Positions 1-47,986 of a DNA stretch of 47,986 nt are shown in pieces. This stretch comes from a virus. The DNA lies in the IMG/VR virus record IMGVR_UViG_3300050821_002564, positions 1-47,986 of that record, one strand, 5' to 3'. A model generated the notes under the pieces. It did no database searches, had not been told where the DNA came from, and worked only from the letters and a program-made list of their open reading frames with translations. Positions within the stretch are counted from its first letter, which is position 1. Each line of letters opens with the position of its first letter. Made by a program: the position numbers and the translations under genes.

Positions 1-187
1 CGAAGAGAAGGGCAGCGTCACAGTGGCCGACGTTCGGAAGGAAACGGGCAAGCCGGAGAAGGCGGTCAAGGGGGATGCTCTGACGGTGGGCGATGAACTG
101 GCCGTGCTGTGCCTGTCCGACGACTCACCCGATTGGGAGCAGATTCAAAAACTGGCGAAGCGGTATCAGAAACTTCGCGCGAAATAA
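1..187 (+). CDS. C-terminal fragment of an unidentified protein
   Basis: An open frame enters from the left edge (codons from base 2) and ends at TAA 185-187, giving the last 61 residues. The tail is charged and probably helical, ending QKLAKRYQKLRAK. I do not recognise the family. It lies 50 bp upstream of the Sak4-like gene and on the same strand, so it probably belongs to the same early operon. Confidence 0.6.
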   Translation, partial: EEKGSVTVADVRKETGKPEKAVKGDALTVGDELAVLCLSDDSPDWEQIQKLAKRYQKLRAK

Positions 188-237
188 CCCGCAACCCGGA
201 GAGGCAGACACCCTGCAATCCCGGAAAGGAGAACACC

Positions 238-1200
238 GTGGCAATTCCAACCCCGCACAAGGCAGAAAAGAAACGCGTGAAGCTCAAGATGGCCGTACAG
301 GGTCCATCCGGCTCAGGCAAAACATGGGGCGCACTCGCCCTTGCAAGGAACCTCTGGCCGGAAGGCAAAATATGCCTGATCGACACGGAGAACGAATCAG
401 CGTCACTCTACGCTGACAGCTTCGACTTCGACACGATTCCGCTTGGACCTCCGTTTGGAACGGGCCGCTATTTGGAGTGCATCGAGGCGGCAGTCAAGGG
501 CGGCTATGATGTGCTGATTATCGACTCCATCACCCCGCAGTGGGACGGCGAGGGTGGAATCCTTCGGCGCAAGGAAGAGATGGACCGCCGGCCCGGAAGC
601 AACGGGTACGCGAACTGGGCCAGCTTCACACCGGAGCATGAGGCGTTTAAGCAGGCTCTCCAGCAGTCACCTATCCACACCATCTGCACGATGCGTTCCA
701 AGCAGGATTACATCCTGACGGCGAACGACAAAGGCAAACAGGTGCCCAAGAAGATCGGGATGGCTCCGATTCAACGGGACCAGATGGATTACGAGTTCAC
801 ACTCGTCTTCGATATTGAGATGGACCACAAGGGCGCGGTGTCAAAAGACCGCACCGGACTCTTCAATGAGGAAGTGGTCAATCTCTCGGACCCAAAGATC
901 GCGGAGCGCATCAACGGCTGGCTGGAGAAGGGCAAGGATGCGCCTGTTGTTCCAGCGGAGCCTATGGTGGAGCAACCCCCTGCGCCGGAGGCGCCAGCAG
1001 AAGTCGTGAAGGACGATCCGGCGTTGTGGGCAGCGGAGTTTGCCGCCTGTACTACAGTAGACACGTTCAACGCCAACATAGTTCCCAAGATGAAGGATCG
1101 CAGCAAAGCGTTCATCATCGCCGCCGCCGAAGTAGCCAAGAAACGCGGCTACAAGGTCAACCGCCTGGATGGTAATTACACGGAAGGAGCAGCCAAGTGA
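238..1200 (+). CDS. Sak4-like RecA-fold ATPase (single-strand annealing/recombination)
   Basis: 320 aa. Start chosen at GTG 238 because GGAAAGGA lies 8 bp upstream; the open frame extends to 109 but has no ribosome site there. Walker A is GPSGSGKT at residues 22-29, and a Walker B-like strand VLIIDS is at about 92-97. This is the phage AAA_24/Sak4 arrangement, a RecA/Rad51-fold core of about 230 residues. The last ~90 residues are a Pro/Glu/Ala-rich linker plus a small helical tail. Sak4 proteins promote annealing or strand exchange of single-stranded DNA during phage replication, usually with an SSB partner; no SSB is recognisable nearby. The stop overlaps the Gp157-like start (GTGA), a common phage pairing. 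Confidence 0.85.
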   Translation: MAIPTPHKAEKKRVKLKMAVQGPSGSGKTWGALALARNLWPEGKICLIDTENESASLYADSFDFDTIPLGPPFGTGRYLECIEAAVKGGYDVLIIDSITPQWDGEGGILRRKEEMDRRPGSNGYANWASFTPEHEAFKQALQQSPIHTICTMRSKQDYILTANDKGKQVPKKIGMAPIQRDQMDYEFTLVFDIEMDHKGAVSKDRTGLFNEEVVNLSDPKIAERINGWLEKGKDAPVVPAEPMVEQPPAPEAPAEVVKDDPALWAAEFAACTTVDTFNANIVPKMKDRSKAFIIAAAEVAKKRGYKVNRLDGNYTEGAAK

Positions 1201-1736
1201 CGAAACTCTCTCTCTACGAAGTGAGCGTTGAAGGATTGCAGATATTCGATCTGCTCGAAGAAGCGCAAGGCGAACTGACGCCTGAACTGGAAGCGCGGTT
1301 GGATGCGCTTTTGGTGGACGGCCCCGCTGCTATCGAACGAGCGGCGATGGTCGTTCGGACGCTGGAGCAGAATGCAACCGCATGTGAAACCGAAGCGCAG
1401 CGACTCCGGGACCGCGCCAAGGACTTCGACAATCAAGTGGACCGCCTGAAGCACAGAATGACGGCGTGCCTCGATACCGCGTTCTCTGGCAAGGTCAAGA
1501 CGCCCCTGTTTACGGTCTACACGCAGAAGAGTGCTGACCGAGTTGTCGCCGACCTCATTCCAGGGGTCACGCCGGAGATGCTGCACAAGGAGCGGCCGGA
1601 TCTGGTGCGCGTCAAGATGGAGTTGGATCGGGAGAAGACGGTGCAACTCTACAAAGACCCGGAGACGCGCAAAGACCTTCCGGAACTCATCCTGTTCGAA
1701 CTGCGGGAGGGAACGCGCAATGTCCGCATCAAGTGA
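1197..1736 (+). CDS. Siphovirus Gp157-like protein
   Basis: 179 aa from GTG 1197, overlapping the previous stop by 4 nt. The N-terminal ~100 residues are helical and acidic with a coiled-coil look. They contain the 'LDALxxDxxxxIExxAMVVRxLE' spacing and an 'A..CE.EA.RL..RA' helix typical of the Gp157 family, followed by a basic C-terminal half with a strand 'TPLFTVYTQKSADRVV'. Gp157 proteins sit beside phage recombinases such as Sak, Erf and RecT. They were reported in Streptococcus phage work to confer phage resistance, but their biochemical role is unclear. The neighbour and operon context support the call. Confidence 0.8.
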   Translation: MTKLSLYEVSVEGLQIFDLLEEAQGELTPELEARLDALLVDGPAAIERAAMVVRTLEQNATACETEAQRLRDRAKDFDNQVDRLKHRMTACLDTAFSGKVKTPLFTVYTQKSADRVVADLIPGVTPEMLHKERPDLVRVKMELDREKTVQLYKDPETRKDLPELILFELREGTRNVRIK

Positions 1737-1860
1737 TCCTGAAGCGGTCTGCACCTGCGGACACAGCCATTTCGACCATGCTGGTTTGAATGGCGGTCTG
1801 TGTCTCGCAACCGGATGTCACTGCCCAAAATTCATCAAGAAAGAGGAAAGCAATGCCTGA
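1720..1860 (+). CDS. Small Cys/His-rich putative zinc-binding protein
   Basis: 46 aa, ATG 1720 behind GGGAGG inside the end of the Gp157-like gene (17-nt overlap). The pattern is C-x-C-x-H-x2-H/D, then C-x5-C-x-C (CTCGHSHFDH ... CLATGCHC), which suggests one metal-binding knuckle. Function unknown. Confidence 0.6.
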   Translation: MSASSDPEAVCTCGHSHFDHAGLNGGLCLATGCHCPKFIKKEESNA

Positions 1861-2059
1861 AGCAATCAAGCGCACGCGCATCGTCAAACCGAAGCCGGGT
1901 ATGAAGAAACTCACCGTCTACCTCACCGAAGCACATCACGCCAAACTGGAGACGCACGCCAAGTCGGAGGGTGGCATTTGCCCGCGCCCGGCGAACGAAA
2001 CGCTCTCCAATCTCATCCACAAGCATTTCGCTACACTGGTGCCCGACGCGACTTCGTAA
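1853..2059 (+). CDS. Small protein with ribbon-helix-helix-like core
   Basis: 68 aa, ATG 1853 after AGAGGAAAG, overlapping the previous stop. A basic N-terminus rich in Lys, Arg and Pro is followed by 'MKKLTVYLTEAHHAKLETHAK', a strand and helix resembling a ribbon-helix-helix DNA-binding protein, then a second helix 'ETLSNLIHKHF'. An RHH-type regulator or DNA-binding accessory is possible, but the match is by eye only. Confidence 0.6.
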   Translation: MPEAIKRTRIVKPKPGMKKLTVYLTEAHHAKLETHAKSEGGICPRPANETLSNLIHKHFATLVPDATS

Positions 2060-2314
2060 ATGGGCCAGGTCAGAGAACGTGCCGTTCTGATGGCGTGCAG
2101 GGAGTGCGAGGCTTTGCCGGACGCTCCCTGTGTCCACAAGAAAACCGGAAAGCCTCTGCGCGGGATGCACAAGTCCCGTGTCTGGGGAGCGCGTGAAGAT
2201 GTCCTCAATCAACAGGTCGCCACTATCGAAGGACATGAATGGGCTGATTGCCTAGCGTGGTTTGCTCGATGGCTGGGCCTCGATGTGGAAGATCAGTACC
2301 ACGGAGAATTCTGA
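2060..2314 (+). CDS. Phage zinc-finger protein (C-x2-C ... C ... H type)
   Basis: 84 aa, beginning on the base after the previous stop. Residues 12-45 carry 'MACRECEALPDAPC', then 'GKPLRGMHKSRV'. This is the short phage zinc-binding motif (two Cys, a third Cys after P/A, then His plus Arg) that also caps many actinophage and proteobacteriophage proteins. The C-terminal half is acidic and Trp-rich (WADCLAWFARWLGL). It is probably nucleic-acid binding; the exact role is unknown. Confidence 0.65.
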   Translation: MGQVRERAVLMACRECEALPDAPCVHKKTGKPLRGMHKSRVWGAREDVLNQQVATIEGHEWADCLAWFARWLGLDVEDQYHGEF

Positions 2315-2508
2315 TGTGTGAGTTTCCATCGAAAGCGTTGCTGAAGTTGAGCCGACACGTCGCGAAGCAGGCAGATGCGTCGGACGATCCCGGCGTGCTG
2401 CGCTCGGCCTGCGAGTTCATCAGGACCGTGCAGGAATTGCGGCTGCTCCACGAAGACCTCACTCAGTGCCAATGCTGGTACGAGGCCGTGAAGGAAGCGA
2501 ACGCATGA
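2314..2508 (+). CDS. Hypothetical helical protein
   Basis: 64 aa from ATG 2314, overlapping the previous TGA by one base. It is predominantly helical with several Cys, and the C-terminal part reads 'LLHEDLTQCQCWYEAVKEA'. No family recognised. Its place in an unbroken chain of overlapping genes supports it being real. Confidence 0.55.
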   Translation: MCEFPSKALLKLSRHVAKQADASDDPGVLRSACEFIRTVQELRLLHEDLTQCQCWYEAVKEANA

Positions 2509-2693
2509 TCCGCACCTGCCGCAGTTGCAAACTGGAAAAAGACATTCAGCTATTCCCTACGAGTCAGCGCACGGGCAAGGTAGGCACCTGCCGGAAGTGC
2601 CAGCAGGAAGCCAATCAGCGCAAACGTGTCTCTCGATTCACCCCGGCGGATATGCCGTTCGGCAGGATGGGGCTTCCGGGAGCGAAGAATTGA
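2505..2693 (+). CDS. Zinc-ribbon microprotein
   Basis: 62 aa, ATG 2505 (ATGA overlap). It has two CxxC pairs 20 residues apart (CRSC ... CRKC) with 'LEKDIQLFPTSQRTGKVGT' between them. This resembles the zinc ribbon at the front of phage HNH endonucleases, but no HNH core follows. The C-terminus is basic. Possibly a stand-alone nucleic-acid-binding ribbon or a degenerate HNH protein. Confidence 0.65.
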   Translation: MIRTCRSCKLEKDIQLFPTSQRTGKVGTCRKCQQEANQRKRVSRFTPADMPFGRMGLPGAKN

Positions 2694-2917
2694 ACGTCCG
2701 CGACTACTACCGCTCTACCGAACTCTGCCGGATACGCCAGTTCATGCGCTACCGCTTGGAGGATTACTGGCAGGACTGGGAGCTGGCGATTGCGCTGGCT
2801 CAGTTGCTCTCTATCGAGGAGACAGAAGCCCGTCACAGGCTGCTGGAGGCGACGTTCAACCGAATCCTGGCTTACCAGGCCAACAACCCCGATGCGCCGT
2901 TCAGGAAGCCTCTATGA
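2690..2917 (+). CDS. Hypothetical helical protein with TTG start
   Basis: 75 aa if initiated at TTG 2690, which overlaps the previous stop (TTGA) and has GGGAG 8-9 bp upstream; the longer frame upstream would overlap the zinc-ribbon gene completely. The protein is helical and acidic, with aromatic-rich 'YRLEDYWQDWELAIAL'. No family recognised. Confidence 0.55.
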   Translation: MNVRDYYRSTELCRIRQFMRYRLEDYWQDWELAIALAQLLSIEETEARHRLLEATFNRILAYQANNPDAPFRKPL

Positions 2918-3513
2918 CTGAGGAAGTCACCGAACTGACGTTGATCGCAATGCGTTCCATCCCCGATTGGGAAGCGGCCTACATGCTCGATTCCAGGCTG
3001 CGCGTTCTTGAAGTCCAGTACAAGCACGGATTCGTGGAGCGGGGGCTGATTCTGGTCGAAATGCAGGAGCGGGAGCTGTGGAAGCACGTCAGGAATCAAG
3101 ATGGTAAGCAGTACGAATCGTTTGAGCGTTGGGTCTGCGGAGCCGCGCCCTATTCCCGGCGGGATTGCTTCGCTGCGATGAAGGCTGTGCGTGAATTGCA
3201 GGCCGTCCCGACCGACCAGCTTGCGGAGATTCCGCGGTGCAACATTGCACTGTTGACTCAGTTGTCAACGGGGGTGCGCAGCGACCCGGAAGTGCTGGAA
3301 CATGCAAAGAATCTCAGCGAAAAGGAGTTTCGTGCGTGCATCGCCGTGACCCATCCAGAGCAGCATCTGGCCGCGCAGACACTGATGGAGGAGGCGATTG
3401 AGTTGTGTATGCGGGTAGAGAACCTGACGAGCAGACGAGCGGCGGAGGACTTTATCGCGGAGTTTTATATCGCTGAAAACACCAACCGCCCACCCGGAGG
3501 TGAGCGGCGGTGA
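2914..3513 (+). CDS. Hypothetical early phage protein
   Basis: 199 aa from ATG 2914 (ATGA overlap). All-helical in appearance. The central part 'SFERWVCGAAPYSRRDCFAA' and following helices look like a helix-turn-helix or ParB-like helical region, and the C-terminal ~70 residues are rich in Glu and Ala. It is the last gene of the tightly packed early chain before a looser 560-bp stretch. No confident family assignment. Confidence 0.6.
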   Translation: MTEEVTELTLIAMRSIPDWEAAYMLDSRLRVLEVQYKHGFVERGLILVEMQERELWKHVRNQDGKQYESFERWVCGAAPYSRRDCFAAMKAVRELQAVPTDQLAEIPRCNIALLTQLSTGVRSDPEVLEHAKNLSEKEFRACIAVTHPEQHLAAQTLMEEAIELCMRVENLTSRRAAEDFIAEFYIAENTNRPPGGERR

Positions 3514-3601
3514 AGAGGAGCGGGGTGCTTCGTGTGAATTGTCTAGGTTCCCATGAAGCGAGGCGGCAGGCACACCCCGCACTTGAATACTAGGAGGTTT
3601 G

Positions 3602-4042
3602 ATGCTAAATTGCAAGTGTCTAGGTAACCGTGATTGGCAAAAATACGGACAATTCGTGTTCTCCCAGCATGCCCCTGGACGCGGCTCGTGCACGGCGATC
3701 CTCCCGCGAGAGCAGACCGCTTCAGGAGTAGAGCTACCTCTGCAAATCCAGGCACCTGTCATCACTCCGGCGAATACCGCCTCTCTCGTGGGGGCCAAAG
3801 GGCGCATATCGGAGCGGCTGGCCGAGTGGCATCGGCAATCATCTGTGATTCACTCCTCAAAGTCATGTTCTGGCCTCAGGGTCAGTTTTCCCAGGCAACG
3901 GGCGGTTAGTCGATACCGCAAACGGGCATACGTCCTGGTCCTATTTGGAAACGGGAAAAACGGGCAGTACGGGGAGCCGATCAGATGCAGGGAACAGCAG
4001 AGAAGTCCCTTTTCCAAAGGGAATGCCCGAGATGTGTCCTGA
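3602..4042 (+). CDS. Doubtful ORF in a low-density region (3514-4076)
   Basis: The 563 bp between 3513 and 4077 hold no convincing conserved gene. One frame of 146 aa begins at ATG 3602 behind a textbook AGGAGG (spacing 4), but it is Ser/Arg/Cys-rich, matches nothing I know, and its codon use looks less GC3-biased than its neighbours. The same stretch has a short direct repeat around TGTCTAGGT (about 3543 and 3618). It may be a real orphan gene, a decayed gene, or a regulatory spacer ahead of the methyltransferase block. Confidence 0.3.
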   Translation: MLNCKCLGNRDWQKYGQFVFSQHAPGRGSCTAILPREQTASGVELPLQIQAPVITPANTASLVGAKGRISERLAEWHRQSSVIHSSKSCSGLRVSFPRQRAVSRYRKRAYVLVLFGNGKNGQYGEPIRCREQQRSPFSKGNARDVS

Positions 4043-4076
4043 CGGCCCCAGGTACAGGGCAGCAAAGGAGAAAAGA

Positions 4077-4676
4077 GTGGATGTAGCGAACCTAAATCGC
4101 GTGATGAAACGGGTGCCCATCTCCGTCGTGGATAAGGGTTGGGCCTATGGCGTGTGGTACTGCGGCACATCGTTCACGAAATCCGGAATGTACGGGCAGT
4201 ATCCGCCGACATTTCTCAAGCGAGCCTCAGCTCTGTTTCCCAATGCGAGAACGGTTCTCCATGCCCCGTCAGGATCCTTGGTTGGCCTGCCAGAAGGTCA
4301 TGTGACGCTGGACATCTACGAAGATGACATGCGGAAGCCGATGTTCAAAGGGGACTGCGGAAACATGCCGTTCGATGCCGGGACGTTCGACCTGATTCTG
4401 AGTGACCCGCCCTACTCTGAAGAGGACAGCCGCCTCTATGGGTGCGCCAAGTTCCCGGAGAGGAAGTTTATGGAAGAATGCCATCGCGTGCTGAACCCCA
4501 ACGGCTATCTTGGATTCCTCGCCTACCACTATCCGTCCTATCGGCGGACAGACTGGAAACTCTGCGGCCTCTTCGCTGTCGTGACCGGATACTCGCGGCG
4601 GACGCGGATGTTCTCCGTATTTCAGAAGGTCAACGTGACTCAGAGCGCATTACCGTTTGACGAAACGAATTCCTGA
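4077..4676 (+). CDS. DNA methyltransferase, DPPY type (N6-adenine or N4-cytosine)
   Basis: 199 aa from GTG 4077, chosen because AAAGGAG sits 6 bp upstream; a longer in-frame extension to 3945 lacks a ribosome site. The catalytic motif IV is DPPY at residues 110-113, preceded by the hydrophobic strand 'FDLILS', as in class I SAM-dependent amino-methyltransferases. An acidic/Asn loop 'DCGNMPFDAGTFD' before it fits the region that contacts the target. A later 'CHRVLNPNGYLGFL' is the usual post-motif IV strand. A compact orphan phage enzyme; no cognate restriction gene is obvious, so self-protection against host restriction is likely. Confidence 0.75.
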   Translation: MDVANLNRVMKRVPISVVDKGWAYGVWYCGTSFTKSGMYGQYPPTFLKRASALFPNARTVLHAPSGSLVGLPEGHVTLDIYEDDMRKPMFKGDCGNMPFDAGTFDLILSDPPYSEEDSRLYGCAKFPERKFMEECHRVLNPNGYLGFLAYHYPSYRRTDWKLCGLFAVVTGYSRRTRMFSVFQKVNVTQSALPFDETNS

Positions 4677-4701
4677 TTTTTGGGCAGCAAAGGAGGGGGA
4701 T

Positions 4702-4872
4702 GTGATAACGGGAGTCTCACCGGATAAAGTAGTCTTTCGGTGTGAGGCGATGGCCCGCGAACTGGCGAGGCTGACGCGGCGCATGACGGGCGATCAAACG
4801 CGCCTCGTGAACGACGGAGTTGGGATCTGGCACGTCTACCGCTGGACGGGATCGGAGTGGTATCTGGTATGA
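4702..4872 (+). CDS. Small hypothetical protein
   Basis: 56 aa from GTG 4702, behind AAAGGAGG with 7-8 bp spacing. An overlapping ATG at 4700 is followed at once by a stop and cannot be the start. A basic helix 'AMARELARLTRRM' is followed by the strand pair 'VGIWHVYRWTGSEWYLV'. No family recognised. Confidence 0.55.
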   Translation: MITGVSPDKVVFRCEAMARELARLTRRMTGDQTRLVNDGVGIWHVYRWTGSEWYLV

Positions 4873-5045
4873 CGAAAGAAGGCGTCGAGCATGTCTGGTC
4901 GCAGGTTGCAGCCATCGCGGGTTATCTGCGAGAAAACGTCTGGCCAAAGAAAGCGGAGCCGCCCCAACCAAAGATCGAAACTGAAAAGCAAAAGCCAAAG
5001 CAGCTCACCATCTCGGAAGTCTACGGGGATATTGAAATCCGATGA
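4869..5045 (+). CDS. Small protein with HVW...Y-L...VW helix, copy 1
   Basis: 58 aa, ATG 4869 (ATGA overlap). The N-terminal helix 'HVWSQVAAIAGYLRENVW' is followed by a Lys/Pro/Gln-rich tail. The next tiny gene carries a clearly related helix, so the two look like tandem duplicates. Function unknown. Confidence 0.55.
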   Translation: MTKEGVEHVWSQVAAIAGYLRENVWPKKAEPPQPKIETEKQKPKQLTISEVYGDIEIR

Positions 5046-5128
5046 CCCCTTCAGAGACAGCTCACCTGTGGCGGCAGATCGCCCAAATCGCTGATTATTT
5101 GAAAACGAAGGTCTGGGGGAAGAGATGA
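5042..5128 (+). CDS. 28-aa microprotein, related to the preceding gene (copy 2)
   Basis: ATG 5042 to TGA 5128, overlapping both neighbours by 4 nt. The helix 'HLWRQIAQIADYLKTKVW' aligns with 10 of 18 identities to the helix of the upstream 58-aa protein. The retained frame, paralogy and ATGA junctions argue that this very short gene is translated. Confidence 0.5.
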   Translation: MTPSETAHLWRQIAQIADYLKTKVWGKR

Positions 5129-5895
5129 GGCCGACGATGGGCAGTCTGTTTGCTGGCATAGGGGGATTTGATCTTGGCTTTGAGCGTGCCGGCTTTGAGA
5201 TTGCGTGGCAGGTAGAAATAAACGAGTGGTGCCGCGGCGTGCTGAGAAAGCACTTCCTAAAGGCGGAAAGGTTCGATGATGTCAGAACAGTTGGAAGCTA
5301 TAACCTTAGGCCAGTTGACGTTCTCGCCGGCGGATTTCCATGCCAGGACATATCCAGCGCCGGCCGCATGGCCGGAATCGACGGAGAGCGCTCTGGCCTA
5401 TGGAGTGAATACGCCAGAATCATTGGTGAGCTACGACCCCGTTTCGTCGTCGTGGAGAACGTCGCAGCTTTGCTTGAACGGGGAATGGGCCGAGTTCTTG
5501 GAGACTTGGCCAGCCTCGGGTACGACGCGGAATGGGAAGTTGTATCCGCGTGTGCCGTTGGTGCGCCACATATGCGAAAGCGCGTGTGGATTGTGGCCTA
5601 CCCCGACAGCGAGCGACTACAAGGGTGGAGCGCCTTTGGGAAGGGATGGGGAACTGAAACATTTCCTGAAAAGGCGGTATGGCGGGACTTACCCACACCC
5701 TACGTTTGTCGAGGCTCTGATGGGATACCCGATAGGGCACACAGATTGCACGCCCTTGGAAACGCCGTAGTGCCCCAAATCCCCGAAATGATAGCCAGAA
5801 GGCTTATGGCGCGTTTGGAGGTATCCCAGCCTCACTCGGAGGCTTCCGACGCCCCTGAAACGGCACAGAACGCGCTAGAAAGCGGTTCTCGTTGA
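5125..5895 (+). CDS. dcm: DNA cytosine-5 methyltransferase
   Basis: 256 aa, ATG 5125 after GGGGGAAGAG. It carries the ordered C5-MTase motifs: motif I FAGIGGFDLG (residues 9-18), motif IV GGFPCQDIS with catalytic Cys73, motif VI ENV (111-113), a motif VIII variant MRKRVWIVAYP (from 150), and motif X LGNAVVP (211-217). The target-recognition stretch between VIII and X is very short (~50 residues), as in compact phage enzymes. It transfers methyl from SAM to C5 of cytosine, probably protecting phage DNA. Unusually, 495 nt of the gene are also read in the +1 frame by a second, family-recognisable gene (next entry). Confidence 0.9.
   Translation: MRPTMGSLFAGIGGFDLGFERAGFEIAWQVEINEWCRGVLRKHFLKAERFDDVRTVGSYNLRPVDVLAGGFPCQDISSAGRMAGIDGERSGLWSEYARIIGELRPRFVVVENVAALLERGMGRVLGDLASLGYDAEWEVVSACAVGAPHMRKRVWIVAYPDSERLQGWSAFGKGWGTETFPEKAVWRDLPTPYVCRGSDGIPDRAHRLHALGNAVVPQIPEMIARRLMARLEVSQPHSEASDAPETAQNALESGSR
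5276..5770 (+). CDS. Overprinted 'WPTP/MGYPIGHT' protein encoded inside dcm
   Basis: 164 aa in the +1 frame, wholly inside the cytosine methyltransferase gene (ATG 5276 or 5279, TAG 5768-5770). It is not a random shadow. It carries the ordered features of a phage and prophage protein family I recognise: 'FSPADFHARTYP', 'SSSWRTSQLCL', 'FLETWPASGTTRNGKLYP', 'LWPTPTASDYKGG' (residues 106-118) and the C-terminal 'FVEALMGYPIGHTD ... LETP'. In other phages this family is often annotated as a hypothetical protein next to a C5 methyltransferase. No catalytic motif is evident and the function is unknown. No strong ribosome site precedes 5276, so initiation might be by translational coupling or an internal start. 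Confidence 0.65.
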   Translation: MMSEQLEAITLGQLTFSPADFHARTYPAPAAWPESTESALAYGVNTPESLVSYDPVSSSWRTSQLCLNGEWAEFLETWPASGTTRNGKLYPRVPLVRHICESACGLWPTPTASDYKGGAPLGRDGELKHFLKRRYGGTYPHPTFVEALMGYPIGHTDCTPLETP

Positions 5896-6191
5896 TTCGG
5901 CCACGCTCCAGACTCAGGCGCGGGGAGCCTACGCCGGCCGAGAAGCAGGCAGCGCGGGAATACTGCCGGGAGCGTGCTTCGGGGATGTGCCAGCTCCGGG
6001 TGTCGCCGTTGTGCTCCCAAAACAGGGTGCTGCCTATGGATGGCGATCTGCTGGAACGGGGGCATTTGCATCACGTTCTGGCGAAGCGTCGATTCGGCTG
6101 GATGGAGAACGGCCAGCAGCGGCATTTGTGGGTCTGCCCCTGGTGCCACGACTGGGAACATCGGGGAGGAAAACCATGTCCGAGCAAGTAG
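5892..6191 (+). CDS. HNH-endonuclease-like zinc protein
   Basis: 99 aa if started at TTG 5892 (TTGA overlap with the dcm stop). The layout is a basic N-terminus, then 'CQLRVSPLC', 'RGHLHHVL' and a closing 'CPWCHDWEH'. This is the HNH arrangement with His-His on the first strand and a C-x2-C-H zinc knuckle holding the last His. The central Asn is not obvious, so activity is uncertain. Homing, packaging-associated nicking or a partner of the adjacent PD-(D/E)XK nuclease are all possible. Confidence 0.65.
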   Translation: MIRPRSRLRRGEPTPAEKQAAREYCRERASGMCQLRVSPLCSQNRVLPMDGDLLERGHLHHVLAKRRFGWMENGQQRHLWVCPWCHDWEHRGGKPCPSK

Positions 6192-6517
6192 AAGTTCCGC
6201 GGGCGCGAAGTGTGGGAGAAGAGGCGTTTGCGCTCCATTGCCGCGCTGAGAAACTGACCCCGGAGCGCGAATACCGAATCTCCGATAAGACCAAACATCG
6301 CTTCGACTTCGCTTTCGTGGAGCAGCGCATCCTCGTGGAGATTCAGGGCAGTACCTGGACGGGCGGGCGGCACACGCGCGGCAAGGGCTATGAAGCGGAC
6401 TGCCGGAAAGCGAATCTGGCGGTATTCCTCGGCTGGAGGCTGTTGCGCTACACGACGGAGATGGTCCTAGCGGGCGATGCGATCAACGATGTTCTGGCCC
6501 TGTTAAGCATCCCTTAG
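6176..6517 (+). CDS. PD-(D/E)XK endonuclease-like protein (VSR/DUF559-like)
   Basis: 113 aa, ATG 6176 after GGGGAGGAAAACC, overlapping the HNH-like gene by 16 nt. The core reads 'HRFDFAFVEQRILVEIQGS' then 'TGGRHTRGKGYEADCRKANL' and 'GWRLLRYTTEMV'. This is the phage nuclease family with an Asp, an E-x-(D/Q)-G motif and a conserved W-T-x-G-R-H-x-R-G loop, in a VSR-type PD-(D/E)XK fold. The last catalytic position is Gln rather than the commoner Asp. It probably cuts DNA during replication or recombination, or acts on host DNA. Confidence 0.75.
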   Translation: MSEQVEVPRARSVGEEAFALHCRAEKLTPEREYRISDKTKHRFDFAFVEQRILVEIQGSTWTGGRHTRGKGYEADCRKANLAVFLGWRLLRYTTEMVLAGDAINDVLALLSIP

Positions 6518-6557
6518 CCTCTCAGGACGCTCTTAGGGCGCAGGAAGAGGTGAGCGT

Positions 6558-6722
6558 GTGATTGTTTATCTGTCCTTGCTCGTGTGTTTGATTGGCGTGC
6601 TGATGTACGCCTTGTGCGTGAATCCTAAGTTGGCAGAGATTGGCCGTACGATGATGTGGACGGGGATGTTGGCCTTTTTGATGGAAGTGGGAGCGGGAAG
6701 GGTGTTACCGCTCGGGCGTTGA
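6558..6722 (+). CDS. Small two-helix inner-membrane protein
   Basis: 54 aa from GTG 6558 with GAGGTGA upstream. Two hydrophobic helices (about 2-19 and 31-45) flank a loop 'CVNPKLAEIGRTMMW'. This NPK-x-AEIGR loop is recurrent in small phage membrane proteins near recombination genes; their function is unknown, and a holin or superinfection-exclusion role is only a guess. Its 3' end overlaps the 3' end of the convergent leftward gene by 18 bp. Confidence 0.7.
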   Translation: MIVYLSLLVCLIGVLMYALCVNPKLAEIGRTMMWTGMLAFLMEVGAGRVLPLGR

Positions 6723-6911
6723 CTCTTCTTTCCGTGCCTCAGAAGAGGCGGCAATTCGGTTGAGCGCATCCACAATTTCTCTATGGCGTTCTGCTTCGGC
6801 AATGCAGCGATTGCAGAGCCAACCCCAGCCGAGGTCGAATGGTTTGCCACACTCTGAACACTGCCAGAGGATTGCCCTACCCGACCTATCGCGCCTCAGG
6901 ACACGTTCCAT
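6705..6911 (-). CDS. Zinc-ribbon microprotein, last gene of the leftward operon
   Basis: 68 aa, ATG at 6911. Two CxxC pairs (CSEC ... CNRC) with a Gly/Trp-rich loop form a treble-clef or zinc ribbon, followed by a charged helix 'EAERHREIVDALNRI'. It overlaps the DUF551 gene start-wise by 26 nt and converges on the rightward early operon. Function unknown. Confidence 0.65.
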   Translation of the reverse strand: MERVLRRDRSGRAILWQCSECGKPFDLGWGWLCNRCIAEAERHREIVDALNRIAASSEARKEESTPER

Positions 6912-7230
6912 GCCTCGCCTCTTTCTCTCGTGCTTCGCGTCTTCTCCAGCCTTCGGCCTGCTGGAGGATGGCAGCTTTTCTGAGCAAGTCCGGCTCCCGC
7001 TCGGCCTTCCGCATCAGGAACCATACCCGGTCGCTCATTGCGGGCGGCTCCGGCAACGACATCCAGTGCGTCACCTTTCCCCAAGCGGGAATAGCTGGTG
7101 ACCACAATGGCTCTGGCATCGTGTCCCATTTAAACCACGAGGTCACGTAATAGCCTGCCTCGCTGAAATAAGCCAGAACATCCTTGCGCTCCTCCGGCAA
7201 CCGATCCTTGACGCTAATCCACTCGCTCAT
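6886..7230 (-). CDS. DUF551 domain protein
   Basis: 114 aa, ATG at 7230. Residues 1-60 carry the DUF551 signature: 'EWISVKDRLPEERKDVLAYF' at the N-terminus and 'THWMSLPEPP' at the end of the domain. The C-terminal 45 residues are a charged helix not belonging to DUF551. DUF551 proteins are common in phage accessory regions and have no established function. Confidence 0.85.
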   Translation of the reverse strand: MSEWISVKDRLPEERKDVLAYFSEAGYYVTSWFKWDTMPEPLWSPAIPAWGKVTHWMSLPEPPAMSDRVWFLMRKAEREPDLLRKAAILQQAEGWRRREAREKEARHGTCPEAR

Positions 7231-7474
7231 GCTGGCGCTCCGTTCGAAAGTGGCAGTTATAGCAGCCCACGATAGTATTTGCGGAGGCTGGAATCGTCAG
7301 AGAGTACAGTTCGTCTTCTCCGCAGACAGGGCACAAGGGCCAACCATCTTCTCTAAACTCAGCGTAGGCAAATGTGGAACCATGCCTGCGATATGTCAGG
7401 GTATTTTCCTTCATGCGCGCCCCCAGAACAGATCGCACAGCCTCGTCCACCATCCAGCGCGTCGGATGCCACAC
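7214..7474 (-). CDS. Zinc-ribbon protein
   Basis: 86 aa from GTG 7474 (weak AGGA upstream); an internal ATG at 7414 would give 66 aa. C-terminal CPVC ... CYNC pairs are 24 residues apart with the usual beta-hairpin spacing. The N-terminus 'MVDEAVRSVLGARMKENTLTYRRHG' is helical. Similar ribbons recur throughout this operon. Confidence 0.6.
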   Translation of the reverse strand: MWHPTRWMVDEAVRSVLGARMKENTLTYRRHGSTFAYAEFREDGWPLCPVCGEDELYSLTIPASANTIVGCYNCHFRTERQHERVD

Positions 7475-7558
7475 TGAATCCTAGGCAGGGAAGCCTCAAG
7501 ATCGACGTGAGCCGAGCCGGGCAGACGGTAAAATAAACGGACATTCGGACTTTTGGGG

Positions 7559-8140
7559 CTATTCATGGGCCGCCTCCACGGGTTTTGACACAGGCAACTT
7601 CATCCGCAATGCAGCGTCTTTGGCGAACTCAAAGGCCCTGACGCGCTCCTCGCTGACTTCGGAACCGTTGTCTGGGTATTCGCTCGGATTGCTCTTGCGG
7701 ATACCGACGTTCTCCCAATCCTCCAAAGTCTTCCAGAGGCAACCCATCCGCACCATTCTGGTGCCATCCTGAAAGAGAATAGCCCATACCTCATAACGAT
7801 AGAGGCCAGTGAAAACGCGAAGCGATTGAATTTTTCCACCGCTCAGGACGGCACCGCTCAGGTCGGCATCGCTCAGGTCGGCATCGCTCAGGTCGGCACC
7901 GCTCAGGTCGGCATCGCGCAGGTCGGCACCGCGCAGGTCGGCACCGCTCAGGTCGGCATCGCTCAGGTCGGCACCGCTCAGGTCGGCATCGCTCAGGTCG
8001 GCATCGCTCAGGTCGGCACCGCGCAGGACGGCACCGCGCAGGGATTTCTTTGCTGCAACCGCAGCGGTTACGAGTTCAAAAACAGTCTTCGCGCCTTCCA
8101 GTGCAAAGATGACTTCGCCCCAACAAGTTTTTAGTTCCAT
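7559..8140 (-). CDS. Pentapeptide-repeat protein
   Basis: 193 aa, ATG at 8140 behind GGAGGGGGAGAAG. Residues ~33-100 are 13 consecutive pentapeptides of A(D/V)LSx/ADLRx type, forming a short right-handed quadrilateral beta-helix of about three coils. A helical N-terminal segment precedes it, and the ~95-residue C-terminal part contains '[21 protein letters not shown]', a beta-rich domain seen attached to pentapeptide repeats in other phages. Pentapeptide proteins of the Qnr/MfpA class mimic DNA and bind gyrase, but this helix is much shorter, so that role is only a possibility. The repeats are almost identical at DNA level. Confidence 0.85.
7842..8046 (-). repeat. Thirteen-unit 15-bp tandem repeat inside the pentapeptide gene
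   Basis: The + strand shows near-perfect 15-mers GCTCAGGTCGGCATC, with third-codon-like variation limited to ATC/ACC and CTC/CGC. Each unit encodes one pentapeptide. The low divergence implies recent expansion or ongoing gene conversion, so copy number probably varies between relatives. Confidence 0.85.
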
Positions 8141-8169
8141 GTCTCTTCTCCCCCTCCTGTAAACCAGCT

Positions 8170-8379
8170 CTAGTGAAAATCCTTTTCCCGCAGCCCATAC
8201 GCGTCCATGAGATAGCGGTACTCGTCGCCGTGGAAGCGTTTGGGCAAGCCAGATTCGCGTTCGGGTTCTTCATGTGGCCCCGGACACTTCCAGCGTGGGT
8301 AGCCCAGGAAACCCTTCACCTGGACCAGGACCTGACCGCAATCAGGGCAGCGCAGCACATCCTGCTCGACCTGGGTCAT
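8170..8379 (-). CDS. Zinc-ribbon microprotein
   Basis: 69 aa, ATG at 8379 overlapping the upstream stop (ATGA); a longer upstream extension in the same frame is unlikely because it lies inside the next gene. 'CPDCGQ' and 'WKCPGPH' give a C-x2-C ... C-x3-H metal site; the C-terminal half is charged and aromatic. Function unknown. Confidence 0.6.
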
Positions 8380-8612
8380 TGGGCCGCCTCCACAAGTTCC
8401 CAGTCTTCGGCCAGCAGGTCTGCCAGTTCGGCCTCGTACGTGTCGCCTTCGAGTTCGCAAGGCTCTCCATCGTCGGTCAAATGATCGCAATGCCACAGGA
8501 TTTGCTCATCATCGGCAAAGCCGAATTCGACGCCGAGAAAATCCTCCCAATGGGGGCGACGAACGCGCCTCCCTTCCATTAACCATTTCGCTGCTTGCTT
8601 GATATCAGCCAT
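8376..8612 (-). CDS. DUF2829-like small protein (same broad fold class as anti-Thoeris Tad2)
   Basis: 78 aa, ATG at 8612 overlapping the upstream stop as TAATG. It starts 'IKQAAKWLMEGRRVRRPHWE' and ends 'LADLLAEDWELVE'. This is the A..L..G..V.R..W opening and LLAEDWE closing pattern of DUF2829-type phage proteins, the group that contains Tad2, a phage protein that sequesters Thoeris signalling nucleotides. The middle is acidic and lacks residues I would need to claim ligand binding. Treat the anti-defence role as a hypothesis. Confidence 0.5.
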   Translation of the reverse strand: MADIKQAAKWLMEGRRVRRPHWEDFLGVEFGFADDEQILWHCDHLTDDGEPCELEGDTYEAELADLLAEDWELVEAAQ

Positions 8613-8752
8613 TATTCCCAGCCTTCTTTCTTTTTGACCTGCTCAGACAACTTCTGAACCTCTTGTGTAGAGGAGTCCAGAACGTGATGGAAGCCCAGCA
8701 CCATGACGCAAATCAGGGCCACGAAGAAGAAGGACACCAGGCGCAGGGTCAT
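8612..8752 (-). CDS. 46-aa single-pass membrane protein
   Basis: ATG at 8752, overlapping the upstream gene by 4 nt. The N-terminal helix 'LVSFFFVALICVMVLGF' is followed by a charged, probably cytoplasmic or periplasmic helix 'QEVQKLSEQVKKKEGW'. The overlap chain on both sides supports translation. Function unknown. Confidence 0.6.
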   Translation of the reverse strand: MTLRLVSFFFVALICVMVLGFHHVLDSSTQEVQKLSEQVKKKEGWE

Positions 8753-8904
8753 GGCTTGCCCCGAATAGCCTGGCAAAGCTGGTCTACGCCAACGATGAAG
8801 ATCCCCGCCACGAAGACGATGGTCATTCCACGCTGGGCAAATTCAAAGGTGAACGCAGCTCCCAGGGAGAAAACCATCATGGAAACAAAAGCAGTTGTTT
8901 TCAT
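8749..8904 (-). CDS. 51-aa two-pass membrane protein
   Basis: ATG at 8904 (ATGA with the Lar-like gene), stop at 8749. Two hydrophobic stretches, 'AFVSMMVFSLGAAF' and 'MTIVFVAGIFIVGV', are joined by 'EFAQRG'. It precedes another tiny membrane protein, and the two may form a pair. No family recognised. Confidence 0.6.
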   Translation of the reverse strand: MKTTAFVSMMVFSLGAAFTFEFAQRGMTIVFVAGIFIVGVDQLCQAIRGKP

Positions 8905-9227
8905 TCCCGGCCTGCCTTCCGCAAGGCTGCGCGAATCTGGTTGATTGTTGGCGTATCAATGATCTTCGGCAAAGCACTTTTCAGTGCTGCTACGAGGTCA
9001 TCAAAGGCGTCTGCGTTGCGCTCGTTCCAGTACTGGCAGGCGGCTTCTTCCGTATCCCAGCCCGGCAGGGAAGCACCGCAATTGCGGCACTCAGCGGTCC
9101 ATGCGCCTTTGGTCTGATCCCCGCGAAAGCGGCGTTCCTGCCACACATAAACGCCATACTTCTCAGGCTCTCGGCCTTCAGCGTTACCACAGAACAGACA
9201 TGGCTTAAGTTCCTGTTTCAGCGTCAT
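8901..9227 (-). CDS. Lar-like restriction-alleviation-type zinc protein
   Basis: 108 aa, ATG at 9227. It has the Lar family layout: 'LKPCLFCGN' N-terminal knuckle, a basic beta segment 'GVYVWQERRF', then 'CRNCGASLPGWDTEEAACQYWNERN', where the second CxxCG and A..A...WN...A motif close the domain. A ~40-residue helical extension follows. In Rac prophage, Lar eases type I restriction by changing EcoK activity. The role here is inferred from family membership; many Lar-like proteins are uncharacterised. Confidence 0.75.
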   Translation of the reverse strand: MTLKQELKPCLFCGNAEGREPEKYGVYVWQERRFRGDQTKGAWTAECRNCGASLPGWDTEEAACQYWNERNADAFDDLVAALKSALPKIIDTPTINQIRAALRKAGRE

Positions 9228-9469
9228 TTCTGCGTCTCCAGCGTGGACTCCAGAGCGGTTTCCTCAACGGCTTCCTCGATGTGGAACGGAGCGCGAATGG
9301 TGATGTCGACGGTCATGCCCGGCTTCAGATTCTCTGCGGATTCGGACGCGACCACGAGAATGCAACTGCGCTTGATGCCGCCAAACGAGGCAACGGTGTA
9401 GAGGCTCAATTTCGCCCAATGCCCCTTGGTATTGCCAGCAAGCTCAATCTCATCAATCAGATACTTCAT
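9224..9469 (-). CDS. Hypothetical beta-rich protein
   Basis: 81 aa, ATG at 9469 with AAGAAGGA upstream; the frame is open further but has no better start. The sequence alternates strands ('KLSLYTVASF', 'SCILVVAS', 'MTVDITIRAPFHI') like a small barrel or OB-type fold and ends with an acidic tail. No family identified. Confidence 0.55.
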   Translation of the reverse strand: MKYLIDEIELAGNTKGHWAKLSLYTVASFGGIKRSCILVVASESAENLKPGMTVDITIRAPFHIEEAVEETALESTLETQK

Positions 9470-9503
9470 CGCTTTGTCCTTCTTCAGCGGCTCCGCTGAA
9501 CGG

Positions 9504-9680
9504 TTAAAGAGCGTGATCGCCACACACAGGCTGGCGTGAGCTTTCGTCCAAGCCCTTATGCTTCGGACCCGGCTGATCGACTTTGTACCGGAACCATCCC
9601 GCAGGTTGCCCACATTCAACACACTTGCGAGGCGTGTTCCGCTCGTTCATCGGCTTCGTAACATATTGATTCTGCTTCAT
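9504..9680 (-). CDS. Cys/His-rich microprotein
   Basis: 58 aa, ATG at 9680 after AAAAGGAG. 'CVECGQPAGWFRYK' and a terminal 'PVCGDHAL' give C-x2-C ... C-x2-H, a single zinc site around a short hairpin. Sits in the leftward operon. Function unknown. Confidence 0.6.
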   Translation of the reverse strand: MKQNQYVTKPMNERNTPRKCVECGQPAGWFRYKVDQPGPKHKGLDESSRQPVCGDHAL

Positions 9681-9714
9681 TGTTGCGGCTCCTTTTCTGT
9701 TCCCTAAGCGCGAA

Positions 9715-10011
9715 CTACCGGACGGTGATCTTTTTGCGGAGTTCATCGACACGATAAATGCATCCCAAACACGAATAAACGTCATGCCCCAGGTCTTGAA
9801 AAAGACGGTTGTACTGCGGCAGCGTGATGAGACCCTCTCTGAGAGACTTCGTGACCACCCACGCGAGCCAATGGGCACAGGCAACCGCAGCGACGATGCT
9901 ACGAAGGTCACGCTTCGGCTGCTGGCGATACCACTCCATTGCCTCGCCGCAAGCGTCATTCTTGACCAAAAACGTCTCGAACTTCTTTGCGCTCATCTGC
10001 TTCACAATCAC
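9715..10011 (-). CDS. Hypothetical phage protein
   Basis: 98 aa from GTG 10011 with AAAGGAG 7 bp upstream. Helical. The segment 'DACGEAMEWYRQQPKRDLRS' resembles a short motif (A-C-x-E-A-x-x-W) that I associate with many phage early proteins of unknown function. A Cys pair occurs near the end (CLGC). Confidence 0.6.
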   Translation of the reverse strand: MIVKQMSAKKFETFLVKNDACGEAMEWYRQQPKRDLRSIVAAVACAHWLAWVVTKSLREGLITLPQYNRLFQDLGHDVYSCLGCIYRVDELRKKITVR

Positions 10012-10071
10012 GGTCTAACTCCTTTCACTTCTCTCCATTACGGAGCAGGTTCTCCACTGAGTTGGCTGGAA

Positions 10072-10341
10072 CTAAACCTGAGGCCAGTTCTTGCGCTCCC
10101 ATTCGGTTGTGCAGGTCTCGCCAATGGTCAACTTCCAGCGGCGGGTTTGTGGTGGCATCTCAATCAGCGTGAACCCGAGGCGCAAAGCCAATTCTTCACT
10201 CATCTGGCGTCGGCCATTGAGAATATCGTGGATATAGGGAGCGGAGAACTCCAACTCCCGCGCTACGCTTCGCAGCGAACCTATATCCACACGCCTTCTC
10301 AGGACTTTGAGCAAATGATCTGTGCTGTACGATTTCCTCAT
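10072..10341 (-). CDS. Helix-turn-helix DNA-binding protein (Cro/XRE-like)
   Basis: 89 aa, ATG at 10341 overlapping the upstream stop. 'SLRSVARELEFSAPYIHDIL' followed by 'NGRRQMSEELALRLGF' is a complete XRE-type five-helix HTH. The C-terminal ~25 residues are Trp-rich. As the second gene of the leftward operon, close to a promoter with repeated TTAGC elements, it may autoregulate that promoter. Confidence 0.75.
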   Translation of the reverse strand: MRKSYSTDHLLKVLRRRVDIGSLRSVARELEFSAPYIHDILNGRRQMSEELALRLGFTLIEMPPQTRRWKLTIGETCTTEWERKNWPQV

Positions 10342-10556
10342 GCGAATTCAAACCCGTCGAATTCGGCGGCTATAATCGCCTCGTGAGCGCTGCAAGGCTC
10401 ACACGTCCAGACGATTACGCCTGTGTTGACATTGCGGATAACCCATCCAAAACCGGGAGAAAACAGTTTGTAGGAACTATCCCCGGCGACTGAGCAAGTG
10501 AAAGATTCAGGGATGGAAGGCCATTTCTGAACGGCGCCTGGACTGTATTCGGTCAT
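10338..10556 (-). CDS. First gene of the leftward accessory operon, unknown function
   Basis: 72 aa from ATG 10556, preferred over the upstream ATG 10568 because GGAGACAGCA precedes it, while the upstream start would lie at the predicted transcription start. Beta-rich with two CxxC-like residues ('WTCEPC') and a helix 'AHEAIIAAEF'. No family recognised. Confidence 0.55.
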   Translation of the reverse strand: MTEYSPGAVQKWPSIPESFTCSVAGDSSYKLFSPGFGWVIRNVNTGVIVWTCEPCSAHEAIIAAEFDGFEFA

Positions 10557-10568
10557 TGCTGTCTCCAT

Positions 10569-10604
10569 ATGCAAAACGTTAGCAAAATTAGCTAAAGGTG
10601 TCAA
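10569..10604 (-). promoter_or_regulatory. Leftward promoter with repeated TTAGC operator elements
   Basis: On the minus strand TTGACA (10604-10599), a 17-bp spacer, then TAACGT (10581-10576). Within the spacer and -10 region the + strand has TTAGC at 10579 and 10588, 9 bp apart, the second inside the palindrome TTAGCTAA. This is a good candidate binding site for a repressor such as the nearby HTH protein. It drives the 14-gene leftward operon. Confidence 0.65.
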
Positions 10605-10644
10605 GAACTATTTCAATTATTCCTCTCCTCTTGCCTGACACTCT

Positions 10645-11301
10645 TCAGCGAGCGAGTATCTTGCAAACGGTCGAGGCTCTCCACGGCTGGCCGGAGCGTG
10701 TCAGGCATCCCTGCTGCTGGAGGGACGCGGCAACGTCAGCGAAGCTGGCCCCTTTCATTCGCATGGAGCGCATGGCGTCGAGAATGCTCTGCTCGCCTGG
10801 AAGCGTTCCGTAGGGCTTCTGGCCCTCACAGCGGCCATCTCGGGCGCGGATGCGGTCTTTGGCGGCGCGCATCCTCAACACAATCGAGTTTTTCTCAAAT
10901 TCCGCCACAGCCGCCAGAATCTGCCGAATCAGCTTCGCGGTTGGGTTGAGGTTCGAGCCCTCGGTGAGATCCACGCCGCCGGCCGCGGCAATGACGCGCA
11001 CGCCAATCTTCTGAAACTCCCGAATCAGCAACTCAGAGACGATGAGATCGCGCGCCAGGCGGTCGGCAGACTCGACCAGGACGACGGACACGCCATGTTC
11101 GCGGACGTAGCCGATGCACTCGGACAACCCGGCGCGGCCTTCCAGCTCCGTCTTTCCCGGCACGCCTTCATCGCGAAATTCGCGGACAGATTCAAAGCCC
11201 TGCGCCTTCGCAAACTTCTGAATTGACGCGCGTTGTCTGGGGAAAGAGTCGCCTTCAATCTGCGACTCTCCCGAGCAGCGGAGATAGAGCACGGCATCCA
11301 T
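10645..11301 (-). CDS. Short serine recombinase (resolvase/invertase type)
   Basis: 218 aa, ATG at 11301 with GAAAGG upstream. The N-terminal resolvase domain carries Arg8 and the nucleophile Ser10 in 'YLRCSGES', and the 'VESADRLARDL' helix with the conserved arginines. A long E-helix ('EKNSIVLRMRAAKDRIRA') leads to a C-terminal HTH ('SFADVAASLQQQGCL ... STVCKILAR'). The length matches resolvases and invertases, not large serine integrases (over 450 aa). It could integrate or excise the phage, resolve dimers, or invert a segment. No inverted or direct core site could be identified by eye nearby. Confidence 0.85.
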   Translation of the reverse strand: MDAVLYLRCSGESQIEGDSFPRQRASIQKFAKAQGFESVREFRDEGVPGKTELEGRAGLSECIGYVREHGVSVVLVESADRLARDLIVSELLIREFQKIGVRVIAAAGGVDLTEGSNLNPTAKLIRQILAAVAEFEKNSIVLRMRAAKDRIRARDGRCEGQKPYGTLPGEQSILDAMRSMRMKGASFADVAASLQQQGCLTRSGQPWRASTVCKILAR

Positions 11302-11319
11302 GACGGCCTTTCGTGACGA

Positions 11320-11505
11320 TCAGTGACGTTTTTGGAGCGCCTTTTCAATCGAAACGGCGGAGATTCGGACTTTGCCTCTGGGGACCAGCCGCGAGGCTTC
11401 CAGAATCCCGCGTTTGATGAGCTCGCGCACAGTCCACGAGGAGCAGCGGAGATACTCGGCGGCTTCGGCTACGGTCAAAAAATCCCGGTCCAGTTGCTGT
11501 GTCAT
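11320..11505 (-). CDS. Excisionase-family HTH protein
   Basis: 61 aa, ATG at 11505. 'FLTVAEAAEYLRCSSWTVRE' followed by a wing 'LVPRGKVRISAVSIEKAL' is a MerR/Xis-type HTH_17 domain filling nearly the whole protein. It stands 18 bp upstream of the serine recombinase on the same transcript, so it is a plausible directionality factor, though HTH_17 proteins can also be plain regulators. Confidence 0.75.
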   Translation of the reverse strand: MTQQLDRDFLTVAEAAEYLRCSSWTVRELIKRGILEASRLVPRGKVRISAVSIEKALQKRH

Positions 11506-11660
11506 AACGATCCAACCTCCACGCGATAGTCCTGCAATTCAGATTCGGAGCAGAACCAGCCATATCCGAACGCATGGTGCATGTCAGCGGATAAACGGAT
11601 GGTTCCACAGTGTTTGCAGCGTTTCATCGGGCCAAACCACAGAGAGAAAAGGAGTTTCAT
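11502..11660 (-). CDS. Small Cys-bearing protein
   Basis: 52 aa, ATG at 11660 after GAGGCGCT, with an ATGA overlap to the excisionase-like gene. The segment 'KRCKHCGTIRLSADMHHAF' and a later 'WFCSES' form a knuckle-like motif. An internal ATG 11627 would give 41 aa. Not recognised further. Confidence 0.5.
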   Translation of the reverse strand: MKLLFSLWFGPMKRCKHCGTIRLSADMHHAFGYGWFCSESELQDYRVEVGSL

Positions 11661-11666
11661 AGCGCC

Positions 11667-11930
11667 TCAGAACAAACCGGGATTCTCGCCTTTGCCGAAA
11701 AATAAAGGGCTCATGCGCTCCATCGTGCCGGCGGCGCCGCTGATATTGGCCCTGGGTGTTCGCATCTCCAGGGTCATGCGTTGGGCAGCTTCGCGGAGTC
11801 GTGTCTCTTCGCGCTCACGGTCGGCGCCACTCCAGAACTCTTTCGAGTGACAGGGATGATCGGACCAGCCGCCACAGACAGAGCAGCGGTTGGAACCGGG
11901 TTTGAGCGGGGTAAACGTGTGGCCGTTCAT
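11667..11930 (-). CDS. Cys/His-rich N-terminal zinc-knuckle protein
   Basis: 87 aa, ATG at 11930 overlapping the clamp-loader stop. 'HTFTPLKPGSNRCSVCGG', then 'HPCH', suggests a metal site of the H ... C-x2-C ... H/C type. The remainder is charged helix ('REREETRLREAAQRM'). Function unknown; translational coupling with the ATPase gene suggests a shared role. Confidence 0.55.
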   Translation of the reverse strand: MNGHTFTPLKPGSNRCSVCGGWSDHPCHSKEFWSGADREREETRLREAAQRMTLEMRTPRANISGAAGTMERMSPLFFGKGENPGLF

Positions 11931-12580
11931 GCGAGCATAATCTCCATTTCGAGCGCCATCAGAGCGGCCCTGATGTTCCCATTTGCCTCTTTCACGATCC
12001 GGGCAAGGTTCGGAGGAGTCTTGCCGCCCGTCTCTCCGTCCCAGATGCGTGCAAGCAAGTCAGTTGCGTCTTTCTGAATCCCGTAATTTGAGAACTCCAC
12101 CACCTTGCACCGGCTGAGAAAGCGAGGCTCAAACCGGGACGTGTCATTGCAGGTGAAGACCCAGAGGGTATCGGGAGCGGGTGTGGTACTGTCCAGCTTC
12201 GACAAGAGGCTATTCTGGGCGGCCGGCGACATCAAATCCGCCTCGTCAATGAGATTGAGCCAAAAGCGTTTGCCGGCCGACGGGTGGTAAAAGCAGTTCG
12301 CCCAGGTGGATTCAACGCGGGCGACGTTACACTCCTGCGAGGCAACATGCTGGACTTCTGCGGGAATCGCTTCACCTAAAGCCAGGGCCATCGAAGTCTT
12401 TCCCGTAACGGACGGCCCGACGAAAATCCACGCGCTCGAAAACGGGCGCTCGGCTAACCACCTCATCAGTTCTTTCGGCTTCGACAGACCAGCAAAGTCA
12501 GCAAGGTCACGCGGTCTGTACTTCTCTACCAGCGATTGTGGTGCGCATTGCGTGCTAATCAGGAACGGAACGGCGGACAT
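11927..12580 (-). CDS. RFC-small-subunit-like clamp-loader AAA+ ATPase
   Basis: 217 aa, ATG at 12580, joined to the upstream stop as TAATG. The ordered clamp-loader boxes are present: the 'LVEKYRP' signature (residues 17-23), a Walker A variant GPSVTGKT (55-62; the family norm is GPPGTGKT), the DEAD-type Walker B 'LIDEAD' (110-115), a sensor-1 'TCN', and the inter-subunit arginine motif 'SRC' (156-158). The C-terminal lid domain ends at about 217, so the oligomerisation domain of full RFC or T4 gp44 is missing. No sliding clamp or polymerase is visible in this window. It may replace or redirect a host clamp loader. Confidence 0.8.
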   Translation of the reverse strand: MSAVPFLISTQCAPQSLVEKYRPRDLADFAGLSKPKELMRWLAERPFSSAWIFVGPSVTGKTSMALALGEAIPAEVQHVASQECNVARVESTWANCFYHPSAGKRFWLNLIDEADLMSPAAQNSLLSKLDSTTPAPDTLWVFTCNDTSRFEPRFLSRCKVVEFSNYGIQKDATDLLARIWDGETGGKTPPNLARIVKEANGNIRAALMALEMEIMLA

Positions 12581-12990
12581 TAGAGGCGCTCCGTGTTCCA
12601 AAGCAGTTGGGCATACAGACCAGACCCGAGGAAATTACTGAGACGCGTGGCAGCATGTTCGCAGGCTTTGAACGTCTTTTCCGCAGTGCGGCTGTCCGTG
12701 TCGTATCCGAAGTCACTGGCCCAATCTTCGAATCCGCGCGCGTTATCGACGCTGGCAGAATCGGACGCGAGGCAATCGAGAACATCTTCCGCTTCAGGCA
12801 TCCGCCCGTTGTGGCCCAAACCCATTGAGAAATAGGCGGTCATACGCTTGCGCCCCATCGAAAACTGAACTTTCCAGTGGTCCATGCGAGTGTCAGATTG
12901 CATGTTGGGATTCGCGCTCACGCGCTGCGCGGTCATGGTGATGCGGTTGACTGCTACGAACTCAGCGATGCTAACTGTGGCGGTTGGCAT
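12580..12990 (-). CDS. Conserved phage protein of unknown function
   Basis: 136 aa, ATG at 12990 after AGAGGAAATCACA. An N-terminal beta stretch and 'WKVQFSMGRKRMTAYFSMGLGH' lead to 'GFEDWASDFGYDTDSRTAEKTF', a motif I recognise from many phage early proteins of unknown function, and a C-terminal helix. First gene of the recombinase operon, immediately downstream of a strong promoter. Confidence 0.65.
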   Translation of the reverse strand: MPTATVSIAEFVAVNRITMTAQRVSANPNMQSDTRMDHWKVQFSMGRKRMTAYFSMGLGHNGRMPEAEDVLDCLASDSASVDNARGFEDWASDFGYDTDSRTAEKTFKACEHAATRLSNFLGSGLYAQLLWNTERL

Positions 12991-13041
12991 TGTGATTTCC
13001 TCTCTTTGGCTTCTGTACGGGATTGGTATCCCAATTCACCT

Positions 13042-13070
13042 ACAATACCCAATCAATCCTTACTCGTCAA
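13042..13070 (-). promoter_or_regulatory. Leftward promoter of the clamp-loader/recombinase operon
   Basis: Minus strand: TTGACG (13070-13065), exactly 17 bp, then TATTGT (13047-13042). Transcription would start near 13035. The leader contains a small perfect inverted repeat GGGAT-N4-ATCCC (13019-13032) that could serve as an operator or leader hairpin. Confidence 0.65.
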
Positions 13071-13230
13071 TAGAAGTCCTCACTCATTCTCAATTATTCT
13101 CACCTATCCTTATATGTGGAGACGTTTCTGCTCCTCACGAGCTCCCAACTTGGGAAGACTTCACCTGTGGTGTGGGGTAGCTCTCAGCACTCACGAGCGT
13201 TCGGTTCGCTATAGGAATGAGAGACTTGCC

Positions 13231-13272
13231 GATTGGCAGGGGATCCGCGGCGGATTGGCAGATGATTGGCGG
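13231..13272 (+). repeat. Three phased GATTGGC(A/G)G iteron-like repeats
   Basis: Copies start at 13231, 13253 and 13264, separated by 22 and 11 bp, so all lie on the same face of the helix. The first sits within a TGCC-GATT-GGCA inverted repeat. The arrangement suggests binding of a repressor or replication initiator. Confidence 0.5.
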
Positions 13273-13488
13273 ATCGTGCAGAATCAGGCATTTACAGGCC
13301 GGCAGAGCGCCCGTTTGCCATCTCCGAATTGCCGAAATGGGCGATATTGTTGATTTGATTGAGGGATGAATCTGTCCAGGAAGGTCAGTTGGCCCGGATT
13401 GTCGAGGGGCGAATAAGTTGTCCTGATGCGGGCGGCGTGATGGCTCGGACTGCTTTAGACCCCATTTTCGGCCCGGAGACGAATTCTC

Positions 13489-13518
13489 TTGACATGGTGG
13501 TGGTGGTGGTGGTGGAAT
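13489..13518 (+). promoter_or_regulatory. Putative rightward promoter with TGG microsatellite in the spacer
   Basis: Consensus TTGACA at 13489-13494 is followed directly by seven TGG units (13495-13515) and only a weak -10-like TGGAAT (13513-13518, 18-bp spacing). The next gene starts 10 bp further on. The -35 match is perfect, but the -10 is poor, so an activator or alternative -10 may be needed. Confidence 0.35.
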
Positions 13519-13524
13519 GGAGCT

Positions 13525-13695
13525 ATGTTGAGGGAAGAAAAGGTACGGCAGTTGGCGGAGGCGATCAAGGTGGAGTTGGGCAGGAACCGAGACCTGGCCG
13601 CGTTTGAGATTCCAAACAGGGAATGGACGATTGCGGTGCATGGGAACATCGACCTGCTGGTGTTGGCGGAGTGGTTTTACGTGAGGATGGGGTAA
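13525..13695 (+). CDS. Small hypothetical protein, first gene of the rightward module
   Basis: 56 aa from ATG 13525 with GGAG upstream. A helix 'LREEKVRQLAEAIKVEL' is followed by strands 'REWTIAVHGNIDLLVLAEWF'. The open frame extends upstream through the TGG repeat, but that would encode a run of Trp and is rejected. No family recognised. Confidence 0.55.
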   Translation: MLREEKVRQLAEAIKVELGRNRDLAAFEIPNREWTIAVHGNIDLLVLAEWFYVRMG

Positions 13696-14093
13696 TGGTG
13701 GTCTGTCCGAAGTGCGGCATGAGAAACGGGCGCAGGGTGGCGAGCCCGGTGAAGTGCTGTCGATGTTGGTATCAGTTTGTGAGAGGTAGCGAGAATGGTT
13801 CTGCACGGGAACATGACGGAATTGGAGTGGAATTGGCGGCGAAAGATTCGAGTAGCGCGGAGGATTGTCCGAGACGCAAACAAACGGGTAACGGGAAGGG
13901 TGGGAGGAAACGCGCACGACCGGAGGAAATCGTTGAGGTCGCCCCGCCGGAGCGAGTGGCTGAAGTTGAGGGAGCCGAAGCCAAACCGGGATTGATGACG
14001 GCTATGTGTTCTAAGCTGGGGCATGTTTGCTTCAAAAAGGGAGATGGATTTTATTGCATGACGTGCGCAAGGGGGAACGATGGAAGACCATGA
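13695..14093 (+). CDS. Two-zinc-knuckle protein
   Basis: 132 aa, ATG 13695 (TAATG overlap). An N-terminal ribbon 'CPKC ... CCRC' and a C-terminal 'C ... HVCF ... YCMTC' flank a basic and then acidic linker ('GKGGRKRARPEE'). Two metal-binding ends on a flexible linker suggest nucleic-acid binding or bridging. Unknown family. Confidence 0.6.
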   Translation: MVVCPKCGMRNGRRVASPVKCCRCWYQFVRGSENGSAREHDGIGVELAAKDSSSAEDCPRRKQTGNGKGGRKRARPEEIVEVAPPERVAEVEGAEAKPGLMTAMCSKLGHVCFKKGDGFYCMTCARGNDGRP

Positions 14094-14334
14094 ATGGGTA
14101 ATGACGATCCGGGACCAGTTGGCGAAGGAAAATCGGGAAGGCGGGGAGATGAAAGACTCACCTTGTCCGCTTTGTAAAAGGCCGCTGAGTCAGCGATCGG
14201 ATTATGTGCGGTGCAATCCGTGCGGGGTCAATTTCCTGCCGGGTGAGGATTTGGACAAAGACCCGCGTCCTGAGCGATACCGGAAGATGGTTGCGGAGGC
14301 GCGGGCGGCGCAGAAGCCGAAGGAGGCCGCATGA
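14080..14334 (+). CDS. Zinc-ribbon protein
   Basis: 84 aa, ATG 14080 after GGGGGAACG, overlapping the previous gene by 14 nt; an internal ATG at 14149 would give 61 aa. CPLC ... CNPCG pairs with 15 residues between form a compact ribbon; the C-terminal helix is basic and Ala-rich. Confidence 0.6.
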   Translation: MEDHEWVMTIRDQLAKENREGGEMKDSPCPLCKRPLSQRSDYVRCNPCGVNFLPGEDLDKDPRPERYRKMVAEARAAQKPKEAA

Positions 14335-14462
14335 CGTTCGGGATTCTGATTTGCGGCGGGTTTCTGCTGCTGCTGGCGGTGGGTTTTCTGTGTGCGTGGA
14401 ACGTGGTGGAGGAGCAGCGGCAGGAAGACTGGCTGGATGCCCAGGATGAAAATGGTGGCTGA
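14331..14462 (+). CDS. 43-aa single-pass membrane protein
   Basis: ATG 14331 behind AGGAGGCCGC, overlapping the previous stop (ATGA). A hydrophobic helix 'GILICGGFLLLLAVGFLC' precedes an acidic tail 'EEQRQEDWLDAQDEN'. Unknown role; a very small membrane anchor or holin-like peptide is possible. Confidence 0.6.
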   Translation: MTFGILICGGFLLLLAVGFLCAWNVVEEQRQEDWLDAQDENGG

Positions 14463-14477
14463 GAGGACAGGGGATAA

Positions 14478-14651
14478 ATGGAAAAACACAGTGAAGAAAT
14501 TGTGTCTCGCATAAGCTCTTACATTCCTCCTATCGGGATGACCCTGACTGAAGAGGAGGGTGAAGAGATCATGCGGAGAGTGGCGGAAAACGTCTACGGC
14601 GCTGTTCACTCTGGATTCTTCCGGGGCGATCAGAAAACGGAGAAACCATGA
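14478..14651 (+). CDS. Small acidic hypothetical protein
   Basis: 57 aa, ATG 14478 with a purine-rich GGACAGGGG upstream. Two helices joined by 'YIPPIGMTLTEEEG'. No family recognised; continuous coupling with the next gene (ATGA). Confidence 0.5.
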   Translation: MEKHSEEIVSRISSYIPPIGMTLTEEEGEEIMRRVAENVYGAVHSGFFRGDQKTEKP

Positions 14652-14914
14652 CCGAGAGCAGGAAGTACAGGGTGCCGGAAGAGGCTCTGAAGGTATGCGT
14701 GGCTGCTGATCCGAGCGGTTGGGAGTCAGCTATTGAGCGAGTTCTGCAAGCCTTCATCCGCTGGCAGTCCGAGCACCCGCAACTGCCGACGCCGGAGCAG
14801 GGTGAGAAACTGTACGCCATTGCTGAGGCAACGACTGACGGGTTCGGGCAGACTCACCCCGCTTACGCGAAAGCGGCGGCTGTGGCTACCGAGTGGGGTC
14901 CGCAGGATGTATGA
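14648..14914 (+). CDS. Hypothetical protein
   Basis: 88 aa, ATG 14648. A short basic N-terminus with a strand ('KYRVPEEALKVCVAA'), then helices and an Ala/Gly-rich C-terminus. Not recognised. Part of a chain of small, overlapping rightward genes before packaging. Confidence 0.5.
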   Translation: MTESRKYRVPEEALKVCVAADPSGWESAIERVLQAFIRWQSEHPQLPTPEQGEKLYAIAEATTDGFGQTHPAYAKAAAVATEWGPQDV

Positions 14915-15086
14915 GGTACCGGAACCTAGTGTGCCGGAAGCCGTGAAGGCTTTGCTTTTCTGGAAAGATACCCCCGAAGATGCGCGTAAGCCTTTTGAGA
15001 TTGACGACGAAGCCCCTCCGGGAAGTCGGGCCTATGCCAATGCGATGATCGTCGAAGCCTACCATCGCGGAAAGGCTGGCCAATGA
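14907..15086 (+). CDS. Hypothetical protein
   Basis: 59 aa, ATG 14907, 8-nt overlap with the preceding gene. It opens 'MYEVPEPSVPEAV', echoing the start of the previous protein ('KYRVPEEALKV'), so the two may be diverged relatives. Acidic, with a helical C-terminus. Confidence 0.5.
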   Translation: MYEVPEPSVPEAVKALLFWKDTPEDARKPFEIDDEAPPGSRAYANAMIVEAYHRGKAGQ

Positions 15087-15283
15087 GAATCTGCCGCAAA
15101 TGCCGTAAGCCAATTCACGCGACCCATCGCTGGCACTTCGTTCACAAGCGCTTTCTGCTTTTTACCTGGACCCGCTACGAACATCGCTCCTGCGAGTTCC
15201 CCACGATGGGGCAGGCTCCCTCTTCGCTCGGCCCGGTGGCGACTCTTGCCTTCGAAACGGCCAATAATGCTCACGAAGCGTAA
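15083..15283 (+). CDS. Cys/His-rich basic microprotein
   Basis: 66 aa, ATG 15083 (ATGA). 'CRKCRKPIHATHRWHFVHKR' gives a C-x2-C ... H ... H pattern with strongly basic surroundings, then a hydrophobic and aromatic stretch and one more Cys. Likely zinc and nucleic-acid binding; function unknown. Confidence 0.55.
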   Translation: MRICRKCRKPIHATHRWHFVHKRFLLFTWTRYEHRSCEFPTMGQAPSSLGPVATLAFETANNAHEA

Positions 15284-15306
15284 CCAGTTTGGACTAGGAT
15301 ACTGAC

Positions 15307-15759
15307 GTGCTGAATAACCCTCACAACGACCGAGAAATTCTCACGCTGCTTCAACACATCCTCCACGAGTTGCGGATAATTCGCCGCGAACTCTCGCCCC
15401 TCACCCCAACCACAATCGCGTTTCAGGAGACATCCATGCTGCCCACCATTGGCGGAAACACCCTCGTTTTCACTGGAACTCTCGCCCCTTCCGGCGCCGC
15501 TTACCCCGTCGGAACCACCTTCACGGTTACTGCGAACGACCCCGCGGTGTCTCCTGCCGTTGACCCCACGGGTCTGATCGTCACCATCCCTCTGCCGAGT
15601 GGCTGGGTGGAGAGCGCCACGACTCCCCTGGAAATCTCCTACTCGACCAGCACGTTCACGCCTGAGCCGTCTACGTCGCCTTCGACCATCACGGCGACGA
15701 TTACGCCCAGCGTGGCCGCGGTGACGCCGACCAGCATTACCTTCGCGCAGACCACCTAG
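15307..15759 (+). CDS. Coiled-coil plus Ig-like beta protein
   Basis: 150 aa from GTG 15307; the ribosome site is weak (AGGAT). Residues 1-27 form an amphipathic helix 'REILTLLQHILHELRIIRRE'. From ~45 the chain is Thr/Ser/Pro-rich and beta-stranded ('TFTVTANDPAVSPAVDPTGL'), like a bacterial Ig-like domain. It could be a small virion decoration or an exported adhesion protein, but it lies among non-structural genes. Confidence 0.6.
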   Translation: MLNNPHNDREILTLLQHILHELRIIRRELSPLTPTTIAFQETSMLPTIGGNTLVFTGTLAPSGAAYPVGTTFTVTANDPAVSPAVDPTGLIVTIPLPSGWVESATTPLEISYSTSTFTPEPSTSPSTITATITPSVAAVTPTSITFAQTT

Positions 15760-15942
15760 ATGCGAGAGACACGCCAGAGACTCGGACTCAGCCAGCAAGC
15801 CCTGGCGCAGGTCTTTGGCGTGTCGCGCTCTACCGTCAACCGGATCGAGCAGGGCCGGCAGAAACCCCACCCTCAACTCCAGGCCATGATCGAGGTCTGG
15901 CTCGAAAGGAACCAGAATGGGACGCGACTCGACGTTGAATGA
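15760..15942 (+). CDS. XRE-family HTH regulator
   Basis: 60 aa, starting directly after the previous stop in the same frame. 'TRQRLGLSQQALAQVFGVSR' plus 'STVNRIEQGRQKPHPQLQAM' is a complete HTH_3 domain and essentially the entire protein. The position ahead of the terminase genes suggests control of late transcription or of the switch. Confidence 0.8.
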   Translation: MRETRQRLGLSQQALAQVFGVSRSTVNRIEQGRQKPHPQLQAMIEVWLERNQNGTRLDVE

Positions 15943-16300
15943 CCCTCTCTCCGGCGCGGAAATCAAGGAAATCATCCGCCAGAAAGTCTCTGAAGCCCTC
16001 GACCGCGACTGCACGCTGGTCGATGACCACACCTACCCCGGCTTTCACCTAAAATTCGAGGCCAGCATCGGATTCGTTCGTTCGACGACCCCCTCCACGA
16101 TGATCTGGGGGGAGCAGGGCACGAAGATTGTCGGCGGTCCCGATACGTCTCAGGATCAGGTTACGGCGGAGTACCAGACGGACTCTCCCAACACCGCGCG
16201 GGAAGAGAACAATCTCCCTATGCCGGTGATGATTCAGACTCCCAGCGGCCCGAAGCGCGAGAAAGTCCCGTTTACGAAGCCGGGAAAGAAACATGCCTGA
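15917..16300 (+). CDS. Hypothetical protein
   Basis: 127 aa, ATG 15917 (CGAAAGGAACC upstream), 26-nt overlap with the HTH gene. An N-terminal helix ('SGAEIKEIIRQKVSEAL') is followed by beta strands with 'YPGFHLKFEASIGF', then a Lys/Pro-rich tail. No family recognised. Confidence 0.55.
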   Translation: MGRDSTLNDPLSGAEIKEIIRQKVSEALDRDCTLVDDHTYPGFHLKFEASIGFVRSTTPSTMIWGEQGTKIVGGPDTSQDQVTAEYQTDSPNTAREENNLPMPVMIQTPSGPKREKVPFTKPGKKHA

Positions 16301-16526
16301 CCCTCTGGATCGCATCGCCACGGCGCTGGAAGGCATCGCCAGGGAGTTCGTGCGCTACAATGACCTGCTAGCACCCCCTGTACGCAGGGGCGAAGCGGAG
16401 GTCTTTCGTGCCGACTACAGCGCGCAGTCGCGGGAGCAGCAGGAAACCCACGAAACGCTCCTCGCCATCGAAGCCTCGCGTAGTCGGGGACGGACACCTG
16501 CTCGACCGCGCAGCAGCCGCTCGTAA
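16293..16526 (+). CDS. Small helical protein ahead of the small terminase
   Basis: 77 aa, ATG 16293 overlapping the previous stop. The helix 'LDRIATALEGIAREFVRYND' looks like a short coiled-coil. Its C-terminal 40 codons overlap the start of the next gene if that begins at GTG 16408; if the next gene starts later, the overlap disappears. Confidence 0.5.
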   Translation: MPDPLDRIATALEGIAREFVRYNDLLAPPVRRGEAEVFRADYSAQSREQQETHETLLAIEASRSRGRTPARPRSSRS

Positions 16527-17178
16527 GCGTCTCGGCGTCACGAAGGAGATGATGGATGGTGTCCCTCAGGTCACGGATCGCATTATCGCGGGAGCGGGTT
16601 CGACGGAAGCGGCGATTGCTGCTTTACGGGGAGACGAGCATCCAGATTCGCAGGCGTTCATTGAAAAGTACGATTCCGTCTCCGTTTCGGATCGAAGCAG
16701 ACTCACCCTTGAGCAGATATTTACAGCGGCAGGACTCTCAGCGCGTCGATTCGTTGAAATCGTCACAGGCGCCCTGATGCAGCAGTCGGCGGATGTGACG
16801 CAGATGATGGTGTCCATCGCCCAGCCCAAAGTCATTGCCGCCACGGTCAAAGCTGCTATCGAAGAACGCCCCATCTTCGACAAGGAAGGCGATGTCGTCG
16901 GCTACACCCTCGGAGATGTGAAAGCGCAGGAAATCTTTCACAAGGCGACTGGATTTCTTCCGATGCCCAAGGGCTCGACCACGATCATCAATAACAATCA
17001 GCAGAACAACGGAACGTCGAAAGAAGACGAGTCTGACGAGGATGCCGTGCCGTTGCAGAGCATGGACGACTACCTGATGGAACTTCAGGACGTGCTCCGG
17101 CCGCAGGCGCAACTTCCCGCTCCCAACCCCATCCCCGTCAGCCTGCCGCAGGTCGAGTATGTGGAGGTCGAGATATGA
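16408..17178 (+). CDS. Probable terminase small subunit
   Basis: 256 aa from GTG 16408, supported by GCGGAGG 6 bp upstream, although the first ~35 residues are Ser/Arg/Lys-rich and could be out-of-frame-like. The core is helical, with 'LTLEQIFTAAGLSARRFVEI' reading as a DNA-binding helix pair and an Ala/Val-rich oligomerisation-like region. The Asn/Gln-rich 'TIINNNQQNNG' and an acidic tail follow. It lies immediately before the large terminase, the usual site of the DNA-recognition subunit. Assigned by position and architecture only. Confidence 0.5.
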   Translation: MPTTARSRGSSRKPTKRSSPSKPRVVGDGHLLDRAAAARKRLGVTKEMMDGVPQVTDRIIAGAGSTEAAIAALRGDEHPDSQAFIEKYDSVSVSDRSRLTLEQIFTAAGLSARRFVEIVTGALMQQSADVTQMMVSIAQPKVIAATVKAAIEERPIFDKEGDVVGYTLGDVKAQEIFHKATGFLPMPKGSTTIINNNQQNNGTSKEDESDEDAVPLQSMDDYLMELQDVLRPQAQLPAPNPIPVSLPQVEYVEVEI

Positions 17179-17243
17179 CCTTGGTGATTATCGTTCTCGC
17201 TGTCCTGTTCGCCTGTGAGCGCCGATGTATTGCGAAAGGGTAA
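17175..17243 (+). CDS. Possible 22-aa membrane microprotein
   Basis: ATG 17175 (ATGA with the previous gene) to TAA 17243, overlapping the terminase start by 19 nt. Almost entirely a hydrophobic helix 'TLVIIVLAVLFAC' with a basic end. Coupling makes translation possible; it may equally be only a bridge for terminase translation. Confidence 0.3.
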   Translation: MTLVIIVLAVLFACERRCIAKG

Positions 17244-19354
17244 TTCTCGAAAAACTCGCGCGCTTCAAAGCTAAGTATTCATGGCTCCCCGTTGAACACT
17301 CTATCGAGGAAGTCGATAAAGTCAACGCCCATTTCAGAGAACTCTACGTCACCGACAAAAAAGGCGAGCTGGTCTTTGATGACGAGAAACTGACCAGGCC
17401 TCTCGAACGGTGGATTCAGAATGAACGGGCGATGTGCGCGATTTCCTTCGAATACTACCTGACCCGCTACCACTACATCTCTGCAGAAAACCGCATCTTC
17501 CGCTTCAAATTCCGCGGCGGTCAGAAAGTCCTCTACAAAGTCATTCAGGACATGGAAGACCGCGGCGTGTCCATCGAAATCATCCTGCTCAAAGCCCGGC
17601 AAGGTGGATTTTCGACGTTCATCGAAGCCCTGATGACACATCGCGCGTTGTTTGTGCCTGGCGTCAAGTGCGCCATCGGCTCCGCGAACGACCAGAAAAC
17701 CTACGTCATGATGGGCATGATGTACACGCCTCTCGAAAACCTTCCGTGGTGGCTTCCTCCGCAGCAGACCAAGGATAAGAGGTCCGGCGCGGCCATTCTG
17801 GAGTTCGCCCACGTTGGTTCGCAGATCGTCATCCAGTCGGGCGCGATTCGCGGCGGCATCGGACAAGGAACGACTCCGACTGCCATCCATCTTTCTGAAA
17901 CCTGCGATTACACCGACCCTGTGGCACAGATAGAGGAAGGTCTTTTTCGCGCCGTCCACTCTGGCCCGGAGATTCTGATGATTCTGGAGTCAACGGGAAA
18001 CGGTAATACGGGCTGGTGGGCCGACCAGTGGCGCGTCAACAAGGAGTTCTATTTTCAGGGGCTGTCGAGGCTCTATCCGCTCTTTATTCCGTGGTTCATG
18101 ACGCCGGAACTGTATCCGAAAAAGGAATGGCTGGAAAAGTTCAAAATCCCGCAGGACTGGAAACCCAATCTCTCGACTCTTGGGACCATCGCAAAGTGCG
18201 AAGCCTACGCCCATTCGTCCGAATCACTCAGCCGGATCATTGGGAAAAACTGGACGATGCCTCGTGAGCAGCAGTGGTTCTGGGAGTTCAACTACGAGGA
18301 TGCGAAGAGACGGCGCACGGAGAAGTCGTGGTTGCGGCACATGCCCTGCGACGACTTCGACGCGCTGACGGGCGAGAACGATTCGGTGTTCGACTGGGAG
18401 ACGATTGCCAGTATCCAGACGCGGAGAAAAAAGCGAGTTGATGTCTACGGCATCATCGGGGAAGGCATTGCGGAAAAGCACGACCCCGCTCCGATTGAAG
18501 TCTCGAAAGGCGAAAGAATTCTCATCCCGTGGAAGACTCCCGGTGATGTGAGGCTCGAATGGGTGCTGATGCCCCTCCTGGGAGATCCCGAAGAAAAGTC
18601 GTTCGAGCCGATGAAGAAACTCCTGATCTATGAGCACCCCGAAGACCAGGCCATGTATTCCATCGGCGTTGATCCCGGCACGGGGGTTGGAGGAGACAGG
18701 ACGGCCATCACGGTCACGCGAACGGGAAGAGATGCGATGCCGGACGTGCAGGTTGCGGAGTTCGCCTCTGACGATATTTCGAACGTCGAAATCTACATCT
18801 GGGTTGCGGCCATCACCGCTTATTATGGGCAGTTCATGGAAGATACCCAGCCGAGAATCGTGATCGAGCAGCGAAGAAAATATGGCGACTCCTGCTATCA
18901 CGCGCTCAAACTTCACGGATTCAGGAACCACCATAAGTTCCGCGAGTACGACAAAAAGACTCTCCGGCCTGTCGAACACGCGAACCAGAGAGAGGGATGG
19001 TTCACGAACGCCTGGAGCCGCCCCATGCTGCTCAATATGTTCAAGTACGCCGTGGATGGTGGGTGGTTCGAGGTCAACTCTCGCTGGCTGCTTCAGGAAA
19101 TCGAAGGCTTCGAGCAGAAAACGACGGAGGCTGGCGCGACGAAGATGGACCACCAGCAGGGCAAGCATGATGACCGAATCTTCGCGGCGGCCATGAGCTA
19201 TTTCACGCTGCATGACCTGGATGTGATGGCGGAACGGGCCAAGAAAAAGTACAACAAAGCGACCGATGAAGGCTGGGATGTGGACTATTCTCCGTGGACT
19301 CTGAAAGTCCCGAATCCCCAGGCCGACGCTTTTTTTGAGCAGTTTGCGGACTAG
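17225..19354 (+). CDS. terL: Terminase large subunit
   Basis: 709 aa, ATG 17225. The ATPase half has the phage-type Walker A KARQGGFST (residues 123-131) and Walker B ending 'AIHLSE' with catalytic Glu225. The nuclease half has 'GVDPGTGVGGDRTA' (Asp483), 'IVIEQRR' (Glu548) and 'HDDRIFAAAM' (Asp649/650), giving the RNase H-type metal site. It packages DNA into proheads and cuts concatemers. The length is large for the family because of a ~115-residue N-terminal extension and an inserted segment (~370-465) between the ATPase and nuclease domains. Confidence 0.92.
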   Translation: MYCERVILEKLARFKAKYSWLPVEHSIEEVDKVNAHFRELYVTDKKGELVFDDEKLTRPLERWIQNERAMCAISFEYYLTRYHYISAENRIFRFKFRGGQKVLYKVIQDMEDRGVSIEIILLKARQGGFSTFIEALMTHRALFVPGVKCAIGSANDQKTYVMMGMMYTPLENLPWWLPPQQTKDKRSGAAILEFAHVGSQIVIQSGAIRGGIGQGTTPTAIHLSETCDYTDPVAQIEEGLFRAVHSGPEILMILESTGNGNTGWWADQWRVNKEFYFQGLSRLYPLFIPWFMTPELYPKKEWLEKFKIPQDWKPNLSTLGTIAKCEAYAHSSESLSRIIGKNWTMPREQQWFWEFNYEDAKRRRTEKSWLRHMPCDDFDALTGENDSVFDWETIASIQTRRKKRVDVYGIIGEGIAEKHDPAPIEVSKGERILIPWKTPGDVRLEWVLMPLLGDPEEKSFEPMKKLLIYEHPEDQAMYSIGVDPGTGVGGDRTAITVTRTGRDAMPDVQVAEFASDDISNVEIYIWVAAITAYYGQFMEDTQPRIVIEQRRKYGDSCYHALKLHGFRNHHKFREYDKKTLRPVEHANQREGWFTNAWSRPMLLNMFKYAVDGGWFEVNSRWLLQEIEGFEQKTTEAGATKMDHQQGKHDDRIFAAAMSYFTLHDLDVMAERAKKKYNKATDEGWDVDYSPWTLKVPNPQADAFFEQFAD

Positions 19355-19374
19355 CGGGGTATATTGTAGACGCA

Positions 19375-19875
19375 ATGCAAGGGCAAATCTCCGACAACGA
19401 AGCAGTGGTCTATTTCGTCGATGCGAAGGGCGAGTTGATGCTCGCTCCCGATACCCGGATGCGTCCCTTTCGCGGCTGGCGCAGGGTCGAATGTAAGACC
19501 CGCACGGACATCGAAAACTTCTCTCGCAGGATGGCGGCACAACAGTATCAGAGATTCCGTTCCATGAAGATTGAGGAGCACATGCGCTCCCAGAGAAAGA
19601 GAGACGAGTTGAAAGCAAACTGCCGTCTGAGACTCGCTGCGGGGTGCATTTCGCAGGAAGACGAACGGCTGACCCGGCAGACTCTTCATAGCCTTGAACG
19701 GAAAGATGCGATTTTCTACGACATGCTGGCCCGAGAGCCCGACCTGACCAAAGGTGCGCTGCTGATTGAGAAATATGACTCTGGGAAGATCGAACAGATG
19801 GGGACTGGCAAACGACGCGGTTTGGCCGACCATGAAATCAATGCCGTCTCCCAACTTGCGGAGACGACAGCCTGA
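19375..19875 (+). CDS. Hypothetical helical protein between terminase and portal
   Basis: 166 aa, ATG 19375. An N-terminal beta segment ('AVVYFVDAKGELMLAPDTRM') is followed by long, charged helices ('RMAAQQYQRFRSMKIEEHMR'). The region just upstream has TATATT but no matching -35. The stop overlaps the portal start (TGATG). Possibly a virion or packaging accessory; not recognised. Confidence 0.6.
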   Translation: MQGQISDNEAVVYFVDAKGELMLAPDTRMRPFRGWRRVECKTRTDIENFSRRMAAQQYQRFRSMKIEEHMRSQRKRDELKANCRLRLAAGCISQEDERLTRQTLHSLERKDAIFYDMLAREPDLTKGALLIEKYDSGKIEQMGTGKRRGLADHEINAVSQLAETTA

Positions 19876-21944
19876 TGCCGGCGGATAGGCCAGATCGCGG
19901 GTGGCAACCCCCTGAGCAGGATGCCAAAGGCTCCGAGAAGATGGCGTGGATTAACGATGTCGTCTCGATGGGCGAGCAGTACAACGCCTCCCTCACGAGC
20001 GGCCGCGACATCGGCAAAGCCATTTCGATGATCTCGGGCAAGTTCATCGACCACCCCAGTCAGTCGCGCTCAACGCTTTCCATGAATCGGGAGAAGCGGG
20101 CCTTGCGGGAAGTCGTCGCGAACATTGCGGACATCCGCCCCGTCGATGGGTACTCCTCGGAGAATCCGGCGATTGCTGATTTTTTGGGGATGATGAATAA
20201 GACCTGGCACGCGGTTTACTTCGAGAGTAAATTTCCGAGGGCGTTCAAAAAGGCAACGCAGTGGCTGGTTGCGGGAGGGTTTTCGTTCGTCTCGCCCGTC
20301 TTCAGAAACGTCAGACTTCAGGCGAAATCGGCGCGCAGGATCGACTTCGATGTGTACTCCTGCAACGATGCCCTTCCCTTCCAGATGCCTGACGACAACA
20401 GCGTGCAGGGCGCCTATGTATGGACGCGGATTAAGTTCATGCCCGAGTACGAGGCGCACGCCAAGTTCCCCAAATTTCAGTCGAAGCTCCGTCCTGTCGC
20501 TCGGAGACGGTACAGCGGCAACGCAGCGAAGGACCGTATCTCCCTGGCGGAACGCTTCCGCGCCGGCGACGGTATGCCTTCGAACGGCAACTGGGCCGCG
20601 CAGATGGATGAGATTCGCTACACGACGGTCCGCGATCTGAGCGTCAATGACGGCAAGAAGCCAAGGCCGATGGGAAAGGCGGGAACGCTTGAGTCGTACG
20701 TCGTTCCGTTTCTTGGGCAGGAACTGCCGACCAATGAATTTGTGCAACCAGGAATAAGGAAGACGCGCAAGGCGACCGAAGAAGACTGTTTTCTCTACCC
20801 CAATCTTCGTTTGTTCGTGACGCAGACGGGGATGCAGGAGCCTCTCTTTGACGGGCCGTTCTGGGACTGGCACGGGATGCACCCGCTGGCGAGATTCTCC
20901 GCCGATGAGTGGCCGTGGGAACCGGGATATTCTCTCGCCGCGGATATTGAGTCGCTGGGCGCCGCACGCCAGGCGTTCATGAGGGGCCTGGACCAGACGG
21001 CGAAACAGAGATTCGATCCGGCGATGATGTACAACAAGGACGCCGGAATCCCCCGCAAGACGATGGAGAAGTTCGACCCGTACGAAGAGCGGGGACGTTT
21101 GGGCGTCGATGGCCCGGTGGACGACAAGGTGATGAAGACCTTGCTCCCTGAGGCGCTGCTCAATATCCCCGCGTGGGCGTTCGAGTGGATGAAGTCGCTG
21201 ACCGACGATGAGGATTACATGGTCGGGCTCGACGCTCTCAAGAACCTCGCGAAGGCGAAGATTGCCTCGGCGGACTCCGCGATTGAAAAGGCTCAGGAAG
21301 AAGCTGGCCCGATCGCTACGGACATCTCGCATGGTATGGAAGAGCCGATGGGCGATCTGATGGAGATGGTGCTCTACGACCTGCTCCAGTACTACCCCAC
21401 GGGTCGAATCATGCAGTATGTCGGGCCGGGTGGAGTCGCGAAGGAAATTATCGACTGGCAACCCGACTCTCTTGTGCCGTCGCATGGCTCGGATGAAGAC
21501 CCTGCCAATGGACCTTCGATTTATACCCGCATGGAGCGGGTCAAGACGTTCTGCCAGAACATCCACGCGCAGATTACGCCTGGGTCGCTGCACGGCGAAG
21601 TTCAGACCAAGCAGAAGTTGCTGGTGCTCCAGATGCAGCGCTCCGGGTTCATGATCGACTCCGAGACGGTCGCCAAGAATTGCGACTTGCCGAACTGGGG
21701 AACCTTGCCAGGCAACAGCATCCGCGAGAAGTGGGAAGCAGAGCAAAAACTGAAACTCGTCTTCGCGGAGAAACTGAAAGAACTGGCGACTGCGCTACAA
21801 CCCCAGGGTGCAAGTGGACCGCCGCAACCCGCGAACATGACAGGGAACCATGCTCAACCTGGAAGACCCCCAACGGGCAACAAGCCTGCCCACATGAAGA
21901 CCAAAGGCTCAGCTGAAGGGCAGAGAGTCGTGGTAGCTCACTAG
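19875..21944 (+). CDS. Portal protein (podovirus-type)
   Basis: 689 aa, ATG 19875. Position (TerL, one gene, portal, scaffold, capsid), length and composition match the large portals of P22-like podophages. It is a helical N-terminal half, a long segment of W/P/G-rich strands ('GPFWDWHGMHPLARFSADEW'), then a helical clip and stem ('IASADSAIEKAQEEAGPIAT') and a Pro/Gln-rich C-terminal tail after ~640. The dodecameric ring forms the DNA channel and docks the terminase. Assigned by context and architecture. Confidence 0.75.
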   Translation: MPADRPDRGWQPPEQDAKGSEKMAWINDVVSMGEQYNASLTSGRDIGKAISMISGKFIDHPSQSRSTLSMNREKRALREVVANIADIRPVDGYSSENPAIADFLGMMNKTWHAVYFESKFPRAFKKATQWLVAGGFSFVSPVFRNVRLQAKSARRIDFDVYSCNDALPFQMPDDNSVQGAYVWTRIKFMPEYEAHAKFPKFQSKLRPVARRRYSGNAAKDRISLAERFRAGDGMPSNGNWAAQMDEIRYTTVRDLSVNDGKKPRPMGKAGTLESYVVPFLGQELPTNEFVQPGIRKTRKATEEDCFLYPNLRLFVTQTGMQEPLFDGPFWDWHGMHPLARFSADEWPWEPGYSLAADIESLGAARQAFMRGLDQTAKQRFDPAMMYNKDAGIPRKTMEKFDPYEERGRLGVDGPVDDKVMKTLLPEALLNIPAWAFEWMKSLTDDEDYMVGLDALKNLAKAKIASADSAIEKAQEEAGPIATDISHGMEEPMGDLMEMVLYDLLQYYPTGRIMQYVGPGGVAKEIIDWQPDSLVPSHGSDEDPANGPSIYTRMERVKTFCQNIHAQITPGSLHGEVQTKQKLLVLQMQRSGFMIDSETVAKNCDLPNWGTLPGNSIREKWEAEQKLKLVFAEKLKELATALQPQGASGPPQPANMTGNHAQPGRPPTGNKPAHMKTKGSAEGQRVVVAH

Positions 21945-21953
21945 GAGAGAACG

Positions 21954-22184
21954 ATGGAATTTAAGCCTGAATTCGATGTCAAGACCCAGGGACACGCGAT
22001 TGCGAAGTACCTTGGCCCCAAGGATGACGCATCTCTGGCGCAGTTGCTGGCTTTCTTCCGCAAAGAGAAGTGGCGGGGACAACTCGTGCTGAATTACCCA
22101 GGGAACGGGGGCATGAACGACATCGTTTTCACCGAAGTGCGCCGCGCGACGGTGATCGAAAACGGCACTGCGGAAGGTTCCTGA
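21954..22184 (+). CDS. Small hypothetical protein
   Basis: 76 aa, ATG 21954 after GGAGAGAACG. Mixed helix and strand with 'LVLNYPGNGGMNDIVFTEVR'. Between portal and scaffold; unknown role. Confidence 0.55.
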   Translation: MEFKPEFDVKTQGHAIAKYLGPKDDASLAQLLAFFRKEKWRGQLVLNYPGNGGMNDIVFTEVRRATVIENGTAEGS

Positions 22185-22193
22185 ATAAAAAGG

Positions 22194-22222
22194 TTGACAC
22201 ACGGGCAACATTTTGTTGTATC
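22194..22222 (+). promoter_or_regulatory. Promoter ahead of the scaffold/capsid genes
   Basis: Consensus TTGACA at 22194-22199, with TGTATC at 22217 (17-bp spacer) or TATCTT at 22219 (19 bp). It lies in a 159-bp gap just after a gene end and before the capsid block, consistent with extra transcription of the most abundant virion genes. Confidence 0.55.
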
Positions 22223-22275
22223 TTCAAACCGAAGCGAGATTCTGGATCAGCGTCCTCTCGGATGATTTGAGACAT

Positions 22276-22310
22276 GGCTCAGGCATACGGCCTGGGCCGT
22301 TTGCTTTTGC
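22276..22310 (+). other. Leader hairpin between capsid promoter and first gene
   Basis: GGCTCAGGC (22276-22284), 5-nt loop, GCCTGGGCC (22290-22298): nine pairs with one G-U, then a broken T-run (GTTTGCTTTTGC). It lies downstream of the promoter at 22194, so it would be in the mRNA leader as an attenuator, a weak terminator or a stabilising hairpin. The arms resemble those of the terminator at 39313. Confidence 0.5.
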
Positions 22311-22343
22311 GATTAACAAATCCACACCGAGAGGAGCAACATC

Positions 22344-22457
22344 ATGGCAACTCACAAAGTGAAGCGTCACAAGGCCGCGAAAAAGGTCCACAGGGGTCTG
22401 AATATCCACGGCGGGTTCAAGTCGATGGAGCACAAAAAGGCGAAGCGCAAGCGGTAA
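22344..22457 (+). CDS. 37-aa strongly basic protein (basic microprotein 1)
   Basis: ATG 22344 behind GAGAGGAGC, TAA overlapping the next ATG. Lys/Arg/His make up close to half of the residues ('THKVKRHKAAKKVH', 'HKKAKRKR'). One of four such genes among the virion genes; DNA condensation or capsid interior binding is plausible but unproven. Confidence 0.6.
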   Translation: MATHKVKRHKAAKKVHRGLNIHGGFKSMEHKKAKRKR

Positions 22458-22702
22458 TGGCCACCCCTCCCCAAGTCGCGCCGCAGGCTGCTCCTCCACC
22501 GCAAGGTGGGGGAGGGTCTGCGACACCGACAGGGCAGATTCTTCAGTTGGTCGCCATTATCTCCAAAGCCTCCGATCAACTCGCCAAGGTGTTTCCTGCT
22601 TCCACACCGATGAGCAGCGCGATTCAGGATCAGCTTCAGCAGATTCAAAGCAAAATCTCCGAAACGCAAAGCCCACAACAGCCGCAGGCACCACCTATTT
22701 AG
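22457..22702 (+). CDS. Pro/Gln-rich small protein ahead of the scaffold
   Basis: 81 aa, ATG 22457 (TAATG overlap). Disordered Pro/Gln/Gly ends flank the helix 'ILQLVAIISKASDQLAKVF' and a coiled-coil-like 'AIQDQLQQIQSKISET'. Possibly a minor head protein. The open frame upstream runs through the leader hairpin and is not used. Confidence 0.5.
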   Translation: MATPPQVAPQAAPPPQGGGGSATPTGQILQLVAIISKASDQLAKVFPASTPMSSAIQDQLQQIQSKISETQSPQQPQAPPI

Positions 22703-22714
22703 CGAGGAGCAAAC

Positions 22715-23506
22715 ATGCCAACAATTGCCGAAGTTCTGAAAGCCGAAGGCGTGAGCGACGAGGACGCGAAGGTTCTCATCGACAACCCGAAATTTTCCTT
22801 GGTCCTGGAGTCCTTTCGCCAGAAGGCGGAGGCGGGCGAGACGGCTTTTCAGCGGGCAACGCAACTCGAAGCGGACATGAAGCGGTTCAATGCGGAAACC
22901 GTCATTCCGTACGGCCTGAAGGCCGACCAGAAGGTAGCGGCCGCCGAAGCGGAACTGGCCAAACACCGCGCCTACCTGAAGTCCATGAAGGACCAGGGCT
23001 ACGATATTCCCGATGCGTATCTCGCGGGACCGACCGAACCGCCCAAAGTTGAACCCTCCCCCACAACCGATGCGTGGAAAGACGATGTGGCCAACGCCGC
23101 CAAAGCGAACATGGCTTTGATTTCGATGTCGGAAAAGGCCCGCGATCTGCTGGGACACGGCCTTGACGTGGAGCAGGAGTACGAAGACTTCGGCAAGAAT
23201 CGCCGCCCCAACGAGAATCTGCGGTCCTACATAGACCGCAAGTACGACCTCACGGCCAAGGAAAACGAGCGCAAGGCCAAAGAGAAGTCGGACTACGAAG
23301 AGAAGTTGCGGAAAGAGGGTGAGGAGCGGTACGCGAAACTCCACCCGAAATCCGAGAGCCCCGACCTGGCCACGCCGCGGTCGAGCAAGCACGACAAGTT
23401 TGAGAACATTGCCAAGGAGCGTCAGAACTCATGGCAGACCGTGCAGGGCCGCGAAGAAGCGACTCGCGCACGGCAGGAAAAGTACCGCGATCTTTTGGTC
23501 CAGTAA
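22715..23506 (+). CDS. Scaffolding protein (probable)
   Basis: 263 aa, ATG 22715 after GCGAGGAGC, directly upstream of the major capsid gene. Acidic N-terminal helix, long charged helices ('RKAKEKSDYEEKLRKEGEER') and a basic C-terminal helix, which is the usual scaffold layout of a coiled coil with a capsid-binding tail. A short Pro-rich linker sits near residue 110. Called by position and composition. Confidence 0.65.
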   Translation: MPTIAEVLKAEGVSDEDAKVLIDNPKFSLVLESFRQKAEAGETAFQRATQLEADMKRFNAETVIPYGLKADQKVAAAEAELAKHRAYLKSMKDQGYDIPDAYLAGPTEPPKVEPSPTTDAWKDDVANAAKANMALISMSEKARDLLGHGLDVEQEYEDFGKNRRPNENLRSYIDRKYDLTAKENERKAKEKSDYEEKLRKEGEERYAKLHPKSESPDLATPRSSKHDKFENIAKERQNSWQTVQGREEATRARQEKYRDLLVQ

Positions 23507-23522
23507 GCACAGGAGATAAGTC

Positions 23523-24710
23523 ATGCCCGATCCGACCTTCAATGGCGACATCCAGGCCAGCACGTTCAACGATTACATCGCTGATGTTGCCTACGACAAC
23601 TGGTTTGTCGAAACCGCGTACCAGCAGCACATGCGGGCGATTGGCGCGGTAGACCCGTTCACCGGCGGCAAGCTGATGGAGGAACCCTTCATCATGGGTT
23701 CGCCGGCGGCGGGTGCTGCGGCTCCTGGCACCAACTTTGAAATCGAGCATGTCCAGCAACTCGCTGCGATGGCCTTCCCGCCTCGCCTCTACACCTCGCG
23801 GGATATGTTCGAGACGTTCTCCCTCCAGGTGCAGAACAAGGGGCCGAACGCTCGGATCAAACTGAAGGACTTGTACTACCGCAACGCGGTGGCCGCCATC
23901 TCCACGAACGTCGAAGTCGACTGCTACTGGCACGGCCAGGCCGCGATTTCGGGGCAGGTTGCCAGCAACCGCACGAACAACACCGACGGCATGGCGGAAG
24001 CTCTGAACGACGGCAAGAACAACTCCTGGCAGGGCGATGTGTTCGTGAACTACGGAGCGCAGGTTCGCAACGGTGCCATCCAGAACGCGAACAACTCGAT
24101 TCCCGTGTTCCTCGGCAACCCCGATGGCACGGCGGGTTCGATCAGCGTGCGCGCCCTCATCAACTTCCTCGTGCGCCAGCGCAAATTCTGCGGTGGCCGT
24201 TCGCCGGAAATCACCATCACCACGCCGAACGGCTGGTCGTATATTCTGTCAGCCCTTCAGACGCAGCAGCAGTTCACGACCGGATGGGAGAAATACTCGT
24301 TCAAGTCGCTGCCCACTGTGCCTGACACGGAAGGCATCGCGTTCCTCGGGACCGTGATTTACGACGACATCCTGACGCCGGGTGCGGCATGGGGAGCGGA
24401 TTTCCCGACTTCCTACATCACGACTTCGAACCTGACTTCCACGTTCACGTCAGCCTCGACTGCTACGGGGACGACCAGCCCCTCCCAGTTGCCCGCCTCG
24501 ACCACGATCACGGTGGGCGAGACGCTGTGGGCACTCACGGGACGGGCATGGAAGTTCCGCCCGACCGACGACCCGGACTTCCTCTTCGGGGCGCGCGAGA
24601 ATCAGGTTTACAACAACAACACGAACGATGCCTTCCTGCTCAATCTCGGCATCAACGTGTACTCGCCCAGCCCGAGAATGTCGGGACAGGCGTATGGATT
24701 TAATGGTTGA
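23523..24710 (+). CDS. Major capsid protein
   Basis: 395 aa, ATG 23523 with AGGAGATAAGTC. Follows the scaffold, has a well-ordered alpha/beta composition and typical length for an HK97-fold coat. A Thr/Ser-rich stretch at ~300-325 looks like a surface loop insertion. C-terminal 'LWALTGRAWKFRPTDDPDFL' is the last structured part. No cleaved delta-domain is evident. Function assigned by gene order. Confidence 0.75.
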   Translation: MPDPTFNGDIQASTFNDYIADVAYDNWFVETAYQQHMRAIGAVDPFTGGKLMEEPFIMGSPAAGAAAPGTNFEIEHVQQLAAMAFPPRLYTSRDMFETFSLQVQNKGPNARIKLKDLYYRNAVAAISTNVEVDCYWHGQAAISGQVASNRTNNTDGMAEALNDGKNNSWQGDVFVNYGAQVRNGAIQNANNSIPVFLGNPDGTAGSISVRALINFLVRQRKFCGGRSPEITITTPNGWSYILSALQTQQQFTTGWEKYSFKSLPTVPDTEGIAFLGTVIYDDILTPGAAWGADFPTSYITTSNLTSTFTSASTATGTTSPSQLPASTTITVGETLWALTGRAWKFRPTDDPDFLFGARENQVYNNNTNDAFLLNLGINVYSPSPRMSGQAYGFNG

Positions 24711-24740
24711 AGCTGTTCTGAAACAAGGAGATAGATCGCT

Positions 24741-25580
24741 ATGTCACGCACAGTAGTGGGGTTCATCCCTTCCGGGTATCTGAACAGCGCAGCGAGTGCG
24801 TCTCCGTCAGGTTCGACGGACGCGGAAACAGGGTTGCCGATTAACACTGGCCTGGTGGTCGGAGCGTTCACGGAGTACGGAGACGGCTCCGCTCTCCTGT
24901 ACACCAACCCCAAGAACGGTCAGTTGACCTCCATCGTCCAGGTCACGGCTGGCTCGGGCATGACCGCCGGGACGTACACGCTGACCATCGGCGCCCCGCC
25001 CGCTGGGGGGACGCAGGCTGTCGGCTCTGTCGTCGTCACCGCGACGGGCCTGACCAGTTACGCGTTCACCAATGTCGGCTCGGGCTATACCGCGCCGCCC
25101 GCCGTTTCGATCAGCGGAACCGGGGGCACTACGATCATCCTGGCCTCGACCATCGGCTTGCCGCTCTACAGCGGCACCTACGAATGGGGTCAGCTGGACT
25201 CCGCCATCACTGGTCTGGTTCCTGTGGGAACGCCGCTGTTCTGGTTGCAGACGGCGACCGGAAAAGTGGTCACGACCACTTCGACCGCGGATGTCAACTC
25301 GCCCGACTTTGCTGGCTGGAGCATCGACCCCAACTTTGGCGCCGCTCTCCCGTATGCGTTCTTCCAGCGCAACGGTGCAGGTTTCCTGCTCTTCGGAGCG
25401 ACTGGCTTCCCGGCCGCGTATGGCGTGGTGGTCAACTTTGTTCCGGGAACCGCAGACTTCACATCCCTGGCTTCGGGAACTCTCACCGTCACGCAGTCCA
25501 CGGTGGGGTATTCTCTGGCTACCGGGACCACGGGCACAGCGTGCCTGTGCCGCGTTACCTGGCCGATTGCGAGGTTCTAA
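24741..25580 (+). CDS. Head decoration or fibre-like beta protein
   Basis: 279 aa, ATG 24741 after AAGGAG. Rich in Gly, Thr, Ala and Ser. Contains 'GSGYTAPPAVSISGTGG', a beta motif repeated in many phage surface proteins. Placed right behind the major capsid protein, so a capsid decoration protein is likely. No catalytic motif. Confidence 0.55.
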   Translation: MSRTVVGFIPSGYLNSAASASPSGSTDAETGLPINTGLVVGAFTEYGDGSALLYTNPKNGQLTSIVQVTAGSGMTAGTYTLTIGAPPAGGTQAVGSVVVTATGLTSYAFTNVGSGYTAPPAVSISGTGGTTIILASTIGLPLYSGTYEWGQLDSAITGLVPVGTPLFWLQTATGKVVTTTSTADVNSPDFAGWSIDPNFGAALPYAFFQRNGAGFLLFGATGFPAAYGVVVNFVPGTADFTSLASGTLTVTQSTVGYSLATGTTGTACLCRVTWPIARF

Positions 25581-26786
25581 ATGTCCGACACGCAGCTTGA
25601 TTCATTCCCGATTGGCGCAGGCAAGTTTCTTCCGGTAGATCATACCGGGCCTGCGTCCTACACGGCTGGCGGGGAAACGCTCGGCGTGGTCAACAACATG
25701 ACCGGGATCGCCATCAAGGGCCTGGGCTCGCTGGACATGGTGCTCGGCTCCGGCAACGCGTCCCTGAGCGGCAACTACATCGTCCAGGCGCAACAGACAG
25801 GCCTGGGCAACCGCAAGACGTGGAAGCTCCTGTGGTTCAATGCCGTCGCTGGTTTGGCAGACGCAGGGGTTCCGCTGGGGCTGGGAACGCTTTCGAGCGC
25901 GGCCACGCAATCGACCTACACCTCCGCTGGTCTTCTGACCGTGGTGGGGGCGAACTCGCTCAAGGCTGGCAACTTCATCGTTCTGTCGAACGGGACTTCC
26001 GGCGCGGGCATTATCTTCGACGGCATGATCGTCCAGGTAGCCACGGCAACTGCGACGGGATACACCGTCAACGTCGGGCAGATGTCTTCGCTGAATTACA
26101 CCATCGCGACGGACACGCTGAAGTATCAGGTGGTGCAGACCGCAACCAACAATCTCATGTACGGCCTGCCGCTGGCGTCTCCGATTACCGGAGTGCTGGC
26201 GACCGCAAATCTTCTGACCATCACCCAGGCTAATGCGCTGGTTCCGGGGCAATTCGTGTACCTCAACGGCCCATTCAAGACGGCCAGCGTTTACGCCCTC
26301 GGCGCTGTCGTGCAGGTTGCCACGGCTACCTCAACGGGCTGGACGGCCAACTGGCAAGGTACGATCATTGCGCAGACCTCCGGCGAAGTCGCTGTTGCCT
26401 CTCTGCTGGTGACGAACGGCGAGGCTCCTGTAACCACAGGTCTTTTCTCGACAATCACCAACTCGGTTGGCACGGCAACCTCGGGAACTGTGGCTGGGCT
26501 GCTGACCATGACATCGCAGAACAACTGGGCGGCGGGGAATATCCTCGTCATTCAGGGGCTGACGACCAATACCAAACTGGACGGCTCCCTAGGTCCGGTG
26601 ATTTCCACGTCGTTGTCTCCGACCGTGTTCAAGATCAACACCTATTCCGCGGCGGCTTCGACGGCCTCAGAAGCGTCGGGGACCGCAGCATTGCTCGTGA
26701 CAGGTTCAGCCACAGGCGCAGGAGACGTGGCGGCCGGCACCAACCTTTCCGGTGAGACGGTACGGCTGGCGTACATCGGGAAATAG
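25581..26786 (+). CDS. Three-repeat capsid-associated beta protein
   Basis: 401 aa starting directly after the previous stop. Three related ~95-residue units begin at about residues 116, 209 and 305, each opening (A)GLLT or ANLLT, then an Asn/Ala-rich strand, '(A/P)G(N/Q)(F/I)', and closing with a strand and Thr-rich turn. A compact N-terminal part precedes them ('FPIGAGKFLPVDHTGPASY'). Probably a surface or decoration protein made by domain duplication. Ends before a clear terminator. Confidence 0.55.
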   Translation: MSDTQLDSFPIGAGKFLPVDHTGPASYTAGGETLGVVNNMTGIAIKGLGSLDMVLGSGNASLSGNYIVQAQQTGLGNRKTWKLLWFNAVAGLADAGVPLGLGTLSSAATQSTYTSAGLLTVVGANSLKAGNFIVLSNGTSGAGIIFDGMIVQVATATATGYTVNVGQMSSLNYTIATDTLKYQVVQTATNNLMYGLPLASPITGVLATANLLTITQANALVPGQFVYLNGPFKTASVYALGAVVQVATATSTGWTANWQGTIIAQTSGEVAVASLLVTNGEAPVTTGLFSTITNSVGTATSGTVAGLLTMTSQNNWAAGNILVIQGLTTNTKLDGSLGPVISTSLSPTVFKINTYSAAASTASEASGTAALLVTGSATGAGDVAAGTNLSGETVRLAYIGK

Positions 26787-26809
26787 AGTTTCGTTGCCGT
26801 AAGCCAGGG

Positions 26810-26833
26810 GCGGGGCATAACAGCCCCGCTTTT
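26810..26833 (+). terminator. Rho-independent terminator after the capsid block
   Basis: GCGGGGC (26810-26816), loop ATAACA, GCCCCGC (26823-26829), then TTTT. Seven G-C-rich pairs, 24 bp beyond the preceding stop. The next gene has its own strong ribosome site (AAGGAGGG) immediately after. Confidence 0.8.
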
Positions 26834-26854
26834 GGTGTTTATAAGGAGGGAAAG

Positions 26855-26965
26855 ATGCAGCACAAAATCAGGGAAGACAAGACCCAACTGAAAGTCAAGG
26901 CGGGGAAGATTCACACAGCGATGGGCAAGAAGAAGTTCTCGAAGAAGATCGCTCGGAAGAGGTAA
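26855..26965 (+). CDS. 36-aa basic protein (basic microprotein 2)
   Basis: ATG 26855 with AAGGAGGG upstream. Lys-rich throughout, ending 'MGKKKFSKKIARKR'. Resembles microprotein 1 in composition, not in sequence. First gene after the terminator. Confidence 0.6.
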   Translation: MQHKIREDKTQLKVKAGKIHTAMGKKKFSKKIARKR

Positions 26966-26968
26966 GAC

Positions 26969-27982
26969 GTGTCTCTCGCTACGATGGTGGCAGAACTAAG
27001 AGGCGCCGTGCCCAAGTACTCGTCTCTGCTGGCGAGAACGCATATCCGTGACGCATGGCACGACCTCCAGAACATGCGGGGCTGGTCGTTTCAGTTGTCA
27101 CAGAGTGGCGTCGGAACTCCGGGGCTGGTTAATCAGGGAAGCGTCACGGTCGCGTTTGGATCTCCCACGGTGACAGCGGACTCTGTGGCGACGGCGGCAT
27201 GGGCCACCGTGGGGCAGTACGGTTCTCTGCTGACGCAGCGGCAGTTTCGCGTGGGGCAGAGCACCATCTACAACATCATCGACTACACCGCTCCTGTGTC
27301 CCCGGCGATCTACGCCACGCTGACGCTCGACCGCCCCTACATCGACACGGGAACTGGCTCGGGCCAGGGCTATTCGATCTACCAGTGCTACTACCCCGTC
27401 CCGGTGCAGAATTTCGAGGCGTGGGAATCTTTCGTGGATGTCAACAACGCGATTGATCTGTGCGCGGGCAACGCGAAGAAGTACCGCGACTTTGCCGACC
27501 AGTTCGATCCGCAGCGGCAAATCTTCGCCAATCCCGGCACGCTGATTCCGTTCCAAACAGACACCCGCCCAGGCTCATCGACGTTCGGCTGGATGATGTA
27601 CGAGCTCTATCCCCAGCCGCAGAGCCAGTTCGCCTATCAGACCTGGTACTCGTGGATGGGGCCGGACCTCGTGAATCCCACAGACACGCTGCCCTTCCCG
27701 ATCACGGAGCATCTGGTGCGGACGCTGGCGCGCGTCAAAGCCTATGAGTGGGCAGAGGCAAACAAAGACCCGGCGAATCCCCGTGGACAGGGCGCAGACT
27801 GGCGCTTCCTGATGGGAGCGGCAGAGGAGCAGGGGAAGGCGCAGTTGAAGGAAATCCGCTCTCTCGACCGCGACCGCTACGATGCCTGGTACTCCGTGAT
27901 GACGCGGGTGCAGGGCTACGGCTATCCGGCCACCTTCAATCCCCAGACGGGCCTGGTGAGCGCGAACAACACGCTGATGTAG
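26969..27982 (+). CDS. Head-tail/tail accessory protein (probable)
   Basis: 337 aa from GTG 26969 (AGAGG upstream); ATG 26984 is an alternative. N-terminal 'LRGAVPKYSSLLARTHIRDA' reads as a helical bundle like podophage head-tail adaptors, and the middle and C-terminal parts mix beta and helix ('DYTAPVSPAIYATLTLDRPY'). Position just beyond the capsid and composition suggest a portal-ring or tail-tube adaptor similar in role to P22 gp4. Uncertain. Confidence 0.5.
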   Translation: MSLATMVAELRGAVPKYSSLLARTHIRDAWHDLQNMRGWSFQLSQSGVGTPGLVNQGSVTVAFGSPTVTADSVATAAWATVGQYGSLLTQRQFRVGQSTIYNIIDYTAPVSPAIYATLTLDRPYIDTGTGSGQGYSIYQCYYPVPVQNFEAWESFVDVNNAIDLCAGNAKKYRDFADQFDPQRQIFANPGTLIPFQTDTRPGSSTFGWMMYELYPQPQSQFAYQTWYSWMGPDLVNPTDTLPFPITEHLVRTLARVKAYEWAEANKDPANPRGQGADWRFLMGAAEEQGKAQLKEIRSLDRDRYDAWYSVMTRVQGYGYPATFNPQTGLVSANNTLM

Positions 27983-27990
27983 GAGGAGTC

Positions 27991-28191
27991 ATGGCGAAGC
28001 GGATGCAGAAGGTGAACGCGACAATCAGGGCTAAAGGCACGAAAGGGAAGTTGCGGCGTCGTCTGCATGTAAAACCCGGCCAGAAGATTCCCGCAAAGAA
28101 GTTGGCGAAAGCCGCTCACTCCTCGAATCCAGAGGAGCGCAAAGAAGCGAATCTCGCCAAGGTGTTCAAGCGCGCAAGGAAGCGCGGATGA
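27991..28191 (+). CDS. Basic protein of the 'GQKIPAKKLAKA' phage family (basic microprotein 3)
   Basis: 66 aa, ATG 27991 after AGGAGGAG. 'GKLRRRLHVKPGQKIPAKKL' then 'AKVFKRARKRG' matches a recurrent small Lys-rich phage protein with a LHV-x-PGQKIP(A)KKL core. Often near virion genes; role unknown, probably nucleic-acid or capsid binding. Confidence 0.65.
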   Translation: MAKRMQKVNATIRAKGTKGKLRRRLHVKPGQKIPAKKLAKAAHSSNPEERKEANLAKVFKRARKRG

Positions 28192-28228
28192 ATCCCATCG
28201 AATTTTGGCTGGAGTGCGTGGAGGAGCG

Positions 28229-28384
28229 ATGCCGACAGAACATTTCAAATCGGAAGAGGCTTACCGTAAATCACGGGCGTACACTCACATCCACGGGATC
28301 AAAACGCACGCGAAAAAGGTGTGCATCAAGGGCAAATGCCACGACGTAAAACACGGCAGGAAGAAGCCAGCGAGAAAGCGATAG
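28229..28384 (+). CDS. 51-aa basic Cys-bearing protein (basic microprotein 4)
   Basis: ATG 28229 behind GGAGGAGCG; an overlapping frame from 28188 was rejected because it lacks that site. Contains 'HIHGIKTHAKKVCIKGKCHD' and ends 'HGRKKPARKR'. Lys/Arg/His-rich like the other three, with two Cys. Confidence 0.55.
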   Translation: MPTEHFKSEEAYRKSRAYTHIHGIKTHAKKVCIKGKCHDVKHGRKKPARKR

Positions 28385-29764
28385 ATGGCGCAAAACAATC
28401 CCTACGCGTACCAGACATCGCTCCAGGCGGAGCAGGCGCTCGCGCTGCGCCTCAACGACACGGGGAACGTTCACTGGCTGAAAGCGGAGTTGAATCTCTA
28501 CATCGCGGAGGCGTTGCGCGCATGGAATACATTGACGCAAACGTGGATTCAGGACTTTACGGCCACCTATACATCTTCGGCATTGCCCTGGCAGTCTACC
28601 GGGAACAGCCAGAACTCCTTCGTTGGCTCGAATCCTACGTCCCCACGCTACCAGACGCTCAACGATGCGTACTGCTACACCATCGCCCAATACCATCTGC
28701 TTGAAAACCCTACAGGCAATGGGACGTGGACGGGCACGCCACAGTTTTCTCTCGCTGATTTCACCCAGGCTCTTCAGCGGCGCCGTGACGCTATCCTCCA
28801 ACTGACCGGATGCAACATCGGCCCGTTTGCGACGAACTTTGGCCTTCCCGCGAGCACGAACCGCGTTCAACTGCCCGACTCGACCGCACAAAGCATCCTC
28901 GACCTCCGGCGCATCCGGTTCCTTCCCGCGGCAGGCTTGGGTTCGCCCTCGACTCTCTTTCGCGAAGACGGCATGGCCTTCGAGTATTTCGAGAACGCTT
29001 ATGAGCAGAGCTACGGCACGCCGATGGGGTGGGATGTTCTGGCTGGCCCTCCGCTGTTCATTACCTTCGATGCTCTGGCCAGCGCTCCGAATACGTTGGA
29101 CATTCTCGCCATGCTCTCCGGTGGGATTATTACTCCGCCCACAGCCTCTCCTTTGCTGATTCCCGATGACTGGTACTGGGTGATGAAGTGGGGCATGATG
29201 GCCGATCTTCTCAGCAAGGAATCCGAGTCGATGGACCTTGCGCGTGCTGCATACTGTGAGCAGAGATTCCGCGATGGTGTGCAGGCGATGATCGAAATGC
29301 CGTGGTTGACGCAGGCACGCATCAACAACGTCCCGTGCGACACCTACTCCGTCGCGGAAGCGGACACGTTCGATTACGAATGGCAGTCGAACCCGACGGC
29401 GCAAATCGGCATCGTTCGCGGAGGGATTGACCTGTTCGCCGTCTCTCCGACGATTACCGCCTCCACGGGGGTCGTGCTGTCGCTGGTTGGCAACGCTCCC
29501 ATCCCGGCAACCGATGGTGCATATGTCCAGGTGAGTCGTGATGTGCTCGACGTGATTCTGGATGAGGCACAGCACCTGGCACTGTTCAAGCACGGCGGAG
29601 CGGAGTTCCAGCAATCGCTCGCACTGCACCAGAATTTCATTCGAGCGGCAGTAGACACCAATTCCCGCCTGAAGGAATCCGGCATCTTTGCTTCCACGCT
29701 TCGCCCGCCGATTAGCCGCCAGTCTGAGGCCGATCCGCGATTCGCTCTACAGGAGACACAATGA
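28385..29764 (+). CDS. Structural protein of unknown identity
   Basis: 459 aa, ATG 28385 immediately after the previous stop. Mixed alpha/beta with an N-terminal helix 'SLQAEQALALRLNDTGNVHW' and several aromatic segments such as 'WYWVMKWGMMADLL'. Strong position between head-tail and nozzle-type genes suggests a tail or connector component. No motif I can name. Confidence 0.55.
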   Translation: MAQNNPYAYQTSLQAEQALALRLNDTGNVHWLKAELNLYIAEALRAWNTLTQTWIQDFTATYTSSALPWQSTGNSQNSFVGSNPTSPRYQTLNDAYCYTIAQYHLLENPTGNGTWTGTPQFSLADFTQALQRRRDAILQLTGCNIGPFATNFGLPASTNRVQLPDSTAQSILDLRRIRFLPAAGLGSPSTLFREDGMAFEYFENAYEQSYGTPMGWDVLAGPPLFITFDALASAPNTLDILAMLSGGIITPPTASPLLIPDDWYWVMKWGMMADLLSKESESMDLARAAYCEQRFRDGVQAMIEMPWLTQARINNVPCDTYSVAEADTFDYEWQSNPTAQIGIVRGGIDLFAVSPTITASTGVVLSLVGNAPIPATDGAYVQVSRDVLDVILDEAQHLALFKHGGAEFQQSLALHQNFIRAAVDTNSRLKESGIFASTLRPPISRQSEADPRFALQETQ

Positions 29765-30033
29765 GAATTTTGCAGGTAACTCTTGGCGCAGCGGCCACGC
29801 AACTCACGACCAACCCCAAGCTCTATGCGTCCGCGCTGATCTTTCAGGACAACGCAGCGGCGAACGTGCGCCTCGGAGATAACACCGTCAGCAGCACGAA
29901 AGGGATTTTACTCAGCCCCTCGGGTTCTCTGACTGTCCTCGTGTTTCCGTTTCACGGCACGCATCTCGTGGACTGGTATCTCTACGGAACCAGCGGCAAC
30001 GTCATTGACGTGCTGTACGAAGAGGCGAATTGA
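29761..30033 (+). CDS. Small beta-barrel-like structural protein
   Basis: 90 aa, ATG 29761 (ATGA). Almost entirely beta strands ('MRILQVTLGAAATQLTTNPK', 'SLTVLVFPFH', 'LVDWYLYGTSGNVIDVLY'), like a small sandwich protein used as a tail or decoration subunit. The stop overlaps the next TTG. Confidence 0.55.
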   Translation: MRILQVTLGAAATQLTTNPKLYASALIFQDNAAANVRLGDNTVSSTKGILLSPSGSLTVLVFPFHGTHLVDWYLYGTSGNVIDVLYEEAN

Positions 30034-33000
30034 CCCTCCCCTTTTCCAGGCCGGAAAGCGGGTATCGCTTCAGGAACGGCGGGATGAAGACCAATGCCGC
30101 TCCTGATGCTCTCCCTGCGACCAAATACCCTCTGCTTCTCAACGCGCGCTCCTACTCGGATGATGAAATTCGCTGCCGGCCGGGAATGAATCTGCTTTTC
30201 AATACCGCTTCCGGCGACGACGTTCTCAACATCTGCGGGTTCTCCAATGGGCAGGGCATCATCCGTTATCTCGCTGCGGTGGATGGCTCCATCTATCGCG
30301 ACGACAACACGACTCCGGTAGACAGTTCCTTTGACCCGACTTCCACGCAGTCGATGATTCCCTACCGCCCGAATCAGTCGGTGTTGCCGTGGATGTACAT
30401 TGGCGATAACCAGTCATACCGGAAATTCTCTCTTCCCGTCGGCTCTGCGGCGCTGCTCGATCAGAAAGTAGGCATTGCCGAGCCCCAGAGTCCCGTGGAC
30501 GCTTCTCTGACTGCCGGGTTCGTCTCGGCCATCGGTCTTCCCTGGGGAGTGTCTCCGACCATCACGAACGCGGGAGTCGCAAGTTCCGTGTCGAATGGTG
30601 CGCGGACGACGGACACGATGACGGTGTTTTTTGCCGATCCCGCCATCTCCGCGATTCAGTATTCCGTCGTGTCCAACAGCCCCAGCCAGCAGTATCAGCG
30701 CGGCATGTTGCTGGTGCTGGGCGGGGCGGATGCCGAAGTCCTCGATGTCATTACCCCCTGTGCTACCGCTATCGCGATTGCGGGGATTTATTACTACTCG
30801 GGAACTTCGGGAAAGTGCGTCATCGTTCCCGGCAACATCGCACAGGGAGCGGGAAACGAAGGACAGTCGTTCTACCAGCAACAGGTCTTGAGCACGCTGC
30901 GCCGGGGGGCAATCATCACCATCGGCTCCGAAGCGTGCCTTGTGCTCACCGTGTCGATCGGACTCAACGGGCAAATCAGTTTCGAGACTTCGACAACCGG
31001 CACCTACACCTCCTCCAATTCTTTCACCATCAACGGCTCTATCACGACCTACAATTCGGGTTCCAGCGGGGCGATCACTTCTCAGGATTATGTGTTTTCG
31101 ATCACGGGTGCTGGTATTGGAACCGTGACACTCAGCGGACTCTCAGGGTCGGCGCTCATCAGCAGTCTTCGGCTGTTTCAGGATGACGACTATCTGCACT
31201 TTTCCGTTCTCGTCGGAGACCTGGGAAGCCTGAATGAGATGAAGTTCCTGCTCGACATCGGAGACGGGTCGTTCACGGAGAATTTCCTGTTCTATGCGGT
31301 AAGACCCTCAGACATTACCGCCGCGGTCTCCAATACGCTGACGCAGTTGGGCGCGGCACAAATCTACGCACAGCGTGCCACGATTGAAGAGGAAGACAGC
31401 GCGAAAGGCGTAGCCCCCGGCGTCCAGACCCCGCCCGGAACGGACCAGTGGGCCGACATTTTCATCCCCATCAAGCAGCTTGTACGCGTGGGCAGCGATC
31501 AGTCCAAGACCCTGCTAAATCTCAATGCGGTGCAGATTCTCATCAACGCTTCAGCGGCGATTCCGATCATTGCGTTCAACTCGATTGATTTTCGCGGCGG
31601 ATTCCAGACGGATGTGGGCCAGCAGGGAGCGCCGTATCGGTATCGCATCCGGCCGCGCAGCACAGTGACCGGAGCAAAAGGCAATCCTTCCCCGGACATG
31701 CGGTATGGAGTTTCTCCCCGCAGAGATCAAACGACGGTCATTCTGCCAGGTACGGCTTACGATCCGCAGTTCAATACCTGGGATGTGTTTCGGCTTGGGG
31801 GAGTGCTGACGGACTGGACCTTTGCGGGAACCGTTCCCATCGGGGCGGGGAACTTCATCGACATCTACGATGACCTTTCCATCTCGGGCGGAGAAATCCT
31901 CGACTTCGACAATCTCGAACCGTGGCCTTCTATCGACGTTCCGTTGGCTGGCACGGCCTCAGTCGTCGGGACGAGCGCGGTCTTTACTCCCGCGGCGGGG
32001 TCGTCTTCGCTCATCGGGAATTATCTTCCCGGCAACAAGGTTCTGGTGGCGCAGCAGGCGTTCACGCTCTGGAATCGGCCAGTTTACTCAGCAGGCACAT
32101 GGCTTTTTCAGTTTCAGGAAAATGCCGGAGTCTATGCCGGCGGCACGATCTGCAACATCTACGAGCCATTGGTTGCGAATCAGCAACTGCCCTACATCTG
32201 GGGGCCAAGCGATCAGGGTGGTGTGTTGTTTGGAGGAGGTGATCCACTTCGACCGGGGACCGTCTCGTTCTGCAAGAACTTCAATCCCGACTCTGTGCCG
32301 GACAATTACAACCTCGAACTGACCGCTCCCTCTGAGCCGATAATCGGCGGCATCTATGCTGCGGGAAGGTCATGGGCCTTTTCTTCCGCGCGCGTCTTTC
32401 CGCTGCGGCCTTCGTTTGGGCAGGCGAATCAGTGGACTCCTGAAACTCCTTTGGGACCAGGGCTGGCCTCTTCTTTTGGGATCTGCACGGACGGAAGAAA
32501 TGTCTTCTACGTCGCGGACGACGGAATCAGGATGATTTCGCAAGGGAGTGTCAATCTCACGGAAGCGGACCTGTCCAACATCTTTCCCCGCGACGGCGTG
32601 CAGGCTCTCAACGTCTCGTATCGGGGGGTGTTTTATCCGCCCAACTTCTCTCTGGCCGCGCAGTTCCGGCTCTGTCATTGTGCGGGGTACATTTACTTCG
32701 ACTTCATCGACTATTCGAATACCTGGCAGACGCTGGTGTTCGACATCGCCAGAAAAGCGTGGTCGCTTGATCAGTACGGGAATGGCGTTCACATCCACGT
32801 TGCTGTCGTGCAAGCTCCGACGCAGGCAGGCATCAGCTACACCGCTCCGCAAACCCTTGTCATGGGCGACCAGACAGGGAAGGTCTATGTGCAGGCGGAT
32901 GGAGTCAGCGATGCAGGCACGGCCATCAATTTCCGCGTTATCACGGCAGAAGAAATCGGCGGAGAGGATAGGGCAAACAAACAATGGGGCGATGCTTTCG

Positions 33001-33893
33001 TGTCGCTCCTGCCCTCCAAAAACAGCCTGACGACCATCACGGCGTGTTCGGGGGGCGCTGATCTTTCTGCGAATGTGACGGTCAGCGGGACAGCGAGAGT
33101 TCCGGTGATTTTGAATACCGGGAATCCGATTTTGTTCTCGCTCGGCCTCGACATCTCCTGTACGCAGACCTTCGCCAGCGGGGAGACGGCGGCCACGCTC
33201 TACATCTGGCAGCCAGCTTACATTCCGCAGCCTGTGACGGAGCAGGCTCGATTCACCGACTGGGAAGACGGGCCGTTTCCCGGCAACGGATTCTGGCAGG
33301 GATTTTTGCTCGAAGCGAACACAAACGGCCAGAACAAGACCCTGTTGGTGCGAGACGCGGATACGCTGGCGACTCACGCTTTCACGCCGTATCCGATGAA
33401 CTTCGCCCAGCAGTCCAGACAGGCGTTTTCGTTCACGAATCCGTTCATCGCTCACTCGGTACGCAGAGAACCCCAGGACGATGTTAACTGGAACCAGTGG
33501 GATATTTCGTGGTTCAAGATTCCCTACCCCGAAGCAGCGGAGACGTGGAGCACGGAGGGGCAGACGCACGGCCTCAGGGGGTATCAAAGCGTCTTTCAGG
33601 CGAACCTCGCCTATATCGCCACAGCGACCGTGACGCTGACGATCACAACGGATACCGGGCAGACGGTGACACAGACCTTCGCAGCGACGGGCGCGCAGTT
33701 GGCTCCGGTAAAGATTCTGGCAAAATTGCCTGTGAACAAAGGGAAAGTTTTCGCGTACTCTCTGACTTCGACGGCGCCGTTCTACGTTTGGAAGGAACTG
33801 AGCGAAGTGTGGTGTGGGGAGTGGGGCAGGACTTCCGAGTTCGCCAAAAGACCTCTCTTCGGCGGACCCTCGCAGGAAGGTGCTGAAGTATGA
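30030..33893 (+). CDS. Large tail nozzle/hub-type protein
   Basis: 1287 aa from TTG 30030 (TTGA overlap, GAGG upstream). The N-terminal segment 'DALPATKYPLLLNARSYSDD' followed by 'EIRCRPGMNLLFN' has the P...LLN.R.Y....I..RPG pattern I associate with the large podophage nozzle-type proteins that close the short tail. The remainder is beta-rich with propeller-like stretches. Likely the central tail component. Confidence 0.6.
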   Translation: MTLPFSRPESGYRFRNGGMKTNAAPDALPATKYPLLLNARSYSDDEIRCRPGMNLLFNTASGDDVLNICGFSNGQGIIRYLAAVDGSIYRDDNTTPVDSSFDPTSTQSMIPYRPNQSVLPWMYIGDNQSYRKFSLPVGSAALLDQKVGIAEPQSPVDASLTAGFVSAIGLPWGVSPTITNAGVASSVSNGARTTDTMTVFFADPAISAIQYSVVSNSPSQQYQRGMLLVLGGADAEVLDVITPCATAIAIAGIYYYSGTSGKCVIVPGNIAQGAGNEGQSFYQQQVLSTLRRGAIITIGSEACLVLTVSIGLNGQISFETSTTGTYTSSNSFTINGSITTYNSGSSGAITSQDYVFSITGAGIGTVTLSGLSGSALISSLRLFQDDDYLHFSVLVGDLGSLNEMKFLLDIGDGSFTENFLFYAVRPSDITAAVSNTLTQLGAAQIYAQRATIEEEDSAKGVAPGVQTPPGTDQWADIFIPIKQLVRVGSDQSKTLLNLNAVQILINASAAIPIIAFNSIDFRGGFQTDVGQQGAPYRYRIRPRSTVTGAKGNPSPDMRYGVSPRRDQTTVILPGTAYDPQFNTWDVFRLGGVLTDWTFAGTVPIGAGNFIDIYDDLSISGGEILDFDNLEPWPSIDVPLAGTASVVGTSAVFTPAAGSSSLIGNYLPGNKVLVAQQAFTLWNRPVYSAGTWLFQFQENAGVYAGGTICNIYEPLVANQQLPYIWGPSDQGGVLFGGGDPLRPGTVSFCKNFNPDSVPDNYNLELTAPSEPIIGGIYAAGRSWAFSSARVFPLRPSFGQANQWTPETPLGPGLASSFGICTDGRNVFYVADDGIRMISQGSVNLTEADLSNIFPRDGVQALNVSYRGVFYPPNFSLAAQFRLCHCAGYIYFDFIDYSNTWQTLVFDIARKAWSLDQYGNGVHIHVAVVQAPTQAGISYTAPQTLVMGDQTGKVYVQADGVSDAGTAINFRVITAEEIGGEDRANKQWGDAFVSLLPSKNSLTTITACSGGADLSANVTVSGTARVPVILNTGNPILFSLGLDISCTQTFASGETAATLYIWQPAYIPQPVTEQARFTDWEDGPFPGNGFWQGFLLEANTNGQNKTLLVRDADTLATHAFTPYPMNFAQQSRQAFSFTNPFIAHSVRREPQDDVNWNQWDISWFKIPYPEAAETWSTEGQTHGLRGYQSVFQANLAYIATATVTLTITTDTGQTVTQTFAATGAQLAPVKILAKLPVNKGKVFAYSLTSTAPFYVWKELSEVWCGEWGRTSEFAKRPLFGGPSQEGAEV

Positions 33894-34171
33894 CCTTTGA
33901 CCAGAAACAACGCACCTATCCGATTCTTCCAGCGGACACACACCCCGCCGTGGTGCAGGCGATCAACACGGCTTATGACCACATCTTTGAGTTGAGAACC
34001 CAGTTGCAGCAGGAGAAGCCAGCGGGAAAATCCGAAGTGGCAAAGGTGCCCGTGGTGGACAATATCCTTGGGCTGAAAATCCAGGGAGCCACGGACCCGG
34101 CTTCGTTGAAGGACGGCATGGTGATTACCTGGTCGGCGGCGGTCGGTCAATTCATTTTCAAAGCCCCATAG
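33890..34171 (+). CDS. Small structural protein with coiled-coil N-terminus
   Basis: 93 aa, ATG 33890 (ATGA). A helix 'VQAINTAYDHIFELRTQLQQ' leads to a beta half ending 'MVITWSAAVGQFIFKAP'. It could be a fibre-attachment adaptor or tail stabiliser. No named family. Confidence 0.5.
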   Translation: MTFDQKQRTYPILPADTHPAVVQAINTAYDHIFELRTQLQQEKPAGKSEVAKVPVVDNILGLKIQGATDPASLKDGMVITWSAAVGQFIFKAP

Positions 34172-34196
34172 ATTCAGGGGTAGGATAGAGGCATCT

Positions 34197-34772
34197 ATGA
34201 GCGGCGACAACGGACTGGCGGCATTGCTTGAGGCTTTTGGCGTGGGCGATAAGTCCGTTGCGACGGATCGCAGATTCCAGCTCGCGGGCCTCGGCAACCT
34301 CGAAAATCTTGCCTCGCGCACGGGGCAGGCGGGTGGAACGGCTTCCGGTGACGCTCTTGCGTACCTTGAAAAACTTCTTTCCGGCAACCGCTCCGCTGTC
34401 ACCGCGGCAGTCGCACCGACGACCAATGCAGCGGCAGGAGCAGCAGCGGCGAAGAGTCGGCAGATTTCCGCTACGGGAACAGCGCGGGGAGGGGGCACCA
34501 ACGCAGAACAGCAGCAGACTTCCGATTCCGTGGACAAGGCAACGCAGGACGCCATCAACGCGGCTGTACCGGGGGCGGCAGGGACGCTCGGGACGATGGG
34601 AACGAATCTCCTTTCGCAAAGCGGCTCTGACTCAAGTGCGCTGGCATCGCAGGCTGGTCAGACAAGGACGATGGACCAGATGCGTTCCGATGAACTACTC
34701 GACGCGCTGACGAAGATGTTCTCGGCCACAGACACGGGGAAAGCGGTATCGGCGGGAATTACCGGAATATGA
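34197..34772 (+). CDS. Internal virion (ejection-type) protein 1
   Basis: 191 aa, ATG 34197. Very rich in Ala, Gly, Thr and Ser with a helical character, and no Cys or Trp apparent. First of three overlapping genes (191, 487 and 707 aa) whose size and Ala-rich composition recall podophage ejection proteins that form the channel across the envelope after tail contact. Inferred. Confidence 0.45.
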   Translation: MSGDNGLAALLEAFGVGDKSVATDRRFQLAGLGNLENLASRTGQAGGTASGDALAYLEKLLSGNRSAVTAAVAPTTNAAAGAAAAKSRQISATGTARGGGTNAEQQQTSDSVDKATQDAINAAVPGAAGTLGTMGTNLLSQSGSDSSALASQAGQTRTMDQMRSDELLDALTKMFSATDTGKAVSAGITGI

Positions 34773-36232
34773 GCGCACCTTCGTACGACTTCACGCGGCT
34801 CGATGAATCTGCCCAGCGGCAGGTAGCGGACCAGACCGCCCAGAGGAACGCAATCGGGGCGCTCTATCTCAACGCCATCCAGACGCCGCTCCCGAAACCG
34901 GACGACCCGGCGTATCAGGCGGCGCTCCAGAAGCGCGAAGACCTGATGAAGCAGTACGTCGGGATGCTCGGCCCCGCTCAACATGCTTCCTTCGCCCAGC
35001 ATCTTCACGGGCTGATTTTCGGCCAGCCGGACGCCGCACAGCCTGTCCACGGCAACGCCCCGGAGCCTCCCCAGCCTGCCCCACAGCAGCCGTCTGCGCC
35101 TCCGGTGGAGCATCCGTTTGCTCACAACCCCGTCTACGCGAAGATTCACGAGGGTCTGACGGCGTTGGGGAATCATCTGAAGGCGGCGGGGAATCCCAAT
35201 CCGCAACCGGGACCGGACTACGCGACGTTGGCGGCGGCTCCCACGGAAGAGGAGCGCAAGAACGCCGCAGCGCTGGAACTGGAGAAGCAGAAAGAGGCAT
35301 CCGCGTTGGCTGTCGCGCAGGCGCGGCGCCCCAGAGACTCTGTGCAGAAAGCGCAGTGGGACTCCGAAGCGCGCGCTCTTGGCTACAACGGGTACGACGA
35401 CCCAACCATCCCTGCGGACGTGGCAGAGAAGATCGCTCAGAACGTCAAAATGGCGAACACCACGAAGACGTGGAAGACGGTCACGGACGGCGGAAACATC
35501 TATGCGGTAGATGCCCACGACCCGACGAAAAAGACCCTCATCGGCAAGAAGGATGAAGTCACGGAAACACACTACGATGTCATCACGCAGCAGGCGAACG
35601 GCGATCTGGTGAAGACGCCGATGGTGCGCTACACCCGCAAGGGTTCCGGCGACACGGTAGCGGAACTGCCCAGTGACACTCCGACTCCGCCATCGTCAGC
35701 GGAAGCACCGCAAGTCCCGCAGTCGGCCAATCCTGGTGCGCGGCCTCCGGGCACTAAGCCCGCTGGAGGGGCGAAGAAAGTCCCTGTCTCGAAGAACGCT
35801 CCGCACGTAGTCGGCCATCGCGATACCGCAGCGGAGACGAATGACTCCAAGCTGACTGATGCAGCCCAGAACGCTTTGCTGGATGTGCAAAAGGCAGGCG
35901 GCAACGACGGCAAGAATCTCGATCCTGTCGGCTCGCAGGGCATCATCCTGGCGTGGCTCAGGGGACGGGTGAATCGCGTCACGAAGGCAGAAATCGACCA
36001 GGTAAACAACCTTGGCGGTGTTGTCGTTCGTCTCGAAGGCGATGCGATGAAGTACGTCTCGGGGACCATGACGCCCCAGCAGTACAAGTGGTTCCTTCGC
36101 TCGGCGCGAGACAATTACACCAACGCGAAGCAGGTAGAGGATAACCGCCGCGGCAAGACAACTCCTGATGATTCACAGGGTGGTATCAAAATTCAGCGCG
36201 ATGCCAGCGGACGCATTATCGGGGTGAGCTAA
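34769..36232 (+). CDS. Internal virion (ejection-type) protein 2
   Basis: 487 aa, ATG 34769 (ATGA). Contains a Pro/Gln-rich linker near residues 90-112 and a helical middle rich in Ala, Glu and Lys ('EEERKNAAALELEKQKEASA'), then a beta segment ('TVTDGGNIYAVDAHDPTKKT'-type) and a helical C-terminus. Charged low-complexity helix suggests a core or ejection protein. Confidence 0.45.
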   Translation: MSAPSYDFTRLDESAQRQVADQTAQRNAIGALYLNAIQTPLPKPDDPAYQAALQKREDLMKQYVGMLGPAQHASFAQHLHGLIFGQPDAAQPVHGNAPEPPQPAPQQPSAPPVEHPFAHNPVYAKIHEGLTALGNHLKAAGNPNPQPGPDYATLAAAPTEEERKNAAALELEKQKEASALAVAQARRPRDSVQKAQWDSEARALGYNGYDDPTIPADVAEKIAQNVKMANTTKTWKTVTDGGNIYAVDAHDPTKKTLIGKKDEVTETHYDVITQQANGDLVKTPMVRYTRKGSGDTVAELPSDTPTPPSSAEAPQVPQSANPGARPPGTKPAGGAKKVPVSKNAPHVVGHRDTAAETNDSKLTDAAQNALLDVQKAGGNDGKNLDPVGSQGIILAWLRGRVNRVTKAEIDQVNNLGGVVVRLEGDAMKYVSGTMTPQQYKWFLRSARDNYTNAKQVEDNRRGKTTPDDSQGGIKIQRDASGRIIGVS

Positions 36233-38355
36233 TGCCGGACCCTCAACTGAGCGCACAGGACCGCGCGGACCTTACTGAAATTCGCAAACAGTTGCCGCAG
36301 GATGACCCTCGCAGAGCCAAACTGGACACTCTGCTCGGGCCTGATTATGCGACCAATCCCCTGCCGGGAACGAAAGTCGCAGGCAGGAACTCCGCTGGCC
36401 AGCCCATCTTCGCTCCTGAAGGCGACTCCGCGCTCCACGAGGGAGTAACCGCCGTTCTCGACCCGCACAACTGGAGCGAAGTTGCGTCGGGAGCGTGGAA
36501 CGAAGTCAAGGGGGTTGGCAAGGGCATCGCCAGTCTCTTCGCTCCTCCGCAGACGGACCTTGAAAAGAAGCTGGCTGTGAATCCTGCCGCGCTGCTGGCC
36601 TACCGCATGGGGAAAGGTGAAGTGCAGAGCCGTGGTCAGTTGACACAGCAATCCGCCGATTTCTTCAAGAAGCACGAGCCTGTGCGCGGTGCTGTTTCCG
36701 AGACTCTTGCGGCTGTTCCTGTTCCTGGAGTCGCAGCGATGGGAGCGGGGGTCAACGAAGCAGAGTCCGAAGGCAACGGGGCGAAAGCAGTTGGGCAGGG
36801 ACTTGCGGATACCGGGATGCTGCTCTCAGGTGAAGGCGTAAAGGGCGTGGCGAAGGTGGTTCCTCCGGCGTTTCGTGCCGGGATGGAAAAGATCACTGGC
36901 ACGAGTCCTACGGAGACGGCCAAAGCGGTCGAAGCGACCAAAGCGGAGAACGCCGAGACTGCAAACAAAGTCACGAAGCTCAACGCCAAGCGCAGCGAAA
37001 TGGATACTACCCGCGCCGACAAAGTGAAAGCGGGAAACGCCGAAGCTCTCAAAGCCCACGATGCGGAAGTGGCGGAAGCCAACCGCAGGAACACGGAAGC
37101 CCACGTCAAGCACCTGGCGGAGAAGACGGACGTGGAACACACCAACCAGGCGGCAGAGGCAATTCCCGACTCTCGCGCTGGCCTCGAAACCTACATCCAA
37201 GCCCAGACGGAAGCCGCAGACATTGCGACGGAGAAGGCGCGTCACGACGCACTCCAGATTGGCAACGAGAAGTACAGCGCGGTCAACGAGAAACTGAATC
37301 CGCTGCCGGCCGATCAGGAGACGATTCAGAACGCAGTGGTGGATGCTTCGGGCAAGATCAAAGGCTCGGAGACGGAACCTGCCATCCTGAAAGACATTTC
37401 CCGCAAGATTGAGCAGGGCGAGGCTCTGAACTACGAGGATTTGCAGGGCTACTACTCCGAACTCGGCACGGCTCTGTCCAAGGGAAATCTCCCCGGCGAC
37501 GTGTACGCCGCGATGGACACACTGCACGATGCCATCGGAGACGACATGCAGCGGATTGCTGACTCTCAGGGGCAGGGAGCGCAACTGAAGGACGCGCGCA
37601 ACTATTGGCGCCGCATGAAACAAACCTTTGGAAAGTCTTCAGACTCGATTCCCGATCGCGCAGGAAAAGCCATTCAGACGGCAAATCCCGATTTCACTGA
37701 ATCGCAGACCAACGAGTTTCGCAATCGGCTGCTCGGCTCTTTTGACCCGGAGATTCCAAAACTGCTCCAGAACGCCGCGGCCGCGCGGGAGAGACTGGCA
37801 AAACTTCCATCTGAAGAGCAGGCTCGGGCGATGCGGAAACCCGTTCCGAAACCGCCTGATGAAGTGGTGCCAGAACCACCAAAGACGAAGCCTGTCCCTA
37901 AACCGCGCCCCCCGCTCAAGGCTCCCGTCAGGAACGTCGGCACGGAGGACATCCGCAATGCCAAGACAGCGGGACTTCAGGAACGTGCGCTGTGGATTCA
38001 GAAAGCAGGGTTTCGAGCGGCCCGCTACGCTATCGGCATGAGGGCTCTGGTGGACGTGTGGCATCACGGCGTCAACATCACCGCCGATGTCGGAGCGGGT
38101 GTTGGAGCGTACGGGGCTACACAATTCCTTGCCGGGATGCTCAAAAACCCGAAAGTCGTCCGTCTCCTGACCGAGCCCACAGCCCGCGATCTGGCGGAGA
38201 TTCCTCCCGAAATGAGAGGCGATGTCAGTCAGATTGCCCAGGCCGCCAAGAAGCAGGGCATCAACGTTGCGCCCGCTCTTCTGGCAGGAGTCGCAGGTTC
38301 CGGGGCGGCGCAAGTCCAGCATCCCGCTTTCAGCCAGCAATCGCCCGTTCAATGA
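36232..38355 (+). CDS. Internal virion (ejection-type) protein 3
   Basis: 707 aa, ATG 36232, sharing one base with the previous stop. Residues ~225-330 are a long Ala/Glu/Lys/Asn coiled-coil ('AEVAEANRRNTEAHVKHLAE'). A Pro/Lys-rich linker lies at ~535-570, and the C-terminal 130 residues hold amphipathic or hydrophobic helices ('GVGAYGATQFLAGM') that could insert into membrane. A Gly/Ala-rich N-terminal segment around 150-190 ('AAVPVPGVAAMGAG') is also membrane-like. Function inferred from context. Confidence 0.5.
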   Translation: MPDPQLSAQDRADLTEIRKQLPQDDPRRAKLDTLLGPDYATNPLPGTKVAGRNSAGQPIFAPEGDSALHEGVTAVLDPHNWSEVASGAWNEVKGVGKGIASLFAPPQTDLEKKLAVNPAALLAYRMGKGEVQSRGQLTQQSADFFKKHEPVRGAVSETLAAVPVPGVAAMGAGVNEAESEGNGAKAVGQGLADTGMLLSGEGVKGVAKVVPPAFRAGMEKITGTSPTETAKAVEATKAENAETANKVTKLNAKRSEMDTTRADKVKAGNAEALKAHDAEVAEANRRNTEAHVKHLAEKTDVEHTNQAAEAIPDSRAGLETYIQAQTEAADIATEKARHDALQIGNEKYSAVNEKLNPLPADQETIQNAVVDASGKIKGSETEPAILKDISRKIEQGEALNYEDLQGYYSELGTALSKGNLPGDVYAAMDTLHDAIGDDMQRIADSQGQGAQLKDARNYWRRMKQTFGKSSDSIPDRAGKAIQTANPDFTESQTNEFRNRLLGSFDPEIPKLLQNAAAARERLAKLPSEEQARAMRKPVPKPPDEVVPEPPKTKPVPKPRPPLKAPVRNVGTEDIRNAKTAGLQERALWIQKAGFRAARYAIGMRALVDVWHHGVNITADVGAGVGAYGATQFLAGMLKNPKVVRLLTEPTARDLAEIPPEMRGDVSQIAQAAKKQGINVAPALLAGVAGSGAAQVQHPAFSQQSPVQ

Positions 38356-39287
38356 CACTTGTAGCGTTTCCGCCGCAAAAGCGGGTCACGACCGAAGACG
38401 TGGCCAACCACGACGCCTGTGAGCGGCTCTGCACCTGGTCACGGGAGTATTTCTACCCTCGCGTTCCGTTGGCGCAGGCTCTTCATCAATCCCTCCGTGT
38501 GGGACTCATCTCCGGTGATCCTTGCCAGGCAAAGAACGCTCTTCTGGCAACCGCGGCGAATCCCGGCCTCGACATCGAAGCCTACAACGTCTTCGACTTG
38601 GCAATGCACCATGCGGCCCTGATTGAGACAGTCTGCGCCTATCTCACGGCAGAGGGGCTGTGGACGCCCTGTGGGGTGGTTTCCTGCGATGGCTTCGAGT
38701 TTGAGCCACTCAGCTACCTTTTGCCCGATGGAAGGCTCAGGCGGGTGGTCCTGTGTTCCACGTGGAACGTTTTACGCGAGCAGGAAGAGAAGACCTCGTG
38801 GTGGACCGTGGCCGACACTCTGGCGACAGGCCGGCCGATGCTGCTCAACGTCATTGTGATTGGGCAGGCGAGGAAAGGCTTCCGCGTCTCGCCTTGGACG
38901 ACGGGGTACATCCATCCTGAAAACCGTATTCTCAGGGTAAAGAAGCGCGAGGGGAAATTCACCGACAACTGGAAGCGGGTCTACCGGGAGCAGACCGATC
39001 ACAAGGCCGAAGACTGGCTGACTATCATGCAGCAGGACCAGGCGTTCGATGACCTCGTGCTCTCCTGTAATGCCGAACCGGGACGCGGGGATCTGGGAAA
39101 GATCGCGCGCGAAATCTTTGCCAGAGGGACGGAGATGCGACGGTCGGCCTGTTTCCGGCTGGCGCCGTGTCCGATGGCCAGAGTTTGCCATCATACTCAG
39201 GAAATAACCCCTGACGAAGCGCGATGGAAAAGACGTGACGACATGGCGGTAGCGCGTGATAGGATTGTGGCGACTACCGGATTCTGA
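38352..39287 (+). CDS. Protein with N- and C-terminal Cys clusters, nuclease-like layout
   Basis: 311 aa, ATG 38352 (ATGA). Residues near the N-terminus carry 'CERLC'; the C-terminus has C-x5-C-x5-C-H-H ('CFRLAPCPMARVCHH'). The one-front, three-back Cys distribution is reminiscent of Cas4/AddB-type Fe-S nucleases, and the middle reads as alternating strand and helix ('FEFEPLSYLLPDGRLRRVVL'). A canonical E-x-K motif is not visible, so activity is doubtful. It lies between the ejection-type genes and a terminator, an odd place for a nuclease. Unidentified. Confidence 0.5.
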   Translation: MTLVAFPPQKRVTTEDVANHDACERLCTWSREYFYPRVPLAQALHQSLRVGLISGDPCQAKNALLATAANPGLDIEAYNVFDLAMHHAALIETVCAYLTAEGLWTPCGVVSCDGFEFEPLSYLLPDGRLRRVVLCSTWNVLREQEEKTSWWTVADTLATGRPMLLNVIVIGQARKGFRVSPWTTGYIHPENRILRVKKREGKFTDNWKRVYREQTDHKAEDWLTIMQQDQAFDDLVLSCNAEPGRGDLGKIAREIFARGTEMRRSACFRLAPCPMARVCHHTQEITPDEARWKRRDDMAVARDRIVATTGF

Positions 39288-39312
39288 GCACCCCGCAAGG
39301 ACGGTGCCGTGG

Positions 39313-39341
39313 CCCAGGCGATGCCTGGGTCTTTTCTTTTT
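39313..39341 (+). terminator. Rho-independent terminator before the tailspike module
   Basis: CCCAGGC (39313-39319), loop GAT, GCCTGGG (39323-39329), followed by a T-rich tail TCTTTTCTTTTT. It isolates the tail-fibre genes from the upstream structural operon and lies within 10 bp of the next ribosome site, GGAGACGCG. Confidence 0.85.
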
Positions 39342-39350
39342 GGAGACGCG

Positions 39351-42300
39351 ATGAAGAAGTGGGTATTCCTTGCCTGTCTGCTTGCGCCTCTCGCGCACGG
39401 GCAGAACGCTGCCATTTCAGGTTTCTGTACGCAGGGCGCATCGCAGGCTTTGCTCTCCGGCTTGCTTTCGACAAACTATCAGCAGGGCATCGTTCCGTCG
39501 TGCCTCGTAACGGTTTACTACTCTGGCACGACGAACATCGTTCCCATCTATTCCAACTCTGGCGGGACGACTCTCGGCAACCCGTTCACGGCTTCCAATC
39601 TGGGCCAGTGGACCTTCTTCGCCGCCACGGGGTCGTTCGTTGACATCGTTCTCTCCGGCGGGACGTGTCCGAACTGCTATCAAACGCCGATAACGATTAC
39701 CGGAGTCCCTGTCAGCGGCGGCTTCATTCCCGGCACAGCCATCCAACCCTCCAAACTCAACTCCACGTTTCTGGTGGACGGCACCCACAATCCCAGCGGA
39801 GGGGTAGCGATTCAGGCGTGCCTCGATATTGCGGCCACGCAGTTGCAGAATCATCTCAACGGAGTCTCGGGCGGAGTCCAGGACCCAGGGTGCGAGTTTT
39901 GGTTTAGCACAGGCAACACAGCGGCAGAAAACGCCATGGGGGGACCGTGGGACTTCGAGATTCCCTGCGACGATGTTGGCGGGGTCTATACCTGCTACGG
40001 CCCGACAACAACTTCCAACTCGCAATGCAGCCTGTTGCAGCACACGTCGTGCAACTTCATCGGGAATGCGTTCAAACTGGCTGAGGGGAATTATCCGTTC
40101 TCGGGGTCGTTTACCCTTTCCTCGTTTCAGTCTTTCTACGGAGACGGTCCCGGCAATGCCAACGGGGTCCACGGCACGACTTTGACCTGCCCCACGAACG
40201 GAACGCCGTGTTTCGTGCAGGGTCTGAATACCGTTGCGAACAACATCACATGGAAGGACTTTTCTTTCGTCTGTCCGGCGAGTAGCTTTCAATCGGCGGT
40301 TTGGCTCAACTACGCCTCTGTGCAGTCCGGGTATCTTCAGCAGCCCACCTGGACCAACCTGAATTTCAACGGCTGCAACGGGGATACGGTCCACTTAAAC
40401 GGAGGCTCGAACAGCGCTCGCAATCCGGTCCAGCAGGGCGGGTTTCAGGACTGGACGCTCTACCGTCCCGCTGGCGGTGGATTTGGCGTCTATATCGGCG
40501 GCAACGGCGGCAGTGACAAGTTCGAAAGAGTCAATGTCTCAACTCAACCGATCGCTGGAACGCCGAACAACGACACCACAGGCCCGTTCGCTGCTACTGA
40601 CTTTTATCTCGGCAACTCCAGTTGGCCCGAGAGCATTACGTTCTCCACCTACACCATCACGTCCGGCTCTCCCTACAACACGTTTACCGCGACGGGAACA
40701 GGTCCGATGCCGATCAATGCCGGATACCTGCTCAGTTTCGCGTCTACTCCGACTTCCTGGACCAATCCCGATGGAGCGACCTGGACCTCCTCGCCGTGGA
40801 CTTCTTCCCCTGCCAATACGTCACCAGCGAATCTGATTGGGGTTCTCAACGGAAGCAACGTACAGGCGGCGACTGTCTCCACCAGCCCCGCGACCTGTCC
40901 TGGAGCCTCCTGTGGTCAAGTCAATTTCACGATCACCTGGCCTACCTCTCAGGCCACGGCTTCCGCCACTCCCGATACCGCGGTTGCCTCAACGCTGGCT
41001 CCTTACTACGGGCAAGTCGCGATTTCAGGGTCCATCTCGTGTACCTCGGGAACCTGCACGATGCCCTTCACTTCGACGAATGTCCCTTTGCCGGGTTCGC
41101 CAAACGGATCGAGTTCACTGCTCTATATGAATGGCTTCAACTCCACCGGATCAGGAAATTCTTCGCTGAATGGCTGCGTCTTTACTCTGACTTCCACAGC
41201 GACGTATACCGGGCCTTACCCTGGTGCTCCGTCTCTGATTGCCAGCGGGTATTTTCCCGGAACAGCGGGGTCGATGACGGGAACACTTTCAGGGTCCGGG
41301 TGCACGACTCTCACCTGGTCCGGCACCGACACGGCCACAGGTTATGTCGAGACCCTGAACGCCAGCCCCTATAAGACCTCCTTTGATGGAGGTATTTACG
41401 AGGATGGTTCACTGCTCTTTTGGGTGAACGGAATCAGCGATGTTGACTGGAACTTTACCCACCACGAAGGAAGTACGGGCTGCACGAACGGGTGGATGTT
41501 CAGCAAGGCTTTCACGGCGAATCAGGAAGCCAATTTCAACGGGACAATCATTCTGGGGAACGTTGGAGTTCACACATCTAACTGCTTTCTGTGGCAGTCG
41601 CAATACACCCAGAATCCTTTTCAGTTGAACCGCAACAACGTCCAGTACCAGCATCCGGTCAACGAAGTCGTTGGGCCAGTCTCGAACGTCGGGCAGACCT
41701 TCCGCAATCAGGGAAACAATCCGGGAGGCGCACCAGGGATTATCTCCGGGGTCACTCCTTCGTTTACCATCCCCACCAGCAACTCGACAGCGGCGCAGTT
41801 CACGGCTTCAATTTCCGGCAATGTGATGACGGTGACGGCAGTTTCCTCGGGGACGATTGCCCTGAACAATCTGCTCTGGAGCACGAGCACGGCTCTCATC
41901 TCGAATACCGTTGTTACCGCTTTCGGAACAGGAACCGGAGGTACGGGAACCTACACGCTGAACAATTTCCAGACGGTAGGCAGCGAGACGATCTATGGCG
42001 CGACACCTCCCATCGTCACCCAGGGCGTCATCGACACCACGGGAACGACTCTGCAATTCCAGGTGACAGGAAGTAATTCGCAGCCTCTCTGCGGCCTTGT
42101 GCGTTACACCAACCCAGACGAGATGTGGACCATGACGTTCACGGCGGCCGGCACGATTGAGGATTCTTCCGTTACCGCGAATTGCGGACTTTCGACAGGA
42201 GCCACGGGCATAGCCTTCTCCCTGGCAAGTCTCGGAGTCTCAACCCTCACCGTGCCGATCAACGCAGTCGTGACGGGTTTTTACAGCGACGTGACCAACA

Positions 42301-43037
42301 AGGAAGTGGTGATTGCGTGCTCAACCTGCGTACTCGCGCCCGCATCGTTCTTCCCGGCCAAACTTCTTTCTCCGTACGTCTCGACTACCGGGACGTGGAC
42401 TACGGCCTCGGCAGTCATTTCCGTTGCCTCAGGGACTGGTATTTCCATAGGTCAACTGGTCACGGCGACTGGGATCTCGGCAGGGACGTACGTCACGGGG
42501 GTCAGCGGGACTTCGGTGACGCTCAATCAGGTTCCGTCGAACAATGAGACGACCCAGGCCGTGACGTTCACGACCTATGCTCTGAATCCGACTTCGGCTA
42601 CAGTCGTCTATTCGCTTGAAATTCCAGCCAACACGCTGACGAGTACCTCCGCGCTGGATATGACGCTGGCGTACGCCGGGTGTACTGGGTCGGGTGCTCC
42701 GTTCCAATGCACGACGGCGAACACCGGGACGTGTACACCGAGTGTCACCATCGGCACCACGGCGGGCGGAGGTGGATTTGCTCTGAGCAGCAGCACGGCC
42801 ATCACTGCCGCCAAGCCTGGAGTAGACAAGATTCATCTCCAGTGGGAAGGGTCGAACAGCAGCGAATCGGGGTCGCATTTCATCGTGGCGAACACAACAG
42901 CGACTTCGGCCCTAAATCCGGTGGTGAGCACGCAGAGCGTGGCTTCTAACCTCTGGGTTACGGTGACGATGACGGACGCCAGCGGCGCCTCGACGGACCA
43001 GTGCTATCTCTACCAGGCGGATTTGACGACACATTGA
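39351..43037 (+). CDS. Tailspike-like beta-helix protein with a signal peptide
   Basis: 1228 aa from ATG 39351 (GGAGACGCG upstream); the longer frame from 39309 would start inside the terminator hairpin and is rejected. Residues 1-18 form a Sec-type signal peptide: Lys-Lys, a hydrophobic core 'WVFLACLLAPLA' and a small-residue end 'HG|QN'. Next comes a phage adhesin-type N-terminal domain ('VTVYYSGTTNIVPIYSNSGG'). A stretch near 'FYGDGPGNANGVHGTTLTC' reads like a right-handed beta-helix, and the rest is Thr/Ser/Gly-rich beta repeats. Many Cys residues fit disulphide formation outside the cytoplasm. Likely a receptor-binding or depolymerising spike. Confidence 0.65.
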   Translation: MKKWVFLACLLAPLAHGQNAAISGFCTQGASQALLSGLLSTNYQQGIVPSCLVTVYYSGTTNIVPIYSNSGGTTLGNPFTASNLGQWTFFAATGSFVDIVLSGGTCPNCYQTPITITGVPVSGGFIPGTAIQPSKLNSTFLVDGTHNPSGGVAIQACLDIAATQLQNHLNGVSGGVQDPGCEFWFSTGNTAAENAMGGPWDFEIPCDDVGGVYTCYGPTTTSNSQCSLLQHTSCNFIGNAFKLAEGNYPFSGSFTLSSFQSFYGDGPGNANGVHGTTLTCPTNGTPCFVQGLNTVANNITWKDFSFVCPASSFQSAVWLNYASVQSGYLQQPTWTNLNFNGCNGDTVHLNGGSNSARNPVQQGGFQDWTLYRPAGGGFGVYIGGNGGSDKFERVNVSTQPIAGTPNNDTTGPFAATDFYLGNSSWPESITFSTYTITSGSPYNTFTATGTGPMPINAGYLLSFASTPTSWTNPDGATWTSSPWTSSPANTSPANLIGVLNGSNVQAATVSTSPATCPGASCGQVNFTITWPTSQATASATPDTAVASTLAPYYGQVAISGSISCTSGTCTMPFTSTNVPLPGSPNGSSSLLYMNGFNSTGSGNSSLNGCVFTLTSTATYTGPYPGAPSLIASGYFPGTAGSMTGTLSGSGCTTLTWSGTDTATGYVETLNASPYKTSFDGGIYEDGSLLFWVNGISDVDWNFTHHEGSTGCTNGWMFSKAFTANQEANFNGTIILGNVGVHTSNCFLWQSQYTQNPFQLNRNNVQYQHPVNEVVGPVSNVGQTFRNQGNNPGGAPGIISGVTPSFTIPTSNSTAAQFTASISGNVMTVTAVSSGTIALNNLLWSTSTALISNTVVTAFGTGTGGTGTYTLNNFQTVGSETIYGATPPIVTQGVIDTTGTTLQFQVTGSNSQPLCGLVRYTNPDEMWTMTFTAAGTIEDSSVTANCGLSTGATGIAFSLASLGVSTLTVPINAVVTGFYSDVTNKEVVIACSTCVLAPASFFPAKLLSPYVSTTGTWTTASAVISVASGTGISIGQLVTATGISAGTYVTGVSGTSVTLNQVPSNNETTQAVTFTTYALNPTSATVVYSLEIPANTLTSTSALDMTLAYAGCTGSGAPFQCTTANTGTCTPSVTIGTTAGGGGFALSSSTAITAAKPGVDKIHLQWEGSNSSESGSHFIVANTTATSALNPVVSTQSVASNLWVTVTMTDASGASTDQCYLYQADLTTH

Positions 43038-43045
43038 GAGGTTCT

Positions 43046-44695
43046 ATGAAATGGCTTAGGCTTTTGATCGTACTGCTGGCTCCGTCTCTGTGGGGGCAGG
43101 GAGTAATAAATCCCTGGAGATACACGCTCGGCTCTACCGTGGCCCAACTGCCAGCGGCATCGAGTCAGCCTGGAACTTTCTACTTCGTCACCGATGGGGC
43201 TTCGACCTCGGACTGCTCAACGGGCGGCGGCTCCTCAAAGGTCATTTGCAACTCCAACGGATCGTCGTGGAGCGCGGTTGCCGGGAGCGGCGGCGGCGGC
43301 TCGGGCACAGTCTCCGGGCAGGCCAACGGAGTCATTCCTTTGGCGACGGCCTCAACGACCATCGGAGCGCAATCTCATCTTGACGACGGCAATACGACAG
43401 CGGGAACGATCACGTCCTCCGAGCCGATTACAATCTCCGGCACGCCCCACGGCCTGACAATCCCTGCGGGAACTGCGGTATCGGGTGCGGCTGGTTCGGC
43501 AATCTATGCCTCGGATGCGACCAACGGCTATGCAGAAGTAAATGAGAACAACACTGGCCTTTCCCGCATTTGCACGGCGGGGAACAGCCAATGTGTAACC
43601 TCACAGTTCATCTCATCGTTGACCACTACTGGCTCATCTGGCGCAGCTACCGTCACCAGCGGCGTGCTGAATATCCCTCAGTACAGCGGTGGAGGGCTGC
43701 CCACGGGCACGACTGGGCAGACGGTCTATTACGCATCGGGAGGAACAACGGGCACAGCCACCAGTGCGATCTATATCGGCGGGTCCTCGATTAGCTCTCC
43801 TGTGGGTATTGGAACGACTACGCCAGTGGACATCACAGACTTCGATAACACCACTGGATTCATACCTGCACTGGTCCCAGCCTCCAACACAACGCTGAGT
43901 TCGTCCGCGACTTCGAGCCAAACGACGTTCACAGTAGCAAGTACCACAGGTTACCCCACGCAGGGAGTCTTGCTCGTTGGCGCAGGTTCTTTCCAGGGAA
44001 CTGCTGAACTGGTCATCTATACCGGAGTTTCGGGAGGTAACACCTTTACCGGATTAACTCGCGGGGCGTTTGGCAGCGCCGGAACTGCGCAAGCCTCCAG
44101 TAACACTGTTCAACTCGTGACCGAGATTCACGCGGAGACGCTGACCTCGACACCGTGGCTGGTGAAATTGTTCGGTGGCGGGGTAATGTACTACCCATCG
44201 ATGAACTATATCAATGCGGCGGGAGTCAGCCCTGCCACCGGAATCCAAACCTACTACAACAGTGCTGCGTTCTATCAAACGTTGATTTTATCGAAGTCGG
44301 GAAATTCTGGAGGAGGACTCTCTGGGGCGTACATTCAGGGACTTCTGAACGGCTTCACGCTGTCAAACCAAAGCAACGCTACGACTGTCTTAACTGAAGA
44401 CGGCCTCGGAATTCCAGGGTATTATACGGCTGCTATAGCTGTGACTGCCATTAGCACAACGATTGCTCCGGTTTCTGGAGTGGTCCAATTGACCGGAACA
44501 GCTCCGACCGCCCTGGCAACGATCACCGCTCCGGCGAATAGTTCCTGCACCGTCACGGGTATCAGTTGTCAGATCACCTTTCTCGGAGTTGGATTTGCGA
44601 CAGTCACCACCGGCAATATCGCCAACGTCGTAGCCGCGTCCGCCGATATGACCTGCACCTATCTTCTGAGCGCGACGAAATGGTACTGCAAATGA
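43046..44695 (+). CDS. Tail fibre-like protein with a signal peptide
   Basis: 549 aa, ATG 43046 after GAGAGG. The N-terminus 'MKWLRLLIVLLAPSLWGQ' is a Sec-type signal. Then comes a Gly/Ser/Thr-rich shaft, with 'GGGGSGTVSGQANG' and the tail-fibre-type turn 'VGIGTTTP', and a C-terminal beta domain containing 'FTGLTRGAFGSAGTA'. Paired Cys residues occur near both ends. The role is probably a fibre or host-contact component; the stop overlaps the glycosidase start (ATGA). Confidence 0.6.
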   Translation: MKWLRLLIVLLAPSLWGQGVINPWRYTLGSTVAQLPAASSQPGTFYFVTDGASTSDCSTGGGSSKVICNSNGSSWSAVAGSGGGGSGTVSGQANGVIPLATASTTIGAQSHLDDGNTTAGTITSSEPITISGTPHGLTIPAGTAVSGAAGSAIYASDATNGYAEVNENNTGLSRICTAGNSQCVTSQFISSLTTTGSSGAATVTSGVLNIPQYSGGGLPTGTTGQTVYYASGGTTGTATSAIYIGGSSISSPVGIGTTTPVDITDFDNTTGFIPALVPASNTTLSSSATSSQTTFTVASTTGYPTQGVLLVGAGSFQGTAELVIYTGVSGGNTFTGLTRGAFGSAGTAQASSNTVQLVTEIHAETLTSTPWLVKLFGGGVMYYPSMNYINAAGVSPATGIQTYYNSAAFYQTLILSKSGNSGGGLSGAYIQGLLNGFTLSNQSNATTVLTEDGLGIPGYYTAAIAVTAISTTIAPVSGVVQLTGTAPTALATITAPANSSCTVTGISCQITFLGVGFATVTTGNIANVVAASADMTCTYLLSATKWYCK

Positions 44696-47244
44696 AGCGT
44701 TACCTTCCGCTCCTCCTGCTGTGTCTCCCTGCCTTTGGGCAGACCACGGCGACTCTCGCCAACACGCAAGTGGCGACGGTGGACCGCATCGGCGTCAACA
44801 TGGGGGACATCACCAACTATGGAACGGGACAGTTGCTCAAGAACCTGGCCTACGCCGCTGGCGGTGACATTCCAGGACAAATCTCGCGCCCGGTTTTCAA
44901 ATGCACCACGGGGGGTACGAATTCAACAACCTCGTGGTACAACAGCACGTCTAGCACCTACCCGGCGAGCTATTTTGTCGGGGCTACATTTAACGCGCTC
45001 AACGCAACCAGCGGAACATCCTATGGGACTGGAACGATCACGGCCTCGACGATAGGGACCAGTGGCGTCACCTTCACGCTCTCCCCAGCCATCAGCAACG
45101 CTTGCAGCCCCAGCGCGGGTGATATGCTCCTCGTCACGCTTCTTACTGTCCCGGCCTCAGAAAACAATCCGCAATCGTTCTACAACGGGGCAGGGTCTAT
45201 TTGTAACGGGGCAGTTTACGACACCGCTGATACCAGCCCTTCGTCCTCAAACACGACGCAGAGCCTCCAGCTTCCCGATAGCTGCACCTGGATCATGTAT
45301 CTGGATGCCGTTTCGAGCAACCTGACCAACACGAATTCGACGCTGGCGGCAACGCAGGTTCCCTGGCTGAACGTCAACGGGACTTACGCCCCGACCTTCA
45401 AGGCGAAGTGCAAGACAGTGGGTTGCAGCCTCACTGTCACCATCAGCCGCATCGGGGGAACGCCGTTTCTCTCCACCACAGTCAGTCCGACGTACAACGC
45501 AAGCAACGGAGTCGGCTGGACCACCTACTCCTATACCTGCACGACAGCTTGCGCGGAGACGGGAGCGCAAACGTCCTCAATTCGGTATATCTTCACGAGC
45601 ACTGGAACCGTAGACATTCAGGATGCCCAGTTCAATGAAGGCTCGACGCTCTCCGGCAACACGACGCCCTTCAGGGATGCCGTAGTGAGGAAACTCCAGG
45701 CACTGAATCCAGGCTCTCTCCGCTTTGGCGGCGGTTTGGTTTCCGCTTACACCCCTCAACTGACCGGGGCGGAAGGCAACATCGCATGGACGGCGAACAG
45801 CATCTACACGCCTGGTCCGTTGGTCGGAGGGCTGTTTCCTCCCATGCCGTATTCCTACGATCTGCAACTGTGCTATTTCCTTCAGGTGGATTGCTGGCTG
45901 GTCGTGCCCAACCCGGCTTCTGCGACGGAGTGGACGAATCTCATCACCTGGCTCTCGACGCAGGGCTTTACCTCCGAGTTTGCAGCGATTGGCAAGCGCA
46001 TCCATCTTGAGCCGGGCAATGAGCAGTGGAACTTCGGCGCACCCGGCACGGTCTATTGCGGCAACGGGACTTGCGCTGGATATTTGACCGGGGTAGCGGC
46101 GGCGGCGGCGCGTGCGGCTACTGGCTACAACAGCGCGGTCATTACCATCGTGGGCAGTTCATGGAACTCTCCAAATCAGGGCTACGGCGGGTCGGGCTGG
46201 GTGCACAGCATGTTGACCGCCGCGACCTCCGCCGGGCATTTGCCCGACATGGTAGACGTTGCTCCCTACACGCTCGATGCGCTGACGACCTACTCCACAT
46301 CAGGAAGCAACGTTTCCCCCACAGGAGCGCCCTTCCTGGACGAATGGGCGGAGATTGTCAACTGGGATTCGGTGACTTCTCCACCAGCCAATGCCACGTC
46401 GGTCTATGAGAATGTGAATTACATCTCAACCACCTTCAGCTTGCCTACCGCTGAGTACGAAGTGAACGAAGCGTTAGAGGGCGGCGTCGGCATGACGCAA
46501 CTCCAGATGGACCAGATTCAGGCATCCCTCGGCAACGGTTTGGCGGAAGCGGAGCATGTCCTTTTGGGGCGGAGAGACGCTGGAGTCACAGGACCGATCA
46601 ACATCTTCGCGCTGTCAGAAAACAACCAACCGTCCTACAACTGCACTTCTGGAACCTGTACCACTATCGTCCCTCCGATCTGGGGCATCGAACGGACGTT
46701 GGGTTGCGGGCCAGGGCAACTGAACACCTGCGGAGACTATGACCGTCCGCTGTCTATCGCGCTTCAGGTCATCAATCAGGCTGTTGGGTCCAAGAAATAC
46801 CTGATGAGCGTCACACAGTCCGGGACTCCTACGTTCAGTTATGCCGGAGGACAGGGCGGAGCGATTCTTGCGAACTCCGCAGTGCCTTATGTCAATGTCT
46901 TTGCTTTCTCGGACGGTACGAACTGGGCGACAATCATCTTCAACAACAATCTCGCTTCTGCTGAATCGGTGACTTTGGCTGGAGCGGGAGCGCCTACGGG
47001 AACGGTGACACAGACCATTTTGGGAAACAACAATTTGATTACCGACCACAACGAAAATGCCTTTCTTGGGGCGGCAAGCATTGCGCCAGTGGTCACGCTT
47101 CCGGCCTCGACCTCGACCAGCGGCACGACCTACTCTGTGTGCGCGGCCTGCATGGAGGTTCTGAGCTACACGCCGGGAGGCAGTCCGTCCGTATCAGCCA
47201 CGACGCTATCCGGCGTGAAGATGTCCGGCGCGAAGATTCAGTAG
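44692..47244 (+). CDS. Secreted clan GH-A-like glycosidase (tail depolymerase candidate)
   Basis: 850 aa, ATG 44692. The signal peptide 'MKRYLPLLLLCLPAFGQ' is the clearest of the three, with an A-F-G|Q cleavage site. A ~300-residue Cys-rich beta N-terminal part is followed by a TIM-barrel-like domain: 'SLRFGGG' (from ~343; compare LRxPGG in GH51-type enzymes), 'LEPGNEQWN' with candidate acid/base Glu444, and 'YEVNEALEGG' with nucleophile candidates Glu590 or Glu593. This is the acid/base NE-x-W and later E order of clan GH-A (GH39/51 and relatives). A C-terminal beta sandwich follows. It would cleave a host surface glycan. About twenty Cys residues support export. Confidence 0.65.
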   Translation: MKRYLPLLLLCLPAFGQTTATLANTQVATVDRIGVNMGDITNYGTGQLLKNLAYAAGGDIPGQISRPVFKCTTGGTNSTTSWYNSTSSTYPASYFVGATFNALNATSGTSYGTGTITASTIGTSGVTFTLSPAISNACSPSAGDMLLVTLLTVPASENNPQSFYNGAGSICNGAVYDTADTSPSSSNTTQSLQLPDSCTWIMYLDAVSSNLTNTNSTLAATQVPWLNVNGTYAPTFKAKCKTVGCSLTVTISRIGGTPFLSTTVSPTYNASNGVGWTTYSYTCTTACAETGAQTSSIRYIFTSTGTVDIQDAQFNEGSTLSGNTTPFRDAVVRKLQALNPGSLRFGGGLVSAYTPQLTGAEGNIAWTANSIYTPGPLVGGLFPPMPYSYDLQLCYFLQVDCWLVVPNPASATEWTNLITWLSTQGFTSEFAAIGKRIHLEPGNEQWNFGAPGTVYCGNGTCAGYLTGVAAAAARAATGYNSAVITIVGSSWNSPNQGYGGSGWVHSMLTAATSAGHLPDMVDVAPYTLDALTTYSTSGSNVSPTGAPFLDEWAEIVNWDSVTSPPANATSVYENVNYISTTFSLPTAEYEVNEALEGGVGMTQLQMDQIQASLGNGLAEAEHVLLGRRDAGVTGPINIFALSENNQPSYNCTSGTCTTIVPPIWGIERTLGCGPGQLNTCGDYDRPLSIALQVINQAVGSKKYLMSVTQSGTPTFSYAGGQGGAILANSAVPYVNVFAFSDGTNWATIIFNNNLASAESVTLAGAGAPTGTVTQTILGNNNLITDHNENAFLGAASIAPVVTLPASTSTSGTTYSVCAACMEVLSYTPGGSPSVSATTLSGVKMSGAKIQ

Positions 47245-47273
47245 TTATCTCTGCTGTGAGAAGGGCCATCTAA

Positions 47274-47657
47274 ATGGTTGAGCGGCGACAGGGGGAGCGA
47301 AGAGTGGCGATCATACGCGAAGACGGCGATCCGCCAGTCAATGCGGAAAAGAGCACCATTTCCATGAAGACGGCTATCGGGGCCTTTGTCGGATTCGCAC
47401 TGGCCTTCGGTGGCGGTGTGTGGTCTGCAAGCGGCTGGGTGACGAGCGTCAACGAGCACCTGAACCGCATGGACCAGCATTTACAATTCGAAGACAAACA
47501 GCAGGAGTTGCAGGAAAAGCAGTTGCGCTGGCTGATTCAGCACAGCAAAGATGGGAACCAGGCCCCGATGGACTGGGACTCTCAGCAGGGCCAGTTTATT
47601 GACCCGCTGGCTGACGTTTCACAGGCCCCGCAGGACGCAAAGAATCCACGCTACTGA
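47274..47657 (+). CDS. Single-TM protein with coiled-coil (holin or spanin-like candidate)
   Basis: 127 aa, ATG 47274 with AGAAGG upstream. A basic N-terminus ('ERRQGERRVAII'), one membrane helix ('TAIGAFVGFALAFGGGVW') and a following coiled-coil ('HLQFEDKQQELQEKQLRWL') point into the periplasm. The layout fits an inner-membrane spanin or a class III-like holin, but no endolysin is in view, so the lysis role is only likely by position. Confidence 0.55.
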   Translation: MVERRQGERRVAIIREDGDPPVNAEKSTISMKTAIGAFVGFALAFGGGVWSASGWVTSVNEHLNRMDQHLQFEDKQQELQEKQLRWLIQHSKDGNQAPMDWDSQQGQFIDPLADVSQAPQDAKNPRY

Positions 47658-47668
47658 AAGGAACGACT

Positions 47669-47833
47669 ATGGGAAGCGTACCGCCAAGCCCGCCACCGCC
47701 GCCCGTTCACCCTTTGCCTGAGCCTACAGGTCCGGGGACACCAGATCCCAACCCTCCTCCGACGCCGGCCGATTTGCCTGAAGCTGCGGCAACCACAGCC
47801 GACGACCCGGACGACCCGGACCCCGTGCCTTAG
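47669..47833 (+). CDS. Small Pro-rich disordered protein
   Basis: 54 aa, ATG 47669 after GAAAGGAACGAC. Pro-rich N-terminal half ('SVPPSPPPPPVHP') and an acidic Asp/Pro tail. It may be an outer-membrane-type spanin partner without a lipobox, or a tail linker. Weak evidence. Confidence 0.45.
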   Translation: MGSVPPSPPPPPVHPLPEPTGPGTPDPNPPPTPADLPEAAATTADDPDDPDPVP

Positions 47834-47835
47834 CG

Positions 47836-47986
47836 ATGCCCTACAGGACCATCCCGGCCTTGTGTGTGCATCTGCGGTGGAGCGCATGGAATCCGGTGCG
47901 GGACACGAAACCGCCTGAAGAGGAGCGGCATTGCCTCGATTGCGGTTTGGTACGGAGGCGGTATACGCACATGCTGGGGATTGAAT
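47836..47986 (+). CDS. 5' part of a Cys-bearing protein cut by the window end
   Basis: ATG 47836, open to the right edge (50 residues seen). 'ALCVHLRW' and 'HCLDCGLVRRRYTH' suggest a C ... C-x2-C-type metal site with basic residues. It continues beyond the window. Confidence 0.45.
   Translation, partial: MPYRTIPALCVHLRWSAWNPVRDTKPPEEERHCLDCGLVRRRYTHMLGIE

Follow-up and report, generated by a model that had tools for sequence, protein, structure and literature searches.

C5 cytosine DNA methyltransferases divided between two polypeptides occur naturally, as in M.AquI, which targets CYCGRG, and M.EcoHK31I, which targets YGGCCR. Lee, Kam and Shaw reportedly found in 1995 that the gene for the small subunit of M.EcoHK31I lies inside that for the large one, in another frame. 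The multispecific C5 methyltransferases of Bacillus phages, for their part, house several target-recognition domains in the interval from motif VIII to motif IX.

The large polypeptide of M.EcoHK31I holds motifs I–VIII and X as well as the predicted target-recognition domain, leaving only motif IX to the small polypeptide (PMC3404938). In phages of the 5093 group of Streptococcus thermophilus, C5 methyltransferase products are described as totally overlapping in different frames, likewise in phage MM1 and Tn5252; the passage on the S. thermophilus overlap is a remark that gives neither a selection test nor a function (PMC5601072). M.EcoHK31I, M.AquI and this streptococcal remark were the only prior descriptions found in the literature searched, in which the near-universal distribution, the repeated WPTPT modules and the nested open reading frame (ORF) even in single-chain enzymes, all reported below, appear to be undescribed.

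Two overlapping genes in a viral window

The window analyzed here is a stretch of 47,986 nucleotides, positions 1 to 47,986 of the IMG/VR virus record IMGVR_UViG_3300050821_002564. It contains a C5 methyltransferase gene (alpha, frame 0) and, nested within it in the +1 frame, a second gene (beta). The features of the locus are as follows.

5125–5895, plus strand: alpha, C5 cytosine methyltransferase of 256 aa; ATG at 5125, stop at 5895; motifs I–VIII and X
5265–5279, plus strand: Shine–Dalgarno-like GGAAAGG (5265–5271) ahead of the beta ATG at 5276, with a second ATG at 5279; duplex energy -7.1 kcal/mol
5276–5770, plus strand: beta, nested +1-frame protein of 164 aa; ATG at 5276, stop at 5770; phrog_1008 family
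5338–5346, plus strand: alpha motif IV, catalytic PCQ; invariant in alignment A2 and present in 150 of 150 nested loci
5455–5463, plus strand: alpha motif VI, ENV; EN invariant in alignment A2, and EN[VSQ] in 149 of 150 nested loci
5594–5626, plus strand: beta WPTPTASDYKG module, read +1 across alpha motif VIII (IVAYPDSER)
5693–5746, plus strand: beta motif IX (PHPTFVEALMGYPIGHTD); the alpha reading of the same DNA is SDGIPDRAHRL
5752–5811, plus strand: alpha motif X (ALGNAVVPQIPEMIARRLM); overlaps the end of beta (PLETP); N213 and P217 invariant in alignment A2

Motifs I, IV (PCQ), VI (ENV), VIII and X are all present in alpha and in order, as in a C5 cytosine DNA methyltransferase (PF00145) and as a preliminary description of this DNA had reported. 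The match to Pfam DNA_methylase is strong (5.3e-46) but covers model positions 3–169 of 324 only, and that to phrog_363 reaches 1e-74. The match of M.HhaI to alpha is confined to residues 7–184, ending soon after motif VIII. Alpha lacks a canonical motif IX and has next to no target-recognition region, with only ~53 residues from motif VIII to motif X; the preliminary description had not remarked on the missing motif IX.

The 164-aa protein that the same description had assigned to a known phage family was recovered at exactly 5276–5770 and matches phrog_1008 at 2.9e-27. Its frame is free of stops, stop-to-stop, across 5261–5767. The order of its parts is an N-terminal part over alpha motifs IV–VIII, the WPTPTASDYKG module and motif IX, with T109 invariant and P110 nearly invariant in alignment A3. 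The dual readings SDGIPDRAHRL and LMGYPIGHTD were confirmed in the window, as were ALGNA and PLETP. Sequence searches of Pfam, NCBIfam and the PDB with beta returned no convincing relative, and AlphaFold2 modelling of beta by itself, with 68 sequences, reached no confident fold (pLDDT 63, pTM 0.24).

The conserved C-terminal end of beta, LNPxWVEWLMGFPxGWTD, can be compared with RxLTPxECxRLQGFPD of C5 methyltransferases, and on sequence grounds we identify it as their motif IX. Aligned against C5 methyltransferase profiles with hhalign, the beta profile lands exactly on motif IX, with an E-value of 2e-8 when bridging homologues are included and of 0.001 (probability 21.5%) against canonical enzymes only. 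In two relatives (L215 and L222) the same segment, LNPDWVEWLMGFPIGWTE, lies in the alpha frame directly before motif X. The Pfam DNA_methylase match of L215 extends to model position 319 of 324, compared with 169 of 324 in the window, and L215 is collinear with M.HhaI (LHPRECARVMGYPDSY) at motif IX with a weak score (3 bits); its single-sequence AlphaFold2 model was uninformative (pLDDT 36).

The preliminary description had read MG(F/Y)PIG(W/H)T as an overprint on alpha. This is reversed here: the signature, MG(F/Y)PxGWT, is the methyltransferase's own motif IX, moved to the +1 frame, and (D)DG(I/V)PxRxxRL in alpha is the derived reading. Its broader proposal, that the whole family arose by overprinting of the methyltransferase, fits the N-terminal half over alpha motifs IV–VIII, which looks like a true overprint, but not the C-terminal signature. 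A purely de novo origin of beta was also dropped on recognition of motif IX in it.

Just upstream of alpha, on the plus strand, is an ORF with a methyltransferase domain and a DPPY motif (3945–4676), which from its sequence probably encodes a second, base-modifying enzyme. Directly downstream of alpha on the same strand is a Cys/His-rich, HNH-like ORF with no Pfam match (5892–6191), and also downstream an ORF with a sub-threshold DUF559 match (6176–6514). The minus strand encodes a pentapeptide-repeat protein at 7559–8140, where the repeat DNA is about 90% identical to Rheinheimera phage repeats; matches in a distant DNA search of 4201–8200 fall mostly in this gene. The strand opposite it is open at 7826–8134 as [10 protein letters not shown] repeats.

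Selection on the +1 frame

Expectations were obtained by shuffling synonymous codons with the alpha protein and codon usage kept, which is the right null because the alpha protein constrains the +1 reading. In the window, the +1 frame stays open for up to 169 codons where 68 are expected (p = 0.003, as low as 300 shuffles can give), and the +2 control for up to 59 where 67 are expected (p = 0.58). The test was extended to 80 IMG/VR homologues retrieved by alpha alignment alone, blind to the +1 frame and with AT-rich genomes included. On average they have 4.06 stops in +1, with 7.36 expected; in 73 of them the longest +1 run significantly exceeds expectation. In the +2 control, stops number 14.0 against 13.5 expected and 3 of the 80 runs are significant.

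Amino-acid similarity in the +1 frame is 0.55 among 36 viral sequences with <60% alpha identity, compared with -0.09 +/- 0.013 in shuffles (z = 50). It peaks over alpha residues 100–160 and 181–200 and is near zero over residues 1–40; conservation of +1 sets in at about alpha residue 62. An independent set of 48 bacterial and archaeal representatives gave z = 53, with no signal at either gene end. The preliminary description had proposed purifying selection in the +1 frame as a check, and both sets bear it out. The signal in the +2 frame is much weaker (z = 20–22), and some is expected there because neighbouring frames share bases. Scored against the +1 profile, real genes exceed all 15 of their shuffles in 82 of 82 viral and 63 of 69 genome loci.

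Shine–Dalgarno strength ahead of +1 ATGs is likewise in excess, at -4.73 in viruses (-3.44 +/- 0.25 in shuffles) and -4.04 in genomes (-2.82 +/- 0.29), a family-wide excess of about 4–7 standard deviations. At motif IX, the codon-position entropy is 0.82 bits at the alpha wobble position and 1.38 at the alpha first base, which is the +1 third position. This is the reverse of the normal pattern; the alpha wobble in residues 1–20 has 1.75 bits. With variation greatest at the +1 third position and small at the alpha wobble, +1 is the leading frame at motif IX.

These measurements bear on two readings in which the +1 protein itself is not under selection. One is that the open frame is a passive shadow of the alpha protein and codon usage, from which gene callers built a false family. 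Alpha does force much similarity, as shuffled genes still reach about 80–110 bits against the +1 profile, and the PHROG label of the family is 'DNA methyltransferase'. However, shuffles that preserve protein and codon usage give neither the open frame nor its conservation; they refute the passive shadow and leave it a negligible probability. We give next to no weight either to the idea that the DNA is conserved for itself, with modular target-recognition regions serving as a hot spot of recombination or forming RNA structure. This would suit the tandem repetition of the WPTPT modules and their exchange of frames between relatives, but variation at motif IX sits on the +1 third position, conservation in +1 is far above that in +2, and stops are avoided in +1 only. 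Thus, we conclude that beta is a real coding gene, conserved and nested, and that the DNA is selected in both frames beyond the demands of one, as in an overprinted gene.

Single-chain enzymes of streptococcal phages were first picked as controls (14 closely related representatives, so that their results rest on less than those of the nested set). They too have a long +1 ORF, with a longest run of 163 against 65 expected, significant in 96%, and a conservation of z = 15.5 that is confined between PCQ and a point shortly beyond motif VIII. This ORF (phrog_16143) is a distant relative of the N-terminal half of beta and has no motif IX, which these alpha chains carry themselves. In two bacterial enzymes (L096, L097) and a T4-like one (L107), the shuffle test found no significant +1 signal. 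The +1 C-terminus is similar in phage P1 Dmt and in a Vibrio phage (SIPQRYFLSSKACAGILRRGEKRRKSLPP). In these complete single-chain methyltransferases (P1 dmt, L269, 1424–2230; Vibrio phage VpaJT_1, L270, 954–1710), the +1 ORF lies over motif VIII and ends NTSEW..CLLSQVLEQTSIPQRYFLSSKACAGILRRGEKRRKSLPP.

Distribution and layouts among relatives

A tblastn search with the beta protein matched 345 phage records, all at <60% identity. In the first eight phage loci inspected (Synechococcus, Mycobacterium, Salmonella, Pseudomonas, Bacteroides, Microcystis and others), beta always overlaps a methyltransferase gene in +1. As a rule only alpha is annotated; in Pseudomonas phage phPA-G the +1 frame is annotated instead. 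In Salmonella phage S9-5, phPA-G and MW202462, the +1 ORF begins 4 bases past the alpha start codon and runs for nearly the full gene length.

Loci were also selected by +1 peptide, 80 of the WPTPT/MGFP type and 80, from IMG/VR, of the streptococcal/P1-like type. The peptide lies in +1 over an overlapping alpha ORF in 76 and 79 of these, respectively, or 155 of 160. Three of the remaining five have no alpha match (near a contig edge) and two have a non-overlapping alpha ORF; no standalone beta gene was found among the 160. As all 80 alpha-selected viral homologues also carry the +1 gene, the suggestion that it is maintained with the methyltransferase, overlapping or flanking it, is well borne out. 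Broken +1 frames, which would have spoken against that suggestion, are rare: one stop interrupts the frame in L090, and in Mycobacterium phage OfUltron (L008, 1308–2067) an indel frameshift disrupts both overlapping frames. The OfUltron locus is annotated as two consecutive 'DNA methylase' genes, and the annotation is similar in the Llama, Seabastian and Modragons records.

Nesting prevails in viruses (81 of the 82 loci classified, within L010–L092) and in genomes, where motif IX is located in the +1 ORF in 68 of 80 loci, in the alpha frame in five, in both in one and in neither in six. The titles of the genome records name Pseudomonadota, Bacteroidota, Chloroflexota, Planctomycetota, Actinomycetota, Spirochaetota, Cyanobacteriota and a Methanophagales archaeon; many of these loci may be prophages.

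The number of WPTPT modules per beta varies from 0 to 5 in tandem among relatives, with one in the window, and they lie between the positions of motifs VIII and IX. A single-chain layout is found in L215, L222, L100, L101 and L108. In the last three, which are actinophages, LPTP modules change frame mid-array, some in +1 and some in frame 0, and are followed by in-frame motifs IX and X. In another layout (L099, L231), alpha carries motifs I–VIII and a following +1 ORF carries IX and X. In L099 (Mycobacterium phage Hammer, 1492–2491), gp91 holds I–VIII and gp90, at a +1 offset, holds LPTP modules, IX and X; both are annotated as 'methylases'.

In a quick tree, 57 rows (55 nested, with two in-frame inside) form one supported group (SH-aLRT 99), with many forks open. 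This suggests, at the level of sequence, that nesting had one main origin, with re-fusions afterwards. The nested motif IX is divergent in a Pseudomonas group that falls outside the 57-row group and is possibly a separate lineage of nesting (L229, L235, L237, L238, L241, L245, L247, L249, L258 and L267; the +1 motif IX, SERLTMMGFASDW, was read in L238 and L229). The methyltransferase of L238 lies beside tail-like genes.

Four PHROG families labelled 'DNA methyltransferase' (1008, 16143, 31772 and 10223) match +1-frame nested proteins, and their labels were probably inherited from the overlapping alpha gene. PHROG 1008 matches all 68 beta proteins scanned. Its label is misleading, as the family is the +1 beta protein and not the catalytic chain (phrog_363).

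A proposed two-polypeptide methyltransferase

We consider it likely that the locus specifies a C5 cytosine DNA methyltransferase made of two polypeptides, which would assemble like the halves of M.EcoHK31I, with alpha as the catalytic chain and the nested beta supplying motif IX and target-recognition modules. Alpha would provide the SAM-binding and catalytic large domain (motifs I–VIII) together with motif X. Beta, probably translated separately from its own internal ATG at 5276 behind GGAAAGG, would contribute motif IX and one or more variable WPTPT modules, the small domain that alpha lacks, and its N-terminal half probably docks on alpha. The two chains together would methylate cytosine in a specific context on the phage DNA, and evasion of host restriction is the most plausible purpose. 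We infer the part of beta in target recognition from its position and variability. Of the roles suggested in the preliminary description (cofactor, inhibitor or specificity partner), the last fits best.

It is improbable, in our estimate, that beta is instead an independent accessory factor (a regulator, an inhibitor, a chaperone or an anti-restriction protein) whose gene overprints that of the methyltransferase and whose likeness to motif IX is incidental to its function. The absence of a Pfam, NCBIfam or convincing PDB relative agrees with such a factor, as does selection on a homologue of the N-terminal half (phrog_16143) in single-chain enzymes with their own motif IX. On the other hand, motif IX and most of the VIII–X spacer are gone from alpha in the nested group, beta has a canonical-looking motif IX, L099 and L231 place IX and X together in the +1 ORF, and the strict co-occurrence with alpha fits a subunit. 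Still less probable is a programmed +1 ribosomal frameshift that fuses alpha motifs I–VIII to the beta C-terminus as one enzyme. The actinophage relatives L100, L101 and L108, with I–VIII, LPTP modules, IX and X in one frame, and the split of Hammer gp91 and gp90 at a +1 offset are in keeping with this, but conservation in +1 begins far upstream of any junction (from ~alpha residue 62 on), the +1 frame has its own ATG and Shine–Dalgarno sequence, and window-type motif X remains in the alpha frame, so that a simple fusion would lack X.

A counterpoint to the two-polypeptide enzyme is that single-chain alpha of the streptococcal-phage type has its own motif IX, yet the homologous +1 ORF is still selected. 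Because this motif-IX-less ORF is selected in single-chain enzymes, supplying motif IX is not the sole or original role of beta, and its N-terminal half may be older than its motif IX and have another role. Also weighing against the proposal are the lack of a confident AlphaFold2 fold for beta, the placement of the predicted target-recognition domain of M.EcoHK31I in its large chain, the modest hhalign probability with canonical enzymes only and the low M.HhaI score over motif IX. Tentatively, beta could have begun with its own function, overprinting the catalytic half of a phage methyltransferase that was still a complete single chain (compare the streptococcal phages), then captured the motif IX of that methyltransferase gene via a frameshift and so given rise to an obligate nested two-subunit enzyme. 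The result would be a now ancient, near-universal and unannotated pair across many bacterial phyla and some archaea, with beta as a swappable, multi-module specificity subunit. We regard this history as possible rather than probable.

In prokaryotes, long gene overlaps are a matter of debate in each individual case. Here the overlap is ~150–300 codons long, is under strong selection in both frames and occurs in many phages that are unrelated to each other as well as in the genomes of bacteria from many phyla. Nested +1 genes explain 'DNA methyltransferase' families without a recognisable methyltransferase domain (PHROG 1008 and 16143). We predict that cloning the annotated chain alone would leave many 'orphan' phage C5 methyltransferases inactive. 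A natural enzyme in two parts, its specificity probably carried by a separate modular chain, would also be a system for studying the evolution of DNA recognition.

Compared by description, the window locus resembles M.EcoHK31I in that alpha has motifs I–VIII and X and the small chain has motif IX. Given the overlap reported for M.EcoHK31I, the two also agree in that the small-chain gene (5276–5770) lies inside the other (5125–5895) in a different frame. Unlike M.EcoHK31I, with its predicted large-chain target-recognition domain, the window has its modules in the beta frame and a short VIII–X spacer in alpha. The layout of M.AquI, with I–VIII on one chain and the variable region, IX and X on a second, is shared by L099 (Hammer gp91/gp90) and L231; in the window, by contrast, motif X is in alpha, the small chain lacks it, and beta is nested rather than following. 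The streptococcal alpha examined (L105) differs from the window in having its own motif IX, and its +1 protein has none. Finally, the 0–5 tandem WPTPT modules of beta occupy the same position between VIII and IX as the multiple domains of the Bacillus multispecific C5 methyltransferases, but here the array lies in the +1 frame and on a separate chain.
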